From Xanthobacter sp. NM-59 (GTDB taxonomy: Bacteria; Pseudomonadota; Alphaproteobacteria; Rhizobiales; Xanthobacteraceae): 64,000 nt of DNA. The position numbers and the translations under genes are program-made. The notes under the pieces are model-generated. The model was not told the DNA's origin. It saw nothing but the letters and a program-made list of their open reading frames with translations, and ran no database searches. Positions 1-64,000 of the stretch are shown here, in pieces. The stretch spans positions 248,001-312,000 of the forward strand of contig NZ_JACBFQ010000001.1 of assembly GCF_021401125.1 (NCBI RefSeq), written 5' to 3'. Positions within the stretch are counted from its first letter, which is position 1. Each line of letters begins with the position of its first letter.

Positions 1-546
1 GAGGACGGTGAGCTCGCTTACATCCTGGCTCCGCAGCGTCTTGCTGCTGGCGATCAGGTGATCGCGGGCAGCCAGGTGGACGTGAAGCCGGGCAACGCCG
101 GGCCGCTGGCTTCGCTTCCCGTGGGCACGATCGTGCACAATGTGGAGCTGAAGCAGGGCAAGGGTGGGCAGATCGCTCGCTCCGCCGGCAGCTACGCGCA
201 GATTGTGGGCCGCGATGAAGGCTACGTAATCCTGCGTCTGAATTCCGGCGAGCAGCGTCTGGTTCACGGCGCGTGCTATGCTACCGTGGGTGCGGTTTCG
301 AATCCCGACCACATGAACACTTCGCTCGGTAAGGCCGGGCGGAATCGGTGGCTGGGTCAGCGCCCCCACAACCGCGGTGTCGTCATGAACCCTGTGGATC
401 ACCCGCACGGCGGCGGTGAAGGCCGCACCTCGGGTGGCCGTCATCCGGTCACGCCCTGGGGCGTGCCGACGAAGGGCAAGAAGACCCGCAGCAACAAGGC
501 GACGGACAAGTTTATTGTGTCCAGCCGCCACAAGCGGAAGAAGTGA
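1..546 (+). CDS. rplB: 50S ribosomal protein L2 (5' end missing)
   Basis: The reading frame is open from base 1, so the gene starts before the window; 181 C-terminal residues remain of a usual ~277. L2 binds 23S rRNA next to the peptidyl transferase centre and is needed for subunit association. The conserved [13 protein letters not shown] segment, with the functionally important histidine, is intact, and the protein ends in the usual basic tail (SSRHKRKK). It is followed after 11 bases by rpsS in the same orientation, as in the standard S10 operon order. Confidence 0.98.
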
Positions 547-557
547 GGGCCTGACAG

Positions 558-836
558 ATGACTAGGTCGATTTGGAAAGGCCCGTTCGTCGACGGCTACC
601 TTCTGAAGAAGGCGGAAGCCGCTTCGGGTTCGGGTCGCCGGGACGTGATCAAGATTTGGAGCCGGCGCTCCACCATTCTGCCCCAATTCGTGGGCTTAAC
701 CTTCGGCGTCTATAACGGGCAGAAGCATGTGCCCGTGTCGGTCACCGAGGAAATGATCGGTCACAAGTTCGGTGAGTTCGCGCCTACGCGCACTTACTAC
801 GGACACGCGGCCGACAAGAAGTCGAAGCGGCGGTGA
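558..836 (+). CDS. rpsS: 30S ribosomal protein S19
   Basis: A 92-residue protein of standard length opening with [12 protein letters not shown], the typical S19 start. S19 sits in the head of the 30S subunit, forms a heterodimer with S13 and contacts 16S rRNA and the A-site tRNA region. It lies between rplB and rplV with spacings of 11 and 6 bases, so it is co-transcribed and probably translationally coupled. The conserved C-terminal part ([16 protein letters not shown]) is complete. Confidence 0.98.
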
Positions 837-842
837 TCGGTC

Positions 843-1223
843 ATGAGTAAGCAGGCAAAGCCCCGCGCGCTCGCGGACAACGAAGCCAAGGCGGTGGCGC
901 GCAATCTGCGCGTCTCCCCCCAGAAGCTGAACCTGGTCGCGGGCCTGATCCGCGGCAAGAAGGTGGCGACGGCCCTCGCCGATCTCGAGTTCTCTCACAA
1001 GCGGATCGCCCGCGATGTGAAGAAGTGCCTCGAGAGCGCGATTGCCAATGCCGAGAACAACCACGAGCTCGACGTGGACGATCTGATCGTCGCCGAAGCG
1101 CACGTGGGCAAGGGTCTGGTGATGAAGCGGTTCTCTCCCCGTGCGCGCGGTCGCGCCTCGCGGATCGAGAAGCCCTTCTCCCACATCACCATCGTGGTGC
1201 GGGAAGTCGAGGAGCGGGCCTGA
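843..1223 (+). CDS. rplV: 50S ribosomal protein L22
   Basis: A 126-residue L22. It binds all domains of 23S rRNA and its extended beta-hairpin lines the peptide exit tunnel, where macrolide resistance mutations occur. The hairpin segment with [14 protein letters not shown] is present near the C-terminus. The N-terminus ([27 protein letters not shown]) carries an extra basic stretch before the conserved VSPQK motif, common in alphaproteobacteria. Its TGA stop overlaps the ATG of rpsC by one base, implying coupled translation. Confidence 0.97.
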
Positions 1224-1981
1224 TGGGTCAGAAGGTCAATCCGGTCGGGCTCCGGCTCGGCATTAACCGCACGTGGGATTCCCGCTGGTTCGCCAATAAG
1301 GGTGAATACGGCAAGCTCCTGCACGAGGATCTCCGCATCCGCGAGATGCTGCTGAAGCAGCTCAAGCAGGCGGCGGTTTCGCGCGTGGTGATCGAGCGTC
1401 CGCACAAGAAGTGCCGTGTGACCATCTACTCGGCTCGTCCGGGCGTGGTCATCGGCAAGAAGGGCGCGGACATCGACAAGCTGCGCAAGAAGGTCGCCGA
1501 GATGACCAACTCGGAGGTCTTCATCAACATCGTCGAGATCCGCAAGCCGGAGACCGACGCGCGCTTGGTGGCCGAGTCCATCGCGCAGCAGCTTGAGCGT
1601 CGTGTTGCGTTCCGTCGTGCCATGAAGCGGGCCGTCCAGTCGGCCATGCGTCTGGGCGCGGAAGGCATCCGTATCAATTGCTCGGGTCGTCTGGGTGGCG
1701 CAGAAATCGCCCGCCTCGAGTGGTACCGCGAGGGCCGCGTTCCGCTGCACACCCTGCGTGCGGATGTGGACTACGGCACCGCCACGGCGTTCACCACCTA
1801 TGGCACCTGCGGTGTCAAGGTGTGGATCTTCAAGGGCGAGATCCTCGAGCACGATCCCATGGCGCAGGACAAGCGCCAGGCCGAGCAGGAAGCTGGTCCC
1901 TCTTCGCGTCCCCAGCGGCGTGAGCGTGGTGACCGCGAGCGTGGCGATCGCGACCGCGGCGACCGCGGCGACCGCGCCTGA
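1223..1981 (+). CDS. rpsC: 30S ribosomal protein S3
   Basis: S3 of 252 residues, starting at [13 protein letters not shown]; the longer open frame that begins at 1025 lies inside rplV and is not the start. The type-II KH domain with [10 protein letters not shown] (residues 74-83) binds 16S rRNA and, with S4 and S5, lines the mRNA entry pore where it contributes helicase activity. The C-terminus is an arginine/aspartate tail of [10 protein letters not shown] repeats from about residue 230, longer than in E. coli S3 and presumably disordered. Confidence 0.97.
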
Positions 1982-2009
1982 CGGCTGCGAGAAAGAAGGC
2001 GATTAAGCC

Positions 2010-2423
2010 ATGCTGCAACCCAAGCGCACTAAGTTCCGTAAGCAGTTCAAGGGACGCATTCACGGCGTCGCCAAGGGTGGTACGGATCTGAACTTCGGCG
2101 AATTCGGCCTCAAGGCCATGGAGCCGGAGCGTGTCACCGCCCGCCAGATCGAGGCGGCCCGTCGCGCCCTCACCCGTCACATGAAGCGTGCCGGTCGTGT
2201 GTGGATCCGTGTGTTCCCGGATGTGCCTGTGTCGTCCAAGCCCACCGAAGTGCGTATGGGTAAGGGCAAGGGCGCTCCGGAATACTGGGCTGCCAAGATT
2301 AAGCCGGGCCGCATCATGTTCGAGATCGACGGCGTGAGCGCCGAGATCGCCCGCGAGGCGCTGACCCTCGCGGCGGCCAAGCTGCCCATCAAGACGCGCT
2401 TCATCCAGCGCATCGCCGAGTGA
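2010..2423 (+). CDS. rplP: 50S ribosomal protein L16
   Basis: A 137-residue L16 starting [17 protein letters not shown]16 organises the A-site region of 23S rRNA and is essential for late 50S assembly. The conserved loop [12 protein letters not shown] is present, as is the arginine-containing segment that is hydroxylated in some bacteria. It follows rpsC after 28 bases and precedes rpmC by 10, in canonical S10-operon order. Confidence 0.98.
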
Positions 2424-2433
2424 GGAGAGGCTC

Positions 2434-2643
2434 ATGAAAGCCGAGGACGTTCGGGCCCTCAGCCCCGATCAGCTCGCCGATGAGCTGCTGAAGCTGAAGA
2501 AGGAACAGTTCAACCTGCGCTTCCAGAAGGCGACGGGTCAGCTGGAGAATACTGCACGGAACCAGCAGATCCGCCGCGATATCGCGCGGATCAAGACCGT
2601 GCAGAATCAGAAGAGCGCCACTGCGGCGCAGAAGGCTAAGTGA
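2434..2643 (+). CDS. rpmC: 50S ribosomal protein L29
   Basis: A 69-residue, mostly alpha-helical L29 with the hallmark [19 protein letters not shown]29 lies at the peptide tunnel exit beside L23 and contributes to the docking site for trigger factor and SRP. GAGGAG precedes the ATG. The gene is followed by rpsQ after 7 bases. Confidence 0.97.
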
Positions 2644-2650
2644 GGAAGCG

Positions 2651-2899
2651 ATGCCGAAGCGCGTGCTCCAGGGCGTCGTGGTGAGCGACAAAACCGACAA
2701 GACCGTGGTGGTCCGGGTGGAGCGGCGCTTCACCCATCCGCTGCTGAAGAAGACCGTTCGTCGGTCCAAGAAGTATCATGCCCATGACGAGGCCAACGCC
2801 TGGAAGGTGGGGGATACGGTTTGGATCGAGGAGCATCGGCCTCTGTCCAAGCTGAAGAACTGGATCGTGATCCAGGGTGAGAAGCGGGCGGAAGTCTGA
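2651..2899 (+). CDS. rpsQ: 30S ribosomal protein S17
   Basis: An 82-residue OB-fold S17, starting [21 protein letters not shown], which matches the family start exactly. It is a primary 16S rRNA binder at the body of the 30S subunit. It is the last gene of the compact S10-type block here: the next gene, rplN, lies 198 bases away, so the S10/spc boundary falls directly downstream. Confidence 0.98.
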
Positions 2900-2912
2900 T
2901 ACTGAGAGCTTT

Positions 2913-2940
2913 CTCACCCGGGTGATTCGGCTCGGGTGAG
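2913..2940 (+). promoter_or_regulatory. Hairpin in the rpsQ-rplN spacer
   Basis: An 8-bp perfect inverted repeat (CTCACCCG / CGGGTGAG) encloses 12 bases just after rpsQ. No T-run follows, so it does not look like a strong intrinsic terminator. It sits at the start of a 198-base spacer, unusually long for this operon, at the S10/spc boundary; it may stabilise mRNA ends or mark a processing or regulatory site. Function is inferred only. Confidence 0.4.
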
Positions 2941-3097
2941 GGACTGGCCCCGATGCTGGGTCCGTCGCTCCGCTTCAGCGGTGGAGCGAGAGGAGACCGC
3001 ATCGCGGCAATCCGTGTTTCGATGAGCGGGGCACGGCAAACAAGGGTTAGGCAACGCCGGGTGACCGGTGGCGCCGGATGACGAGAACAGGTGCGTC

Positions 3098-3466
3098 ATG
3101 ATCCAGATGCAGACCAATCTCGACGTGGCGGACAATTCCGGCGCGCGTCGCGTCATGTGCATCAAGGTGCTTGGCGGCTCGAAGCGGAAGTATGCCCATG
3201 TGGGCGACATCATCGTGGTGTCGGTCAAGGAGGCCATTCCGCGCGGTCGCGTGAAGAAGGGCGACGTGATGAAGGCCGTGGTGGTCCGTACCGCCAAGGA
3301 CATCCGTCGCGGCGACGGTTCCGTGATCCGCTTCGACCGCAATGCGGCCGTGCTGATCAACAACAATAAGGAGCCGGTGGGCACTCGTATCTTCGGCCCG
3401 GTTCCGCGTGAGCTTCGCTCCAAGAACCACATGAAGATCATCTCGCTGGCGCCGGAGGTGCTGTGA
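3098..3466 (+). CDS. rplN: 50S ribosomal protein L14
   Basis: A 122-residue L14, the standard length, with start [16 protein letters not shown] chosen by family; the frame is open further upstream from a GTG at 3068 but this adds an unconserved stretch. L14 forms intersubunit bridge B8 with 16S rRNA and is the docking surface for silencing factor RsfS. The signature [13 protein letters not shown] is present. First gene of the spc block, overlapping rplX by one base (TGATG). Confidence 0.97.
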
Positions 3467-3783
3467 TGGCCGCGAAGATCAAGAAGGGCGACAAGGTTGT
3501 CGTCCTCGCCGGCCGCGACAAGGGCCGCACCGGCGAAGTCATTCAGGTGATGCCGAAGGAGGAGCGAGCGCTCGTCCGTGGCGTCAATATCGTCAAGCGC
3601 CACCAGCGCCAGACGGCGAACCAGGAAGGCGGCATCATCTCCAAAGAAGGGCCGATCCACCTGTCGAACATCGCCATTGCCGACCCCAAGGATGGCAAGC
3701 CGTCCCGCGTCGGTTTCCAGGTGCTGGAAGACGGGAGCAAGGTCCGCGTGGCCAAGCGCTCCGGGGAGAAGATCGATGGCTGA
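3466..3783 (+). CDS. rplX: 50S ribosomal protein L24
   Basis: L24 of 105 residues beginning [11 protein letters not shown]. An in-frame GTG three bases upstream is not needed. The KOW motif is clear ([18 protein letters not shown]). L24 is one of the two assembly initiators of the 50S subunit and lies at the tunnel exit. The ATG overlaps the rplN stop and its own 3' end overlaps rplE by 8 bases, so translation of the three genes is tightly coupled. Confidence 0.97.
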
Positions 3784-4330
3784 GGCTTACACTCCGCGGC
3801 TGCGTACCCATTATGACGACGTGGTGCGCGCCAAGCTGATCGAGCAGTTCAGCTACAAGAACCCCATGGAAGTGCCGGTCATCGAGAAGATCGTCATCAA
3901 CATGGGCGTTGGCGAGGCGACCGCCGACACCAAGAAGGCGACGACTGCCGCCGCGGACCTCGCGCTCATCGCCGGCCAGAAGCCGGTTCTGACCCGCGCC
4001 CGCAAGGCGATCTCGAACTTCAAGCTGCGCGAGAACCAGCCGGTCGGCGCGAAGGTTACCCTTCGCAAGGTGCGCATGTATGAGTTCCTGGACCGTCTCG
4101 TGAACATGGCGCTGCCGCGCGTGCGAGACTTCCGGGGCCTGAACCCCAAGAGCTTCGATGGCCGTGGTAACTATGCCATGGGCATCAAGGAACACATCGT
4201 GTTCCCCGAGATCAACTACGACCGCGTCGAGCAGATCTGGGGCATGGACATCATCGTGTGCACCAGCGCGAAGACGGACGACGAGGCCCGGGCTCTGCTC
4301 AAGGCCTTCAACTTCCCCTTCCGCCAGTGA
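3776..4330 (+). CDS. rplE: 50S ribosomal protein L5
   Basis: A 184-residue L5 starting [15 protein letters not shown]; the open frame continues upstream inside rplX, but the family start and the overlap arrangement fix this ATG. L5 binds 5S rRNA and connects the central protuberance with S13 in the 30S head (bridge B1b). Conserved segments [11 protein letters not shown] and [22 protein letters not shown] are intact. In E. coli S8 represses the spc operon near this start; no matching structure could be verified here by eye. Confidence 0.97.
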
Positions 4331-4339
4331 TCGATTAGA

Positions 4340-4379
4340 AGGGGCGCTTCGATTCGGTCTTCCGAAGGCAAGTGCCCCT
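4340..4379 (+). promoter_or_regulatory. Hairpin in the rplE-rpsN spacer
   Basis: A 10-bp stem (AGGGGCGCTT / AAGTGCCCCT, one G-U pair) with a 20-base loop lies nine bases after rplE. No T-tract follows. The whole spacer is 153 bases, long for this operon. It may be an mRNA processing, attenuation or feedback site, but there is no direct evidence. Confidence 0.4.
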
Positions 4380-4483
4380 TGCCGCTTCCTCGGGGGAGTG
4401 GCTCACAGAGTGACTGTTTCGAATGCTTTTCCGGCCGTGAGGGGGTGATAAGCGCCCTCAGACGCGGAGAACAGGAGCAAGAG

Positions 4484-4789
4484 ATGGCGAAGAAGAGCGC
4501 GATCGAGACGAACGAGCGCCGTCGCAAGCTGGCTGCATGCCAGGCGGCGAAGCGCACGCGTCTGAAGGCGATCGTGAATGACAAGACCCTGCCGATCGAG
4601 GAGCGCTTCCAGGCGACCTTGAAGCTGGCTGAGATGCCGCGCAACGGCGCGAAGATCCGCATCCGCAATCGCTGCGAGGTGACGGGCCGTCCGCGTGCGT
4701 TCTATCGCAAGCTCAAGGTGAGCCGCGTTGCGCTGCGCGAGCTTGGTAACCAGGGCATGATCCCCGGTCTCGTGAAGTCGAGCTGGTGA
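4484..4789 (+). CDS. rpsN: 30S ribosomal protein S14 (zinc-free type)
   Basis: A 101-residue S14 starting [16 protein letters not shown], preceded by AGGAGCAAGAG. It is the long form without the paired CxxC motifs of the zinc-binding form. The C-terminal [18 protein letters not shown] segment is conserved. S14 assembles late into the 30S head near S19 and S3. The upstream continuation of the open frame into the spacer carries no family similarity and was discarded. Confidence 0.97.
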
Positions 4790-4799
4790 GGAGGATCGC

Positions 4800-5198
4800 A
4801 TGTCTGTGAATGATCCCATCGGCGATCTGATCACCCGTATCCGTAACGCCCAGATGCGCCGCAAGGAGAAGACTTCTTCTCCCGGTTCCCGTCTGCGGGC
4901 CTCGGTGCTCGATGTGCTGCGCGACGAAGGCTATATTCGGGGCTACACCGCCACCGACCATGGCAATGGCCGCAGCGAGTTCGAGATCGAGCTCAAGTAC
5001 TTCGACGGCACTCCGGTGATTCGTGAGATCGCCCGTGTGTCGAAGCCCGGTCGCCGGGTTTATGCGTCGGTGAAGAATTTGCCGCGCGTCGCTAACGGTC
5101 TCGGCATCGCTGTCGTGTCCACGCCCCAGGGCGTGATGGCCGACCACGAAGCCCGCGACAAGAACGTTGGCGGTGAAGTGCTCTGCACCGTGTTCTGA
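4800..5198 (+). CDS. rpsH: 30S ribosomal protein S8
   Basis: A 132-residue S8 starting [18 protein letters not shown]. It binds the central domain of 16S rRNA and in enterobacteria is the translational repressor of the spc operon. Conserved C-terminal [29 protein letters not shown]-type ending is present (last residues GEVLCTVF). GAGGAG lies just before the ATG, and rplF starts 16 bases after the stop. Confidence 0.97.
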
Positions 5199-5214
5199 GG
5201 CGAGGGAGGATTAC

Positions 5215-5748
5215 ATGTCGAAGATCGGCAAGCTTCCCGTCGCCATTCCGGCCGGCGTGACCGCCACGCTGGACGGCCAGACGGTGAAGGTGAAGGGACC
5301 CAAGGGCGCCCTCGAGGTGACTCTTGTTGAGGAAATCGCGGCCAAGATCGAGGGTTCCGAGATCCAGCTGGCGATGAACGGCGAGACCAATCGTCATAAG
5401 GCGATGTGGGGCATGTCCCGCACGCTGGTGGCGAACCTCGTGGAAGGCGTGACCAAGGGTTTCGAGAAGAAGCTCGAGATCACGGGCGTCGGCTACAAGG
5501 CGGCGGTGCAGGGCAAGAGCCTCAACCTGTCGCTCGGCTATAGCCACGACGTGATCTATGCGATTCCGGAAGGGATCCAGATCGTGACGCCGAAGCCCAC
5601 CGAGGTGGTCATCAGCGGCATCAATCGCCAGCAGGTCGGCCAGGTGGCGGCTGAGATCCGCGAGTTCCGCGGCCCCGAGCCCTATAAGGGCAAGGGCGTC
5701 AAGTACGCCGGCGAGTTCATCTTCCGCAAGGAAGGCAAGAAGAAGTAA
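5215..5748 (+). CDS. rplF: 50S ribosomal protein L6
   Basis: A 177-residue L6 starting [15 protein letters not shown], preceded by GAGGGAGGA. L6 has two similar RNA-binding domains and sits at the base of the L7/L12 stalk near the factor-binding centre and the sarcin-ricin loop. The C-terminal signature [16 protein letters not shown] is present. An in-frame upstream extension overlapping rpsH was rejected because it is not conserved. Confidence 0.97.
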
Positions 5749-5760
5749 CGGAGGCGGACC

Positions 5761-6123
5761 ATGGCTAAGGATTTGGAGGCGCTGGCGCGCCGCAAGGCCA
5801 AGGTGCGCCGCGCCATTCGAGTTGCTGCGAACGGGCGTCCGCGCCTTTCGGTGCACCGCACCTCGCAGCACATCTATGCGCAGATCATCGACGACGCGAA
5901 GGGTGAGACCCTGGCGTCTGCGTCGAGCCTGGAGAAGGAGCTGCGCTCCTCTCTCAAGACCGGCGCCGACACCGAGGCGGCCAAGACCATCGGCAAGCTG
6001 GTGGCGGAGCGCGCGGCGGCCAAGGGCGTGACTGCGGTCGTGTTTGATCGTGGCGCATACATCTATCATGGGCGCGTCAAGGCGCTCGCTGAGGGCGCCC
6101 GCGAAGGCGGCCTTCAGTTCTGA
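5761..6123 (+). CDS. rplR: 50S ribosomal protein L18
   Basis: A 120-residue L18 that binds 5S rRNA together with L5 and L25 in the central protuberance. The basic N-terminus and the conserved [20 protein letters not shown] and C-terminal [17 protein letters not shown] patterns are typical. GGAGGCGG precedes the ATG. It lies 12 bases after rplF and 15 before rpsE. Confidence 0.97.
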
Positions 6124-6138
6124 CGCGAGGACGAGCAA

Positions 6139-6696
6139 ATGGCCCGTGAAAGGGAACCGCGCCAGGAGCGCGAGGATCGCGACAACACGTTTGTGGACAA
6201 GCTGGTCCACATCAACCGTGTCGCGAAGGTGGTGAAGGGTGGCCGGCGCTTTGGCTTCGCCGCTCTGGTCGTCGTCGGCGATCAGAAGGGGCGGGTTGGC
6301 TTCGGTCACGGTAAGGCTCGCGAAGTGCCGGAGGCGATCCGCAAGGCGACCGAAAGCGCCAAGCGTGCGCTGATCCGCGTGCCGCTGCGTGAAGGCCGTA
6401 CGCTCCATCACGACGTTGCCGGGCACCATGGTGCCGGCAAGGTCGTGTTGCGTGCCGCTCCGGCTGGTACCGGCATCATCGCCGGCGGTCCGATGCGCGC
6501 CGTGTTCGAGACGCTGGGCATGCATGACGTGGTGGCGAAGTCCTTTGGGTCTTCCAACCCGTACAACATGGTTCGCGCGACGTTCGATGCGCTCAAGAAC
6601 CAGGACAGCCCGCGCTCGGTTGCTGCGCGGCGTGGCCTCAAGGTGTCGCAGCTTCAGTCTCGCCGCCGCGTCGAAGACGCGGAAGCGACCGACTGA
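6139..6696 (+). CDS. rpsE: 30S ribosomal protein S5
   Basis: A 185-residue S5 with the dsRNA-binding-like N-terminal domain ([17 protein letters not shown]) and the motif [18 protein letters not shown]5 lines the mRNA entry site, affects decoding accuracy and is the site of spectinomycin resistance mutations in the N-terminal loop. The first ~15 residues are an acidic/basic extension typical of alphaproteobacteria. Gene order rplR-rpsE-rpmD is standard. Confidence 0.97.
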
Positions 6697-6726
6697 GCGG
6701 CGCGAACCGACGGATAGGAGCGCGCC

Positions 6727-6915
6727 ATGAGCGACAAGACCATCACCGTGGAGCAGATCGGTTCGCCGATCCGCCGCCCGTTTGACCAGGAAGCGACCCT
6801 CAAGGGCCTCGGGTTGAACAAGCGGCATCGCCGCTCCACTCTCCAGGATACTCCGGCCATTCGCGGTATGATCGCGAAGGTCGCCCACCTCGTCCGCGTG
6901 GTCGAGGGGGAGTGA
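6727..6915 (+). CDS. rpmD: 50S ribosomal protein L30
   Basis: A 62-residue L30 with the core [13 protein letters not shown] and [18 protein letters not shown] patterns. L30 binds domain II of 23S rRNA and 5S rRNA region. AGGAG precedes the ATG. It is dispensable or absent in some bacteria, but here the gene is complete and lies between rpsE and rplO in the expected order. Confidence 0.97.
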
Positions 6916-6926
6916 GGAGCTGAACG

Positions 6927-7412
6927 ATGAAGCTCGATGAGATCCGGGATAACCCGGGCGCCCGCAAGAGCCGGATCCGCGTTGGTCGCGGTATCGGCTC
7001 CGGCAAGGGCAAGACTGGCGGCCGCGGTGTGAAGGGCCAGAAGTCCCGGACCGGCGTTGCCGTGAAGGGGTTTGAGGGCGGTCAGATGCCGCTGCATCGG
7101 CGCCTGCCGAAGCGTGGCTTCCACAACATCTTCCGCCTCGACTACAACGAAGTGGCCATTGGTCGGATTCAGGTTGCCATCGATGACGGCAAGCTGAATG
7201 CTGCGGAGCCGATCACGGTGTTCGCGCTGGTGGCGGCTGGCATTCTGCGTCGTCCGAAGGACGGTGTGCGCGTGCTGGGCGGCGGTGAGCTGAAGACGGG
7301 CGTGACCCTGGAGGTCGCGTACGCGACCGCTTCGGTGAAGTCGGCCGTTGAAGCGGCTGGCGGCAAGGTGATCCTCCTTGCTGCGCCGAGCGTCGGCGAA
7401 GAAACCGTTTGA
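6927..7412 (+). CDS. rplO: 50S ribosomal protein L15
   Basis: A 161-residue L15 beginning [15 protein letters not shown] with the glycine/lysine-rich N-terminal segment [15 protein letters not shown] that threads into 23S rRNA. L15 is a late assembly protein of the 50S subunit. The stop codon is followed directly by a hairpin with a short T-tract, so at least partial termination or attenuation before secY is likely. Confidence 0.97.
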
Positions 7413-7418
7413 AAATAG

Positions 7419-7447
7419 GCGGCCGGGCTTAAAGTCCGGCCGCTTTT
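7419..7447 (+). terminator. Intrinsic terminator or attenuator between rplO and secY
   Basis: A 10-bp stem (GCGGCCGGGC / GTCCGGCCGC, one G-U pair) with a 5-base loop is followed by TTTT. It lies 6 bases after the rplO stop. Because secY and adk follow in the same direction 160 bases later, it probably lowers rather than abolishes read-through, separating ribosomal protein output from secY. Confidence 0.75.
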
Positions 7448-7607
7448 GGTGCGCGGCGCGGCATCTCGTGCAGCCATTCGCCCTTGGCAGCCCGGCCCCG
7501 CGCCGGGTATGTGCTTTTAGGGGCGTTGCGCCGGCGCCGCCTTGGCACCGCAAATCCCGCCCATAATCAGGGCCGCCCCTCGGGGGTGGCGTCCAGCGGA
7601 GCAAGGC

Positions 7608-8942
7608 ATGGTCTCGGCGGCGGAACAACTCGCGGCGAACCTCAATTTCGGCGCCCTCGGCAAGGCCGAGGAGCTGAAGAAGCGCATTTGGTTCACCCTT
7701 GGCGCGCTCATCGTCTATCGGCTCGGCACGTACATTCCCATGCCGGGAATCAATCCCGATGCCCTTGCGGACGTGTTCAAGACCGCGAACCAGGGCATCA
7801 TTGGCCTGTTCAATATGTTCTCGGGCGGCGCTGTTGAGCGCATGGCCATTTTCGCCCTGAACATCATGCCGTACATCTCGGCCTCGATCATCATTCAGCT
7901 GCTGACGAGCGTCTCTCCGACGCTTGAAGCGCTGAAGAAGGAAGGTGAGGCGGGCCGCAAGCAGCTCAATCAGTATACACGCTATCTTACTGTCGTTCTG
8001 GCACTGTTCCAGGCCTACGGTATTGCGGTCGGCCTTGAGGGGTCGGGGAGCGTTGTGGCTGACCCGGGTTGGTTCTTCCGCATTTCCACGGTGATCACGC
8101 TCACCGGTGGCACTATGTTCCTGATGTGGCTGGGCGAGCAGATCACCTCGCGCGGCATTGGTAACGGCACGTCGCTGATCATTTTCGGCGGTATCGTCGC
8201 GGAGCTTCCGGGCGCCTTCGTGCGGACGCTGGAGCTCGGCCGCGAGGGCGCCATTTCCACGCTCGCGATCCTCGCGGTGCTTGTGATGGCCGTGGTGGTC
8301 ATCGCCTTCATCGTGTTCATGGAACGCGCGCAGCGGCGTCTGCTGATCCAGTACCCCAAGCGCCAGGTGGGCAATCGGATCTACGAAGGTCAGTCCTCGC
8401 ATCTGCCGCTGAAGCTCAATACGTCGGGCGTCATCCCGCCGATTTTCGCTTCGTCGCTGCTGCTGATTCCGACGACGATTGCGAGCTTCACGCAGGGCCA
8501 GGGGCCGGAATGGCTCCAGACCGTCACGACCTTCCTCGGCCATGGGCGCCCGCTGTATATGGCGCTGTATGTGGCTTTGATTGTGTTCTTCTGCTTTTTC
8601 TACACCGCGATTGTGTTTAATCCGGTGGAGACGGCGGATAATCTGAAGAAGCATGGCGGCTTCATCCCGGGTATCCGTCCGGGTGAGCGTACCGCCGAGT
8701 ACATCGACTATGTGCTGACCCGCATCACTGTGGTGGGTGCCGCGTACATCGCCGCCGTTTGCCTCTTCCCCGAACTGCTGATTTCCTATGCGGCAGTTCC
8801 GTTCTATTTCGGCGGAACGTCGCTCTTGATTGTTGTCAGTGTGACGATGGACACTGTGTCGCAAATTCAAGGCCACCTGCTCGCCCATCAGTACGAAGGA
8901 CTGGTCAAGAAGGCGAAGCTGCGTGGGGGGAGGAGAAAGTGA
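7608..8942 (+). CDS. secY: Protein translocase subunit SecY
   Basis: The channel-forming subunit of the SecYEG translocase in the inner membrane, 444 residues with ten predicted membrane helices. Start chosen at [14 protein letters not shown], preceded by GGAGCAAGG; the open frame begins earlier at 7542 without a conserved sequence. Conserved features seen: [10 protein letters not shown] near helix 1, plug region with [27 protein letters not shown], cytoplasmic loop GIGNGTSL and [26 protein letters not shown]. The stop overlaps the adk ATG by one base. Confidence 0.97.
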
Positions 8943-9529
8943 TGAGGCTCGTTCTGCTTGGCCCGCCGGGCGCGGGGAAGGGAACCCAGGCGCAGCGCCT
9001 GGTGACCCGCCATGGTATCGTCCAGCTCTCGACTGGCGACATGCTGCGCGCAGCCGTCGCGGCGGAAACTCCGATCGGATTGAAGGCCAAAGAGGTGATG
9101 GAAGCCGGCGGGCTGGTGTCCGATGAGATTGTCATTGGCATCATCGCAGACCGCCTGTCGCAGCCCGACGCGAAGAACGGCTTCATCCTCGACGGCTTCC
9201 CGCGGACCGTGGCGCAGGCGGAAGAACTGGACCGCATGCTGGCGGAAAAGGGAATCAAGCTCGATGCGGTGATCGAATTGGTGGTGGACCAGGAAAAGCT
9301 GGTCGACCGCATCATCAACCGCGCAGCGGAGGCCCGGGCACGGGGCGAAGCCGTTCGGAAGGATGATGATCCGGACGTGTTCAAGAGCCGGCTTGAGGCC
9401 TATAACCGCGATACCGCCGTAGTCGCGCCCTACTATAAGGCGCGCGGTCAGCTGAAGCAGATCGATGGCATGATGGAGATCGATTCGGTCACCGCCGCGA
9501 TTGATGGTGTGCTTCGCCAGGCAGCGTGA
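8942..9529 (+). CDS. adk: Adenylate kinase
   Basis: Converts ATP + AMP to 2 ADP in the cytoplasm. 195 residues: this is the short form with a reduced LID domain, usual in alphaproteobacteria. The P-loop GPPGAGKGT is at residues 7-15, the AMP-binding LSTGDMLR and DGFPRT motifs follow, and the LID arginine region [17 protein letters not shown] is compact without the zinc-binding cysteines. The ATG overlaps the secY stop, so the pair is translationally coupled; the longer upstream frame inside secY was rejected. Confidence 0.97.
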
Positions 9530-9546
9530 CGGGGCCGGCTGAATGA

Positions 9547-9579
9547 AAGGCTCCTCGCCGATCGCGAGGAGCCTTTTTT
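9547..9579 (+). terminator. Strong intrinsic terminator after adk
   Basis: An 11-bp perfect stem (AAGGCTCCTCG / CGAGGAGCCTT) with a 7-base loop runs into six consecutive T. This ends the spc-secY-adk transcript. The following 300 bases up to rpsM contain no recognisable gene; they must hold the promoter of the alpha-type operon, although no convincing -35/-10 pair was identified. Confidence 0.92.
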
Positions 9580-9893
9580 GTTTTTCAAAAGAGAGGCGCC
9601 TCGGCGCAACCCGCGGCTTCCCGTCGTCGGCGCTCGCAGGAGGCCCTAAGAGGAGAACGGGGAGCCGGGGGCAGGGGCGGGTGCCATGGAGTGGAATTGA
9701 CTCTTTCGTTAATTCCCGCTAAGGGCACTCTCTCGCTTCGGAAGTTGGTGCTGCGCGCTCCGCCTGGAAGGGCAGGGCGTGGTGGCACCTTTGTCGTATT
9801 CGCGGCGTAATCGTCTCCGCAGGGGCCGGGCTCCACCGGACGCGGAGTGCCCTCCGTCGGCGTGAAAATCGCAGACGGTACATGGAGAGAGCA

Positions 9894-10262
9894 GTGGCTC
9901 GTATTGCAGGCGTCAATATCCCGACCAACAAGCGCGTTGTCATCGCGCTTCAGTACATTCACGGCATCGGCCCCAAGAACGCCGAAGAGATCGTGACGAA
10001 GGTCGGCATTCCGGCTGAGCGCCGGGTGAATCAGCTCACCGACCAGGAAGTGCTGCAGATCCGTGAGGCCATCGACCGCGACTATATCGTGGAAGGTGAT
10101 CTGCGGCGTGAAGTGGCGATGAACATCAAGCGCCTGATGGACCTCGGCTGCTATCGCGGTCTGCGTCACCGTCGTGGCCTGCCCGTGCACGGCCAGCGGA
10201 CGCACACCAATGCCCGCACCCGCAAGGGGCCGGCCAAGCCCATCGCTGGCAAGAAGAAGTGA
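9894..10262 (+). CDS. rpsM: 30S ribosomal protein S13
   Basis: S13 of 122 residues, in the 30S head contacting L5 and P-site tRNA. The start is taken as GTG ([15 protein letters not shown]), the universal family start, with GGAGAGA six bases upstream; an in-frame ATG at 9882 would add MERA and would put that Shine-Dalgarno sequence inside the gene. The basic C-terminal tail ([14 protein letters not shown]) is present. Confidence 0.96.
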
Positions 10263-10381
10263 TCGGCCGCAAGGCTGCATGAGGGGAGGCCGGCGCTGCC
10301 GGCCTTGCCCGTTTCCCGGCCCCGAAGGGGGTCATCCCGAGCGCCTGGTGCTACGGGCGCGTTTGAAGGATCAAAAAGAGT

Positions 10382-10771
10382 ATGGCTAAGGAAGCTACCC
10401 GCGTTCGTCGTCGCGAGCGTAAGAACATTGCCTCGGGCGTGGCTCATGTGAACGCTTCGTTCAACAACACCATGATCACGATCACCGACGCTCAGGGCAA
10501 CACCATTTCCTGGTCGTCCGCAGGTGCCATGGGCTTCAAGGGCTCGCGCAAGTCTACGCCGTATGCGGCGCAGGTTGCGGCGGAAGACGCCGCCCGCAAG
10601 GCTGCGGAGCACGGCATGCGCACCCTTGAGGTGGAAGTGTCCGGTCCTGGTTCGGGTCGTGAGTCCGCGCTGCGCGCGCTGCAGGCAGCGGGCTTCCTCG
10701 TCACCTCCATCCGTGACGTGACCCCGATCCCGCACAACGGCTGCCGTCCGCGCAAGCGCCGCCGCGTCTGA
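10382..10771 (+). CDS. rpsK: 30S ribosomal protein S11
   Basis: A 129-residue S11 located on the 30S platform at the E site near the mRNA exit. The conserved [18 protein letters not shown] and [18 protein letters not shown] stretches are intact. It lies 119 bases after rpsM; the spacer contains a GC-rich inverted repeat (GGCCGGC / GCCGGCC near 10287-10303) without T-run. rpsD, which follows rpsK in enterobacteria, is not here, as usual for alphaproteobacteria. Confidence 0.97.
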
Positions 10772-10909
10772 TCCGCTCTTGGTCCCGCGAGTTTTTTTGC
10801 TTGCGGGTCGTTTGCCCGGTTTCTCCTCCCCGATCGGGACGGGTCTGCACCTCCGGATGAGGTCTTCAAAGCCCCGGTAGCCGTGTCAGCCCGGCGAGAA
10901 AGCAAGGTG

Positions 10910-11932
10910 ATGCAAGTGATTCAGAAGAACTGGCAAGAGCTGATCAAGCCCGAGAAGCTGCAGGTGAGCCCGGGTAGCGATCCGAAGTGCCTGGCCACCG
11001 TTGTCGCGGAGCCGCTGGAGCGCGGCTTTGGCATGACGCTGGGCAATGCTCTGCGGCGTATCCTGCTGTCGTCCCTCCAGGGGGCGGCCGTGACGTCCAT
11101 CCACATCGACGGGGTGCTGCACGAGTTTTCGTCCATCCCCGGCGTCCGCGAGGATGTGACCGACATCATCCTGAATGTGAAGGATGTCGCCATCAAGATG
11201 CAGGGCGATGGCCCCAAGCGCATGGTGGCGAAGAAGACTGGTCCCGGCGTTCTCTATGCCGGCGACATCCAGACCGTGGGCGACGTTCAGGTTCTGAACC
11301 CGAACCTTGCGATCTGCACCCTCGATGAGGGCGCGGAGCTGCGGGTCGAGTTCACGGTGGACACGGGCAAGGGCTATGTGGCGGCGGATCGCAACCGTCC
11401 CGAGGATGCCCCGATCGGCCTCATTCCGATCGACAGCCTGTATTCGCCGGTGCGCAAGGTCTCGTACAAGGTCGAGAATACCCGTGAGGGCCAGATTCTC
11501 GACTATGACAAGCTGACCATGCAGATCGAGACCAATGGCTCGATCTCTCCGGAGGATGCGCTCGCCTATGCCGCGCGGATCCTGCAGGATCAGCTTGAGA
11601 TCTTCGTGAACTTCGAAGAGCCCAAGCGCGAGAGCGAGACGACCGCGATCCAGACGCTGCCGTTCTCTCCGGCCCTGCTGAAGAAGGTGGACGAGCTCGA
11701 GCTCTCCGTCCGTTCGGCGAACTGCCTGAAGAACGACAACATCGTCTATATCGGCGACCTGATCCAGAAGAGCGAGACGGAGATGCTCCGCACGCCGAAT
11801 TTCGGCCGTAAGTCGCTCAACGAGATCAAGGAAGTGCTCGCCTCCCTCGGTCTGCACCTGGGCATGGAAGTGCCCGGCTGGCCGCCCGAGAACATCGAAG
11901 AGCTCGCGAAGCGCTTCGAGGAACACTACTGA
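10910..11932 (+). CDS. rpoA: RNA polymerase alpha subunit
   Basis: The alpha subunit, 340 residues from the ATG at 10910 ([17 protein letters not shown]). Family members often start at the position of the GTG at 10916 (MIQKNWQEL), and an upstream GTG at 10883 also opens the frame; the exact start is therefore uncertain by a few residues. N-terminal assembly domain includes [22 protein letters not shown]; the C-terminal domain that contacts UP elements and activators contains [22 protein letters not shown]. Lies 138 bases after rpsK and before rplQ. Confidence 0.97.
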
Positions 11933-11999
11933 ACCCATAAGCGGCTCGAGCCGCGCAACCTTTCGGCTCGCCGCCGTCATCTTTCAGGAGTTCGCCGTC

Positions 12000-12425
12000 A
12001 TGCGTCACGGCAAGGTACACCGCAAATTCAACCGCACGGCGGAGCATCGCAAGGCGATGTTCTCCAATCTCGCGGGCGCGCTCATCACCCATGAGCAGAT
12101 CGTCACCACCCTGCCGAAGGCCAAGGACCTGCGTCCCGTGGTCGAGAAGCTGGTGACCCTGGCTCGCCGGGGCGATCTGCACGCTCGTCGTCAGGCCGTT
12201 GCCGAGCTGCGCGACCTCACGGTCGTCAAGAAGCTCTTCGACGTGCTGGCGCCCCGCTATGCGGCGCGTCCGGGTGGCTACACCCGGATCATCAAGGCCG
12301 GCTTCCGCTATGGCGACAACACCGCCGTTGCCGTGATCGAGTTCGTGGATCGCGACGAGGACGCCAAGGGCGCCGCCGATCGCGCCCGCGTCGAGGCCGA
12401 GGCCGGTGAAGCCGCTGCGGCGTGA
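12000..12425 (+). CDS. rplQ: 50S ribosomal protein L17
   Basis: A 141-residue L17 beginning [21 protein letters not shown], the canonical start, preceded by CAGGAG. It lies near the tunnel exit. A short alanine/glutamate-rich C-terminal tail (about 20 residues) extends beyond the E. coli protein, typical of alphaproteobacteria. It is the last gene of the alpha-type operon and is followed by a strong terminator. Confidence 0.97.
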
Positions 12426-12451
12426 GCTTTTTGCGCACGCGATGAATTGAA

Positions 12452-12481
12452 AAAGGGCGGTCCTCGGGCCGCCCTTTTTTT
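12452..12481 (+). terminator. Intrinsic terminator after rplQ
   Basis: A 9-bp perfect stem (AAAGGGCGG / CCGCCCTTT) with an 8-base loop continues into a run of seven T. It ends the rpsM-rpsK-rpoA-rplQ transcript and separates it from the protease gene that starts at 12567. Confidence 0.92.
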
Positions 12482-12566
12482 CGTCCAGAGGTGGCCGAGC
12501 CGCGCGAATCTGCGAGATGTGCGGACTGGCGCGTTGGGACCATGAGTAAGCAAGAAGGGTGACGGG

Positions 12567-14000
12567 ATGCTGAGACGGCTTTCGCTCTGTTTGGCCGCCG
12601 GGGCCGTGGCGCTGGCGACGGCGTTTGGCGCAGGGAGCGCATCCGCGCAGGCGCAGCGCGTGCCGGTCTCGCAGGCGGAAGTGAAGCTGTCGTTTGCGCC
12701 GGTCGTTGCGCGCACGGCTCCGGCTGTGGTGAACGTCTATGCGATGAAGACCGCGCAGCAGCGGGCTAACCCGTTCTTCGATGATCCCTTCTTCCGCCGC
12801 TTCTTCGGCGCCCCCGGGGGCGTTCCCGGCCTGGGTGCGCCGGAGCGGATGCAGCGTTCGCTGGGCTCAGGTGTGATCGTCGATCCCTCTGGGCTGGTGG
12901 TGACTAACTACCATGTGATCGAAGGGGCGGATGAGATCCGCGTGGCGCTCAACGATAAGCGCGAATATGAGGCCGAGGTCCTGCTACGCGATCAGCGGAC
13001 CGACCTTGCCATTCTGCGCATCAAGCCGGAGGGCAAGGAGAGCTTCGCCTCGCTGGACCTGGGCAATTCGGACGAGCTCGCGGTCGGGGACCTGGTCCTG
13101 GCGATCGGCGATCCCTTCGGCGTTGGGCAGACCGTGACGCAGGGCATCGTGTCCGCGGTTGCGCGCACGCAGGTTGGTGTGTCCGACTATCAGTTCTTCA
13201 TTCAGACTGACGCCGCCATCAATCCCGGCAATTCGGGTGGTGCGCTGGTGGACATGTCGGGGCATTTGGTGGGCATCAACACCGCCATCTATTCCCGCTC
13301 GGGCGGTTCGATCGGCATCGGCTTTGCCATTCCGGTGAACATGGTGCGGGTGGTGCTGGAGCAGGCGAAGTCGGGCGGCAAGGCGGTGCGGCGGCCGTGG
13401 CTCGGCGCCAAACTGCAGCGCGTGACGCCGGAGATTGCCGACAGCCTGAACCTTCCGCGGCCGTCGGGCGCCCTTGTGCGGGAAGTGACGGCGGGTAGTC
13501 CGGCTGCGAAGGCGGGGCTGAAGGTGGGTGATCTCATCGTTGCCGTGGAGGGCCAGGGGATCGATGATCCGGAGTCGCTCAACTACCGGCTCGCGACCCG
13601 GCCCATCGGCAGCCGCGCTGCGCTGGGCCTCAATCGCGGCGGGCGCCCGGAGAGCGTCGTCGTGGTGCTGGAAAGTGCGCCGGAAACGCCGGCTCGTGAT
13701 GAGGTGCTGCTGCGTTCGCGTTCGCCCTTCGGCGGCGCGACCATTGTGAACCTCTCGCCGGCGGTTGCGGAAGAGATGCGGGTGGATGGGGCGTCGACGG
13801 GTGTAGTGATCGCAGAGATCGCGGATGGCACGCCGGCGGCGATGGCCGGCTTCAAGCCGGGCGACGTGATCGTGGAGGTCAACGGGGAGAAGATCGGCCG
13901 CACGCGCGAGCTTGAGACGCTGACCCAGACCCCCATGCGCGCGTGGCGCATTGTGGTCATTCGCGGCGGCCGCGCGATTTCGGCGCTGCTGCCGGGCTGA
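12567..14000 (+). CDS. Do/DegP-family periplasmic serine endoprotease
   Basis: A 477-residue HtrA-family protease for periplasmic protein quality control. An N-terminal signal peptide ends near residue 28 (ASAQAQ). The trypsin-like domain has the full catalytic triad: His116 (TNYHVIEG), Asp146 (RTDLAIL) and Ser223 (NPGNSGGAL). Two PDZ domains follow at roughly 280-375 and 385-477, the arrangement of DegP/DegQ. It is followed closely by rarA (8-base gap), so the two are probably co-transcribed. Whether it is a DegP, DegQ or DegS-like member cannot be settled from sequence alone. Confidence 0.93.
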
Positions 14001-14008
14001 GGCGTGAA

Positions 14009-15331
14009 ATGAGCGACCTGTTCGAAGCGGCGGGCGTGCCTGCCGGCGCGGGGGAGGGCGGCTCTCGCCCCCTGGCGGATCGGCTGCGGCCGACGACTCT
14101 GGCGGAGGTGGTGGGCCAGGACCATCTGGTGGGCCCGGATGGGGTGCTCACGCGCATGCTGGAGGGCCGCTCGCTGGGCTCCCTCATCCTTTGGGGGCCG
14201 CCGGGCACGGGCAAGACCACCGTGGCCCGGCTTTTGGCATCGGCCACGGACCTTCACTTCGAGCAGATCTCCGCCATCTTTTCCGGTGTCGCGGACCTGA
14301 AGAAGGTGTTCGAGCAGGCACGGGCGCGGCGGAGGGTGGGGCAATCCACGCTGCTGTTCGTGGATGAGATCCATCGCTTCAACCGCGCGCAGCAAGACAG
14401 CTTCTTGCCGGTGATGGAGGATGGCACCGTCACCCTGGTGGGCGCCACCACGGAAAACCCATCGTTCGAGCTGAATGCGGCGCTGCTGTCGCGGGCGCGG
14501 GTGCTGGTGTTTCGTGCTCTGGACGCCGATGCCATCGGCCGCCTGTTGGCGCGGGCGGAGGAGATCGAGAACAAGCCCTTGCCGCTGACGGCGGAGGCCC
14601 GCCTGGCGCTGGTGAACATGGCCGATGGTGACGGCCGCGCGTCGCTGACCTTGACGGAAGAAGTGTGGCGCGCCGCGCGGCCCGGCGAGGTGTTCGACGT
14701 GGCCGGCCTTGCGGATGTGGTGCAGCGCCGCGCGCCCATCTACGACAAGAGCGAGGATGGCCACTACAACCTGATTTCCGCGCTGCACAAATCCGTGCGC
14801 GGTTCCGACCCCGACGCTGCGCTTTATTATCTGGCGCGGATGCTGGATGCGGGGGAAAGCCCGCTCTTCCTGGCGCGGCGCATCGTGCGCATGGCCATCG
14901 AGGATGTTGGCAATGCCGATCCGCAGGCTCTGGTGGTGGCCAGCGCGGCGAAGGATGCCTTCGATTTCCTGGGCTCCCCGGAAGGCGAGCTGGCCTTGGC
15001 CCAGGCGGTCGTCTACGTGGCTACGGCGCCCAAGTCCAACGCGGTCTATATGGCCTTCAAGGTGGCCCAGCGTCTGGCAAAGGAGGCGGGGTCGCTTACG
15101 CCGCCCAAGCATATTCTGAATGCGCCGACGAAGCTGATGAAAAAGGAAGGCTACGGCCAGGGCTATCGCTACGACCACGACGAGCCGGATGCCTTTTCAG
15201 GGCAGAATTACTTCCCCGAGGCGCTGGGCCGCCAGAGCTTCTACCACCCGGTGGAGCGTGGCTTCGAGCGCGAGATCCGGAAGCGCATGGACTATTGGGC
15301 GCGGTTGCGCGCCGAGCGGGGGGAGCGTTAG
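14009..15331 (+). CDS. rarA: Replication-associated recombination protein RarA (MgsA)
   Basis: A 440-residue AAA+ ATPase related to clamp loaders that acts at stalled replication forks and interacts with SSB. Walker [10 protein letters not shown] is at residues 63-71, Walker [11 protein letters not shown] near 113, and sensor 1 GATTENPSF follows. The C-terminal tetramerisation domain with [10 protein letters not shown] and the GYRYDHD and FLPEALGR-like [11 protein letters not shown] patterns is intact. The start at 14009 is eight bases after the protease gene; the longer frame starting inside that gene is rejected. Confidence 0.95.
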
Positions 15332-15433
15332 GCCATGTTCGGGCGGAGCGGATTCCGCTTCGCGCGAGCGCTGCAGGCACTCAAGAGGTTGGAGTCGTTC
15401 ACCGCTTCTGGGTCGCGGAAAATGCACCCGGGC

Positions 15434-15916
15434 TCAAAGGCGCGGCAGGCCGGCTTCCAGCGGCACCGCGGGGGCGTTCTTCACCTGCTTCAGGGTGAGC
15501 GCAGTCTTCACATTGCGCACATTCGGGGTGGCGGTGATCTCCAGCACGAAGTTCTGGAAGGTGCGCAGGTCCGGCGCCACGCACAGCATCATGAAGTCCA
15601 CATCGCCCGAGAGCATCCAGGCCGTGCGCACCAGCGGCCACTGGTCAATGCGTTCCTGGAAGGCGGCGAGGTCGGTTTCCGCTTGGCTGATGAGGTGGAC
15701 CATGGCGAAGGCCATCAGGTCGTAGCCGAGGCGCTTTTCGTCGAGCAGTGCCCGGTAGCCCTGGATGATGCCATCATCCTCCAGCGCCCGCACGCGGCGC
15801 AGGCAGGGTGGGGCGGAGATGCCGACCCGGCGGGAAAGCTCCACATTCGTCATGCGCCCGTCGCGCTGGAGCTCGTCGAGGATCTTCCAATCGACAGCAT
15901 CAAGGCGAACGGTCAA
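15434..15916 (-). CDS. Lrp/AsnC-family transcriptional regulator
   Basis: A 160-residue feast/famine regulator: N-terminal winged HTH (LDAVDWKILDELQRDGRMTNVELSRRVGIS) and C-terminal RAM/AsnC ligand-binding domain (GDVDFMMLCVAPDLRTFQNFV). The start is a TTG at 15916, with GGGAG seven to eight bases upstream; the open frame extends to 16096 but the extra 60 residues resemble no known regulator. It converges with rarA and diverges from trxB, with 272 bases between the starts. Target genes are unknown. Confidence 0.88.
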   Translation of the reverse strand: MTVRLDAVDWKILDELQRDGRMTNVELSRRVGISAPPCLRRVRALEDDGIIQGYRALLDEKRLGYDLMAFAMVHLISQAETDLAAFQERIDQWPLVRTAWMLSGDVDFMMLCVAPDLRTFQNFVLEITATPNVRNVKTALTLKQVKNAPAVPLEAGLPRL

Positions 15917-16188
15917 GGCGTGCTCCCGGTGGGCAGGTCGCCGATGTCCGGCGCACCGGCACCTTAGTGCGCGATTGCGGCAACGCAACGAAATAATCTT
16001 TCGCCACAGATCCAGTGCACAATGGACTCGAAAGATGGGCGCGGGCACCGCGGCGATGCCTTGTGGCGATGCGGTGGAGCCCCTACATTTGCGCATAGCT
16101 TACGCTGCGCTGGGGCATGGCCGGGGATCCCCCGCCTGCGCCACCCGCAGCGTGTTCGCCCCGAGGGGCCGAGCGCGTCGAGGACGTT

Positions 16189-17145
16189 ATGAGTGTCCAG
16201 CATACCAAAGTCGTGATCATTGGCTCCGGGCCGGCGGGCTTCACCGCGGCCATCTATGCCGCCCGTGCCATGCTCCAGCCCATCCTGTTCGAGGGCATCC
16301 AGCCCGGTGGGCAGCTCACCATCACCACTGAGGTGGAGAATTATCCGGGCTTCGCCGAGCCGGTGCAGGGGCCCTGGCTGATGGAGCAGATGCGCGCCCA
16401 GGCGGAGAATGTGGGAACCACGCTGGTGGCTGACCACGTGGCCAGCCTCGATCTGTCCCAGCGCCCGTTCCGGCTCGTCACCGAGTCGGGCGTGGCCTAC
16501 ACGGCGGACACGGTCATTCTCGCCACCGGCGCCCAGGCGCGCTGGCTGGGGCTGGAGAGCGAGAACACCTATCGCGGATTCGGCGTTTCCGCCTGCGCCA
16601 CCTGTGACGGTTTCTTCTATCGTGGCAAGGACGTCATCGTGGCGGGCGGCGGCAATACCGCCGTGGAAGAAGCGCTCTTCCTCACCAATTTCGCGGCTAA
16701 GGTCACTGTGGTCCACCGGCGCGAGGGCTTCCGCGCCGAGCGGATCCTGCAGGATCGCTTGTTCGCCAACCCGAAGGTGGACGTGGTGTGGAACGCGGAG
16801 GTGACGGAGGTGCTGGGCGCCGACGAGCCCACCCACGTGACCGGCGTCACGCTGCGTGACACGCGGACTGGCGAGACCCGCCAACTCAAGGCCGACGGCC
16901 TGTTCGTGGCCATCGGCCACGCGCCGGCGACCGAGCTGGTGAAGGATCAGCTCAAGCTGAAGCCCTCGGGCTATGTCTGGACCGCGCCGGATTCCACCGC
17001 CACCTCGGTGCCCGGCGTATTCGCGCCCGGCGACGTGGCGGACGATGTCTACCGCCAGGCGGTGACCGCCGCCGGCCGGGGCTGCATGGCGGCGCTGGAG
17101 GCCGAGCGCTTCCTGGCGCAAGCCATGGCCGAAGCCGCCGAATAG
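16189..17145 (+). CDS. trxB: Thioredoxin reductase
   Basis: NADPH-dependent thioredoxin-disulfide reductase of 318 residues, cytoplasmic. FAD-binding GSGPAG motif at residues 12-17, redox-active CATC at 136-139, NADPH-binding GGGNTAVEEA from 153, and the C-terminal FAD motif FAPGDVADDVYRQAVTAAGRG. The ATG at 16189 is the family start; the frame is open upstream to 16117. A perfect terminator hairpin follows, separating it from the LysR gene. Confidence 0.96.
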   Translation: MSVQHTKVVIIGSGPAGFTAAIYAARAMLQPILFEGIQPGGQLTITTEVENYPGFAEPVQGPWLMEQMRAQAENVGTTLVADHVASLDLSQRPFRLVTESGVAYTADTVILATGAQARWLGLESENTYRGFGVSACATCDGFFYRGKDVIVAGGGNTAVEEALFLTNFAAKVTVVHRREGFRAERILQDRLFANPKVDVVWNAEVTEVLGADEPTHVTGVTLRDTRTGETRQLKADGLFVAIGHAPATELVKDQLKLKPSGYVWTAPDSTATSVPGVFAPGDVADDVYRQAVTAAGRGCMAALEAERFLAQAMAEAAE

Positions 17146-17151
17146 GTGTTT

Positions 17152-17178
17152 GGGCGCCGCAGCCGTGCGGCGCCCTTT
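17152..17178 (+). terminator. Intrinsic terminator after trxB
   Basis: A perfect 10-bp stem (GGGCGCCGCA / TGCGGCGCCC) with a GCCG loop is followed by TTT and further pyrimidines. It lies 6 bases downstream of the trxB stop and upstream of the LysR gene start. Confidence 0.85.
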
Positions 17179-17244
17179 CCATTTCAAACCATCGCACTCG
17201 ACGCATCCCGCATTCCGCCGGATGCCGCACATGCCGGGGCCCCA

Positions 17245-18135
17245 ATGGACTGGGACAAGCTGAAGGTCTTCCACGTCGCTGCTGAAGCGGGCTCCTTTAC
17301 CCATGCCGGGGAGACGCTGGGGCTGTCGCAATCGGCGGTCAGCCGGCAGGTGTCAGCACTGGAAGCCGAGCTGAAGGTGCCCCTGTTTCACCGCCATGCC
17401 CGCGGCCTCATTCTCACGGAGCAGGGCGAGCTGCTCTACCGCACCGCGCATGAGGTGTTCCTGAAGCTGGAATCGGCCCGGGCCCAGCTGTCCGACAGCC
17501 GCGAGAAGCCCAATGGGGAATTGCGGGTGACCACCACGGTTGGGCTGGGCACCCACTGGCTCACCGCGCGGGTGGGCGAGTTCGTGGAGCTGTTCCCGGA
17601 TATCCGCATTCAGCTCATTCTGACCGATGAAGAGCTGGACCTTGCCATGCGTGAGGCGGACGTGGCCATTCGCATGCGCCAGCCGGTGCAGCCGGATCTG
17701 GTGCAGCGCAAGCTCTTCACCGTGCATTTTCACGCCTATGCCTCGGTGGATTACCTGAAGCGGCATGGGCAGCCGCGCACTCTGGACGAGCTGGACCGCC
17801 ATCGCATCCTGCTGCTCGGTGGGCCGATTCCCTCCTATTTCCAGGGCCTCAATTGGCTTGAGCATGCCGGGCGGGATGGAACTGTGCCGCGCATCCCCGC
17901 CTTCGAGGTGAACAGTGTGCTGGGCCTGAAGCGGGCGGTGGAGCGCGGCGTCGGCATCGGTACCCTGCCGGACTATCTGACCGATGACGCCACCTCTCTC
18001 GTTCAGCTGTTCACGGATCGGGAGACGCCGAAGCTGGAGGCCTATTTTACCTATGCGCAGGAAATGCGCTCGGTGGCCCGCATCCAGGTCTTCCGTGACT
18101 TCCTGATCTCCAAGGCACAGCGTTGGAATTACTGA
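17245..18135 (+). CDS. LysR-family transcriptional regulator
   Basis: A 296-residue LysR regulator. The N-terminal winged helix-turn-helix is at about residues 1-60 (LKVFHVAAEAGSFTHAGETLGLSQSAVSRQV), followed by a periplasmic-binding-like effector domain. Start taken at MDWDKLKVF; the longer frame overlaps the trxB terminator. A LysR gene next to trxB is a recurrent arrangement in rhizobial relatives, but the regulator is downstream of trxB in the same direction, not divergent, so a direct link is unproven. Ligand and targets are unknown. Confidence 0.9.
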   Translation: MDWDKLKVFHVAAEAGSFTHAGETLGLSQSAVSRQVSALEAELKVPLFHRHARGLILTEQGELLYRTAHEVFLKLESARAQLSDSREKPNGELRVTTTVGLGTHWLTARVGEFVELFPDIRIQLILTDEELDLAMREADVAIRMRQPVQPDLVQRKLFTVHFHAYASVDYLKRHGQPRTLDELDRHRILLLGGPIPSYFQGLNWLEHAGRDGTVPRIPAFEVNSVLGLKRAVERGVGIGTLPDYLTDDATSLVQLFTDRETPKLEAYFTYAQEMRSVARIQVFRDFLISKAQRWNY

Positions 18136-18189
18136 AGTTTATCGTTCGTGTGACGTTTTACGCAGGGCTGGTGGGAATAGGCCCGCGTG

Positions 18190-18357
18190 CGGCGCATGCC
18201 TGACATGCAGTCAATTGCCATTGATTTATGCCTAAAGAGCGTGCAGTTTGCACATGCGCTGATCGCATCATGACTGATGCTTCAGCTGTTCCCCTCTGGA
18301 AGGTTCGCCGCTTAGCGGCGATACTTGCCGGGTCCGTAACTGGGCCCGGCATTTTTC
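18190..18357 (+). ncRNA. Candidate small RNA with intrinsic terminator
   Basis: The 328-base gap between the LysR gene and the next gene has no plausible protein. It ends in a compact hairpin CGCCGC/GCGGCG at about 18306-18320 followed by a terminator hairpin. AT-richer sequence around 18200-18230 could contain a promoter. The boundaries are approximate and no known RNA family was recognised; it could also be the trailer of the LysR transcript. Confidence 0.35.
18327..18356 (+). terminator. Intrinsic terminator in LysR/peptidoglycan-binding gap
   Basis: A 9-bp stem (GCCGGGTCC / GGGCCCGGC, one G-U) with a 6-base loop is followed by ATTTTT. It is 190 bases downstream of the LysR stop, so it ends either a long trailer or a separate small transcript. 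Confidence 0.8.
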
Positions 18358-18463
18358 TTATGTCGGAGCGCATGTACCTCTGCCGTGGTATTCTGTTATA
18401 GGCAGTTGGGGACTTTCCGCAGGCCCGAAAATCCCGGGCACCGATCGCATCGGAGGAGCGACC

Positions 18464-18982
18464 ATGGCAGTGCTGAAGCGCGGACTGGCTGGAGAGCCGG
18501 TCAAAATTCTGCAGACCAAGCTGGGGGTGGTTGCTGACGGTCAGTTCGGCCCGGCGACCGAGGAGGCCCTGAAGGCCTACCAGAAGGCCCATGGCCTTGC
18601 CGTCGACGGCGTGGCGGGCCCGGACACCTTCCTGACCCTGGAGCTGCCCGAGCTCATCCTGCTGGCCACCGGCAGCCGTGGCGAGGCGGTGAAGAAGCTG
18701 CAGGCCGCTCTGGGCGTGGGCGCTGACGGCGTGTTCGGCGCCGGGACGGAAAAGGCGCTGCGCGAATTCCAGGCGAAGAATGGGCTGGATGCGGACGGCA
18801 TGGCCGGCCCGGTCACCCTGGCCAAGATTTCGGCCTTCTCAACGGTCATCACCCCTGCGGCGGTTGAAAAGTCCCTGTCGGGCCCCGAGGTTGCGAGCCC
18901 CGATGCCAAGCCCGCCGCGGCCGATCTCGCCGCGGCGCCACGCAAGAGCATCTGGCAGACCATTACCAGCTTCTTCTCCTGA
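18464..18982 (+). CDS. Peptidoglycan-binding domain protein
   Basis: A 172-residue protein with two tandem PG_binding_1 repeats (about residues 5-60 and 70-125; each with ADGQFGPATEEALKAYQ / ADGVFGAGTEKALREFQ type cores). No signal peptide is evident at the N-terminus (MAVLKRGLAGEPV), which is unusual for a cell-wall binder; a short hydrophobic/aromatic C-terminus (SIWQTITSFFS) may be amphipathic. GGAGGAG precedes the ATG. The neighbour downstream encodes a VanX-like dipeptidase, so a shared cell-wall role is plausible, but a terminator separates them. Confidence 0.85.
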   Translation: MAVLKRGLAGEPVKILQTKLGVVADGQFGPATEEALKAYQKAHGLAVDGVAGPDTFLTLELPELILLATGSRGEAVKKLQAALGVGADGVFGAGTEKALREFQAKNGLDADGMAGPVTLAKISAFSTVITPAAVEKSLSGPEVASPDAKPAAADLAAAPRKSIWQTITSFFS

Positions 18983-18999
18983 AGCCTGGGTGGGAGTTC

Positions 19000-19030
19000 G
19001 GCCGCCGGGAGCACCGGCGGCCTTCCCTTT
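19000..19030 (+). terminator. Probable terminator after peptidoglycan-binding gene
   Basis: Perfect 9-bp stem (GGCCGCCGG / CCGGCGGCC) with a 5-base loop followed by TTCCCTTT. The interrupted T-tract makes termination likely but not certain. Confidence 0.65.
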
Positions 19031-19079
19031 GCTGCGACGCGGGAGCACGCTACATTCAAACGCTGCTTTGGATGATGGA

Positions 19080-19781
19080 ATGCCCCGCCGCCTGATGGAC
19101 AAGTTCGTGAAACCCGCCGCGATCGCCCTCGGCATCGCCGGCCTCAGCCTGGCCACCGAGGTCCGGGCGGAACGTCCGGACCTGTTCGTGGACGTGACGC
19201 AAATCGTGCCCGACGTGGTTCTCGATGTGCGCTATGCGGGCACGCAGAATTTCGTGGGTGCGCCTGTTGATGGCTATGGCGCCGCGCGCTGCCTGCTGAC
19301 GAGGCCGGCGGCCCAGGCGCTGGCCGGCGTGGCGCGGGATGCCCACGCCAAGGGCTTGAAGCTGAAGCTGTTCGATTGCTACCGGCCAGCGCGCGCCGTG
19401 GCCCACTTCGCCCGCTGGGCGGCCGATCTTTCCGACACCCGCACGAAGGCGGTCTATTACCCGGACGTGGACAAATCCCAATTGTTCGCGCTCGGCTATA
19501 TCGCCGAACGCTCCGGGCACTCGCGGGGCTCCACCCTGGATCTCACCCTGGTGAACGCCGCCACCGGCGCTGAGCTCGACATGGGCACGCCGTTCGATCT
19601 CTTCAGCGCGCGGTCCTGGCCGGCCTCGAAGGAGGTGAGCGCGGAGCAGAAGGCGAATCGGCAATTGCTGGCCACACTCATGGAGACGCACCGCTTCAAG
19701 CCCATAGAGCAGGAGTGGTGGCACTTCACTTTGGCGAACGAGCCATTTCCCGACACCTACTTCGATTTTCCCATCGAGTGA
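19080..19781 (+). CDS. D-alanyl-D-alanine dipeptidase, VanX/DdpX family
   Basis: A 233-residue zinc peptidase with an N-terminal signal peptide (hydrophobic residues 12-25, cleavage near 30), so periplasmic. Family zinc ligands are visible: His147 and Asp154 in SGHSRGSTLDL and His215 in EWWHF, with Glu212 as catalytic base and Arg102 in YRPARA. VanX enzymes cut D-Ala-D-Ala; the exported, non-resistance members (DdpX type) are thought to recycle the dipeptide from the cell wall. The alternative start MDKFVKPA at 19095 would also give a good signal peptide. No vanHA partners are nearby, so glycopeptide resistance is not indicated. Confidence 0.9.
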   Translation: MPRRLMDKFVKPAAIALGIAGLSLATEVRAERPDLFVDVTQIVPDVVLDVRYAGTQNFVGAPVDGYGAARCLLTRPAAQALAGVARDAHAKGLKLKLFDCYRPARAVAHFARWAADLSDTRTKAVYYPDVDKSQLFALGYIAERSGHSRGSTLDLTLVNAATGAELDMGTPFDLFSARSWPASKEVSAEQKANRQLLATLMETHRFKPIEQEWWHFTLANEPFPDTYFDFPIE

Positions 19782-19931
19782 ACGTGGCACCCGTGAATCG
19801 GTGGCGCAAATGCCGCGATTGGGGCCAAAAGGCGGCACCGCGCACGACGCCGCCTGCTGTGTCATGGTAGTGTCGCAGGGGAGCCCCTACGAAGGGCCTA
19901 CTCCTTCCCTTACCGCCAGGACCTCAGGCCA

Positions 19932-22900
19932 ATGTATCTTCTGCGCTCCTCCGCCAGCTCGCTCGTTCTTGCCTTGGTGTGCGCGGGGTTGGGGAATGCC
20001 GCCCTGGCCGGCTCGTTCACCGTTCCGCCGGCGTCTGGTCCGCAGAGCGTCTCGGGTACCGATACGGGCACCATCGCGGCCGGGGCAACCCTGGATGGGG
20101 GCTCCGATGCCGCCATCACCTGGAGCGCGCCGGCGACCGGGACCGGCGTCGATATCCAGAATGCGGGGGTCATCACCTCCACGGACCGCGGCATCGACAC
20201 GGCTTCCGATGTCAGCGGCTTTTTCACGCTGACCAATACGGGAACCGTGGCCAGCACCGACGATGCCTTGCGCATCAAGGGCACCTTCGACGGGGGCTTC
20301 CTGGAAGTCATCAATGGCGGCGTCATCTCCTCGGCGGAGGGGCAGGCCCTGGATTTCGACAAGGCGGATAGCGACGGCGCGGTCGTCTTCGTCTCCAACA
20401 GCGGCACCATCCGATCCCAGGGCAGCGATGCGGTGCGCCTTGGCGGCGGGGTGGTGGTGATCTCCAATTCGGGGACCCTGGAGACCACGGCCAGCGGCAA
20501 GCGCGCCATCAAGATGGATACGCCCGCCAATTTCGAGACCCTGCTGGCCCTGACCATCGCCAATGAGGAAGGTGGTGTCATTTCCGGCACGGACGACGCC
20601 ATTAAGCTTTCATCCGATGGTGCCAGCACCGCGTCGCCCCTCATCTCCATTTCCAATTCGGGGACCATCCGCTCCACCGTGGATGGCCAGGCGATCGACC
20701 TTGGTGGCATCGCCTCGCAGAACGCCATCATCACCATCAACAATTCCGAGACGGGCCTGATTACGGCCGCCGATGATGACGCCATCCAGGGCGCCAGCGG
20801 CATGGATGTGACCAATTACGGGCGCATCATCTCCAATTACGCGGCCGGTACTGCCGATACCCAGAACAATTCCGGCATCAAGATCGATGGCGAGGGGATG
20901 GCCGGCGGCATGAGCGCCACCATCACCAACATGGCCGGCGGCCTCATCTCCGGCGCCTATCATGGCATCAAGGCGTCCGGCCCCGAGGACTTTCTCGATG
21001 TGCGCAATTACGGCACCATCGAGGGCCGCAACGGCTCGGGCGTGAACTCGAACGGCAGCGGCGTCGTGGTCAATCACGGAACGATCACCGGCACCTTTGA
21101 TCCGGCCGCCAGCTTCGGCGATGGCGACGGCGTGGATTTCGACCAGGCCGGCACCATCGTCAATTACGGCACCATCTCCGGTCTCGGCTCCAAGGGCACC
21201 AAGCCAGGCGAGCTGAAGCCCAGCACCAGCGAGGGCATCGCCATCGGCGGCGGCGCGATCCTGAATGGCGATGCTGAGGTGACGAGCGCCCTCATCTCCG
21301 GCGCCAATAACGGCATCCTGGCTGACGACAGCAATAATGGCGACGTCTTCAGCGCCCTTTCGGTGGTCAATTACGGCACCATTCGCGGCGAGGATGGGTT
21401 CGGCATCCGCATTGTCAACACCGCGGGCACCTTCGGCAACACCATCATCAATTACGGCACCATCTCCGGTACCACCTATGCCGTGGCGATGGGGGATGGG
21501 GACGACCAGTTCGTCTATGAGGCGGGCTCCCAGGTGGTCGGCGCGGTGCGGGCCGAAGGCGGCACCGACACCCTGCGGCTCGGCGAGGTGGACGGCGCCT
21601 TCGATCTCTCCCTGCTGGGCGATGGCGCCACCTATCAGGGCTTCGAGCGGCTGAGCCTTTCCATCGGCTCAAACTGGCTGGTCTCCGGAGCCACAGATTT
21701 TGCCGGTTCGGCGGACGTTGTCGGCGCCACCTTGCGCCTGGCCGGTGCCGACTTGTCCGGCGCCTCGGTCCGCGTTGCCGGCGACACGGCGAGCGGGCTC
21801 GCGGGCAGCCTGCTGGGCACCGGCGCCATCGGCTCCCTGAGCGTCGGGGCGGGGGGCCTCGTCGCGCCCGGCAGCACCGGGGCTCCGGGCACCCTGGCTG
21901 TGGCGGGGAACGTCACCTTCGAGGCGGGTTCCGCCTACCAGCTGCAGACCTCGGCGGCCGGGACGGTGGACCTGATCGCGGCCGGCGGCGCAGCCAGCGT
22001 CGACAGTGGAGCGCAGGTGGTGCTCAACACCCAGACCGGACATCTGGAGTGGGGCACCGACTACGCCATTCTGATCGCCACCGGCGGCGTGACCGGCAAT
22101 TTCGGCAGCGTGAGCGAAACGGCGGGCTATCTTTTCCTCACCCCGCACCTCAGCGCGGACGCCAATGCCATCATCCTCAGCCTCGATCGCAACGGCACGC
22201 AGTTCTCGGCCTATGCGGTGGGGGCGAACGAGCTGGCGGTGGCCAATGCGCTGGATCTCTACGGCGCCGGAGCTACTCCGGGTTTCGGGGCGCTCTATGA
22301 TCTGATGCTGCAGCAGACTTCCGCCGGCACCGTGCGCACCGCGCTCACCGAACTTTCCGGCGGAATCCACGCGACCCTTCAGGGCGCGGCGATCTTCAGC
22401 GAGAACACGCTGGTCAACGACACCCTGCTGGGCCGCCTGCGTCAGGCGGGCTATGCGGGCAGCTCGGGCGCGCAGGCCGCGCTGGGCTTCGGCGGGCCGG
22501 CGAGTGCCTACGCTGAGCCGCGCCAAGTTGAGGCCGGGCCGTTCAAGGCGATGCCAACGAAGGCGCAAGCCTCGGGCCCGGTGCTCACCGCCTGGGCGCA
22601 GGGCTATGGCCAGTGGGTGGATTCCAACGCCGGCGCGCAGGATGTGACCACCAAGGCCGGCGGTGCGCTGGTGGGTCTGGATGCCACCGATGGTCACCTC
22701 ACCTACGGCTTCGCGGTGGGCTATTCGTCGAGCTCCACGGATGTGGCCAATGCCTCGTCCGATGCCGATACGGCGCGCGTGGCCGGCTATGCGGGCGCCA
22801 GCTTCGACGCCTGGAAGCTGCGCGCGGGTGCGGATATCGGCTGGAGCAGCCTGTCCACCTCCCGTTTCGTGGCCCTGACCGGGGAGCGACCGCAGGCGGA

Positions 22901-23390
22901 TTACGGCGCGACGTCCGCCAACCTGTTCGGCGAGGTGGGCTACACGTTGACCATGGGGCCGGTCGCGCTGGAGCCGTTTGCCGGCATGGCCTGGAGCTAT
23001 GCGGATTTCGGCAGCTTCTCGGAGACCGGGGCGCCGGTGTCCGGCCTGCGCTCGGATGGCGCCACCATGAGCACGCCCTATTCCACCCTGGGTCTGCGCG
23101 CGGCGGGCAGCTTCACCCTTCAAGAGGGCATGCGCCTCACCCCCTATGCCTCCGCCGGCTGGCGTCATGCCTTCGGCGATGTCACGCCAACCGAGAGCCT
23201 GACCTTCATCGGCCTGGGCACTTCCTTCCTGGTGGAAGGCGTGCCGGTGGCGACGGACAGCGTGGTGGTCACGGGTGGGCTGGACCTCGGCCTTGTCAAT
23301 GGCGTGACGCTGGGGCTCGCTTATGACGGCAATTTCGGCGACGGCGTCACCTCCAATGCGGGCCGTGGCGTGCTGTCGGTGAAGTTCTGA
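19932..23390 (+). CDS. Autotransporter (type Va) with repeat-rich passenger
   Basis: A 1152-residue outer membrane autotransporter. Signal peptide at residues 1-26 (LVLALVCAGLGNAALAG). The passenger, about residues 30-870, has many short beta-helix-type repeats built on NSGTI / NYGTI-S-G motifs (roughly 60-540), then a less repetitive stalk. The C-terminal beta-barrel starts near residue 880 (VLTAWAQGYGQW) and ends with the required aromatic residue (VLSVKF). Probably a surface adhesin or biofilm factor; no protease or lipase motif was seen. It is a single-gene unit with 150 bases upstream and a hairpin downstream. Confidence 0.93.
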   Translation: MYLLRSSASSLVLALVCAGLGNAALAGSFTVPPASGPQSVSGTDTGTIAAGATLDGGSDAAITWSAPATGTGVDIQNAGVITSTDRGIDTASDVSGFFTLTNTGTVASTDDALRIKGTFDGGFLEVINGGVISSAEGQALDFDKADSDGAVVFVSNSGTIRSQGSDAVRLGGGVVVISNSGTLETTASGKRAIKMDTPANFETLLALTIANEEGGVISGTDDAIKLSSDGASTASPLISISNSGTIRSTVDGQAIDLGGIASQNAIITINNSETGLITAADDDAIQGASGMDVTNYGRIISNYAAGTADTQNNSGIKIDGEGMAGGMSATITNMAGGLISGAYHGIKASGPEDFLDVRNYGTIEGRNGSGVNSNGSGVVVNHGTITGTFDPAASFGDGDGVDFDQAGTIVNYGTISGLGSKGTKPGELKPSTSEGIAIGGGAILNGDAEVTSALISGANNGILADDSNNGDVFSALSVVNYGTIRGEDGFGIRIVNTAGTFGNTIINYGTISGTTYAVAMGDGDDQFVYEAGSQVVGAVRAEGGTDTLRLGEVDGAFDLSLLGDGATYQGFERLSLSIGSNWLVSGATDFAGSADVVGATLRLAGADLSGASVRVAGDTASGLAGSLLGTGAIGSLSVGAGGLVAPGSTGAPGTLAVAGNVTFEAGSAYQLQTSAAGTVDLIAAGGAASVDSGAQVVLNTQTGHLEWGTDYAILIATGGVTGNFGSVSETAGYLFLTPHLSADANAIILSLDRNGTQFSAYAVGANELAVANALDLYGAGATPGFGALYDLMLQQTSAGTVRTALTELSGGIHATLQGAAIFSENTLVNDTLLGRLRQAGYAGSSGAQAALGFGGPASAYAEPRQVEAGPFKAMPTKAQASGPVLTAWAQGYGQWVDSNAGAQDVTTKAGGALVGLDATDGHLTYGFAVGYSSSSTDVANASSDADTARVAGYAGASFDAWKLRAGADIGWSSLSTSRFVALTGERPQADYGATSANLFGEVGYTLTMGPVALEPFAGMAWSYADFGSFSETGAPVSGLRSDGATMSTPYSTLGLRAAGSFTLQEGMRLTPYASAGWRHAFGDVTPTESLTFIGLGTSFLVEGVPVATDSVVVTGGLDLGLVNGVTLGLAYDGNFGDGVTSNAGRGVLSVKF

Positions 23391-23420
23391 CCCTGGGCTT
23401 GATGGCAGGCAGGTGGCCTT

Positions 23421-23454
23421 GAGCATTCCCCGTTCCACGGCGCGGGGAATGCTC
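23421..23454. terminator. Bidirectional hairpin between convergent genes
   Basis: A perfect 12-bp inverted repeat (GAGCATTCCCCG / CGGGGAATGCTC) with a 10-base loop sits between the autotransporter and the convergent CitG-like gene. There is no T-run on either strand, so it may act with Rho or as an mRNA 3' stabiliser. Confidence 0.5.
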
Positions 23455-23543
23455 CCACACGGCGCACGCGCACACGGCGCGGTGGCAGGTTTTCACCCTG
23501 CGGGTCGCTGCGGCTCCGCTCGAAAGCGCCTCCGTGCTGGCCC

Positions 23544-24389
23544 TTAGGCCGCGAGCAGGGCGGCGAGGATGCTGGCGACGGTGAGGTCGGCGGTGGTGCC
23601 GGGATTAATGCCCCGCTCCTTCAGGCTGGCATCGAACTCCGCCAGTAGGGCATGCCGCTGCGATTCATCGGCCCCGGCCACGGCCTGGCGGAGCTGCTGG
23701 GCCTCCTCGCGCACCGTTTCCGCGGTCTGGTTGCCGAACTTGCGGGCAATGTGGCTGTCTGGAAAGGCGCACAGCAAAGCGAGATAGGCATTCTCCACGC
23801 CGTAGGGCGCGCAGGGCTCCGCTTCCAGCTCCGGCATGCCAATGGCGAAGACGTCGGCGAAATCGGTGGCATACTGGCGGGCGATGCTGTCGCGATGCGC
23901 CGCAAGGCTCATGGCCGTGCGCAGATCCGATGGCGCTGGGGCATGCACGTCGCCCTCGGCAGCATCCCCCAAGCCGCCGGGCTTGGCCGTGGCGATGGCG
24001 CGAAACGCATTCTCTGCATCGTCGAGGGTCAGGCCCGCCAGCACCTGCGCCAAACGGGCGCGCAGGCTACCCGGCTCCGGAGCCAGCGCCGCCGCGATGA
24101 GCGGCGCCGCAAGCAGGATGATGCCCAGATTGGTGTTGCACCCGGCCACGGCCAGCGAGGCGTCCACCGCGCGCCGAATGCGAACACCCACCTGGATGCC
24201 CGGCCGCGCGATCACGTCTGCGGCGGCTTGCGCCGCCTGCTCGAAGTGACGCACTTCCATGCCGTGTCCGGGTGCAAACACATGCACGTTGCCGGGCTTG
24301 AGCGCCTGCAGCTCCGCTCGGCACGCCGCCAGGAAGCAGGCGGCGGCGTGCTCGGCCCTCTCGCGCTCAGGCATCTCGCGCTCAGGCAT
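23544..24389 (-). CDS. Triphosphoribosyl-dephospho-CoA synthase-like protein (methylotrophy Orf5-type)
   Basis: A 281-residue CitG/MdcB-like protein with the family segments KPGNVHV near residue 31, CNTNLGIILLAAPL near 104 and GINPGTTADLTVA close to the C-terminus. Enzymes of this fold transfer a ribosyl-triphosphate to a cofactor precursor; citrate or malonate lyase genes are absent here. Instead it follows an ATP-grasp and a beta-RFAP synthase gene, the same company kept by orf5 of the Methylobacterium tetrahydromethanopterin clusters. A role in H4MPT or related cofactor synthesis is inferred from that context. ATG codons at 24389 and 24374 are both possible starts. Confidence 0.82.
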   Translation of the reverse strand: MPEREMPERERAEHAAACFLAACRAELQALKPGNVHVFAPGHGMEVRHFEQAAQAAADVIARPGIQVGVRIRRAVDASLAVAGCNTNLGIILLAAPLIAAALAPEPGSLRARLAQVLAGLTLDDAENAFRAIATAKPGGLGDAAEGDVHAPAPSDLRTAMSLAAHRDSIARQYATDFADVFAIGMPELEAEPCAPYGVENAYLALLCAFPDSHIARKFGNQTAETVREEAQQLRQAVAGADESQRHALLAEFDASLKERGINPGTTADLTVASILAALLAA

Positions 24390-24410
24390 GGGCGTGCTCA
24401 GCTCGGGGTG

Positions 24411-25547
24411 TCAGGCCGCCGGCTCGGCCAGGGAAGCGAAGCCGAGTTCGGCGCGGACTTCGGCCACCAGTACGTCAAGGCGGGCCCGCACGATCTCGGC
24501 GGTGGGTCCGCTGGCGCGCACGGTGCATACCGGTGCGCCGCGCGGAATGGCGGCGCCGGCTGCCGGCCGGTCGGCCACATATTGCGGGAGCGCGCAGTTG
24601 GGCACCAGAAGGTCCGTCTCTGCGTACAGCACCTGGCTCGCATGAACCTCGGCGGGGGCCGGGATGCTCGCCGGCACGCGGCCGCCACAGGCCGCCAGAT
24701 GCAGGCCCAGCAAAGGCGGCAGCGGGTCCACATCGAAAATGTCGAGGGTCGCGCCCAGGCGGGGGTTCACTTCCACCAGGAACCAGCCATCCTCGCCCAC
24801 CACGAAGTCCATGGAGATCAGGCCCACCAGCCCACAGGCAAGGGCCAAGCGCGTGGCGCCCTCACGCATAGCCTCGGCGTGGGCCGCCGGCAGGGCGACG
24901 GGGCCGACGACACCGCCATAGCGGAACGGATGCTCGCAATCATCGTCGCGCCACTGCTGCGAGGCGCCCACCACCACGGCCTTGTGGCCATTGGCTAGCA
25001 GCAGCAGGGAATAAGGCTCCCCCTTCACCTCCCGCTGGAGGTAGTCACCGGCGGCGGGGGCGGAGAGGTCCCCGGGCGCGCGGCGGCGGATGTGGCCCCC
25101 GCCGGCACCGCCGATCTTCTTCACCAGAATGGGCGCACCGCCGAACGCGCCCGGAACCGGGGCCTCGATGGTCACTTCCGGGAAGGGCACGCCGAGATGG
25201 CTGCAAATGCCGGCAAGGGCGAGCGGATCCTTCAGAACCCGCACGGTTTCCGGCGAATTACCGAGGATGGGATTGCGCACCGCGATGCGGGCCATGAGGT
25301 CCGGATCATCCTCCAGCCCGCTTCCGAGGATCACCGGCAGGCCGGCGGGGGAAAGGCTGGTGAGGGCCTGGATCAGGTCGTCCCCGTCGAAGGCATATCC
25401 ATTGCGCTTGTGCACGCGCACGCAGCGCGCGGAATGGGCGCAGGTGTCGAGATCCGCGAACAGATCCAGCGCCAGGGCGGCGAACCCGGCCCGCGCGGCG
25501 GCGGCGGCGAGCGGGCGCGCGGAAAGGGCGATGAGAGCAAGATCCAT
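24411..25547 (-). CDS. ATP-grasp protein of H4MPT biosynthesis type (Orf17-like)
   Basis: A 378-residue ATP-grasp ligase-fold protein. The glycine-rich ATP-binding loop is visible (ILVKKIGGAGGGHIR, around residue 140) and the Mg-binding strand VEVNPRLGATLDI near 255. ATP-grasp enzymes couple ATP to carboxylate-amine ligation through an acyl phosphate. It stands between beta-RFAP synthase and the CitG-like gene, matching the archaeal-like orf17 of methylotroph H4MPT gene clusters, whose exact reaction is not settled. The gap to the next gene is 21 bases, so they are co-transcribed. Confidence 0.82.
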   Translation of the reverse strand: MDLALIALSARPLAAAAARAGFAALALDLFADLDTCAHSARCVRVHKRNGYAFDGDDLIQALTSLSPAGLPVILGSGLEDDPDLMARIAVRNPILGNSPETVRVLKDPLALAGICSHLGVPFPEVTIEAPVPGAFGGAPILVKKIGGAGGGHIRRRAPGDLSAPAAGDYLQREVKGEPYSLLLLANGHKAVVVGASQQWRDDDCEHPFRYGGVVGPVALPAAHAEAMREGATRLALACGLVGLISMDFVVGEDGWFLVEVNPRLGATLDIFDVDPLPPLLGLHLAACGGRVPASIPAPAEVHASQVLYAETDLLVPNCALPQYVADRPAAGAAIPRGAPVCTVRASGPTAEIVRARLDVLVAEVRAELGFASLAEPAA

Positions 25548-25667
25548 GGCTAGTCGGCCTGCCTGTTTGTGAGCCCGCCCGCTTGTTCGGCACAGCCGTA
25601 GCCTGGGGCGGTTTCGACCTGGTCCAAGACCCGGCTTTGCGCCCGGTCGCGAAGTTGGTGGCGGCGG

Positions 25668-26666
25668 TCAGGCGAGGCTTGCCCCGAGCGCCCGGATTTC
25701 GGCGCCGCTATTGTTTCCCGCCACGCAATCAAACGTGAGATTTTTGGACGATGCAAAGCGCTGGCGCAAGGCCTGCAGCAGATCTTCCGCCTGTGCTGCA
25801 TTGCCCACAATGGCGAAACCCGTGGGCCCCCACGAGCTCTGGCCCACGCCGGGGACGCCCTGTGCTTCAACGAAACCAATGGCTTGGGCTACATCTTGGC
25901 TGCAGAAGCGGCCGCCGCCCTGGGCCGCCGCATAATGGTCGCCCAAGGCCCGCTGCCATTCGCCGATGACGGCACCGAAGGCCATGGCATCGCCCTCCGC
26001 CAGCGCCGGCAGTGCTTTCAGCACGATGAGGTGGCACAGATGCGCCGCCAGGGTTTCGGGAAAGGGCGGCAGCTCGGCCATCGCGCGGGTTTCGGCGTCG
26101 CCGCTCAGCCCCTCCCGGCTCGAATCGAATGCCAGGAGAATGCGCCAGTCCTCTGGGAAGGGCAGGCGGGAGAGCAAAGGGGGAGGCGCGGAACCGATCC
26201 CGGCGGCGCCGACGGGCTTGCCACCGTCGAGAATGACGCCGCCCTGGGTAAAGGCTTCCATGCCGATGGCGGACCGCAGCCCGCGCCCGAGCAGCGTGGC
26301 CGCCTGCCGTGCATCCAAATCGTGCCCGCCCAGACGCGCGACCGCGATACCGATCGCGATGGCGAGCTGTGTTCCCGAACCAAGCCCGCCATGGGGCGGA
26401 AGGGCGGAATCGACGCTGACGGCAAAGGCCCCCTCGATGCCGAGAGCGGCCCGCACCCTGTCCCGCACCTGTGCCGCGCGGACGGCATCGGGGCCGGTGG
26501 CGCTATCGGCATCGGCGCGGGCCACCGTCACCGCCGTCACCGGCCGGTCGAGGGTGATGCCCAGGCTGCCGAAGCGGCGGCCGAGTGCGCCGCCAAGGTC
26601 CAGAAAGCCGAGATGAAGCCGCGCGGGAGCCCTGATGCTCAGCGCGGACGCGCGCGCGCCGCTCAC
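25668..26666 (-). CDS. beta-Ribofuranosylaminobenzene 5'-phosphate (beta-RFAP) synthase
   Basis: A 332-residue GHMP-kinase-superfamily protein matching beta-RFAP synthase, which condenses p-aminobenzoate (or hydroxybenzoate) with PRPP, releasing CO2, as the first committed step to the methanopterin side chain. Visible features: PARLHLGFLDL at residues 14-24, the GHMP motif PPHGGLGSGTQLAIAIG near 88-104 and GQSSWGPTGFA near 275. The start is a GTG (26666) overlapping the HIT gene stop by four bases (GTGA). Found otherwise in methanogens and H4MPT-using methylotrophs. Confidence 0.9.
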   Translation of the reverse strand: MSGARASALSIRAPARLHLGFLDLGGALGRRFGSLGITLDRPVTAVTVARADADSATGPDAVRAAQVRDRVRAALGIEGAFAVSVDSALPPHGGLGSGTQLAIAIGIAVARLGGHDLDARQAATLLGRGLRSAIGMEAFTQGGVILDGGKPVGAAGIGSAPPPLLSRLPFPEDWRILLAFDSSREGLSGDAETRAMAELPPFPETLAAHLCHLIVLKALPALAEGDAMAFGAVIGEWQRALGDHYAAAQGGGRFCSQDVAQAIGFVEAQGVPGVGQSSWGPTGFAIVGNAAQAEDLLQALRQRFASSKNLTFDCVAGNNSGAEIRALGASLA

Positions 26667-27097
26667 TGGCCGAGGGCGGCGCGCAGCAGCGCGGCGTGCT
26701 CGGCCAGCACCTCGGGCCTCTCCATTTCGCTCGCCGGCGGCTTCATGGGCACGCCAAGGTGGCGGGGAATGACGTGGACATGGAGGTGGAACACCACCTG
26801 GCCGCCCGCTTCCTCGTTGAACTGCTGGACGGTAACGCCATCCGCCTTGAAGGCCTGCTTACCGGCGATGGCGATCTTCTTCGCGATCTTCGCCACATGG
26901 GCGAGATCTTCGGGATCGATGTCCAGGATGTTGCGCGCCGGAGTCTTGGGAATCACCAGCGTATGTCCGGGGCAGCGCGGCATGATATCGAGAAACGCGA
27001 ACGCCCGATCATCCTCATAGACCTTCTGCGCCGGCAGTTCGCCGCGAAGAATCTTGGCGAAGATGTTGTCGGGGTCATACGCCGGCGCGTGGGACAT
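26663..27097 (-). CDS. HIT-family nucleotide hydrolase/transferase
   Basis: A 144-residue histidine-triad protein with HLHVHVIPRH (His104, 106, 108), of the Hint/HinT branch that hydrolyses adenosine phosphoramidates and acyl-AMPs. The ATG at 27097 follows GGAGGAAG; the longer frame up to 27592 overlaps pstB and is rejected. Its stop overlaps the GTG start of beta-RFAP synthase, so the four genes on this strand (HIT, beta-RFAP synthase, ATP-grasp, CitG-like) look like one operon. Whether the HIT protein serves that pathway is unknown. Confidence 0.92.
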   Translation of the reverse strand: MSHAPAYDPDNIFAKILRGELPAQKVYEDDRAFAFLDIMPRCPGHTLVIPKTPARNILDIDPEDLAHVAKIAKKIAIAGKQAFKADGVTVQQFNEEAGGQVVFHLHVHVIPRHLGVPMKPPASEMERPEVLAEHAALLRAALGQ

Positions 27098-27234
27098 TGT
27101 GGGCTTCCTCCTGTTTGAGCCAAGGACATTGCAGGGGTGGGCCAATGGGTCAAGGGGGCAGGGGTGGATCACGGCCGCGCTTACGCGGGCGCCCTTGCGG
27201 CAGCCGCCATGGCCTCGCGGATGCGGGACAATCC

Positions 27235-28107
<873 letters not shown>

Positions 28108-28219
28108 GGCGTGCGCCCTCCGTGTGGTCTTGAAAGATCACATCATGGAGGTCGTTCACCGTGTCTTTATGACAGAGGCCGCACATGGCGGCACTTTGTT
28201 CCGTCCCGCCGCGCGATTT

Positions 28220-29050
28220 TCAGTTCTGACCCTGGCTTTGGGCCTGGGCCATGCGGGGCGGCGTGCGCCCATCCTCCGCGCAGACGCTCTCGCGGCATTC
28301 AAAGCCCGTGCTGCGCATGGGGGCGACGCCGAACGCGTCGAGGCCCACCGCCAGCCGCACGTAGTTCTCGGTGGCGCAGACATTGCGGCCGGGATCAAAC
28401 GCGATCCAGCCGATCTTCGGCACATAGGCCTCCGCCCAGTGGCGGGCCGCGCCTTCGTCGTCCAGGGCCAGATAGCCGGAAATGTGGCGCGCCGGAATGC
28501 CCAGATGGCGCGCCGCACCGATGAACACATGAGCAATGCCGCCAGCGCAGGCGGACTTCGCCTCCAGCACCGCCTCGGCCGAGAGGGGCATGGTGGAGCC
28601 GGTGGGATCGACCTCCGTCAGGGTCTCGTGCGCGCGGACCATGAGGGCGTGCAGCCGGGTCAGCGGATCCTCGGGCACGCCCTTCACTGCGGCGTCGGCA
28701 AAGGCGATCAGGCTCGCGACAGGGTGGGTGAGGGTCGTCTCGCGCATATAGAGCGCCGGCGGAAAGGGCTCCACCGAGCCGCGCACGATGCCGGTGGTGT
28801 CGAACGTCTCCACCTCGCCTTCGGCCACCACGGTCACATGATCGGTGGGGCCTTCCACGCTGAAAGCGTGGCAGATGTTGCCGAAGGCATCTTCCTGCGG
28901 ATGCAGCCGGCAATCGCTGTCGAGATCGAGGGTCCAGCGCTGGATGAACTGGCCCTCGTGCGAACGGGGAGTGAGGCGCACGGTGACCGACAGGTTGCGG
29001 CTGCCGGGCTCGAAACGCTGGGTGATCTCGTGGCGGATGCGGACACGCAT
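28220..29050 (-). CDS. Transglutaminase-like cysteine-protease-fold protein of the alpha-E cluster
   Basis: A 276-residue cytosolic protein with an N-terminal beta-sandwich-like region (Bact_transglu_N type, MRVRIRHEITQRFEP) and a C-terminal transglutaminase-core domain. Candidate catalytic residues are Cys168 (KSACAGGIAHVF), His204 (ARHWAEAYV) and Asp219 (IAFDP). Spacing differs by one residue from the usual C-x3-AH and HxWxE patterns, so activity needs checking. It follows the alpha-E gene (84 bases) and the circularly permuted ATP-grasp gene, a conserved cluster. The ATG at 29050 is the family start; the frame is open much further upstream. Confidence 0.88.
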   Translation of the reverse strand: MRVRIRHEITQRFEPGSRNLSVTVRLTPRSHEGQFIQRWTLDLDSDCRLHPQEDAFGNICHAFSVEGPTDHVTVVAEGEVETFDTTGIVRGSVEPFPPALYMRETTLTHPVASLIAFADAAVKGVPEDPLTRLHALMVRAHETLTEVDPTGSTMPLSAEAVLEAKSACAGGIAHVFIGAARHLGIPARHISGYLALDDEGAARHWAEAYVPKIGWIAFDPGRNVCATENYVRLAVGLDAFGVAPMRSTGFECRESVCAEDGRTPPRMAQAQSQGQN

Positions 29051-29133
29051 GATCGGACCTTGAAAGTTGCCGGACCCAGAACACTTTTGCGGAATGGTGG
29101 GCGGAAGGCGCCCGCGGGCGCCCTCGTCATCCA

Positions 29134-30084
29134 TCAGGTCAGGTACTGCTCCTTGATCTCCGCGCCCAGCTTGTTGTTGTCGGAGATGAAGCCCGAGATG
29201 AACTCGTGCAAGCCGGTCTGGAAGATGTCCTCGATGTTGCGGTTGGTGAGCCGCGCCAGCATGGAACGCGCCAGGCGCTGGGAAGGTCCCTGGCGGCCAT
29301 AGGCGGAGGCGATGTCGTCGAGGTTGCGCGCCAGGTTGTCGTAGCAGGCGGCGAGCGAACGCGGCATCTGCCGGTTCAGGATCAGAAGATCCGCGACCAG
29401 CCAGGGCTTCACGCTGTCGCGATACACCCAGTGGAACGCCGTGAGCGCCGAGACCGAACGCAGGATGGAGGCCCACTGGAAGTAATCGAGCGGCCCGCCC
29501 ACATGCTCCTTCTCCGGCAGCAGCACGTGGTACTTCACGTCGAGAATGCGGGCCGTGTTGTCCGAGCGCTCCAGCTGGGCGCCGCAGCGGGAGAACCAAT
29601 AGGCGTCGTTGCGCAGCATGGTGCGGAAGGTCGCGCCATCGAACCGCAGCGAGGTCTCCTTCACGAAGGCCAGGAAGCGGGAGAGCTCGTCGCGGGTGAG
29701 CGCGCGGTTGGGGAAGTTGCGCAGCTCGATCCAGGCGGTGTTGATCACCTCCCACATTTCCGAGGTGAGCGCCGTGCGCACGGAGCGCGCATTGGTGCGG
29801 GCCACCTCGAAGCAATTGCGGATGGAGGAGGGGTTTTCCGCCTCGAAGGCCAGGAAGGAGACCACCTGCTCTTCCTTGGCCTCCTCAAGCGGCCCGTAGC
29901 GTTCGGTGAACAGGTCGGCGACCCCGGCGGTCAGCACCGCCGAACCCCATTCATTGGTGGACCCGCCATAGGTGACGGGGGTGTAGGCGAGCCGCTGCGA
30001 CACATCGAGGATGCGCGCCAGGCAGTCTGCGCGTTCAACGTATCGGCTGAGCCAGTAGAGATTGTCAGCGGTGCGGGAGAGCAT
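29134..30084 (-). CDS. Alpha-E domain protein
   Basis: A 316-residue alpha-helical protein with the typical start MLSRTADNLYWLSRYVERAD and an internal repeat of the same kind (RNDAYWFSRCGAQLERSDNTARIL, near residue 165). No catalytic motif is known. Alpha-E proteins accompany circularly permuted ATP-grasp and transglutaminase-like proteins in many bacteria; comparative genomics suggests a peptide-ligation or tagging function, not shown biochemically as far as I know. The frame is open 17 codons further upstream without conservation. Confidence 0.92.
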   Translation of the reverse strand: MLSRTADNLYWLSRYVERADCLARILDVSQRLAYTPVTYGGSTNEWGSAVLTAGVADLFTERYGPLEEAKEEQVVSFLAFEAENPSSIRNCFEVARTNARSVRTALTSEMWEVINTAWIELRNFPNRALTRDELSRFLAFVKETSLRFDGATFRTMLRNDAYWFSRCGAQLERSDNTARILDVKYHVLLPEKEHVGGPLDYFQWASILRSVSALTAFHWVYRDSVKPWLVADLLILNRQMPRSLAACYDNLARNLDDIASAYGRQGPSQRLARSMLARLTNRNIEDIFQTGLHEFISGFISDNNKLGAEIKEQYLT

Positions 30085-30206
30085 GGAGAACCCATCCGGA
30101 GGAGGAGGAAGCGGGCAGGCGTCGTGGCGTGGCACCTGCCGGCGATGTGTTCAAGGGTCACGGCCGGGGCCGGGCCGCGACCGCGGTCATGCGTTGGGCG
30201 GCAGGC

Positions 30207-31622
30207 TCATGCGTCGAGCACCCAGGTGTCCTTGGTGCCGCCGCCCTGGCTGGAATTCACCACCAGCGAACCCTCCTTCATGGCCACGCGGGTGAGCCCG
30301 CCCGGCACGATGCGCACCTTGTCGGAGCCGGAAAGAATAAAGGGCCGCAGGTCCACATGGCGGGGCGCGATGCCCTTTTCCACCAGCGTGGGGCAGGTGG
30401 AGAGCGCCAGAGTCGGCTGGGCGATGAAGTTGGCCGGATCGGCGATGAGCTTCTCGCGGAACTTCTCGATCTGCGCCTTGTCCGCGGTGGGGCCCACCAG
30501 CATGCCGTAGCCGCCGGAGCCGTGCACTTCCTTCACCACCAGCTCGGGCAGGTGCTCCAGCACATATTTCAGGTGGTCGGCCTCGCGGCAGCGCCAGGTG
30601 GGCACGTTCGGCAGCAGCGGCTCCTCGCCCAGATAGAAGCGGATGATGTCCGGCATGTAGGAATAGACCGCCTTGTCGTCGGCGACGCCGGTGCCCACCG
30701 CATTGGTGAGGGTCACGTTGCCGGCCTGGTAGGCGCTCATCAGGCCGGGCACGCCCAGCACGCTGTCGGGGCGGAAGGCGAGAGGGTCGAGGAAGTCGTC
30801 ATCGAGGCGGCGATAGATCACGTCCACCCGCTTCGGCCCCTCGGTGGTGCGCATGAAGACGATGCCGTCCTTCACGAACAGGTCGCGCCCTTCCACCAGG
30901 TCCACGCCCAGCTTGTCGGCCAGGAAGGAGTGCTCGTAATAGGCCGAATTGTAGATGCCGGGGGTGAGGATCACCACGTTCGGCTCATGCCCGCTCTGGG
31001 GCGAGAGCGAGCGCAGGGTGGCCAGGAGGTCGTCGGCGTAATTCTCCACCGGCGCGACCTTGTGCATGGAGAATAGCTCGGGGAACAGCCGCAGCATGAT
31101 CTCCCGGTTCTCCAGCATGTAGGAGACGCCGGACGGCGTGCGCGCATTGTCTTCCAGCACGTAGAAGGTGTCGGGGTCGGTGCGGACGATGTCGATGCCG
31201 GCGATGTGCACATAAAGGTCGTGCGGCACCCGCTGGCCGTTCATCTCGGGGCGGAAGGCCGGATTCTTGTACACCAGATCCTCGGGCACGATGCCCGCCT
31301 TCAGGATCTCCCGCTTCGAATAAACGTCGCGGATGTACATGTTGAGCGCCTTGACGCGCTGTTCCAGGCCGGTGGACAGGCGCCCCCACTCATCCTTGGT
31401 GAGGATGCGGGGCACGATATCGAAGGGAATCAGGCGCTCCTGGGCGTTCTGCTCCCCATAGACGGCAAAGGTGATTCCTATCCGCCTAAAGATGTATTCC
31501 GCTTCCTTGCGGCGGTGGTTGAGCACGTCTTGAGGAACGCCGCCGAGCCACTGCTTCAGTGTTTCGTAGGCCGGTCTCACATGCCCATCCGTGCTGGACA
31601 TTTCGTCGAACGCTTGCCGCAT
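30207..31622 (-). CDS. Circularly permuted ATP-grasp type 2 protein
   Basis: A 471-residue member of the circularly permuted ATP-grasp family (formerly DUF404/DUF407). Recognisable segments: RLIPFDIVPRIL near residue 65, GIDIVRTDPDTFYVLEDNARTPSGVSYMLENR near 145-180, the permuted glycine-rich loop VVKEVHGSGGYGM near 360 and RHVDLRPFI near 420. ATP-grasp enzymes form amide bonds; the substrate is unknown. A GTG 12 bases upstream (31634) is an alternative start. It heads the cluster with alpha-E and transglutaminase genes on the same strand. Confidence 0.92.
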   Translation of the reverse strand: MRQAFDEMSSTDGHVRPAYETLKQWLGGVPQDVLNHRRKEAEYIFRRIGITFAVYGEQNAQERLIPFDIVPRILTKDEWGRLSTGLEQRVKALNMYIRDVYSKREILKAGIVPEDLVYKNPAFRPEMNGQRVPHDLYVHIAGIDIVRTDPDTFYVLEDNARTPSGVSYMLENREIMLRLFPELFSMHKVAPVENYADDLLATLRSLSPQSGHEPNVVILTPGIYNSAYYEHSFLADKLGVDLVEGRDLFVKDGIVFMRTTEGPKRVDVIYRRLDDDFLDPLAFRPDSVLGVPGLMSAYQAGNVTLTNAVGTGVADDKAVYSYMPDIIRFYLGEEPLLPNVPTWRCREADHLKYVLEHLPELVVKEVHGSGGYGMLVGPTADKAQIEKFREKLIADPANFIAQPTLALSTCPTLVEKGIAPRHVDLRPFILSGSDKVRIVPGGLTRVAMKEGSLVVNSSQGGGTKDTWVLDA

Positions 31623-31792
31623 TGGGACTGTCACTCCACGTCCGCAGATCTCAGATTCAGAACACTACAAACATCGTGCCAAAGAAGTGATAAAGGGAAA
31701 AGGCTTCCCTGCAGCGACGCTCTCGTTTTACGAGTGTTCGCAAAATGGGCAAACGGAAGCATGTTGCCGCTGAAAAAGGCAGGTGATGCGTC

Positions 31793-32545
31793 ATGAGCGA
31801 GGCAGACGGCGCGCAAATGGTCACCGCGGGGCTGGTCGTCATTGGCGACGAGGTTCTCTCGGGGCGCACCAAGGACAAAAATATCGGCCACATCGCCGAG
31901 CGGCTGACGGAGGTGGGCATCGACCTTCGCGAGGTCCGCATCGTGCCGGATGTGGAAGAGGACATCGTTGCCGCGGTCAACGCGCTGCGTCATCGCTTCA
32001 CCTATGTCTTCACAACCGGAGGCATCGGCCCCACCCACGATGACATTACCGCTGATTCGATCGCAAAGGCATTCGGCGTCAGCATAGACGTGGACCCGCG
32101 CGCCCGGGCCATGTTGCTCGAATATATCGCGGAGAAGGATCTGAACGAGGCGCGCCTGCGCATGGCCCGGATTCCCGCCGGTGCGTCTTTGGTGGTGAAC
32201 GCGGTTTCCAAGGCGCCCGGGTTCCGGATCGGCAACGTGATCGTCATGGCCGGCGTGCCGCGCATCATGCAGGCCATGCTGGAGGCGGTGCTGCCCGATC
32301 TGGACAAGGGCCGGCCCATGCTCTCCCAGACCGTCCTGGCGGACGCGAAGGAGGGCGATATTGCCGCGCCGCTGGCGGATATCGCGCGACGTCATCCAGA
32401 TACCATCATCGGCTCCTATCCATTCCGCGATGAGGACGGGCGCTTCAAGACTCATCTTGTGGTCCGTGCGCGCGAAGCTGCGCTGGTCGACGCCGTTGCG
32501 GACGAGGTGCGGGCCATGGTGGCGGCCGCGGTGGAAAGCCGCTGA
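31793..32545 (+). CDS. CinA-like molybdopterin-binding-domain protein
   Basis: A 250-residue protein with the MoCF/CinA N-terminal domain: VVIGDEVLSGRTKDKN and TTGGIGPTHDDIT are the conserved nucleotide- or pterin-site motifs. It lacks the C-terminal NMN amidase domain of full CinA. Members of this form are annotated as competence/damage-inducible protein A or as FAD pyrophosphatase/synthetase-like; the actual activity here is undetermined. It is divergent from the ATP-grasp cluster, with 170 bases between starts, and preceded by AGGTG. Confidence 0.85.
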   Translation: MSEADGAQMVTAGLVVIGDEVLSGRTKDKNIGHIAERLTEVGIDLREVRIVPDVEEDIVAAVNALRHRFTYVFTTGGIGPTHDDITADSIAKAFGVSIDVDPRARAMLLEYIAEKDLNEARLRMARIPAGASLVVNAVSKAPGFRIGNVIVMAGVPRIMQAMLEAVLPDLDKGRPMLSQTVLADAKEGDIAAPLADIARRHPDTIIGSYPFRDEDGRFKTHLVVRAREAALVDAVADEVRAMVAAAVESR

Positions 32546-32709
32546 ACCCCTGGGCTTGCTTCGCCGGTATCGCAAGGGAAGCTGCGCCGAAAGTCGAGAG
32601 CGGCAATTGGCCGCCGCTCTCCTCGCGCAAGCGTGAGCGTTGGGCGGTATCGTCTGGTTGGAATATTTGTAGGGTGTGGCCTCTTCCGAATCCGCATTTG
32701 GAGCAGAAG

Positions 32710-33144
32710 ATGCGTCTTTTCGTGACCGCCGCCATTGTCGGTGGCCTTGTTGCAGCCACCGCCGCCTACGCCCAGGGCAATGTCATCCAGCAGCGCCGCG
32801 CGGCGATGAAGGCGATCGGCGAGCAGACCGATATCGGCGCCTCGATCCTGAAGGGTAAGGTGCCGTTCAGCACCGACAAGGCCCAGCTGATCTTCCAGAC
32901 CTACAAGGACAAGATGGTCGGCTTCGAGAAGCTGTTCCCGCCTGGCTCCGATGCCGGCGAGACCAAGGCCACCGCCGCCGTGTGGAGCGATCGCGCGGGC
33001 TTCGATGCCGCCATCACCAAGTTCAATCAGGCCGTGGCCGAGAATGCGGCCAAGGGCGTGGTGGACGAGGCGGGCTTCAAGACCGCTTTCGCCGCCGTGG
33101 CCGAGAACTGCCGTTCCTGCCATCAGACCTACAAGTCTCGCTGA
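32710..33144 (+). CDS. Cytochrome c'
   Basis: A 144-residue periplasmic cytochrome c' with a signal peptide (residues 1-22, cleavage after AYAQ region), a four-helix-bundle pattern and a C-terminal haem motif CRSCH (Cys134, Cys137, His138). These proteins have a five-coordinate haem, bind NO and CO and may protect against nitrosative stress. GGAG is present upstream. The convergent neighbour is a cytochrome b561, a frequent partner. A good terminator lies downstream. Confidence 0.93.
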   Translation: MRLFVTAAIVGGLVAATAAYAQGNVIQQRRAAMKAIGEQTDIGASILKGKVPFSTDKAQLIFQTYKDKMVGFEKLFPPGSDAGETKATAAVWSDRAGFDAAITKFNQAVAENAAKGVVDEAGFKTAFAAVAENCRSCHQTYKSR

Positions 33145-33172
33145 TCCGGGCTGCTGCGGTCGGTCGAGGCTC

Positions 33173-33210
33173 AGGCTGTCTCAGTTTTCACAGAAACGCT
33201 GAAACAGCCT
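33173..33210. repeat. Palindromic intergenic repeat, family A, copy 1
   Basis: A 38-bp near-palindrome beginning AGGCTGTCTCAG and ending CTGAAACAGCCT, able to form a long hairpin. The reverse complement of 39816-39854 matches it at about 33 of 39 aligned positions, with similarity continuing a few bases outside. It lies 28 bases after the cytochrome c' stop. Confidence 0.8.
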
Positions 33211-33218
33211 GTCTATTC

Positions 33219-33276
33219 GTTCTGGGCGTTTCCTTCACGCGAGGCGGGTTCCCGCTTCGCTGCGAAACGCTCTGGG
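33219..33276. repeat. Palindromic repeat, family B (GCGTTTC/GAAACGC type), copy 1
   Basis: Outer arms GGGCGTTTCC and GCGAAACGCTCT enclose an inner stem GCGAGGCGGG / CCCGCTTCGC. Together they form a long interrupted hairpin immediately after the family A repeat. A related but more diverged element lies at 41340-41380. Comparable AGAGCGTTTC palindromes are common between genes in this bacterial order, as recalled and not verified here. Confidence 0.55.
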
Positions 33277-33282
33277 AAAAGG

Positions 33283-33317
33283 CCGGGCGCTCCTTATGGG
33301 GCGCCCGGTTTTGTTTT
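33283..33317 (+). terminator. Intrinsic terminator of cytochrome c' transcript
   Basis: An 11-bp stem (CCGGGCGCTCC / GGGGCGCCCGG, one G-U pair) with a TTAT loop is followed by TTTTGTTTT. It ends just before the stop codon of the convergent cytochrome b561 gene. Confidence 0.9.
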
Positions 33318-33322
33318 GTGGG

Positions 33323-34051
33323 TCAGCCACCCAGCTGGGTCACGGCGAACACGCCGGCGGCGGCCAGGGCCAGCAGCACGAGGGCGAGCGGCACCGGCGC
33401 CAAGCGCGGCGCGGCAATGGCGGCCGGCAGGCGCTTCCAGCCGGTGACCATGGGGCGCACCAGATCCTGCCGCAGCAGCACCGCATAGGCGATGATCGCG
33501 AGCACATGCAGCGCCACCGCGATCATGATGAGATCGAACGACAGGCCATGCGCCACCGTAAGCTGGTCGCTCAGCTCGCCACTCACTAGGTCGGCGAGGG
33601 GGCCGCTGGTGAACAGTCCGTCATTGGCGAACAGGCCGGAAACGGTCTGGAACAGCAACAGGGCCAGCAGCGCGACCACCATATAGGCGCCGGCGGCATT
33701 GTGCCCCGTCTCCGGCTCGGGCTGGCGCTTCAGCACGTGGCGCAGGTGGTCGATGGCCGCCGCCGGGCTGCGCACGAAGGAGGCAAAGCGCGAGGTCTGG
33801 CTGCCGAACAGACCCCAGAGAATGCGGAAAAGCACAAGGGTGAGAATGGAGTAGCCGGCATAGAAGTGCCAGTCGATCCAGCCATTGCGTGCCGTGACGT
33901 AGGACGTGGCCACGAGCGCCACCAGTGTCCAATGGAACAGCCGCGTCGGCGCATCCCAAACCTTGATCCAGCGCCAGGCGCCGCCCATCGTCTTGCCACG
34001 CGCGCTGGCCGCGGGCGGGTTGGCGCCGTCGCGCAAAAGGGTGTCGGTCAT
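33323..34051 (-). CDS. Cytochrome b561-type membrane protein
   Basis: A 242-residue four-helix membrane cytochrome b (prokaryotic cytochrome b561/Ni-hydrogenase b-type fold). Helix-associated histidines suited to haem ligation are visible in TRLFHWTLVA (helix 1), DWHFYAGYS, and SDQLTVAHGLSF / VALHVLAI (helices 3-4), and a further helix is near the C-terminus (ALVLLALAAAGVFAV). Start at MTDTLLRDG with AGAGGA upstream. Convergent to cytochrome c', which it may reduce from the quinol pool. Confidence 0.9.
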   Translation of the reverse strand: MTDTLLRDGANPPAASARGKTMGGAWRWIKVWDAPTRLFHWTLVALVATSYVTARNGWIDWHFYAGYSILTLVLFRILWGLFGSQTSRFASFVRSPAAAIDHLRHVLKRQPEPETGHNAAGAYMVVALLALLLFQTVSGLFANDGLFTSGPLADLVSGELSDQLTVAHGLSFDLIMIAVALHVLAIIAYAVLLRQDLVRPMVTGWKRLPAAIAAPRLAPVPLALVLLALAAAGVFAVTQLGG

Positions 34052-34300
34052 CGCGTCCTCTCTTGCAAAGGGCGACCGGCCGGCATTCACACGCCGGCGG
34101 GCGCCTGCTGGCGCTTCTTCTAGCGGCCCGCCGTGAACGGTAGAAGCTCACCTTATGAAAACGTGATCGCGCGCGGCCACTTTCAGTGACATTGCCGGCG
34201 CGAAGATCGTAAGCTCATGGGGCAGATCCGAGGTTTTCAGTCGGATCGCTTTGTGACGCGTGTTTTGCCGCGCGGATTTTTTCGGAATTGAGAGATTGCC

Positions 34301-34687
34301 ATGGCTGAGATTGTTGAGGGGGCCGCCCAGGGGCCTTCGGAAAATGCTGGCTCCGCACAGGAGCTTCCCGCCGAGCAGATCCAGGTGTCGCAAGAGGCCA
34401 TCGCCCGCTGGGCCAGCCTTGATGAGGGCGTGCCGCTGAAAGTGCTGCTGACGCGCGAGGGCCTGGATCATCTGCTGTTGGGCCTGCGTAGCCTTGCTAT
34501 CGGCCAGAGCGAGCTGGTGTCGGCCCTTACCGGCCATATCAATCAAGATACCCAGGCCAGTGCGCGGGCGCTGCTCATGGCCGACCAGCTCTGCGTGGCA
34601 GCCTATAGCCGGCTCAATGCGTTCATCTCGGTGCTGATGATGGCCGCGGCTCCGGTGGGCGAGAGCGCCGCGCCGCCGACGGTCTGA
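34301..34687 (+). CDS. Hypothetical helical protein, 128 residues
   Basis: Not recognised. The protein has a disordered N-terminus of ~25 residues, then a mainly alpha-helical, leucine/alanine-rich section (LTREGLDHLLLGLRSLAIGQSELV) and a small hydrophobic stretch near the C-terminus (FISVLMMAAAP). No signal peptide. It is divergent from the cytochrome b561 gene, with 249 bases between starts, and has no close downstream partner. Low-order resemblance to phasin-like helical proteins is not strong enough to name it. Confidence 0.7.
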   Translation: MAEIVEGAAQGPSENAGSAQELPAEQIQVSQEAIARWASLDEGVPLKVLLTREGLDHLLLGLRSLAIGQSELVSALTGHINQDTQASARALLMADQLCVAAYSRLNAFISVLMMAAAPVGESAAPPTV

Positions 34688-34920
34688 GGCGGCGTCGCGG
34701 GCCTCGGGAAGGGGCTGCGGGTCTCTGTTTCGCGCCATTTTGTCGCTGAGGTTGTGCCGGTTGTATCAGATTAATTTCTAGGCACGCGCGAAATTACAGC
34801 AATATCGCCGTCGCTGCCGCTTGCGTGGGGCGGCGGCCTCTCCTACCGTCCGTTATATAATTTTCATGCCGAGCGCTTTTTGTCGCCGCGGCGGGGCCGT
34901 TTCGGCCAGGAGGACGTTGC

Positions 34921-35091
34921 ATGGCCTCGGATAAGAGCTCGACGCCCATTCCCGTGCGCTTTGTGCCCGGCACGGCGGTGCGCATTTCGGCGCCCTGGCA
35001 GAGGACCGGCAAGGACGTGGCGCGCTCCCGTGCCGGCCTGCGTCTCGTGGCCCGTGCGCCCGAGCCGACAAAGACCGAGACCAAGGACTGA
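34921..35091 (+). CDS. Small basic hypothetical protein, 56 residues
   Basis: A short gene with an excellent Shine-Dalgarno sequence (AGGAGG eight bases before the ATG) and codon use like its neighbours. The product (MASDKSSTPIPVRFVPGTAV...) is basic, without cysteines or membrane segments, and ends in an acidic/basic tail (EPTKTETKD). It ends 29 bases before the haemoglobin-fusion gene, so the two are probably co-transcribed. No family recognised. Confidence 0.6.
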   Translation: MASDKSSTPIPVRFVPGTAVRISAPWQRTGKDVARSRAGLRLVARAPEPTKTETKD

Positions 35092-35120
35092 TCGCGGCTG
35101 TTGGAACAGGAGTGCGACCC

Positions 35121-36026
35121 ATGACGACATCGTCCACCCCCACGTTGCAGACCTCGGCCGTGCCGCTGGGCGCCGGCCAGTCTCGTGGATCTTCCACCGG
35201 TGTTGGGCCCCATCTGCCCTCGGCGTCCGCCGGGAAAGCGGATTTTGGCGGCGTGTCGTTCGTTGCCGCACCTAAGGCGCCGGCGCGCCCTGGCATCTTC
35301 ATTCTCACCCGCTCCATCGGCGACCTCGCCTATCCCGCTTATATCGGCGAGGCGGAGGACATGGCGCTGGCGGAGGAGGCGGTCCGAGCGGCATTGCCGG
35401 CGGAAACCGCTGTCACGGACGGTCTGTTCTACATGGAGCGTCCCAATGCGCGCCTGCGGGCCCATGCCCTTCATGACTTGGTGGGCAAGTATGATCCGCC
35501 ATTGAACACCACGGGCCGCAAGGGCCCGGCCGCGCCTGAGCTGGCCGCCCTCATCGCCGATCGCGCGGACGTGTGGCCGAATGGGGCGCGGGAGCAGCTG
35601 GCCAGCGAAATTCACGTCACTGAGGCCGATCTCGACCGGCTGGTGCGGGAGTTCTATGCGGCGGCTGGGCAGGACCCGCAGCTGGGCCCCATTTTCGCCC
35701 GGGCCATTCCCGATTGGGAAGAGCACTATCGGATTGTCGAGAACTTCTGGTCCCGCGCATTGCTCGGTACCGGCCGCTATACGGGCAATCCGTTCTCCGC
35801 GCACATCTCGCTGCAGCTGAAGCCAGAGCATTTCACCCGCTGGGTGGCGCTGTTCACGCAGACTGCCCGCCGCGTGCTGGAACCGGCAGCTGCTGACCGG
35901 GCCATCGCCAAGGTGGAGCACATGAGCACCTGCTTCCAGGCTGGGCTGTTTCTGCCTCCGGTGAATGGCGGCGCGCATCCTCACGCCGCGCTTCCCGGGC
36001 TGCATGGCGCACCCCACCACGCCTGA
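35121..36026 (+). CDS. GIY-YIG-like domain fused to group III truncated haemoglobin
   Basis: A 301-residue two-domain protein. Residues ~165-277 match group III 2/2 haemoglobins: Tyr179 at position B10 (REFYAAAGQDPQLGPIF), the E-F segment NFWSRALLGTGRYTGNPFSAH with proximal His228, and Trp241 in RWVALF. Residues ~55-130 resemble a GIY-YIG nuclease fold: PGIF (58-60), YIGEAED (74-80) and a terminal YDPPLN (124-129). The catalytic arginine and glutamate expected in such nucleases are not found, so this part is probably non-catalytic. The first 50 residues are low-complexity. Start ATG follows CAGGAG. Confidence 0.85.
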   Translation: MTTSSTPTLQTSAVPLGAGQSRGSSTGVGPHLPSASAGKADFGGVSFVAAPKAPARPGIFILTRSIGDLAYPAYIGEAEDMALAEEAVRAALPAETAVTDGLFYMERPNARLRAHALHDLVGKYDPPLNTTGRKGPAAPELAALIADRADVWPNGAREQLASEIHVTEADLDRLVREFYAAAGQDPQLGPIFARAIPDWEEHYRIVENFWSRALLGTGRYTGNPFSAHISLQLKPEHFTRWVALFTQTARRVLEPAAADRAIAKVEHMSTCFQAGLFLPPVNGGAHPHAALPGLHGAPHHA

Positions 36027-36698
36027 CGCAACGAAATCGGGGCCCGCGTGAGGGGGCGGCGAACCCGATGGCGGAAGGCGACGGGGACCTTGGGTTAACC
36101 GTCTGTCGTGGGGCAGGGTGGGCGCTGAAGAGAGGCCAGGGCATCGTGTTTTGCCGGCCGAGGCGGTGTGGTCGCCGGTGGAAAGGGCGCTACGCCCTTT
36201 CTCGACGCGCGCCGGATCCTGCCCGTTGTTGTCGAGCCGCGCGCTTTTTTCGGCGTGCTCCGGTGATGCGCCACATCGTCGTTTCGTGTCCGGTGGCGCG
36301 CAACGTCGCGAAGGATGTCCGTCGGCTAACGATGGGAAGAGCGTGGGCAAAGAGCGCAGAGGTCGGATGGGGGCATCTCTCGTGCCGCCACATTCCGGGC
36401 CCTCAGGTGGGGCGAGGGAGGCGTGGGGGGCGGCTGCGCTTCGTCTCCCGATTGGGCAGCTCCGTGGTGTCGTCGCGTGGTGCCATGGCGCGCCCACCGG
36501 ACCGCGATCGAGACTCTGATCCCCGCGTCCGAAACCGCGCCAGCGCTGATCCGGGCGCCCCTTGTGTGATGGGCATATGGCTTCGCGTCGGGACAACGCG
36601 TCAGCTTGGCAGATGGCGTGTCTTCCCGCTTCCATGAAGAGGGAAGACACCGGATGGCGGGCGGCGTGCCGCGAGGGGACTGCCTGCGGAGCGCTGGT
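36027..36698. other. Gene-poor stretch between globin fusion and Sel1 gene
   Basis: About 670 bases with no supported gene: open frames exist on the plus strand (36068-36637) but lack Shine-Dalgarno sequences and resemble nothing. A perfect 10-bp inverted repeat (GTGTCTTCCC / GGGAAGACAC, 36618-36627 and 36641-36650) with a 13-base loop lies near the right end, about 50 bases downstream of the minus-strand Sel1 gene stop, and could be its terminator, although no T-run follows. Confidence 0.6.
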
Positions 36699-37664
36699 TC
36701 AGGGCGCCGGCGTGACGCCTTCTTCCGCCTTCATCACGCGGCGCTCGGCGGCGGCTTCCTCTTCCGGGCTAAGGGTGGCGCGCACGGCGTCAAAGAAGCG
36801 GTCCGCCAGGGGGCTTTTGCCGGATTTGGCGCGCAGCAGCCAAGCAAACGCGGCGATCCGGTCCCGCGGCACGCCCACGCCGAGATGGTGCGCGGCGCCC
36901 AGCAGCGCCTGTCCATCAGGGTCGCCGGCTTCGGCCGCCTTGCGCCACCACGTGGCGGCGTCGGATTCGTCGGTGCCGCCGGGTGCGGCGCTGACGGCAT
37001 CCAGATGGGAGATGAGGCCCAGGCGGGTCATGGCGGAGGCAACGCCCTGCTCGGCCGCTGCCTTGGCCCAGCGCTTGGCCTCCTCCATATTGGCGGCCGT
37101 GCCGGTGCCCTCGAACAGCAGGAAGCTGAGCATGTCCTGCGCCGGGGCGTCGCCCGCCTCGGCGGCCTGGCGGTAAAGCTCGACCGCATGGGCGCTGTCG
37201 CGATTGCCACCCAGGCCCTTCAGGTAGAGCCGGGCGAGATTGCGCTGGCCCACCGGATCGCCAGCCTCAGCCGACAGTTCGAGCCACTCGCGCGCCAGCT
37301 CCATATTCTGGTCCACGCCCAACCCGTCGATGAAGCAGGCGCCGATATTGTTCTGAGCGCGGCCGTGGCCCTCGCGCGCCAGGGGCTCCCAGATGGCGAG
37401 GGCGCTGTCGTAATCTCCGCTTTGGGCAGCCGCGAGTGCCCGCCGCATCTGTTCCTCGGGTTCCGACCAGTCCTCGGACTGGGCTTCCGCAGGCACCTTG
37501 GCTTCCGCATCCGGCTCCGGGGCGATGGTGGGGCCGGTGGGTTCGGCGGACGCCGGGGCGGGTTCGATGGCCTCGGGGGCGGTGGCACTGTCGGACATCG
37601 GGCGATCCTCGGCGGTCTGGGTTTCCTCGGCGCCCTTGCCTTTCAGGCGGTCGAGCCAGCTCAT
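36699..37664 (-). CDS. Sel1/TPR-repeat protein
   Basis: A 321-residue protein with a charged low-complexity N-terminus (~65 residues, rich in E, P, A) followed by about six Sel1-type repeats (for example ALAIWEPLAREGHGRAQNNIG and AVELYRQAAEAGDAPAQDML) from residue 75 to 285. Such repeats form helical hairpins for protein-protein binding. No signal peptide is seen. The ATG overlaps the stop of a small upstream frame (ATGA), and AGGAGACACC precedes it. Function unknown. Confidence 0.88.
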   Translation of the reverse strand: MSWLDRLKGKGAEETQTAEDRPMSDSATAPEAIEPAPASAEPTGPTIAPEPDAEAKVPAEAQSEDWSEPEEQMRRALAAAQSGDYDSALAIWEPLAREGHGRAQNNIGACFIDGLGVDQNMELAREWLELSAEAGDPVGQRNLARLYLKGLGGNRDSAHAVELYRQAAEAGDAPAQDMLSFLLFEGTGTAANMEEAKRWAKAAAEQGVASAMTRLGLISHLDAVSAAPGGTDESDAATWWRKAAEAGDPDGQALLGAAHHLGVGVPRDRIAAFAWLLRAKSGKSPLADRFFDAVRATLSPEEEAAAERRVMKAEEGVTPAP

Positions 37665-37813
37665 GGGGTGTCTCCTGGGGCGCCGCCGAAGACGACGCGA
37701 ATGGGGACGCTGGACGGAAAATTCGGCCCAAAGAAGGGTCGGGACACGCGCGCGCCACCCTGCACGCCGCAGGGGCGCCCCATCATCGCGGGATGGGTGG
37801 GAATGCGCGTCAT
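37661..37813 (-). CDS. Small frame coupled to Sel1 gene, 50 residues
   Basis: A 50-codon frame starting MTRIPTHPAMMGRPCG has AGAGGAGGAC immediately before the ATG and ends with a TGA that overlaps the Sel1 gene ATG by four bases. The product is proline/glycine-rich and unrecognised. The strong ribosome binding site and the overlap suggest translation, either as a small protein or as a leader that couples translation of the Sel1 gene. Could also be chance in GC-rich DNA. Confidence 0.4.
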   Translation of the reverse strand: MTRIPTHPAMMGRPCGVQGGARVSRPFFGPNFPSSVPIRVVFGGAPGDTP

Positions 37814-38074
37814 GTCCTCCTCTCGCATTCGGACCTGCGCGGGAGACTCATCGCCTGCGGCGCTGGTTCCCGGCATGTGGACGATCAAGCGGCAATCCTG
37901 GCCCCGATGAGGGCCGGACCGCCGCCTTGAAGTGGGTCCTGAGAGTCGCAAATGGAGATTGCGCGAATCATCTCAAGTCACATTCGAGGTGATTGTCCCC
38001 GAGGTGAGTGAAATATTCGTTCCTTTGGCGCGGCTTGGTGGATTCTCCAGCCGTCATGGACGGCGGCCACGCGC

Positions 38075-39685
38075 TCAGCCGCTGCCGACACGGATCCAGT
38101 TCAGCTCGCCGATATCGTAGGCCTGCTGGCGCCGGGCAATTTCGCCATCGGCGTCGGAGGCATCCTTGTGCGCCGTCTTGCGGTGCTCCACCCTCTCGAC
38201 GCGGATATCCAGCGGCGCTTCCAGCCAGATGCCATGAAACGGCACCTTGAGGGTGCGGGCCAGCGCCTCTTCATCGTTCCGCTCCTGAGCATGGGCGTGA
38301 ACGGCGTCGATCATGGCGGACTGGCCGGTGGCAAGCACGCGGGCGGCGAGGGTGCGCAGGCGTGCATAGACCTGCTGCGTCACCTCCGGGCCGTAGGCGG
38401 CTTCGGGCAGAGGATCCGTCTCGGCCACGTTGAACAGGCGCTTGCGCTCGATATCGCTGCGCAGAACCACCGCGCCGGGCGGCCGGCCGATGAAGGGCGC
38501 CCAGCGCAGGGCGCGGGTGGTCTTGCCCGTGCCGGAAAGGCCGCCGATGGCGCTGAGGCTCGGCGCGCGCTCCCTCAAGCCGGCGGGAAAGTCAGCCGGC
38601 AACGGCGCGGTGTCCGGGGCGGATGGCGCGAGCCCGAGAAACTGTCGCGCGCTGAAAAAGAGGTGGCGAATGCGCGCCTCCGCGCGCTCCCGCACCGCAC
38701 CGGAAAGATGGGCCCGCCCGGCGGCCTCGACCTTCGCGCGGATGGAGGCCCGCAGCGCCAGGAAGAAGGGTAGCGCGTCCAGCCCGTCGAGCGTGGCATC
38801 GTCCCGCTGGGCCCACAGATAACGGTTGAGCACGGTGTTGGCGGCGGTATGGAGGCCGCGCTGCCACAGATCCATGAGAAGGAAGGCGAGATCGTACAGT
38901 ACATCGCAGATGGCGATGTCATCGCTGAACTCTATGGCGTCGAACAACACCGGAGCGCCGTCGATCAGCACGATGTTGGCGAGGTGCAGGTCCCCGTGGC
39001 AGCGGCGCACGAAGCCCGCCTGGGATCGCGCTCGCAGCAGCGGCGTGATGCGATCCAGCTCGGCTTCCGCCGCTGCCGCGAGCGCCTCAGCCTCCGCGGC
39101 GTCGAAAAGGTCCGCATGCTGGCGGAAAGCCTCGCGGTTGTCCGCCAGATAGGAGGCGAGCCGCGAGGGCACCTCATGACCGCAATGGACCTCCGCCCGC
39201 TCATGCGCACGGGCCACGGCCTGGGCGAGGGCGGTGAGCAGCGGCCGCTCCAGCGGCGCGCGGGCCGCGACCTGGTCCAGGGTGTCCGCCGGGTCGAAGC
39301 GGCTCATCTTCACCGCATACTCAACCGGCTTGCCGGAGCCGCCCAGGGCCAGGCCTTCCGGCGAGCGCGTGATCGGCACCACGCCGAGATAGATGCTCGG
39401 CGCGTTCGCGCGGCCGATGGCGACCTCCGCCGTGCAGGCGGCCTTGCGCTTGCCGAGGGTCGAAAAGTCCATGAACGGGAAGTACACCGCGCGCTTCACC
39501 TTGTAGGCGAAGGGCCCCGCCAGGAACACCACGGCGCCGTGCGTGTCGATGCGGCGTACGCTTTCGCCGGCGGCAAGGCCGTGGCTTGTCGGGCTGGCGA
39601 GGAAGGCGAAGATGGCGCCCTGATCCTCGACCACATGATCGGCGCCTTGAGGGCCGTTGCTGCCGTTGCGTGGAGACTGGTCCAA
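38075..39685 (-). CDS. Aminoglycoside-phosphotransferase-like / P-loop kinase fusion protein
   Basis: A 536-residue two-domain protein. The N-terminal APH/choline kinase-like half has the Brenner motif RRCHGDLHLANIVL near residue 227 and the following DAIEFSDD acid motif. The C-terminal half is an AAA_33-type P-loop kinase with GLSGTGKTT near 380. This fusion is found across proteobacteria, with unknown substrate; antibiotic resistance is not implied. A short non-conserved N-terminus (MDQSPRNGSNGPQ) makes the exact start uncertain. Confidence 0.87.
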   Translation of the reverse strand: MDQSPRNGSNGPQGADHVVEDQGAIFAFLASPTSHGLAAGESVRRIDTHGAVVFLAGPFAYKVKRAVYFPFMDFSTLGKRKAACTAEVAIGRANAPSIYLGVVPITRSPEGLALGGSGKPVEYAVKMSRFDPADTLDQVAARAPLERPLLTALAQAVARAHERAEVHCGHEVPSRLASYLADNREAFRQHADLFDAAEAEALAAAAEAELDRITPLLRARSQAGFVRRCHGDLHLANIVLIDGAPVLFDAIEFSDDIAICDVLYDLAFLLMDLWQRGLHTAANTVLNRYLWAQRDDATLDGLDALPFFLALRASIRAKVEAAGRAHLSGAVRERAEARIRHLFFSARQFLGLAPSAPDTAPLPADFPAGLRERAPSLSAIGGLSGTGKTTRALRWAPFIGRPPGAVVLRSDIERKRLFNVAETDPLPEAAYGPEVTQQVYARLRTLAARVLATGQSAMIDAVHAHAQERNDEEALARTLKVPFHGIWLEAPLDIRVERVEHRKTAHKDASDADGEIARRQQAYDIGELNWIRVGSG

Positions 39686-39815
39686 AGCCGCCTCCTGGCG
39701 GGTGGATGGCGGGAGATGAGCGGCGCCACCTGGCCGAGCCGGACGCGCGCAGATGGCTTTTTCGAGCGAAGCGGGAACCGGTCCGTGTGAAGGAGGAGCG
39801 TAACAACGATGGGAC

Positions 39816-39854
39816 AGGCTGTTTCAACGTTTCCTTGAGAAACTGAAACAGCCT
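39816..39854. repeat. Palindromic intergenic repeat, family A, copy 2
   Basis: A 39-bp palindrome beginning AGGCTGTTTCAACG and ending CTGAAACAGCCT; inverted relative to the copy at 33173-33210. Its right end reaches into the stop codon of the HMA-like gene, so the repeat may also form the 3' end of that transcript. Confidence 0.8.
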
Positions 39855-40326
39855 AGGTCGAGGCGTGCTGCTCCTGCGTCTTGGCGTGCAGCAGGGCCAG
39901 GGTCAGCGCCTGGCTGAACAAGGTCAGGGCCGGGCCGGCGACGTTGCCGCGCGCCAGCTGAACGAACCCGCCGGCGACCAACCCCAGGAAGGCGATGTTC
40001 AGGAGATCCAGGCTTCCACCGCTGGCTTCGGAGAGGGCGCCGTTGATGCGGCTCACGGCGACAGAGGTCTTGCCGATGGGATGGCGCGGGGAGGGCGGGA
40101 CCAGCGAAAGCCCCGCTTTCTCCAGTGCGGGCCGGATCTCTTCGGCGGACGACAGGTGGTGGGTGAGGATCAGGCTGCCGCCGCGCACCTGAACATCCAA
40201 GCGTCCGTCTTGGGAAAGCCGGGCGGCACAGGCCTGGAGGTCGGCCTCTCCCCGCGGGTGTGCGGCGGCGAGCCGTGTGCGCCCCGGGATGTGGTGGGCG
40301 ATACGCACCTCAATGGGCTGGGACAT
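39853..40326 (-). CDS. HMA-like domain protein
   Basis: A 157-residue protein with an N-terminal ferredoxin-like/HMA-type domain (VRIAHHIPGRTRLAAAHP start; the PGR motif is typical) but without the metal-binding CxxC. The C-terminal third has a hydrophobic membrane segment (LLNIAFLGLVAGGFVQLA) and another near the end. Proteins like this are often next to DUF5132 proteins and heavy-metal P-type ATPases; here only the DUF5132-like neighbour is present, 7 bases upstream on the same strand. Confidence 0.72.
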   Translation of the reverse strand: MSQPIEVRIAHHIPGRTRLAAAHPRGEADLQACAARLSQDGRLDVQVRGGSLILTHHLSSAEEIRPALEKAGLSLVPPSPRHPIGKTSVAVSRINGALSEASGGSLDLLNIAFLGLVAGGFVQLARGNVAGPALTLFSQALTLALLHAKTQEQHAST

Positions 40327-40333
40327 CCGAACC

Positions 40334-41218
40334 TCAGCCTTCGGCTTCCGGGGTCACGGGCGGGGTGGCGGGCGCCGGGGTCTCGGGGGTTGCGGCCGCT
40401 ACCGCAGGCTTGGCTACAGGCTTTGCTACGGTCTTGGTGGCGGTCTTCGCGGTAGCTTTGGCTGTGCTTTTCGTGGGGCGCTGGGCCGCGGCGGACGGCT
40501 TCGCGGCGCTGGCGGTCACCGTGTCCGCCGTGCCACGCGTCGTCTTGGCTGAGCCTGTGCTCTTTGTCGCGCTCGTGCTCTTTGTGGCGCCCGCGCTCTT
40601 CGTCGCGCCCGCGCTCTTGGCCTTGGTCTTCGCTGTCACGGCTGCCGCCTTGGGCGCGGCCGTGACGGTGGCAGGGGCGGCGGCGCGAGTGCGCGATGCC
40701 TTCGCTGCGGGCTGATCCTCGCCGGCCGTGCGCCCGGTGCGCGAGGCTTTGGCGGGTGCGGCGGTTTCAGCGACGGCGGTGCGCTCGCTGGCGCGGGTGG
40801 CGGCACGGCGCGTGCTCCGCGCACGCCGGGTCGTGCTGCGCAGGACGGTTTCCGGGGCGCGGCCTGCCGGAGTGGCCGGCAGGGCTTCATCCGTCTCGCC
40901 TGCCGCGACGGGTTCGGAATGCTTGGTGAAGCTCTCGGCGCTCCGCAGGGCGGTGGTGGCTGCAGCACTGGCGGCCGCGGCGACCTTGCCGGCGGCGGTT
41001 TTCACGCCATCCACGGCATCGGCCACCAGATCCTTCACGTCCTCGCCAGTCTTGGAGGCGGCGGCGACGGTGGCATCATAGCCGGCCTTGCCGGCCTCGG
41101 CCGCGTTCTTGGCCGCGGGCCGTGCCGCGCGCAGCAGCCGGGGGCCGGCCGCCACCGCTCCGGCGCCGAGGGCCAGACCGACCAGAAAGCCGCCCCGCAG
41201 AAGGAAAAACGGAAGCAT
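40334..41218 (-). CDS. DUF5132-like membrane-anchored protein with histone H1-like tail
   Basis: A 294-residue protein. The N-terminus (MLPFFLLRGGFLVGLALGAGAVAAGP) is one hydrophobic segment followed by an amphipathic helical stretch to about residue 95, resembling DUF5132 proteins. The remaining ~190 residues are low-complexity alanine, lysine, threonine and arginine, with AKxxK / ATKS repeats like bacterial histone H1/HC2 tails. This could bring DNA or other polyanions to the membrane. The start at 41218 puts the hydrophobic segment first; the open frame goes on to 41287. It is followed directly by the HMA-like gene. Confidence 0.65.
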   Translation of the reverse strand: MLPFFLLRGGFLVGLALGAGAVAAGPRLLRAARPAAKNAAEAGKAGYDATVAAASKTGEDVKDLVADAVDGVKTAAGKVAAAASAAATTALRSAESFTKHSEPVAAGETDEALPATPAGRAPETVLRSTTRRARSTRRAATRASERTAVAETAAPAKASRTGRTAGEDQPAAKASRTRAAAPATVTAAPKAAAVTAKTKAKSAGATKSAGATKSTSATKSTGSAKTTRGTADTVTASAAKPSAAAQRPTKSTAKATAKTATKTVAKPVAKPAVAAATPETPAPATPPVTPEAEG

Positions 41219-41339
41219 TCTATTCAACCCCAATGACCGCACCCGAGCCGCGCAAAAGGCGCTTCGCCCTTCACTCGCCGTTGGCACCGATGGAGTATCG
41301 CGAGGGAGGCCGGATCAGGTTGCATATTTGGAGAAACCC

Positions 41340-41380
41340 TAGAACGTTTCCCCACCGGAAGAAAACGGCGAAACACTCTA
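41340..41380. repeat. Palindromic repeat, family B, diverged copy
   Basis: Arms TAGAACGTTTC and GAAACACTCTA (9 of 11 positions complementary) enclose 19 bases. The sequence lies in the 224-base gap upstream of the DUF5132-like gene and downstream of the alcohol dehydrogenase gene. The TTTC/GAAA core and outer TAGA/TCTA arms fit the AGAGCGTTTC-type palindromes seen at 33219-33276. Confidence 0.5.
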
Positions 41381-41442
41381 AAGTGATCATCGCCGCTTCT
41401 TTTCGGCGGTGGAGCCGGCATTCCGGCACCACCGCTTGCGCA

Positions 41443-42570
41443 CTACGGCGTGATGGCGACCTTCAGCACGCCATCACGCTGGTGGCCGAAGAGGTCGTAG
41501 GCGGCCTCGATGTCGTCCAGCTTGAAGCGGTGGGTGACGAGGGCGCGGGCATCCACCCGGCCCGAGGCCACCACGTCGATCAGCCGGCGCATGCGCTCCT
41601 TGCCGCCGGGGCAGAGGGAATTGACGATGGTGGTGTCGCCCAGGCCCGCGAAATAGGCATCCAGCGGGATCTTCAGGTCGGTGGAATAGACGCCGAGGGA
41701 CGAGAGCGTGCCGCCGGGCCGCAGCACGCGAAGGGCCGCCTCGAAGGTGGCCTGGCGGCCAAGCGCCTCGATGGCCACATCCACGCCGCGCCCGTCGGTG
41801 AGGCGCATGATCTCTTCCACCGGATCGACCTTGGAGAAGTCCACCACCATGTCGGCGCCCATGGCGCGGGCCACCTCGAGGCGCGCCGGCACCTGGTCCA
41901 CCGCGATGATGCGCGTGGCGCCCATGAGCTTGGCGCCGGCGGTGGCGCACAGGCCGATGGGGCCTTGCGCGAACACCACCACGGTATCGCCGATCTTGAT
42001 CTTGCCGTGCTCGGCGCCCGAGAAGCCGGTGGACATGATGTCCGGGCACATGAGCACCTGCTCGTCCGAGAGCAGGTCTGGCACCGGGGCGAGATTGGCC
42101 ATGGCGTCGGGCACCAGCAGGTATTCGGCCTGGGCGCCGTCGATGGTGTTGCCGAAGCGCCAGCCGCCCATGGGCTTGAAACCGTGCTTCATGCGCGGGC
42201 CATCCTGGGAGCCGCAGCCGCACAGGCAGGCATTGGAGTAGCCCGAGGGGGTGATGGCGCCGGCAATGACGCGTTGGCCTTCCTCGAAGCCTTCGACGGC
42301 AGAGCCGAGCTTCTCGATAATGCCCACCGGCTCGTGGCCGATGGTGAGGCCCTTGGCCACCGGATACTCACCCTTGAGGATGTGGATGTCCGTGCCGCAG
42401 ATCGTGGTGGTCGTGACGCGGATCAGCGCATCCAGCGGCCCCACGTCGGGGATGGGCTTGTCTTCGAGGACGATGCGATTCTTCTCGACGAAGATCGCCG
42501 CCTTCATCTTCGGCGTCTGCGGAGACGGACGCTTGGACGTGGCGGCCGGCTGCTCGAGGGTCTCCGACAT
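41443..42570 (-). CDS. Zinc-dependent NAD(P) alcohol dehydrogenase
   Basis: A 375-residue medium-chain dehydrogenase/reductase. Catalytic zinc site: Cys58 (ICGTDIHIL), His79-Glu80 (TIGHEPVG) and Asp in CPDIMSTGF near 176. Rossmann motif VFAQGPIGLCATAGAKLMGA follows. The structural-zinc lobe with four cysteines is replaced by CLCGCGSQDG, as in the secondary-alcohol dehydrogenase (Thermoanaerobacter/Clostridium) type, so 2-alcohols are possible substrates. A hydrophilic N-terminal extension of ~20 residues precedes MKAAIF, which could be the true start. Confidence 0.88.
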   Translation of the reverse strand: MSETLEQPAATSKRPSPQTPKMKAAIFVEKNRIVLEDKPIPDVGPLDALIRVTTTTICGTDIHILKGEYPVAKGLTIGHEPVGIIEKLGSAVEGFEEGQRVIAGAITPSGYSNACLCGCGSQDGPRMKHGFKPMGGWRFGNTIDGAQAEYLLVPDAMANLAPVPDLLSDEQVLMCPDIMSTGFSGAEHGKIKIGDTVVVFAQGPIGLCATAGAKLMGATRIIAVDQVPARLEVARAMGADMVVDFSKVDPVEEIMRLTDGRGVDVAIEALGRQATFEAALRVLRPGGTLSSLGVYSTDLKIPLDAYFAGLGDTTIVNSLCPGGKERMRRLIDVVASGRVDARALVTHRFKLDDIEAAYDLFGHQRDGVLKVAITP

Positions 42571-42708
42571 GGCCTTCAGCTCCCTGTGGTTATGTGTCGA
42601 ACAATATGGGGCGCGTGCAACGTTGCATTGACGCTGGTCAACCGCTTACCACCCCACCCCTTGCCCTGGCGGGACAACGCCCGTGGCGCGCGAGCGTTCC
42701 GGCACGTC

Positions 42709-43854
42709 TCAGCCTTCCGGTGGGTAGAGGTGCACGCCGCCGCAATTATCGGTCACGCGGAAGCGCTCGCCGTCGTCCGGGCCGGCGGTCAATTCGTCCA
42801 GATGGTCGGGCAGCAGAGGCACCTTCCCCGCCCCGCCGGGAATATCCAGCACATAAGTGGGCAGGGCGAGCCCGGAGAGCCGGCCCCGCAGCGCCCGCAT
42901 CAGCGCCTGTCCCTCGCGGATGGTCAGGCGAAAATGGCCGGTGCCGGGGGCAAGGTCCGGATGGTGCAGGTAATAAGGCTTCACCCGGCATTCGACGAGG
43001 CCGCGAAACAGGGCCGCCAGCGTTTCGGCATCATCGTTGACCCCGCGCAGCAGCACTGTTTGTGAGACCAGCGGCAGCCCTGCATCCGCCATGCGGGCGA
43101 GCGCGGCGCGACACTCCAGCGTCAGCTCGCGCGGATGGTTGGCGTGAATGGCCACATAGGAGGTCATGCCGGGGGCCTGCAGCGCCGCCACGACGTCGGC
43201 GGTGACGCGCTCGGGCGCCGCGATGGGCACGCGCGTGTGGAAACGGGCGATTTTCACATGCGCAATGCCCGCCAGGCGCCGCACCACCTCGCCCATGCGC
43301 CGGGACGACAGCATGAAAGGGTCGCCGCCGGTGAGAATCACCTCCCAGATTTCCGGATGATCGGAAAGATAGGCGAAGGCGGTATCGAGAGCGGCGGGGG
43401 AAAGGGTGGTCTCGGCGCCGGGGCCGACCATCTCGCGGCGGAAGCAGAAGCGGCAATAAACGGCGCAGACACCCACGATCTTCAGCAATGCCCGGTCCGG
43501 ATAGCGATGCACGATGCCGGGCACCGGCGAATGGGCGTGGTCGCCGATGGGATCGCCCCTCTCTTCCGGCCGCACCTCCAGCTCGCGCGCATCGGGGATG
43601 AACTGGCGGGCGATGGGGTCGGCGGCATCCCGCGGGTCGATCAGGCCGGCCAGCGGGGCCGTCACTGCCACCGCATAGCGCTCGGCCACCGCCTCCAGCC
43701 CGGCGCCCGCGCGCACCAGCCCTGCGGCCGCCAGCTCCTCGGGCGTGCGCAGCGTGGGCGCATGAAGCGGCCGCACGGCGGGATCGGCCGCGGCCTTAAG
43801 CTGGGATGACGGAGGCTGGGGCGAAGGGGCGTTTACCGAATGGGCCTGGGACAT
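42709..43854 (-). CDS. Lysine 2,3-aminomutase-family radical SAM protein
   Basis: A 381-residue radical SAM/PLP enzyme of the KamA/EpmB family. The 4Fe-4S ligands are Cys130, Cys134 and Cys137 (CAVYCRFCFRRE). Family stretches LTGGDPFMLS, ANHPRELT and LHHPDLAPGTGHFR follow. KamA makes beta-lysine; EpmB isomerises the lysine attached to elongation factor P together with EpmA. Neither epmA nor efp is next to it, so the acceptor is uncertain. The ATG at 43854 with GAGAG upstream is preferred; ATG 43860 is also possible. Divergent from the XdhC genes. Confidence 0.88.
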   Translation of the reverse strand: MSQAHSVNAPSPQPPSSQLKAAADPAVRPLHAPTLRTPEELAAAGLVRAGAGLEAVAERYAVAVTAPLAGLIDPRDAADPIARQFIPDARELEVRPEERGDPIGDHAHSPVPGIVHRYPDRALLKIVGVCAVYCRFCFRREMVGPGAETTLSPAALDTAFAYLSDHPEIWEVILTGGDPFMLSSRRMGEVVRRLAGIAHVKIARFHTRVPIAAPERVTADVVAALQAPGMTSYVAIHANHPRELTLECRAALARMADAGLPLVSQTVLLRGVNDDAETLAALFRGLVECRVKPYYLHHPDLAPGTGHFRLTIREGQALMRALRGRLSGLALPTYVLDIPGGAGKVPLLPDHLDELTAGPDDGERFRVTDNCGGVHLYPPEG

Positions 43855-44015
43855 CTGCATCTCTCGATCGGTCCACGTGGGCTCGGGCCCGATGCGCGGA
43901 AACCGGCGGCGCGGACTGGCAAGTGCCCGGCTGCGGATGCATCTATATAGTCGCGCACAGGCGGGGGCCACCGGGTCGCCCGCCTCGGTGCAGACGGAAA
44001 CCGGAGGAGTGGGCC

Positions 44016-44339
44016 GTGTTCGCGCGCGAAGACGATGTTCTGGAGGCCGCGGAGCTCTGGCGGCGCGAGGGGCGCGGGGTGGCGCTCGCCACCGTGCTCG
44101 AAACCTGGGGATCGGCGCCGCGCCCGGTGGGTAGCCATCTGGTGATCGACGATGCGGGCCATTTCCTCGGCTCGGTTTCCGGCGGCTGCGTGGAAGGCGC
44201 GGTTGTGACCGAGGCGCAGGAGGTGATTGCCTCGGGCATTCCCCGTCGGCTCGAATTCGGCGTGGCGGACGAGGCGGCGTGGACCGTCGGGCTCTCCTGC
44301 GGCGGGCGCATCGCGGTCTATGTGGAGCCCGTCAGCTGA
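44016..44339 (+). CDS. XdhC/CoxI N-terminal domain protein
   Basis: A 107-residue protein consisting only of the first XdhC/CoxI domain (VALATVLETWGSAPRPVGSHLVID and GSVSGGCVEGAV). XdhC proteins bind molybdenum cofactor and help insert it, in sulfurated form, into molybdenum hydroxylases such as xanthine or CO dehydrogenase. Start is a GTG with GGAGGAG eight bases upstream. The second half of XdhC is encoded by the next gene, so XdhC is split here, a form common in this order. Confidence 0.87.
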   Translation: MFAREDDVLEAAELWRREGRGVALATVLETWGSAPRPVGSHLVIDDAGHFLGSVSGGCVEGAVVTEAQEVIASGIPRRLEFGVADEAAWTVGLSCGGRIAVYVEPVS

Positions 44340-44461
44340 GCCTTGCGGCAAATGTAGCAATGGATTGCGTTATATCCAGCGGGGAAGAAGACTCTTGCGG
44401 TGCAGCATGGGCCGTGCGATTCCATTCCCCATGCGGCGCATGGCCGTGAAGGTCTTTTGTG

Positions 44462-45163
44462 ATGCGTCTCGATTTGCTCGCCACCCTCAATGCCGAACGC
44501 GCCGCGCGCCGCGCCTGCCTGGTGGTGACGGAATTGGCCAGTGGCGAGCAGCGGCTGGTGAGGGCGACGGAGATCGGCGGCGACCCCCTGGCCCCCGTCC
44601 TGCGGGAGGCGCTGGCGCAGGGGCGCAGCGGGCTGGCGGCTGACGGCGCGGCCTTCGTTTCCGTGAATATTCCGGCCCCGCGCCTGTTGCTGGTGGGTGC
44701 GGTGCACATTTCCCAGGCGCTGGCGCCCATGGCGCAGATCACGGGCTTCGACACCACGATTCTCGATCCGCGCACGGCCTTCGCCACGCCCGAGCGCTTT
44801 CCGCAGGTGAGGCTGCTTGCCGAGTGGCCGGACCTGGCGCTACCGGCCTATGGCCTTGATGCCTTTACCGCCGTCGCGGCGCTGACCCACGACCCCAAGG
44901 TGGACGACCCGGCGCTGGAGGCGGCGCTTGCCGCGCGGTGCTTCTATATCGGCGCCCTCGGCTCGCGGCGCACCCATGCCAAGCGGCTGGACCGGCTGGC
45001 GGCGCGCGGTTTTTCCCCCGAGGCGCTGGAGCGCATCCATGCCCCCATCGGCCTTTCGATCGGCGCAGCGAGTCCGGCGGAGATCGCGGTTGCGGTTCTG
45101 GGCGAGATCATCTGCGCCCTGCGCCGCCCCGCTCGCGTGAGGGCGGAAGGAGCGGCGGCGTGA
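44462..45163 (+). CDS. XdhC C-terminal (Rossmann) domain protein
   Basis: A 233-residue protein with the XdhC C-terminal dinucleotide-binding domain: RLLLVGAVHISQALAPMA, DPRTAFATPERFP, CFYIGALGSRRTHAKRLDRL and PIGLSIGAASPAEIAVAV. It completes the split XdhC pair with the upstream gene (122 bases away). Its TGA overlaps the GTG start of the next gene. Expected role: maturation of a molybdenum hydroxylase, none of which is encoded in this window. Start ATG 44462; GTG 44459 is adjacent. Confidence 0.87.
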   Translation: MRLDLLATLNAERAARRACLVVTELASGEQRLVRATEIGGDPLAPVLREALAQGRSGLAADGAAFVSVNIPAPRLLLVGAVHISQALAPMAQITGFDTTILDPRTAFATPERFPQVRLLAEWPDLALPAYGLDAFTAVAALTHDPKVDDPALEAALAARCFYIGALGSRRTHAKRLDRLAARGFSPEALERIHAPIGLSIGAASPAEIAVAVLGEIICALRRPARVRAEGAAA

Positions 45164-46812
45164 AGTTCGGCTCCCTGGCGCTCGAAGAGGCGGATGGCGC
45201 CATCGCGGCCCATTCGGTCCGGGTCGAAGATACCATCATCAAGAAGGGGACGAAGCTCGGGGTGGCCGAAATCGCCTCCCTGCGCGCGGCGGGCTATCGC
45301 GAGGTGGTGGCGGCGCGCCTGGAGGATGGGGACGTGCCGGAGGACACGGCGGCCCTCATCCTGGCGGATGCGATCGCCGGGGCGGGCGTGCGGGCGGACC
45401 GCCCCTTCACCGGCCGCGCGAATCTTTATGCCGCCTGCGGTGGCGTCCTGCGTGCGCCGCGCGAAGCGGTTGATGCCTTCAATGGTGTCGACGAGGCCAT
45501 GACCCTCGCCACCGTGGCGGACATGAAGATGGTCCATGAAGGGGAGCTCATCGGCACTGTGAAGGTGATCCCCTATGCGGTGCCCGAGCCGATGGTGGCG
45601 GAGGCGGCGGCGCTGGCCTGCGGCCCTTCGGATGGCGCGCGCGCCGGGCTGATGGCGGTGACGCCCTTTCACCTGCGCCGGGTGGCGGTGATTTCCACCA
45701 TTCTCCCGGGCTTCGCCGAGAAGGTGACCATGAAGACCCTGGCGGTGACACGGGCCCGCCTCGCGCCCATGGGAGCGGACATCTGCCGGGCGGCGTCATG
45801 CTCCCACGAGATCGCGCCCCTGCGGGACCTGCTGCGGGACGTGGTGGCGGAAGGCGCCGAGCTGGTCATTGTCTTTGGTGCATCGGCCATTGCCGATCGG
45901 CGCGACGTGGTGCCCGCCGCCCTCGCGGAGGCGGGCGGGCGGCTGATCCGCCTTGGCATGCCGGTGGACCCGGGCAATCTGCTGCTGCTGGGGCGGCTCG
46001 GCGATGTTCCGGTGATTGGTGCGCCGGGCTGCGCGCGCAGCCCCAAGGAAAATGGCTTTGATTGGGTGCTGACGCGCCTTCTGGCCGGCATCGAGGTCAC
46101 CTCGGCCGACATTGCGCGGCTGGGGGCCGGCGGCCTGCTGGCCGATATCGCGACCCGGCCCTTTCCCCGTGACGAAGGGGCGAGCGCCGGGCAGGAGGGG
46201 TTCGCGGCGGTGGTGCTGGCGGCTGGCCGCAGCTCGCGCATGGGCGACGGGGTGAACAAGCTGCTGGCCCCCGTGGGCGGGGTGCCGGTGATCCGCCGCG
46301 TGGTCGAGGCTGCCTTGTCCTCCCGCGCGCGGCCGGTGCTGGTGGTGACGGGGCATGAGCACGAGCGGGTGGAAGCTGCCCTTGCGGGCCTCCCGGTGCA
46401 CTTGGTGCACAATGCGGATTATGCGACCGGCATGGCCTCTTCGCTGAAGGCCGGCATTGCCGCCGTGCCGCAGGGCGTCGCCGGCGCGCTGGTGGTGCTG
46501 GGGGATATGCCGCTGCTGAAGGGCAGCCTGCTGGATCGCCTCATGGATGCCTATGCGCCCGATGAAGGGCGGCTGGTGGTGGTACCGATTTCCGGCGCCG
46601 CGCGCGGGCATCCCGTGCTGTGGTCGCGGCGCTATTTCGCGGAACTCGCCGCCCTGGAAGGCGATGTGGGTGCGCGCCACCTGCTGGTGGAGCACCAGGA
46701 CGCGGTGGCGCATATCGAGGCGGGCGACGCGGGCGCCTTTCTCGACGTCGACACGCCGGAAGCCCTGGCCGCCGCCAAGGACATCGCCAGCGAGGCGGCG
46801 CCCTCGCGATAG
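45160..46812 (+). CDS. Fused molybdopterin-binding / MocA-like nucleotidyltransferase
   Basis: A 550-residue fusion. Residues ~1-330 form a MoCF/MoeA-like molybdopterin-binding region; residues ~345-545 are an NTP-transferase domain (VVLAAGRSSRMGDGVNKLLAP, VLGDMPLL, DVDTPEAL) like MocA, which attaches CMP to molybdopterin. Together with the split XdhC proteins it forms a cofactor-maturation module for molybdenum hydroxylases that use the cytosine dinucleotide cofactor. GTG start overlaps the previous stop by four bases, with GGAAGGAG upstream; a much longer open frame inside the preceding gene is rejected. Confidence 0.87.
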   Translation: MKFGSLALEEADGAIAAHSVRVEDTIIKKGTKLGVAEIASLRAAGYREVVAARLEDGDVPEDTAALILADAIAGAGVRADRPFTGRANLYAACGGVLRAPREAVDAFNGVDEAMTLATVADMKMVHEGELIGTVKVIPYAVPEPMVAEAAALACGPSDGARAGLMAVTPFHLRRVAVISTILPGFAEKVTMKTLAVTRARLAPMGADICRAASCSHEIAPLRDLLRDVVAEGAELVIVFGASAIADRRDVVPAALAEAGGRLIRLGMPVDPGNLLLLGRLGDVPVIGAPGCARSPKENGFDWVLTRLLAGIEVTSADIARLGAGGLLADIATRPFPRDEGASAGQEGFAAVVLAAGRSSRMGDGVNKLLAPVGGVPVIRRVVEAALSSRARPVLVVTGHEHERVEAALAGLPVHLVHNADYATGMASSLKAGIAAVPQGVAGALVVLGDMPLLKGSLLDRLMDAYAPDEGRLVVVPISGAARGHPVLWSRRYFAELAALEGDVGARHLLVEHQDAVAHIEAGDAGAFLDVDTPEALAAAKDIASEAAPSR

Positions 46813-47576
46813 GCGGGCGCGCGGCCGTGGCGGCTCTGGCTAAGGTGGCATTTGAAAGGCGAGCCGCGCCGAGCGTCCCCCTCGAAGGCGCCGCCGATGT
46901 CGCCGCGCAGTTTCTCGCCCCTTGAGTGCTCCGCGCGACGGGGGCCTGGCAAGACCGCGCTGTGTTTCAGTATGCCCCAAGGTGGGACGTCGGCGCGCGC
47001 ATGACGGGGGCGCATGACGGGGGCGCATGACGGCGCGCGCCAGCTGCCGTGGCATCCCCATGCGCGGCGCCTCGGGCGGGGCGGCTGGCGGCGGGGCGGT
47101 GTTCAACCGGCGGGCGCATGTCGTCGGCCCGTTCCGGGCCTTCGCCGGGCCGCCCCCGATGGCGTGGGGTGGAGCTCACAGGGTGACGCCGTGGCGCACA
47201 GGGGGGGATGTTACCGGTCACCCAGTGTCGGTCATCTGGCGTCGGTCCGTTGGTACTGTCTCCTGCTGGGTGCCGCTCAGCAGGCTGGCGCCGCTCACTC
47301 GCACGGTGCCGGCAGCAGCCTCTGGGCGCGGCGGACGATGTCCTGCCTCAGTGCCCGCTGCGGGGGGTGTGGCGGCGAAGATGTTGATGGAGATGGTAGT
47401 GATCTCCGCGATGACCTCGTCGATCTTGGAGGTCGTTTGCGCTGGCCTCGTCCGCGCCCGCGTGCCCCGCCGCCAGGACTGACCGGCTTCGCGGGGTTGT
47501 GCTTTCGGCGTGGTCGGTCTGCCTGCCGCATTTCACTTTTTGATAGTGCTGTATCGTCAAAGCCTTAAGAGCAACA
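46813..47576. other. Gene-poor stretch with tandem repeat and possible gene remnant
   Basis: No complete gene is supported. Minus-strand sequence around 47385-47450 can be read as a protein-like segment (KIDEVIAEITTISINIFAA), which looks like a leftover of a coding region with no start, but open frames in other phases overlap and no family is recognised. The stretch also has a 13-bp tandem repeat. The last 50 bases before 47577 are AT-richer and may be the leader of the CRISPR-like array. Confidence 0.4.
46998..47033. repeat. 13-bp tandem repeat, 2.8 copies
   Basis: The unit CGCATGACGGGGG occurs at 46998-47010 and 47011-47023 exactly, and its first ten bases again at 47024-47033. No known function. 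Confidence 0.85.
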
Positions 47577-47848
47577 GGCTCCCCCGCCTATTCGGGGATG
47601 GACCGGTTTCAGTGAAACGTCGCGGGTTTTGCGCCGCGGCCCCCGCCTACGCGGGGATGGACCTTGCGTGTTCCATGTCACTGCAATCGCCGTGGCGTTC
47701 CCCCAGCTACGCGGGGGATGGCCCCCTCGACGATCTCGGCAAGGCCGCGAAAGCAGTGGCTCCCCCGCCTATGCGGGGATGGGGTCAGGGCAGGGTCACC
47801 ACAAAACCCGAGGATGATGAAGCTCCCCGCCGACGCGGGGGATGGGCG
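47577..47848 (+). CRISPR. Degenerate type I-E-like CRISPR array, five repeats
   Basis: Five similar ~29-base units start near 47577, 47636, 47696, 47758 and 47820 (periods of 59-62). The core is CCCCCGCCTA-CGGGGATGG with the stem CCCCGC/GCGGGG, close to type I-E repeats. The first unit ends GGACCG as in that family, while the 3' ends of later units diverge and unit 3 and 5 carry an extra G. Spacers are 30-33 bases and unrelated to each other. An AT-richer leader-like stretch precedes unit 1. No cas gene lies nearby, so this is probably an orphan, decaying array. Confidence 0.75.
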
Positions 47849-47899
47849 TCCGCAGGCGCGTTTGGCGGGCATCCGGGCGAGCGGCGGCTGGGCGGGCTT

Positions 47900-48358
47900 T
47901 CAGAAGGGGGCGGCGATCAGGTGCGTGACCGGGAGATCCAGCCGCTCGCACAGCAGCTGTGCCAATCGCAGGCGGTGGCAGCCTTCCACGTGGCGCTCGT
48001 AGCACAAAAGGCAGATGTGGCGGCCCTTGGCGAGGTCGGTGAGCTCGTCCAGCGCGGCCTTTGCCGCCGGGGTTTCCAGGTGCGCGTCATAGATGCGCAT
48101 GAGGGTTGCGTGATCGCCGGTGCGGGCGGCCAGCCGCCCTTCCTTGGGCGTGCCCAGCGCGCGCAGATGCACATAGCCGATGCTGTGTTCGCCGACGCCC
48201 GCCGCCAGCGCCGTCTTTGAAAAGCCGGGGCGGCGGGATGCCGCCACGGCGCGCACGTCCACCACCAGATCAACACCCGCCTCCGCCAGCGTGCCCTGGA
48301 ACGCGGAGGGGGTGGTCTGCTCATAGCCCACGGTGAAGAGTGCGGTGGTCTTGCTCAT
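47900..48358 (-). CDS. DUF488 family protein
   Basis: A 152-residue DUF488 protein: LFTVGYEQTTPSAFQGTL at the start, VVDVRAVAASRRPGFSK near 33, and the cysteine motif ICLLCYERHVEGCHR near 115-130, which are the conserved family blocks. Function is unknown. ATG 48358 with TGAGG upstream; the frame continues to 48463 but with no conservation. It lies close to the CRISPR-like array, whose last repeat is 50 bases from its stop. Confidence 0.9.
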   Translation of the reverse strand: MSKTTALFTVGYEQTTPSAFQGTLAEAGVDLVVDVRAVAASRRPGFSKTALAAGVGEHSIGYVHLRALGTPKEGRLAARTGDHATLMRIYDAHLETPAAKAALDELTDLAKGRHICLLCYERHVEGCHRLRLAQLLCERLDLPVTHLIAAPF

Positions 48359-48571
48359 GGCCTCATCACCAATTGGATCTGCTCTTCCGCTGCGACGCAA
48401 AATATTCGCCTCGTGCTCTTGCAATCGCACGCATGTGTCCGTGCCTATGGTAGCATCATCCATCTGTTGCGTTCAAATAATGTGCATTGCTGTCTTGGCA
48501 ATGGAGTATCGTTCGCTTTTGCGGGATATTTCCTGAAAATGCGGGTGTACAAGTGACAGGAGGGCAGCACG

Positions 48572-49765
48572 ATGCGCCTCTTCCAATGTGAAGTTTGCGG
48601 GCAGCTTCTTTATTTTGAAAATCGGCATTGCGAGCATTGTGGCCATCGCCTCGGCTATCTGCCGGGGCTGAACAAGCTGGTTGCGGTGGTTCCCGATGGG
48701 GACGGGGTGCGCGCCGTGGGCATGAACGAGCAGCGCTATCGCTTCTGCGCCAACGCGGAGCACGACACCTGCAATTGGCTCGTTCCTGAAGACCAGCACG
48801 AAGAATTCTGCCTCGCCTGCCGCCACAACCGTACCGTGCCGGACCTGACGAACCCCGCTTACCTGAAGAAATGGCGGCGGATCGAGATGGCCAAGCATCG
48901 GCTGATCTATTCGCTGCTCCAGCTCCAATTACCGCTCGAAAGCAACAAGGATCGTGAGGGGGGGCTCTGCTTCGACTTCCTGGCCGATCCCCCCGAGGCG
49001 GGCTTGCCCAAGGTGATGACCGGGCATGACAGCGGCCTCATCACCATCGCTCTCACGGAGGCGGATGATGCGGAGCGCGAGCAGCGCCGCAATGACATGG
49101 GCGAGCTGTATCGCACCCTTCTCGGCCATTTCCGGCACGAGGTGGGGCACTATTACTGGGATCTCCTGGTGCGCGATGCCGGCCGCATCCAGGCGTTCCG
49201 TGCGGTATTCGGCGACGAGAGCGTGGATTACGCCCAGGCGCTGAACCTCTATTACGATGCCGGGCCGCCGCAGAATTGGCAGGCGAACCATGTTTCCGCT
49301 TATGCGACCGCGCATCCTTGGGAGGATTTCGCCGAAACCTTCAAGCACTACATCCACATCGTGGATACGCTGGAGATGGCAGGCGCCTTCGGCATGCAGG
49401 TGGACCCCATGCTGGATGCCACCGGCGAGCTCCACTCGCATGTGGATTTCAATCCTTACGGATCGGGCGCCATCCAGGGCATGGTGAATGTCTGGCTGCC
49501 CATCGCCTTCGCGCTCAACAGCCTGAACCGGTGCCTGGGCATGGCCGATGCCTACCCCTTCATCCTGACGCCGGGGGTCATCGCCAAGCTCGGCTTTGTG
49601 CACCAACTCGTGCATCAGATGGTGCCGGCCGATGCCGACGGCGCCATGGACGCACCTGCGAGCGGGGGCGAGCAGTGCCTTGCCGCGAGCCCACCGGCGG
49701 CCGCACCCCTGGCGCCGCTCGGCGAGGAAGCTCCACCGCGCGAGGCCGCTGGCACGGCGGCCTGA
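48572..49765 (+). CDS. Putative zinc-binding metallopeptidase (zinc-ribbon type)
   Basis: A 397-residue protein with an N-terminal zinc ribbon (CEVCGQLLYFENRHCEHCGHRLG) and a second cysteine set (CANAEHDTCNW, CLACRHN), then a domain with HEVGH at residues 189-193 followed by YYWD, the metallopeptidase-like motif of this family (formerly DUF2248). No signal peptide, so cytoplasmic. The last 60 residues are proline/alanine-rich. ACAGGAGGG precedes the ATG. Substrates are unknown. A GC-rich hairpin (about 49771-49793) lies just after the stop. Confidence 0.9.
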   Translation: MRLFQCEVCGQLLYFENRHCEHCGHRLGYLPGLNKLVAVVPDGDGVRAVGMNEQRYRFCANAEHDTCNWLVPEDQHEEFCLACRHNRTVPDLTNPAYLKKWRRIEMAKHRLIYSLLQLQLPLESNKDREGGLCFDFLADPPEAGLPKVMTGHDSGLITIALTEADDAEREQRRNDMGELYRTLLGHFRHEVGHYYWDLLVRDAGRIQAFRAVFGDESVDYAQALNLYYDAGPPQNWQANHVSAYATAHPWEDFAETFKHYIHIVDTLEMAGAFGMQVDPMLDATGELHSHVDFNPYGSGAIQGMVNVWLPIAFALNSLNRCLGMADAYPFILTPGVIAKLGFVHQLVHQMVPADADGAMDAPASGGEQCLAASPPAAAPLAPLGEEAPPREAAGTAA

Positions 49766-49885
49766 GCATCGCCCCGCTTCGCGGAGCGGGGGCAAGCTTA
49801 GGGGGGTGGTGCATTTTCCTGATGCGAAGCGGCATGTGCCACGCGCAAGCGCGGCCACGCTACTGCACCGCGTGAGGGCCTCCGC

Positions 49886-52654
49886 CTATTCGGCGGAGGC
49901 TGCCTTTCCGGTTTTCTTCGCCGGGGCTTTTTCCGCCGAAGCGGCCTTGGTGGCGGTCTTTCCGGTGGTCGCCTTGGCCGGTGCCTTTTTGGCCGCGGTC
50001 TTTTTCGCGGGCGCGGCTTCGCCGTCGTCGCCCTCGGCCTTCGCGGTGGTCTTCGCTGCGGCCTTGGTTTTGGTGCCCGTCGACTTCGCGCTCGTCGACT
50101 TGGTGCCCGCAGCCTTGGTGGCGGTCTTGCGCGGGGCCTTGGCGGGGGCGCTCGCAGCCTTGGCGTCGATGAGGGCGACCGCGTCAGCCAGGGTGAGGGC
50201 TTCCGGATCCGTGGACTTGGGCAGGGTGGCGTTCACCTTGCCATGGTTCACATAAGGCCCGAAGCGTCCGGCGCGCACGGTGATCGGCCCGCCGAGGGTG
50301 GGATGATCACCCAGCGTGCGGCCGGCGGGCGCCGCATTGCGCGGGCCGCGTCCCTTGGTCTGCTTTTCCGCGATCAGCGTGACGGCCCGGTTGAGGCCGA
50401 TATTCAGCACGTCGTCGCCGTTTTCCAGGTTCGCGTAGGTGCGGCCATGCTGCACATAGGGGCCGTAGCGGCCGATGCTGGCGAGGATGGGCTCGCCGTC
50501 ATCCGGATGCTTGCCCACCTCGCGCGGCAAAGCGAGCAGCTTCAGCGCGGTGTCGAGGTCCACATCGGCGGCGGCAAGGCCCTTGGGCAGGGAAGAGCGC
50601 TTGGGCTTCTCCCCATCCTTGGCTTCGCCGAGCTGGAGATAGGTGCCGAACCGGCCGACGCGCACCGTCACCTCATCCCCGCTTTCCGGGTCGAGGCCGA
50701 GCACGCGCTTGCCGTCGCCCTCCGGCGAGCCGTCGCCGGTGAGGGGCTGGGTGTGGCGGCATTCCGGATAGTTCGAGCAGCCGATGAAGGCGCCGAACTT
50801 GCCCATCTTCAGCGACAGCCGTCCATTGCCGCAGGTGGGGCACAGGCGCGGATCGGAGCCGTCTTCCCGCGGCGGGAAGATGTGGGCGGTGAGCATCTCG
50901 TCCAGGGCATCGAGCACCTGGGAAACACGCAATTCCTTGGTGGCGCCGATGGCGGCGTGGAAATCCTTCCAGAAGTCGCGCAGCACCTGCTTCCAGTCGA
51001 TCTGCGCCGCCGAGATCTCGTCGAGCTTCTCCTCGAGATCGGCGGTGAAATCATACTCCACATAGCGCTTGAAGAAGCTCTCGAGGAAGGCGGTGACCAG
51101 CCGGCCCTTGTCCTCGGCCACCAGCCTCTTCTTTTCCAGCTTCACATATTCACGGTCGCGCAGCACCGCGAGCACGGCGGCATAGGTGGAGGGGCGGCCG
51201 ATGCCCAGCTCTTCCATGCGTTTCACCAGCGAGGCTTCCGAATAACGCGGCGGCGGCTCGGTGAAGTGCTGGGCGGTCTGGATCTCGCGCTTGTCGAGGC
51301 CTTCGCCCGCGCTCATCGCGGGCAGGCGGCGACCCTCCTCGTCCTCGTCCTCGTCGTCCTTGCCCTCGCGATAGAGGGTGAGGAAGCCGTCGAACTTCAC
51401 CACCGTGCCGGTGGCGGACAGGTCGAGGGTGCGGGCGCCGGCCTTGGCCTCGATGTCGGCGGTGGTGCGCTCCAGCTCGGCCGATTCCATCTGGCTGGCG
51501 ATGGTGCGGGTCCAGATGAGCTCATAGAGCCGGGCCTGTTCGGCATCCAGGTGCCGCGCCACCTCCTTGGGCAGGCGGCCGGGATCGGTGGGGCGAATGG
51601 CCTCGTGGGCCTCCTGGGCGTTCTTCGCCTTCACCGTGTATTTGCGCGGCACGCCGGGCAGATAGCGCGGGCCGAACTGCTTGCCGATGGCGCTGCGGGT
51701 GGCGGAGATGGCTTCCGGGGCCATGTCCACGCCGTCGGTACGCATATAGGTGATGAGGCCCACCGTCTCTCCGCCCAGGTCCACGCCTTCATAAAGGCGC
51801 TGGGCGATCTGCATGGTGCGGGCCGGGGCGAGGCCGAGCTTGCGGCTGGCTTCCTGCTGCAGGGTGGAGGTGGTGAAAGGCGGCTGCGGATGCCGCTTCA
51901 CCGGCTTGGCTTCCACCGAGCGCACGCGGAACTGGGCGCTGTCCAGGGCGGCGCGGAAGGCCTTGGCCTCATCCGCCGTGCCCACCGACAGGCGGGTGAT
52001 CTTCTTGCCGTCGGCGCCCACCAGCCGCGCTTCGAACTCGTCAGCGCGCGGCGTGGCGAGTCGGGCGACGATGGACCAGTATTCCTTGGGGACGAAGGTC
52101 TCGATCTCCCGCTCGCGGTCGCAGACGAGGCGCAGCGCCACCGATTGCACGCGGCCGGCCGAGCGGGCGCCGGGCAGCTTGCGCCACAGCACCGGGGAAA
52201 GGGTGAAGCCCACCAGATAGTCCAGCGCGCGGCGGGCGAGATAGGCATCCACCAGCGCCACGTCGATGGCGCGGGGCGCCTTCATGGCGTCGAGCACGGC
52301 CTGCTTGGTGATGGCGTTGAACACCACCCGCTCGACCTTCTGGTGCTTGATGGCCTTCTTCTGCCGCAGCACCTCCAGCACGTGCCAGGAGATGGCCTCA
52401 CCTTCGCGATCCGGGTCGGTGGCGAGGATGAGGGCGTCGGCGCCCTTCACGGCGGTGGCGATCTCATTGAGCCGCTTCTGTGCCTTGGGATCCACCTCCC
52501 AAAGCATGTGGAAGTCGGCGTCGGGATCAACCGAACCGTCCTTGGAGGGCAGGTCACGAACATGGCCGTAGGAGGCGATGACCTCGTAGCCCGGACCCAG
52601 ATATTTGTTGATCGTCTTCGCTTTGGCCGGCGATTCGACGATGACGACCTGCAT
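49886..52654 (-). CDS. topA: DNA topoisomerase I
   Basis: A 922-residue type IA topoisomerase that relaxes negative supercoils. TOPRIM domain at residues ~1-140 (VVIVESPAKAKTINKYLG; DPDREGEAISWH), active-site Tyr in LITYMRTDGV near 301, a C4 zinc finger (CPTCGNGRLSLKMGKFGAFIGC) near 600-625, then topoisomerase C-terminal repeats, and a Lys/Ala/Thr-rich tail over the last ~85 residues, typical of alphaproteobacteria. Start at MQVVIVESP; the upstream frame extension is not conserved. In many relatives dprA and topA are neighbours; here the 79-residue gene lies between. Confidence 0.97.
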   Translation of the reverse strand: MQVVIVESPAKAKTINKYLGPGYEVIASYGHVRDLPSKDGSVDPDADFHMLWEVDPKAQKRLNEIATAVKGADALILATDPDREGEAISWHVLEVLRQKKAIKHQKVERVVFNAITKQAVLDAMKAPRAIDVALVDAYLARRALDYLVGFTLSPVLWRKLPGARSAGRVQSVALRLVCDREREIETFVPKEYWSIVARLATPRADEFEARLVGADGKKITRLSVGTADEAKAFRAALDSAQFRVRSVEAKPVKRHPQPPFTTSTLQQEASRKLGLAPARTMQIAQRLYEGVDLGGETVGLITYMRTDGVDMAPEAISATRSAIGKQFGPRYLPGVPRKYTVKAKNAQEAHEAIRPTDPGRLPKEVARHLDAEQARLYELIWTRTIASQMESAELERTTADIEAKAGARTLDLSATGTVVKFDGFLTLYREGKDDEDEDEEGRRLPAMSAGEGLDKREIQTAQHFTEPPPRYSEASLVKRMEELGIGRPSTYAAVLAVLRDREYVKLEKKRLVAEDKGRLVTAFLESFFKRYVEYDFTADLEEKLDEISAAQIDWKQVLRDFWKDFHAAIGATKELRVSQVLDALDEMLTAHIFPPREDGSDPRLCPTCGNGRLSLKMGKFGAFIGCSNYPECRHTQPLTGDGSPEGDGKRVLGLDPESGDEVTVRVGRFGTYLQLGEAKDGEKPKRSSLPKGLAAADVDLDTALKLLALPREVGKHPDDGEPILASIGRYGPYVQHGRTYANLENGDDVLNIGLNRAVTLIAEKQTKGRGPRNAAPAGRTLGDHPTLGGPITVRAGRFGPYVNHGKVNATLPKSTDPEALTLADAVALIDAKAASAPAKAPRKTATKAAGTKSTSAKSTGTKTKAAAKTTAKAEGDDGEAAPAKKTAAKKAPAKATTGKTATKAASAEKAPAKKTGKAASAE

Positions 52655-53031
52655 GACCCAAAGTCTCTCTCTGGTCCGTGGCCCCATTGCGCGGACCCTT
52701 GGGAAAGGCCTGCGCAAGACGCTCCGGCGCGGGGCATGGTGCTTGTCGCACCCCCCATCGCGGGTCGCGCCTCATTGCGCCGGTGTTCCCCCAAAGCCGG
52801 AACTCTCGGGCCACGATGCTCATTTCACAGGGGAAACAGCATCAGCGTGCGCCGGGCGCTCCAAAGGCGGCTGCAAGATGGGCACGCCGGGGGCGCCTGT
52901 CAAATGGCAAGGTTGCCGGACGCCAGAGTCGGGCCCCTTTGTTGAATGCAACCATAGGTGTGTTTAAATATGTAAATCAACCTGTAAGACCTGTGCCGGA
53001 CCGGTTGGACGGCACGCGACAGGATCACCTC
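52655..53031. other. Intergenic region between topA and the 79-residue gene
   Basis: About 380 bases between divergent starts. The right end is unusually AT-rich (52940-52990, AATATGTAAATCAACC). It must hold the promoters of topA and of the small downstream gene. No protein or RNA gene recognised. Confidence 0.5.
52942..52970 (+). promoter_or_regulatory. Possible sigma-70 promoter
   Basis: TTGAAT (52942-52947) and TAAATA (52965-52970) are separated by 17 bases, inside an AT-rich patch of otherwise GC-rich DNA, 62 bases before the ATG of the 79-residue gene. Match to the consensus is moderate. Confidence 0.35.
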
Positions 53032-53271
53032 ATGGACAAGACTGCAGGCGATGGAACCCCTCGGGATGCCGCGTCCGGGCCGCGTGGAGCGGAGCTGCCC
53101 ATCGTGGGTGATCCGGCCGCTGCGGCTGCCTATATCGGCGCGCTGAGCGAGGAGCTGTCGCGCCTTGCGCGGGGCAATGGCCTGACGACCCTGGCTTATA
53201 TCCTTGAGATGGCCCGCCTCGAAGCGCGCGATATCACGATTGCGCGGGGCGAGGACAACAACCGGCGCTGA
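53032..53271 (+). CDS. Conserved small helical protein, 79 residues
   Basis: A 79-residue protein whose C-terminal half is helical (AAAYIGALSEELSRLARGNGLTTLAYILEMARLEA). The same style of short protein is common in rhizobial relatives, as recalled; no function is known. The ATG at 53032 has AGGATCACC upstream; a longer frame from 52678 is rejected because it covers the promoter region. It converges with dprA, whose stop is 10 bases away. Confidence 0.65.
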   Translation: MDKTAGDGTPRDAASGPRGAELPIVGDPAAAAAYIGALSEELSRLARGNGLTTLAYILEMARLEARDITIARGEDNNRR

Positions 53272-53281
53272 GGCGGTCGGC

Positions 53282-54435
53282 TCAGCGCAGCGCCACCAGG
53301 CCGGGGCCGGGGCGGTCCAGGCGACCGGCCAGATCCAGTTCCAGCAGCACGATTTGAACCTCCGTCACCGCGCAACCCGACAGACGCACGAGATCATCGA
53401 TGGCGGCGGGTGTCGGGCCGAGCAGTTCCACGATGCGGGCGCGCGCGTCATCGGCCGGCTCGGTGGGACCAAGGCTGTGGCCGCTCGAGGGCTGCTCCGC
53501 TTCCAGGTTGGTGTCGGCAGGCCGCCCCAGGATGGGGGCCAAGACATCGGTGATGTCGGCGGCCTCGGTCACCAGCGTGGCGCCCTGCTTCAGCAGCCGG
53601 TTGGTGCCGCCGGAGCGCGGATCGAGCGGCGAGCCCGGAACGGCAAAGACCTCGCGCCCCTGCTCGCCGGCGAGGCGGGCGGTGATGAGCGAGCCGGAGC
53701 GTTCCGCCGCCTCCACCACCACGACCCCTAGAGCCATGCCGGAAACGAGGCGATTGCGCCGCGGAAAGTCGCGCGCGCGGGGCTCCCAGGTCAGCGGCAT
53801 CTCGGACACCACGGCCCCGAGGTCCGCCACCCGCTCGATGAGCTTCAGGTTTTCCGGAGGATAGGGCCGCGCGAGGCCACCGCGAAAACACCTACGGTTC
53901 CCCGTTCCAGGCTGGCCTCGTGGGCGGCGGCATCGATGCCGCGGGCAAGGCCGGATGCCACCACATAGCCCGCGGCGCCCAGGTCCCGCGCCAGCTGCTG
54001 GGCGAAGGTGCGCCCTGCAGCCGATGCGTTGCGGGCGCCGACGATGCCGACCATGGGGCTGCGCAGCACCTCGCTGCGCCCGCGCACCGCGAGCAGCGGG
54101 GGCGCGTCATCCAGGCTGCGCAGGGCGAAGGGATAGTCGGCTTCACCCAGCGCCACCAGCCGCGCCTTGCCGCGCTCGAGGGCAGCCATTTCCGCCTCGG
54201 CCTCGGCAAGGCTGGGAATGCGGGGCGGCAGCAGGCGCCCGCCGCGGCGGGCGAGGGTCGGCAGCGCCTCCAGGGCGGCCGCTGCGCCGCCGAACTGGTT
54301 GATGAGGGTGCGGAAGGTGCGGGGGCCCACATTCTCCGTGCGGATCAGGCGCAGCCAGTCCCGGCGCTGCTCGGCGCTCAGCAGCTCGCCCTTGCGTGGG
54401 CCGCCTTTGGGGCTGGATGAGCGCTTGGGAGGCAC
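53282..54435 (-). pseudogene. dprA: DNA processing protein DprA, frameshifted
   Basis: Two frames together make a full DprA. The first (54435-53845) has the N-terminal SAM-like part and the Rossmann start [25 protein letters not shown]...[11 protein letters not shown], then leaves frame after GTVGVF. The second (from about 53880 to 53282) resumes exactly at [14 protein letters not shown] and continues through VSEMPLTWEPRARDFPRRNRLVSGMALG to the C-terminal winged helix. One base (a C in a GCCGG context) appears missing at about 53881-53883. DprA loads RecA on incoming single-stranded DNA in transformation. It could be a real mutation or a sequencing error. Confidence 0.88.
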
Positions 54436-54443
54436 CGGCGCGC

Positions 54444-55052
54444 TTAGCCCTTCGCGCCGATCTTGCCCTCAGTGCCGTTGGCCAGGCGCTGGATGTTCTG
54501 GCGATGCTTGATCCACAACAGGAGCGTGAGCACAGCCAGTAGCAGGGCCATCTTGTCGTCGCCCTTCCAGAACACCAGCGCCACCGAGGCCACTGAGGCG
54601 GTGAGCGCGGCCAGGGATGAGTAGCGGCTGAAATAGGCCACCGTCAGCCACACCAGGCAGAACACCACCGCCACCGGCCAGGCCAGCCCCAGGATCACGC
54701 CGAGGAAGGTGGCGACGCCCTTGCCGCCCTTGAACTTCAGCCATACCGGGAAGATGTGGCCCAGGAAGGCGCCCAGCGCCGCCACCAGCGCCGCGGTTTC
54801 GCCGGCCAGCTCGCGCGCCACCAGAACCGCGATCGTCCCCTTCAGCGCGTCGCCCAGCAGGGTCAGGACGGCAAGGTCCTTGCGGCCTGTGCGCAGCACG
54901 TTGGTGGCGCCGATATTGCCGGAGCCGATGGAGCGGATGTCCTTGGTGCCCGCGCGGCGGGTCAGCAGCAGGCCGAAGGGGATGGACCCCAGAAGATAGC
55001 CGAGGACCAGCGCCAGGGGGTGCAGGAGCGACGGCGGAAGTTCAGCGAGCAT
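54444..55052 (-). CDS. plsY: Acyl-phosphate:glycerol-3-phosphate acyltransferase
   Basis: A 202-residue inner membrane enzyme with about five helices that makes lysophosphatidic acid from acyl-phosphate and glycerol-3-phosphate, the first step of phospholipid synthesis. The three PlsY motifs are visible: [10 protein letters not shown] with [16 protein letters not shown], the glycine-rich [17 protein letters not shown], and a less conserved C-terminal motif with RYSSL. It starts the pyrBC-plsY-dprA run on this strand; the pyrC-like gene ends 54 bases upstream and dprA begins 8 bases downstream. Confidence 0.95.
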
Positions 55053-55106
55053 GGCGGACCCGGAGCGGGGAGGGCGGATGAGGCGTGGGCGTCACACGTG
55101 GGAGTG

Positions 55107-56423
55107 TCAAACGTATTCGTACACGACCTCGCCGGCAACGATGGTGCGCAGCACCCGGCCGGTGAGGCGCGCCTCGTCGAACGGCGTGTTGCGCGAGCGC
55201 GACTTGAGCGAGCCCGGCTCCAGCACGAACGGCATGTCCGGATCGAACACCACCACGTCCGCCGGCGCGCCCGGCTTCAGGGTGCCGCCCTTGAGGCCCA
55301 GGATCTGCGCCGGCCGCGTGGAAAGGGAGGCCAGCAGCGTCACCAGGTCCACCGTGTCGGCGTGCACGAGCCGCAGCGCGGCCGGCAGCAGGGTTTCCAG
55401 GCCGATAGCACCCGGCTCCGCCTCGGAGAAGGGCAGGCGCTTGCCTTCCACATCCTGCGGCACATGGTCGGACACCACCACGTCGATGAGGCCGGAGGAC
55501 AGGGCGTGAATGAGCGCCTGCCGGTCCTCTTCCGCACGCAACGGCGGCTGCAGCCGGAAATAGGTGCGGTAGCCGGAAACGTCGAGCTCGTTGAAGGAGA
55601 GGTGATTCACCGTGACGGAGGCGGTCACCGGCAGGCCGGCTTCCTTCGCGCGCTCCAGCACCTCCAGCGATTCGGCGCAGGTGAGGGCGGCCGCGTGGTA
55701 GCGCCCGCGCACGCCGGCGACGAGCCGCAGGTCCCGCTCCAGAACGATGGTTTCCGCGGCCTTGGGAATGCCGGGCAGGCCCATGCGCGAGGCGAACTCG
55801 CCCTCGTTCATGGCGCCCTTGGAGAGGGTGGCATCCTCGGTGTGATGCACGATCAGCGCGTCAAAATCCCGCGCATAGGAGAGGGCGCGGCGCAGCACCA
55901 GCGAGTTCATCACCGAATGGTGGGCATCGGTGAAGGCGACGGCGCCGGCCGCCTTCAGCAGGCCCACCTCCGTCATCTCCTCGCCCTTCATGCCGCGGGT
56001 GATGGCGGCCATGGGATGCACGCGCACCACGGCCGTGTCACGGGCGCGGCGCAGGATAAAGTCGACGATGGCGGGGTCGTCCACCACCGGGTCGGTGTCC
56101 GGCTGGCATACCAGGGTGGTGACGCCGCCGGCCGCCGCCGCATGGCTGGCGGAGGCGAGGGTCTCCAGGTGCTCGAAGCCGGGCTCGCCGGCGAAGGCGC
56201 GCATGTCCACGAGGCCGGGGGCCGCAACGGCGCCCTTGCAGTCCACCACCTCGGCGCCCTCGGGGATGCCGGCGGCGGCGATGCCGAAGGCGGCGTCCTT
56301 GATGACGCCGTCGGCGAGATAGAGGTCGCCCTTGAAGTCGGCGCCCCGCGAGGGGTCGATGATGCGGGCATTGGCGAGCAGGAGGGGGCGCGGCTCGCGC
56401 GCGAAGATGCGGGCGTCACGCAT
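55107..56423 (-). CDS. Dihydroorotase-like protein lacking metal ligands (PyrC')
   Basis: A 438-residue class I dihydroorotase homologue partnered with aspartate carbamoyltransferase. The usual DMHVHLREPG is here [10 protein letters not shown], so both zinc-binding histidines are missing; the later PHH motif is VNH and DHAPH is DHVPQ. It therefore cannot be a normal dihydroorotase. In Pseudomonas an inactive PyrC' is a structural subunit of the PyrB complex, and the same is likely here. ATG 56423 overlaps the pyrB stop by 8 bases; the frame extends to 56471. The active dihydroorotase must be elsewhere. Confidence 0.9.
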
Positions 56424-57378
56424 TGGGTAGCTTCCGGGCCAGAGTGTCGAGCACCGCCATGCGCACGGCAACGCCCATCTCCACCTGCTCCCGGATCAGG
56501 GAGCGGGGGCTGTCGGCGACCGCCGAGTCGATCTCGACGCCGCGATTCATGGGGCCGGGGTGCATCACCAGCGCGTCCTTTGCGGCGTAGCGCAGCTTGG
56601 CCTCGTCCAGGCCGAAATAGTGGAAGTACTCCCGCACGGAGGGCACGAAGGAGCCGCTCATGCGCTCGCGCTGCAGGCGCAGCATCATCACGATGTCCGC
56701 CCCCTCCAGGCCCGCTTCCATGGAGCGGTAGACCTCGACGCCGAAATGGTCGATGCCCGCCGGCAGCAGGGTGGAGGGCGCCACCAGGCGCACCCGCGCG
56801 CCCAGTGTGGAGAGCAGCAGGATGTTGGAACGCGCCACGCGGGAGTGCAGCACGTCGCCGCAGATGGCGACGGTGAGCCCCTCGATCCGGCCCTTGTTGC
56901 GGCGGATGGTGAGGGCATCGAGCAGGGCCTGGGTGGGGTGCTCGTGAGCGCCGTCGCCGGCATTCACCACGCAGCAGTCCACCTTGCGGGAGAGCAGCGC
57001 CACCGCGCCCGACGCGTGATGCCGCACCACCAGGATGTCCGGGTGCATGGCGTTCAGCGTGATGGCGGTGTCCACCAGCGTCTCGCCCTTCTTCACCGAG
57101 GACGAGCTCACCGACATGTTCATCACGTCCGCGCCGAGTCGCTTGCCGGCGATCTCGAACGAGGACTGGGTGCGGGTGGAAGCCTCGAAGAAGAGGTTGA
57201 TCTGGGTCCGCCCACGCAAGGTCGAGCGTTTCTTCTCGATCTGCCGGTTGAGTTCAACGAACTCCTCGGCAAGGTCCAGCAGGGAGTGAATCTCCCCGGC
57301 AGTGAGTCCCTCGATGCCGAGCAGGTGTCGGCCTCGGAGCGTGAAGGCGGGTGCGGATGACGCGGGAGCGGATGACAT
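56416..57378 (-). CDS. pyrB: Aspartate carbamoyltransferase catalytic subunit
   Basis: A 320-residue ATCase that joins carbamoyl phosphate and aspartate in pyrimidine synthesis. Carbamoyl-phosphate motif [13 protein letters not shown], the [10 protein letters not shown] motif and [13 protein letters not shown] are all present. The start is [12 protein letters not shown] at 57378; the frame runs on to 57492. It is translationally coupled with the PyrC'-like gene, matching the idea of a dodecameric PyrB-PyrC' complex; no pyrI regulatory subunit was seen. A 272-base gap upstream separates it from the divergent proline-rich gene. Confidence 0.95.
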
Positions 57379-57650
57379 GGCAGGCCGCAGGCATATCCGC
57401 ACCCGGCCCGGCCGGCAAGCCGAACACGCCGCTTTGCCACGCGGCCGGCGAAATTTCAGGGGGATGGCGCCCGTCACCTTGACGGCGCGCAATGCTCCGA
57501 TGGCCGGCAGGAGCCAGGTTGCGGGCCGATAGAGCGGGGCCCGGCGCGCGGGATGTGTTCACGCGTTCGGCTCCGGTTCCGCTTGCGGCAAGCCCGGCGC
57601 CAGCTCGACGCGTCAGTGATGGGCAAGGTTAAGGGCAACGGAGTGCAGTC

Positions 57651-58070
57651 ATGAGGTCCAGGATCGGAGCACGGGGCCGGGCCGCGGCGCTGGCCGTGCT
57701 GGCGGGCGCGGCCTGCGGCATCGCTGTTTCGGCACATGCGGCCGACCTTTACGGTCGCCAGCCCGTGACCAAGGCGCCTGCGGGCGGCGACTATCAGGGC
57801 TGCGGCAACTGCGCGGCGCAGGCCCCCGCGCCGGCTCCCGCCCCCGGTGGTCCGTTTGCCATCGGCATCGCCAACGCGCCGGTGGTGGTGGGGGCGGTGC
57901 CGCCGCCCGTTTATTATGCGCAGCCGCCGCGCGTGTACCTCTACCCCGTGCCGCAGGTGAACGTGCAGGGCCCGGTGGGGCCGTTGGCTGCCCCGCCGCC
58001 GGGCACACCCCGCAGCTGCTGGGTGACGACGAGCCCCGGTGGCGCGGGCTTCTGGGCCTCGCCCTGCTGA
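57651..58070 (+). CDS. Secreted proline-rich hypothetical protein
   Basis: A 139-residue protein with a signal peptide (LAVLAGAACGIAVSAHAAD, cleavage near residue 31), followed by a proline/alanine/glycine-rich mature part with repeated PAPAPAP and VPPPVYYAQPP, and four cysteines in two pairs (CGNC; C...C at the end). Such short secreted proteins are common but uncharacterised. The ATG follows GGAGTGCAGTC. It is divergent from pyrB and convergent with the transporter gene. Confidence 0.72.
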   Translation: MRSRIGARGRAAALAVLAGAACGIAVSAHAADLYGRQPVTKAPAGGDYQGCGNCAAQAPAPAPAPGGPFAIGIANAPVVVGAVPPPVYYAQPPRVYLYPVPQVNVQGPVGPLAAPPPGTPRSCWVTTSPGGAGFWASPC

Positions 58071-58110
58071 AGGGCGAAGCTGACTTGATGGTCAGACGGC
58101 GGGGTGAGTC

Positions 58111-59049
58111 TCACCCCGCGAGGGCGGATGCCGAGGTGACCACCAGGGGCAGTGTGACCGCGGCCGCGATGATCTGAAGAGTGAGGATCTCGGCCACCAG
58201 CGTGGCGTTTCCGCCCATCTGGCGCGCCAGGACATAGGCCGCCGGTGCCGAAGGCACGCCGGCAATGATGGCCACCACCACCAGTTCAACGCCAGAGAGC
58301 CCCGCCAGCAGCCCCAGCCCGACCGCGATGACGGGCTTCACCACCAGCTTCAGCGTCATCGAGGCCAGCACCAGCGGCTTCACGCGAAGAATGGTGTTCA
58401 GCGCAAGCCCGCCGCCCACCACCAGCAGCCCCACCGCCAGCGAGGCCCGCCCCAGAATGTCGCCGAACTCCAGCAGCACGCGGGGAATGGGGACATGGAA
58501 AACATTGAGCGCGGCACCGACCAGGCAGGCGGAGATGTAAGGGTTGCGCGCCAGCTGGGCGAGAATGTAGCGGGCGGTTGGCGGCTCCCGGCCGGCAAAG
58601 GCCGCCAGCACCAGCACCGCATTGACGTTCACCACCGGGATCAGGGTGACCAGCGCCAGGGCCGCGATGGTGATTCCCTCCGCGCCGAAGAGGCCGCCAG
58701 CGACCGCCAGAACCACATAGGTATTCCAGCGCACGGCCCCTTGGTAGAAGGAGGTGAAATCGGGCCCGTCGGCGGCGAACAGGCGGCGCACCGGCCGGTT
58801 GAAGGCGACGATAAGCCCTGACAGCAGCAGCACCGTCCCAATCAACGAACCGGCGACGGCCAGGATGTTGACGTTGGCAAGGTCCGCCTTGGCGGCGGAA
58901 ACCACCAGCAGAGCCGGAAACAGCACGAAATAAGTGAGCTTTTCCAGGCCCACCCAATGGAGCGGCTCCGTCAGCAGCACGCGACGGAGAACAACGCCCA
59001 GGGCGATGATGAGGAAAACGGGAGCAAGTGCGCTGAGGATGGTCGCCAT
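58111..59049 (-). CDS. AEC-family transporter (auxin efflux carrier type)
   Basis: A 312-residue membrane protein with ten hydrophobic segments in two halves, the AEC family architecture (ILSALAPVFLIIALGVVLRR at the N-terminus and IAGVPSAPAAYVLARQMGG near 265). Bacterial members move malonate, malate or other small acids, and substrate cannot be predicted here. Start MATILSAL at 59049; the frame is open to 59205. No obvious regulator is adjacent. Confidence 0.9.
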   Translation of the reverse strand: MATILSALAPVFLIIALGVVLRRVLLTEPLHWVGLEKLTYFVLFPALLVVSAAKADLANVNILAVAGSLIGTVLLLSGLIVAFNRPVRRLFAADGPDFTSFYQGAVRWNTYVVLAVAGGLFGAEGITIAALALVTLIPVVNVNAVLVLAAFAGREPPTARYILAQLARNPYISACLVGAALNVFHVPIPRVLLEFGDILGRASLAVGLLVVGGGLALNTILRVKPLVLASMTLKLVVKPVIAVGLGLLAGLSGVELVVVAIIAGVPSAPAAYVLARQMGGNATLVAEILTLQIIAAAVTLPLVVTSASALAG

Positions 59050-59346
59050 GGCCGGGAAGATCGCGAGGGCACTCCGCCACGGGCCCGGCGGAGCGGGGCG
59101 CGCCTGAAATTCAGGGGCGACCCAGGGCTTTAATAGCATGTCCTTTGACGGGCGCTGCGGCTCCAATCCACCTTCGCATACCTGTCGTGATCCAGCTCCG
59201 GACAAGCTCCGTCTGGTTTTCCTGCCAGGAAAGGGAGAAGCCGGAGGGGGCTGCTGACAAGCGCCTCCGATGGAAAGCTGCGCCGGGGGGCATGCTTCGT
59301 CTCGCCTTCGTTGAAGTGCTCGCAGGACGACTGCGAAGGGGGCGTC

Positions 59347-60819
59347 ATGTCAGTCATTGCGTACAGGTCCGCCGCGCCGAAGGAGGCGGAGGCGACCCGG
59401 TTTTTGGACAATCTCGCTGTCGGCGTCCTCCTCTGCGATCCGCAGAGTTTGACTATCGTCTATGCGAATCGCACGTCGCGTGAGCTCTGGCAGCAGCTGG
59501 CTTCCGCCCTGGGGAGCGCGGCGCGGGATATTGTCGGCGCGCCGCTTGACCTCCTGTTCGCCGAGCATGGGAGCAGGCCCCGGGCGCTGCTGGGGGATAT
59601 GTTGAAGCTTCCCGCCAGCATCGTGCTGAAGCTTGGCGGTGAAACCCTGGAGCTGAAGCCGAGCGCCGCGCGCGGGCCGAAGGGCGAGCCGACCCATGTG
59701 CAGATCGCGTGGGACGTGGTGACCGAGCAGGCGCGCCATGCGCAGCGGGCGGACGTGCTCGCCCGCATGCTGGACGAAGTGCCGGTCAACGTGATGACCT
59801 GCTCGCTCGACGACTTCCGCATCGACTATATCAACCGCGCGAGCCGGGAGACGCTGCGGCAGGTGGAAAGCTATCTGCCCGTGAAGGCGGACGCGGTGGT
59901 GGGCTCCGCCATCGACGTCTTCCACAAGCAGCCGCATGTCCAGCACCACCTGCTCGGCAACCCGTCGAACCTGCCCCATGCCGCGCTGATCCATGTGGGG
60001 CCGGAGGTGCTGGACCTGCGCATGTCCGCCATCCGCACCGAGGATGGCAGCTATCTCCGGCCCATGGTCACCTGGTCGGTGGCCACGGACCGCCTCAAGA
60101 TGGCAGATCGGGTGACCGAGGTGGTGGGCGCCATGGGCTCCACCTCCGACGAGATGCTCCGTTCCAGCGACCGCCTGCTGGAGCTGACCGAGAATAGCGA
60201 GCAGACCTCCTCCTCGGTGTCGGCGGCGGCGGTGGAGATGTCGGCGTCGTTCGACGAGATCACGCGGCAGATCAGCGGCATGACGGGGCTCTCCGGCGAG
60301 GTGGCCGACATGGCGCAGAACGCGGATCAGCGCGTCGCCGGCCTGTCCGCCAGCATGGAGCGCATCGGCAACGTCACCTCCCTCATCGCGACCATCGCGC
60401 GGCAGACCAACCTGCTCGCCCTCAACGCCACCATCGAGGCGGCGCGGGTGGGCGAGCTGGGGCGCGGCTTCGCTGTGGTGGCGCAGGAGGTGAAGGAACT
60501 GGCCGTGCAGACCGCCAACGCCACCCAGGACATCCGCCGCCTGGTCGGGGCCGTGCAGGAGGAGAGCCAGTCGGCCGCAACCGCGGTGTCCGACATCACC
60601 TCCAAGGTGCGCCAGCTCAGTGAGGCCTTCACGCTGGTTTCGGCCGGCGTGGAGGAGCAGGCCGCCACCAATCGTTCGGTGAGCCAGATGATTTCGGGCG
60701 TATCCGATGCGGCCGGTGAGGCGCGCCAGTCTGCCATGGTGGTGCGGCGGGTGGCCGGCGAGGTCGGCGGCTTCGCGGCCAAGCTCAACAATGAAGTCGC
60801 GGCGCTTCTGAAGAAGTAG
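59347..60819 (+). CDS. Soluble PAS-domain methyl-accepting chemotaxis protein
   Basis: A 490-residue signal transducer without membrane helices. Two PAS-like domains (about residues 20-120, with [23 protein letters not shown], and 145-260, with [22 protein letters not shown]), then a coiled-coil signalling domain with the hairpin tip [40 protein letters not shown] near residue 340-380. The sensed signal is unknown. Start at MSVIAYRSA with AAGGGGG upstream; a frame open from 59311 is rejected. Convergent with ruvX across a strong hairpin. Confidence 0.92.
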
Positions 60820-60820
60820 C

Positions 60821-60864
60821 GCGCCGGCGCACCGGTGCGTCCCGCAATGGGACGCCGCCGGCGC
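60821..60864. terminator. Bidirectional hairpin between chemoreceptor gene and ruvX
   Basis: Nested inverted repeats (GCGCCGGC / GCCGGCGC outer, CGTCCC / GGGACG inner) form one long hairpin in the 81-base gap of two convergent genes. No T-run is present on either strand. Confidence 0.5.
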
Positions 60865-60900
60865 GGTGGCGGAACAGGCGCGGTACGGACCGGGTCCGAA

Positions 60901-61425
60901 TCACTCCGAGGCCGATGATCCGTCTTCGTTCCCGGTAAGGGTCTGGCGGGACAGGAAATCCAGGGCGCCCTGGAGGATGAACAGCGCGGCGTGCTGGTCC
61001 ACCACCTGGGCGCGCTTGGCGCGGCTCACATCGGCGGAGATCAGCACGCGCTGGACGGCGGCGGTGGACAGGCGCTCGTCCCAAAGGGCGATGGGCAGCG
61101 GAGTCAGCTTCGCGAAATTGCGGGCGAAAGCGCGGGTCGCCTGGGCGCGCGGGCCCTCGGTGCCATCCATGTTGAGCGGCAGGCCCAGCACGAAGGCCAC
61201 GGCGCGCCGTTCGGCGGCGAGCGCCAGCACGCGCTGCGCATCGGGCGTGAACTTGGTGCGCCGCACGGTTTCCACCGCCGTGGCCAGTCGGCGGTCGGGA
61301 TCGCAGGTGGCGACGCCGATGGTCTTGGTGCCGAGATCGAGGCCCAGCAGGCTGCCGCGCTCCGGCAGCAGGGCGGCGATTTCGGACAGCGGGCCGATGG
61401 CGGCGGAAGGGGAAGGTTCGCTCAT
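60901..61425 (-). CDS. ruvX: Putative pre-16S rRNA nuclease / YqgF-type Holliday junction resolvase homologue
   Basis: A 174-residue RNase H-fold protein. The YqgF motifs are present: LLGLDLGTKTIGVATCD at the start (first catalytic Asp), GLPLNMDGTEGPRA in the middle, and LWDERLSTAAVQRVL with the second acid. It is implicated in processing the 5' end of 16S rRNA. Start taken as MSEPSPSA at 61425; MLARGMSE at 61440 is an alternative. Divergent from the UPF0173 gene. Confidence 0.93.
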   Translation of the reverse strand: MSEPSPSAAIGPLSEIAALLPERGSLLGLDLGTKTIGVATCDPDRRLATAVETVRRTKFTPDAQRVLALAAERRAVAFVLGLPLNMDGTEGPRAQATRAFARNFAKLTPLPIALWDERLSTAAVQRVLISADVSRAKRAQVVDQHAALFILQGALDFLSRQTLTGNEDGSSASE

Positions 61426-61606
61426 GCCTCTGGCTAGCATGGGCCGCCGCGCGCGGCCATGGCATGCCTCACGGTGCCCCACGGGGCCGTTGCGCGGGCG
61501 ACGGCCTTCCCGGATACTCCGGCTCGATCCGCGACGGCCGGCCAAGCGCTGGGCCGCCGCATGAGGGGGCGCAGCCAAGAGCGCAATTCCAAAGGGCACG
61601 ATATCT

Positions 61607-62323
61607 ATGAAGATCACCTGGTTCGGCCACGCGGCTTTCCGGCTCGATTTCGCGGGCAAGGGCGTGCTCATCGACCCGTTCTACACGGGCAACCCGTCCT
61701 TCAATTTCGGCATCGAGAACGCCACTCGCGGCGCCTCGCACATCCTGCTCACCCACGGTCATTCTGACCATATCGGCGACACCATCTCCATCGTGGAGGA
61801 TGCGGCGGACGCGGGCACCGAGATTCCGGTGGTGACCAATCCGGAGATCTGCGCCTTCCTCGCCTCCAAGGGCTGCGGCGGCACCAATGTGATGATGAAC
61901 ACCGGTGGCACCGTGGACATGGGCGGCTTCACCGTGACCATGGTGCGGGCGGACCATTCCTCGGGCGGGCCCGGCGCGCCCTCCGAATATCTGGGCAACC
62001 CCACCGGCCTCATCGTGAAGGCGCCGGGCGAGCCCACCGTGTGGCACATGGGCGATACGGACATCTTCTCCGACATGGCGCTGATGTGTGAGATCCACGC
62101 GCCCAAGGTGGTGTTCCTGCCCATCGGCGACCGCTTCACCATGGGCCCCGAAGTGGCGGCGCTGGCCGTGAAGCGCTTCCTGCCGGGGGTCGAGGTGGTG
62201 GTGCCCATGCACTACGGCACCTTCCCCATTCTGGCTCAGGACGCCTCGGCCTTTGTGGCGGCGCTGGAGAACCACCCGGTGAAGGTGGTGGTGCCGGTCA
62301 GCGGCGATTCGTTCGAGGTCTGA
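61607..62323 (+). CDS. UPF0173 metal-dependent hydrolase
   Basis: A 238-residue metallo-beta-lactamase-fold protein. The signature THGHSDHIG (His50, His52, Asp54, His55), and further ligands in VRADHSSG and MGDTD and MHYGTFP fit the UPF0173/YtkL family. The substrate is unknown, but the family is conserved across bacteria. It is a single gene; 281 bases of non-coding sequence lie between it and recQ, with GC-rich elements but no recognised gene. Confidence 0.93.
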
Positions 62324-62604
62324 GGTCGTTACGCGACAAGGCCGCGCTCTTCCTCTCCCGCCGCGGGGGAGGGACTGAACGGTCGGGCGTGCCGCTGCCT
62401 GCGCGATAAGCGCCGGGGCCTTCCGCCCCTTGGGATGGGGTGTGCGCATCGCGCCCGCCTCCTCCCAACTCTCCGCCGGGCGGGTGAGGGCTCGGCGTGC
62501 GTGCGGGTGAGGATGGTGCTCTCCCATCCCTGAGGCGTGTTCCGTCCGGGCGTCCATGCAAGCGCGCCCATTGCGCTGTTCGGCGCGGCTCCTATAACTC
62601 GGCC

Positions 62605-64000
62605 ATGGCCAAGCCCGATACGTCGCCAAACACGTCCCTGCCGGACCCGCTCCACGTCCTGCGCCAGGTCTTCGGCTACGATGCCTTCCGCGGGCGCCAG
62701 CGGGAGATCGTGGATCACGTCGTTGCCGGTGGCGACGCGCTGGTGCTGATGCCCACGGGCGGCGGCAAATCCCTGTGCTACCAGGTGCCGGCGCTGGTGC
62801 GGCCGGGCACGGGCATCGTCGTTTCGCCGCTCATCGCGCTGATGCACGACCAGGTGCAGGCGCTGCGGCAGCTCGGGGTGAAGGCGGCGGCGCTCAATTC
62901 CGCTTTGCCGCCCGGTGAGGCGCGGCAGGTGGAGCGCGATCTGGCCTCGGGCGACCTCGACCTTCTCTATGTGGCGCCCGAGCGGCTCCTGACCGAGTCG
63001 TTCCTGAATCTGCTCTCCGGCGCGCACATCGCCCTGTTCGCCATCGACGAGGCCCATTGCGTGTCCCAGTGGGGGCACGATTTCCGGCCTGAATATCGCC
63101 AGCTCACGGTCCTGCACGAGCGCTTCCCCGGCGTGCCGCGCATCGCGCTCACCGCCACGGCGGACGGGCCGACGCGCCGCGAGATCGTGGAGCGGCTGGC
63201 GCTGGAGGGCGGCGAGGAGTTCCTGTCCTCCTTCGATCGGCCGAACATCCGCTACCGCATCGTGCCGAAGGCCAATCCCAAGGCCCAGCTTCATGCCTTC
63301 CTGAAGGAGCATGAGGGGGAAGCGGGGGTTGTCTACTGCATGAGCCGCGCCAAGGTGGAGGCGACGGCCGAGATGCTGGCCACCCAGGGCCTCACCGCGC
63401 TGCCCTACCATGCGGGCCTCGACGCAGACACCCGCGCCCGCCACCAGGACCGCTTCCTGAAGGAAGAAGGTGTGGTGATGGTGGCGACCGTCGCTTTCGG
63501 CATGGGCATCGACAAGCCGGACGTGCGCTTCGTGGTCCATCTCGATCTGCCCAAGAGCATCGAGGCCTATTACCAGGAGACCGGCCGCGCGGGGCGTGAC
63601 GGGCTGCCTTCCGAAACGCTGATGCTCTATGGCGTGGAGGATGTGGCCAAGCTCATCCAGTTCGTCTCATCCTCCGATGCGCCCGAGGCGCGCAAGTTCG
63701 TGGAGCGGCAGAAGCTCGATGCGCTGCTGGGCCTGTGCGAGACGGCGCAATGCCGGCGTCAGGTGCTGCTCTCCTATTTCGATGAGGAGCTGGCCGAGCC
63801 CTGCGGCAATTGCGACACCTGCCTCGATCCTCCCAAGACCTTCGATGGCACCGAGGCGGCGCAGAAGCTGCTGTCCTGCGTCTACCGCACCGGCGAGCGG
63901 TTCGGCGCCGGCCACGTCATCGACGTGCTGCTGGGGCAGGCCAATGAGAAGGTGGTGAAGTTCGGCCACGACCAGCTGTCCACCTTCGGCATCGGCAAGG
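62605..64000 (+). CDS. recQ: ATP-dependent DNA helicase RecQ (3' end missing)
   Basis: Open from the ATG at 62605 to the end of the window (465 codons, no stop). Motif [16 protein letters not shown], motif [20 protein letters not shown], motif [12 protein letters not shown] and the RecQ zinc-binding cysteines (CGNCDTC) are in place; the winged-helix part has just started and the HRDC domain would lie beyond the window. RecQ unwinds DNA 3' to 5' in RecF-pathway repair and resolves abnormal structures. Confidence 0.96.

Follow-up and report, generated by a model that had tools for sequence, protein, structure and literature searches.

A group III truncated haemoglobin joined to a degenerate GIY-YIG domain in Xanthobacter and the possible meaning of the pairing

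When a truncated haemoglobin forms only the C-terminal half of a protein, the question is what the other half is and whether the two halves have a job in common. Such a gene lies in the window analysed here, which is a stretch of 64,000 nucleotides from the 4.96 Mb genome of Xanthobacter sp. NM-59. The original prediction, made from the letters alone, had joined a group III 2/2 haemoglobin to a degenerate GIY-YIG-like domain, had seen in the latter a DNA-binding or former nuclease module and had suggested a small upstream gene as a possible partner. The open reading frame had been placed correctly, with its ATG at 35121, the end of its stop codon at 36026 and a product of 301 residues, and its parts are given in Table 1. 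The comparisons that follow are based on 12 distinct fusion sequences that were left after the overlap between a search of the genus and a scan of species genomes had been removed.

Table 1. Features of the fusion locus (positions in the window)
Feature	Positions	Strand	Basis or remark
Small protein of 56 aa with VPGT...PW as core motif	34921..35091	+	same orientation as the fusion; stop codon 29 bases upstream of its ATG
Fusion protein of 301 aa (pseudo-GIY-YIG domain and group III truncated haemoglobin)	35121..36026	+	ORF, phmmer/profile and AlphaFold searches
N-terminal tail, residues 1-41, variable	35121..35243	+	alignment; residues 1-28 of low model confidence
Degenerate GIY-YIG domain, residues 42-130	35244..35510	+	profile, hhalign, AlphaFold and structure searches
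Linker, residues 131-165	35511..35615	+	alignment and model
Group III 2/2 haemoglobin domain, residues 166-280	35616..35960	+	2ig3 match, alignment, tree, structure
Fusion-specific H-helix signature KVEHMSTCFQ, residues 264-273	35910..35939	+	12/12 fusions

Residues 168-275 matched the group III truncated haemoglobin of C. jejuni (Ctb or trHbP, 2ig3) at E=3.5e-13 when the single sequence was used with phmmer, and a profile search reached E=2.3e-18. The full-length AlphaFold model of the fusion, which has a pTM of 0.58 and a pLDDT below 50 at residues 150-162, aligned with 2ig3 over 116 residues (VIA Z 15.5, rmsd 2.6). Y179, F192, H202, H228 and W241, which we take to be B10, CD1, E7, F8 and G8, respectively, align with the pocket residues of 2ig3 and are invariant in all 12 fusions, and with this the reading of the C-terminal half as a group III 2/2 haemoglobin, made on its Tyr, proximal His and Trp landmarks, held. 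The likeness to the C. jejuni protein extends over the entire C-terminal domain, including the B10 Tyr, E7 His, F8 His and G8 Trp, whereas 2ig3 is a 127-residue chain that has neither the GIY-YIG part nor the H helix with KVEHMSTCFQ. Judged by these residues, the C-terminal domain should bind haem and O2/NO.

The N-terminal half could not be named by family models, as Pfam and NCBIfam reported none for this half of the single fusion protein, and the domain had no Pfam match in ten fusion members scanned as single sequences. Three unrelated family models that came up at E about 0.02, in one member each among ten members, were set aside, and so were four PHROGs families of unknown function, the best of which reached E 0.0071 in one member. 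When a profile of the ten fused domains was searched against 177,635 PDB sequences, seven matches were obtained up to E=10, and the top five were UvrC GIY-YIG domains (E 0.019-0.61), the remaining two being at E=0.8 and 0.86. The best of these matches, 1yd2, is by its entry title a Y19F mutant of UvrC and thus has this Phe in common with the fusions. A profile of eight fused domains and three stand-alone relatives found UvrC entries at E=1.1e-4, a value to which two of the added relatives contribute as they are intact nucleases by their residues, the third being degenerate. In hhalign, the fused domains aligned with 13 UvrC domains over 82 columns with a score of 25.1 and a one-pair E of 0.001 at a probability of only 21%; a positive control, Slx1-type GIY-YIG domains against UvrC, scored 24.5 at a probability of 22%, and six negative controls (reversed or globin) scored 8.0-12.2. 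The score against the Slx1-type set was lower (18.8 over 33 columns), which places the link of the N-terminal domain on the UvrC side.

Since the list of VIA matches to the whole model consisted mostly of globins, the N-terminal domain was folded alone, which gave a mean pLDDT of 87.1 and a pTM of 0.81 and a model with two short strands followed by strand, strand, helix, helix, strand and helix. Against the PDB, Foldseek ranks 1-9 were UvrC GIY-YIG chains (E 2.1e-4 to 3.1e-3), rank 10 was the N-terminal domain of a plant glutaredoxin, 2lwf, at E=0.015, and rank 11 was at E=1.4. The first 14 rows in VIA had Z 9.4 to 5.0 and the next row had Z 2.7. These 14 rows comprise UvrC, 2lwf, T4 EndoII, I-TevI, R.Eco29kI and two 5hmC restriction enzymes, the last two of which are presumably also of the GIY-YIG kind. 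The available text of one paper lists EndoII as a GIY-YIG member (PMC1564403) and that of another places I-TevI and 2LWF in this kind (PMC9071465). The closest likeness is to the UvrC GIY-YIG domain (1ycz, 1yd2-1yd6), with VIA Z 9.1-9.4 and rmsd 2.0-2.5 over 78-80 residues. Endonucleases and GIY-YIG phage proteins were among the best matches in BFVD, but they were discarded at E values of at least 0.0036 and mostly poor rmsd, and no relative turned up among the viral contigs scanned. Taken from the predicted structure together with the sequence profiles and the hhalign controls, the N-terminal domain is a GIY-YIG nuclease fold. The structure prediction could have gone against the fold that had been proposed for this half; instead it yielded that fold, and the PDB profile, the hhalign controls, Foldseek and VIA all bear it out.

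The fold is thus retained and the next question is whether the active site is. UvrC residues are numbered here with R39, E76 and G31 counted along the profile alignment, so that F60, Y74, G76, A84, V88, L117 and N129 of the fusion stand at what we take to be Y19, Y29, G31, R39, Y43, E76 and N88. The first Tyr is Phe60 and the catalytic Arg is Ala84 in every one of the 12 fusions, and the place of the metal-binding Glu (residue 117) is taken by Leu in seven, Ala in four and Val in one. The second Tyr, at residue 74, is kept in seven (Phe in one, Leu in four) and the Y43 place is variable. The Gly is kept as in UvrC, and the C-terminal Asn of the motif is present in 12/12 as N129; this Asn is missing from the Slx1 family according to the available part of PMC1564403. 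UvrC differs in having the Tyr, Arg and Glu of the active site and a strong basic charge, both of which are lost in the fused domain. The original prediction of Phe for the first Tyr and of no catalytic Arg or Glu was therefore right for all 12 fusions and not for the window copy alone, and a GIY-YIG fold without Arg and Glu in all of them supports the term former nuclease. By its residues, the fused N-terminal domain is a pseudo-enzyme from which no cutting of DNA is expected.

The nearest analogue that we found is the plant protein GRXS16, in which a GIY-YIG domain likewise stands N-terminal to a redox/metal domain, and its N-terminal domain 2lwf aligned with the model of the fused domain over 88 residues (VIA Z 8.5, rmsd 4.5). 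In the available text on GRXS16, the GIY-YIG and glutaredoxin domains are described as restraining each other and as possibly joined by a disulfide (PMC5890173). This analogue raises the idea that the fusion is still an active nuclease whose active site is unusual and which the haem domain switches in the way that the glutaredoxin domain switches GRXS16: the order of the domains is the same, the partner domain in GRXS16 lowers the activity (PMC5890173, in the part available), and 2lwf is among the structural matches. However, GRXS16 carries a glutaredoxin where the fusion has a globin, its nuclease is active and its proposed link is a Cys disulfide, whereas the fusions have lost Arg, Glu and the first Tyr in 12/12 and have the second Tyr in only seven. 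The sole Cys of the window protein is C271, which sits in the H-helix signature of the globin; its N-terminal domain has no Cys and a GRXS16-type disulfide is therefore impossible. An active nuclease is thus very improbable.

A pseudo-nuclease could still bind nucleic acid without cutting it, and the protein would then be a gas-responsive DNA- or RNA-binding regulator. The fold itself is in keeping with this, as are three invariant Arg (R107, R111 and R113, before and within the last helix) and the kept N129. The eight Xanthobacter copies of the fused domain have a net charge of -3 to 0, the three Rhodopila copies of +1 and the Rhizobiales copy of +2; the range is +4 to +10 for 13 UvrC GIY-YIG domains and 0 to +15 for 17 GIY-YIG sequences of the same order, which came from 17 of 25 loci. 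A charge below that of UvrC makes DNA binding less likely than had originally been implied, and the catalytic places are now filled by Ala, Leu and Phe, with no added HTH or zinc finger reported by Pfam. The positive values in Rhodopila and Rhizobiales nevertheless speak for such a regulator, and two intact stand-alone relatives have a net charge of only +1, which means that low charge alone does not exclude work on DNA and also that part of the charge loss may predate the fusion. On balance a nucleic acid regulator is unlikely, although far less so than an active nuclease.

These stand-alone relatives, small proteins without a globin, were the closest sequence relatives that profile searches found outside the fusions. 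Four of them from the same class (L043, L049, L108 and L109) resemble the fused domain, as seen in DLIARYNPPLNTQHR of L049 against DLIGKYHPPLNTEHR of a Rhodopila fusion, but differ from it in that the catalytic Arg and Glu are present by eye and the globin is absent. L049 scored above the Pfam cut-off of GIY_YIG_2 (PF20815), and a search of 41 related genomes with PF20815 gave one match, from the same order. Another relative (L044, 1426-1791 in its context L106) has kept the Arg and lost the Glu by eye, and its gene lies directly behind one that reads like an allophanate hydrolase or amidase. Three more (L110, L112 and L113), from three genomes of one other family, seem by eye to lack both residues, and their contexts (L115-L117) have no neighbours in common. 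In the contexts of five stand-alone proteins (L106, L115-L118), BLAST found one similar pair of open reading frames besides the domain proteins themselves. As the stand-alone relatives range from intact through partly to fully degenerate, catalysis may have been lost more than once in this branch, and the fused domain is probably derived from such a stand-alone protein.

Of the 14 genomes examined from the genus, the host included, eight were found by whole-genome search to carry the fusion, as against none of 47 other genomes of the family and order, and the nearest named relatives of the gene are from Xanthobacter species. Among 385 genomes drawn from the class, the host genome alone matched at E<=1e-30. 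A pattern-based scan of 84,980 species genomes, which detects close relatives only, gave ten loci, namely nine fusions (five from Xanthobacter, three from Rhodopila MAGs and one from a Rhizobiales MAG) and one remnant. When the family to which one Rhodopila MAG belongs was searched (249 genomes), that MAG alone gave a strong match and five other genomes gave weak ones. Weak matches in G027 (E=9.8e-4, two stops) and fragments in G023 and G004 were not counted as fusions, and six more (L045, L047 and L050-L053) were judged spurious on reading the sequences. Although 173 plasmid records matched, none did so over 80% of the fusion protein, and the 20 listed among them matched mainly the globin part. 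Xanthobacter and Rhodopila belong to different families, and horizontal transfer of the fusion is therefore likely. In X. autotrophicus DSM 432 (L041:5000-6400), only a short remnant of the globin part is left, a decayed copy of the gene.

This patchy presence and the remnant in DSM 432 could be taken to mean that the fusion is accidental or decaying and that its N-terminal half is functionless. The dN/dS values (NG86) contradict this: the GIY-like domain had values of 0.09-0.25 and the globin of 0.07-0.16 in seven pairs, which were chosen as close from 66 possible ones and are partly non-independent, and of which the pair of the window and X. agilis has a dS near 1, close to saturation. The N-terminal tail had values from 0.07 to 0.90, above those of the GIY-like domain in five of the seven pairs. 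The N-terminal domain of the window copy is 42-72% identical to that of nine other fusions, and the 12 distinct fusions show that the domain pair is conserved, so that the check on homologues also came out in favour of the N-terminal region. These ratios indicate that both domains are under purifying selection, and a functionless N-terminal half is scarcely credible.

If both halves are maintained, the fusion may still be nothing other than an enzyme that handles O2 or NO, a NO dioxygenase or an aid to respiration like trHbP, in which the pseudo-nuclease only helps folding, oligomerisation or placement and no signal is passed. The pocket residues are those of trHbP, and the available part of PMC4106858 states that Cj-trHbP reacts very fast with NO and that a role in respiration has been proposed. 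Genes for a cytochrome c' and a cytochrome b561, as named by Pfam, lie upstream in the window (32674-33144 and 33323-34090) and would suit such an enzyme, though this synteny is common only to the window and X. agilis among nine loci compared. For this reason these two neighbours, along with a Sel1 protein and an AAA/APH protein, were set aside as functional context; the wider neighbours are not conserved across the groups and the context therefore yields no function.

The comparison with other globins weighs against a plain enzyme. A second globin match, without the N-terminal domain, is present in all eight fusion-bearing genomes of the genus. In a tree with 23 globins that lack the N-terminal domain, the fused globins form a single clade (support 100/100, with a long stem that measures 1.36 changes per column), which allows one origin of the fusion and is no proof of it, and KVEHMSTCFQ is identical in 12/12 fusions and found in 0/23 of these aligned globins. 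A second globin, the strong divergence and the new signature in the H helix together suggest a separate job for the fusion, and a plain O2- or NO-handling enzyme is for us doubtful, if less so than a nucleic acid regulator. The signature is what would be expected if that face of the globin had met a new partner. H267 and C271 of the same helix are invariant and form a possible contact or redox site. In the linker, the first part is conserved, with R133, E140, A142-A143 and D147-R148 invariant, and the second part is variable.

A candidate for a partner is the product of the small gene directly upstream. The small protein could be aligned in six loci of the genus (the window and five others), and VPGT..PW is common to all. 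A profile of it matched in 9 of 61 genomes, including all eight with the fusion, and in each of the eight the gene precedes the fusion match in the same orientation, at a distance of up to about 210 bases. The ninth genome (G008), which has no fusion, gave a weak match (E=1.9e-4); two matches in G005 are likely a single gene seen at the ends of two contigs, and G012 gave a further, weak match at E=0.008. Of five loci measured, three have gaps of 29, 30 and 150 bases between the two genes and two have a 4-base overlap, and dN/dS of the small gene was 0.33, 0.20, 0.17 and 0.24 in four pairs. Five loci with the small gene, when compared, had three different sets of wider flanks. In a MAG of X. 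autotrophicus (L033, 2-1060) the small protein and the fusion are in one uninterrupted frame, in which the fusion ATG is still preceded by the Shine-Dalgarno-like AGAAGGA. This may be a natural fusion of three parts (small protein, pseudo-nuclease and globin); the small proteins could not be aligned with this one-frame protein by MAFFT. In the three Rhodopila loci and the one Rhizobiales locus, reading the 438-495 bases ahead of the fusion by eye showed no relative of the small gene, nor did BLAST of their open reading frames, and the small gene is thus no obligate partner everywhere. The part of the original prediction that made this gene a possible partner gains support in the genus, where it is upstream of eight fusions out of eight, and does not extend to the Rhodopila and Rhizobiales loci. 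As to transcription, a TATAAT is found at 34856-34861 upstream of the small gene and also in X. agilis; a scan with the sigma-70 consensus gave no site, and in seven loci three simple patterns found no box of the FNR/NnrR type in the stretch of at most 400 bases that precedes the small gene.

What kind of protein would have these features? The explanation that we prefer, at a probability of roughly 0.45 and thus somewhat short of an even chance, is a pseudo-nuclease to which a partner docks and which either is controlled by the haem globin or serves to position it; the partner in Xanthobacter would be the small protein. We infer that haem and its gaseous ligand are bound by the globin and that the H helix peculiar to the fusions and the conserved linker would relay the ligand state of the haem to the pseudo-nuclease domain. 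This domain would be a non-catalytic docking or regulatory module that holds a partner protein, and the best candidate for that partner in Xanthobacter would be the small protein encoded just upstream, whose gene and that of the fusion are probably on one transcript. Docking or regulation is favoured by the lack, in the N-terminal domain, of the strong positive charge of its relatives. The basis for this mechanism is indirect and consists of the kept fold without catalysis, the low charge, the H-helix signature, the linkage of the small gene and GRXS16 as a precedent. A fuller version, that the truncated haemoglobin is part of a new class of haem switch, in which it reads O2/NO and drives the pseudo-nuclease to grip the co-encoded small protein or a nucleic acid, the three parts perhaps being one polypeptide in one lineage, is possible and we hold it more tentatively.

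How does this pairing relate to what has been described? In the available part of PMC1457004, chimeric globins are divided into two groups, flavohaemoglobins and globin-coupled sensors, and truncated haemoglobins are placed among the single-chain globins. The fusion resembles globin-coupled sensors in that a haem globin is attached to another domain, but the sensors described there have a 3/3 globin at the N terminus and the variable part at the C terminus (PMC1457004), whereas in the fusion the module is N-terminal and the globin, whose best match is group III 2/2, is C-terminal. The literature searched, which leaves most subscription journals outside its scope, gave no description of a GIY-YIG domain paired with a truncated haemoglobin, nor of an inactive GIY-YIG domain with heme. 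Papers that name both GIY-YIG and globin were mostly on genome editing or gene therapy, and by title none was on such a fusion. The word 'globin' is absent from the available part of a 2006 survey of GIY-YIG architectures (PMC1564403), and the words 'fusion' and 'fused' are absent from that of PMC4720485. Both domains are known and it is their pairing that seems undescribed within the literature that could be searched.

The fusion is a case of a GIY-YIG domain that has been retained by selection after the loss of its catalytic residues, and intact stand-alone relatives are at hand for comparison; GRXS16 is a parallel from plants, where the neighbour of the GIY-YIG domain is a redox module. What the group III truncated haemoglobin does is described as unclear or elusive in the literature, and a conserved fusion to a pseudo-enzyme would offer a way to find out with what such a globin communicates.
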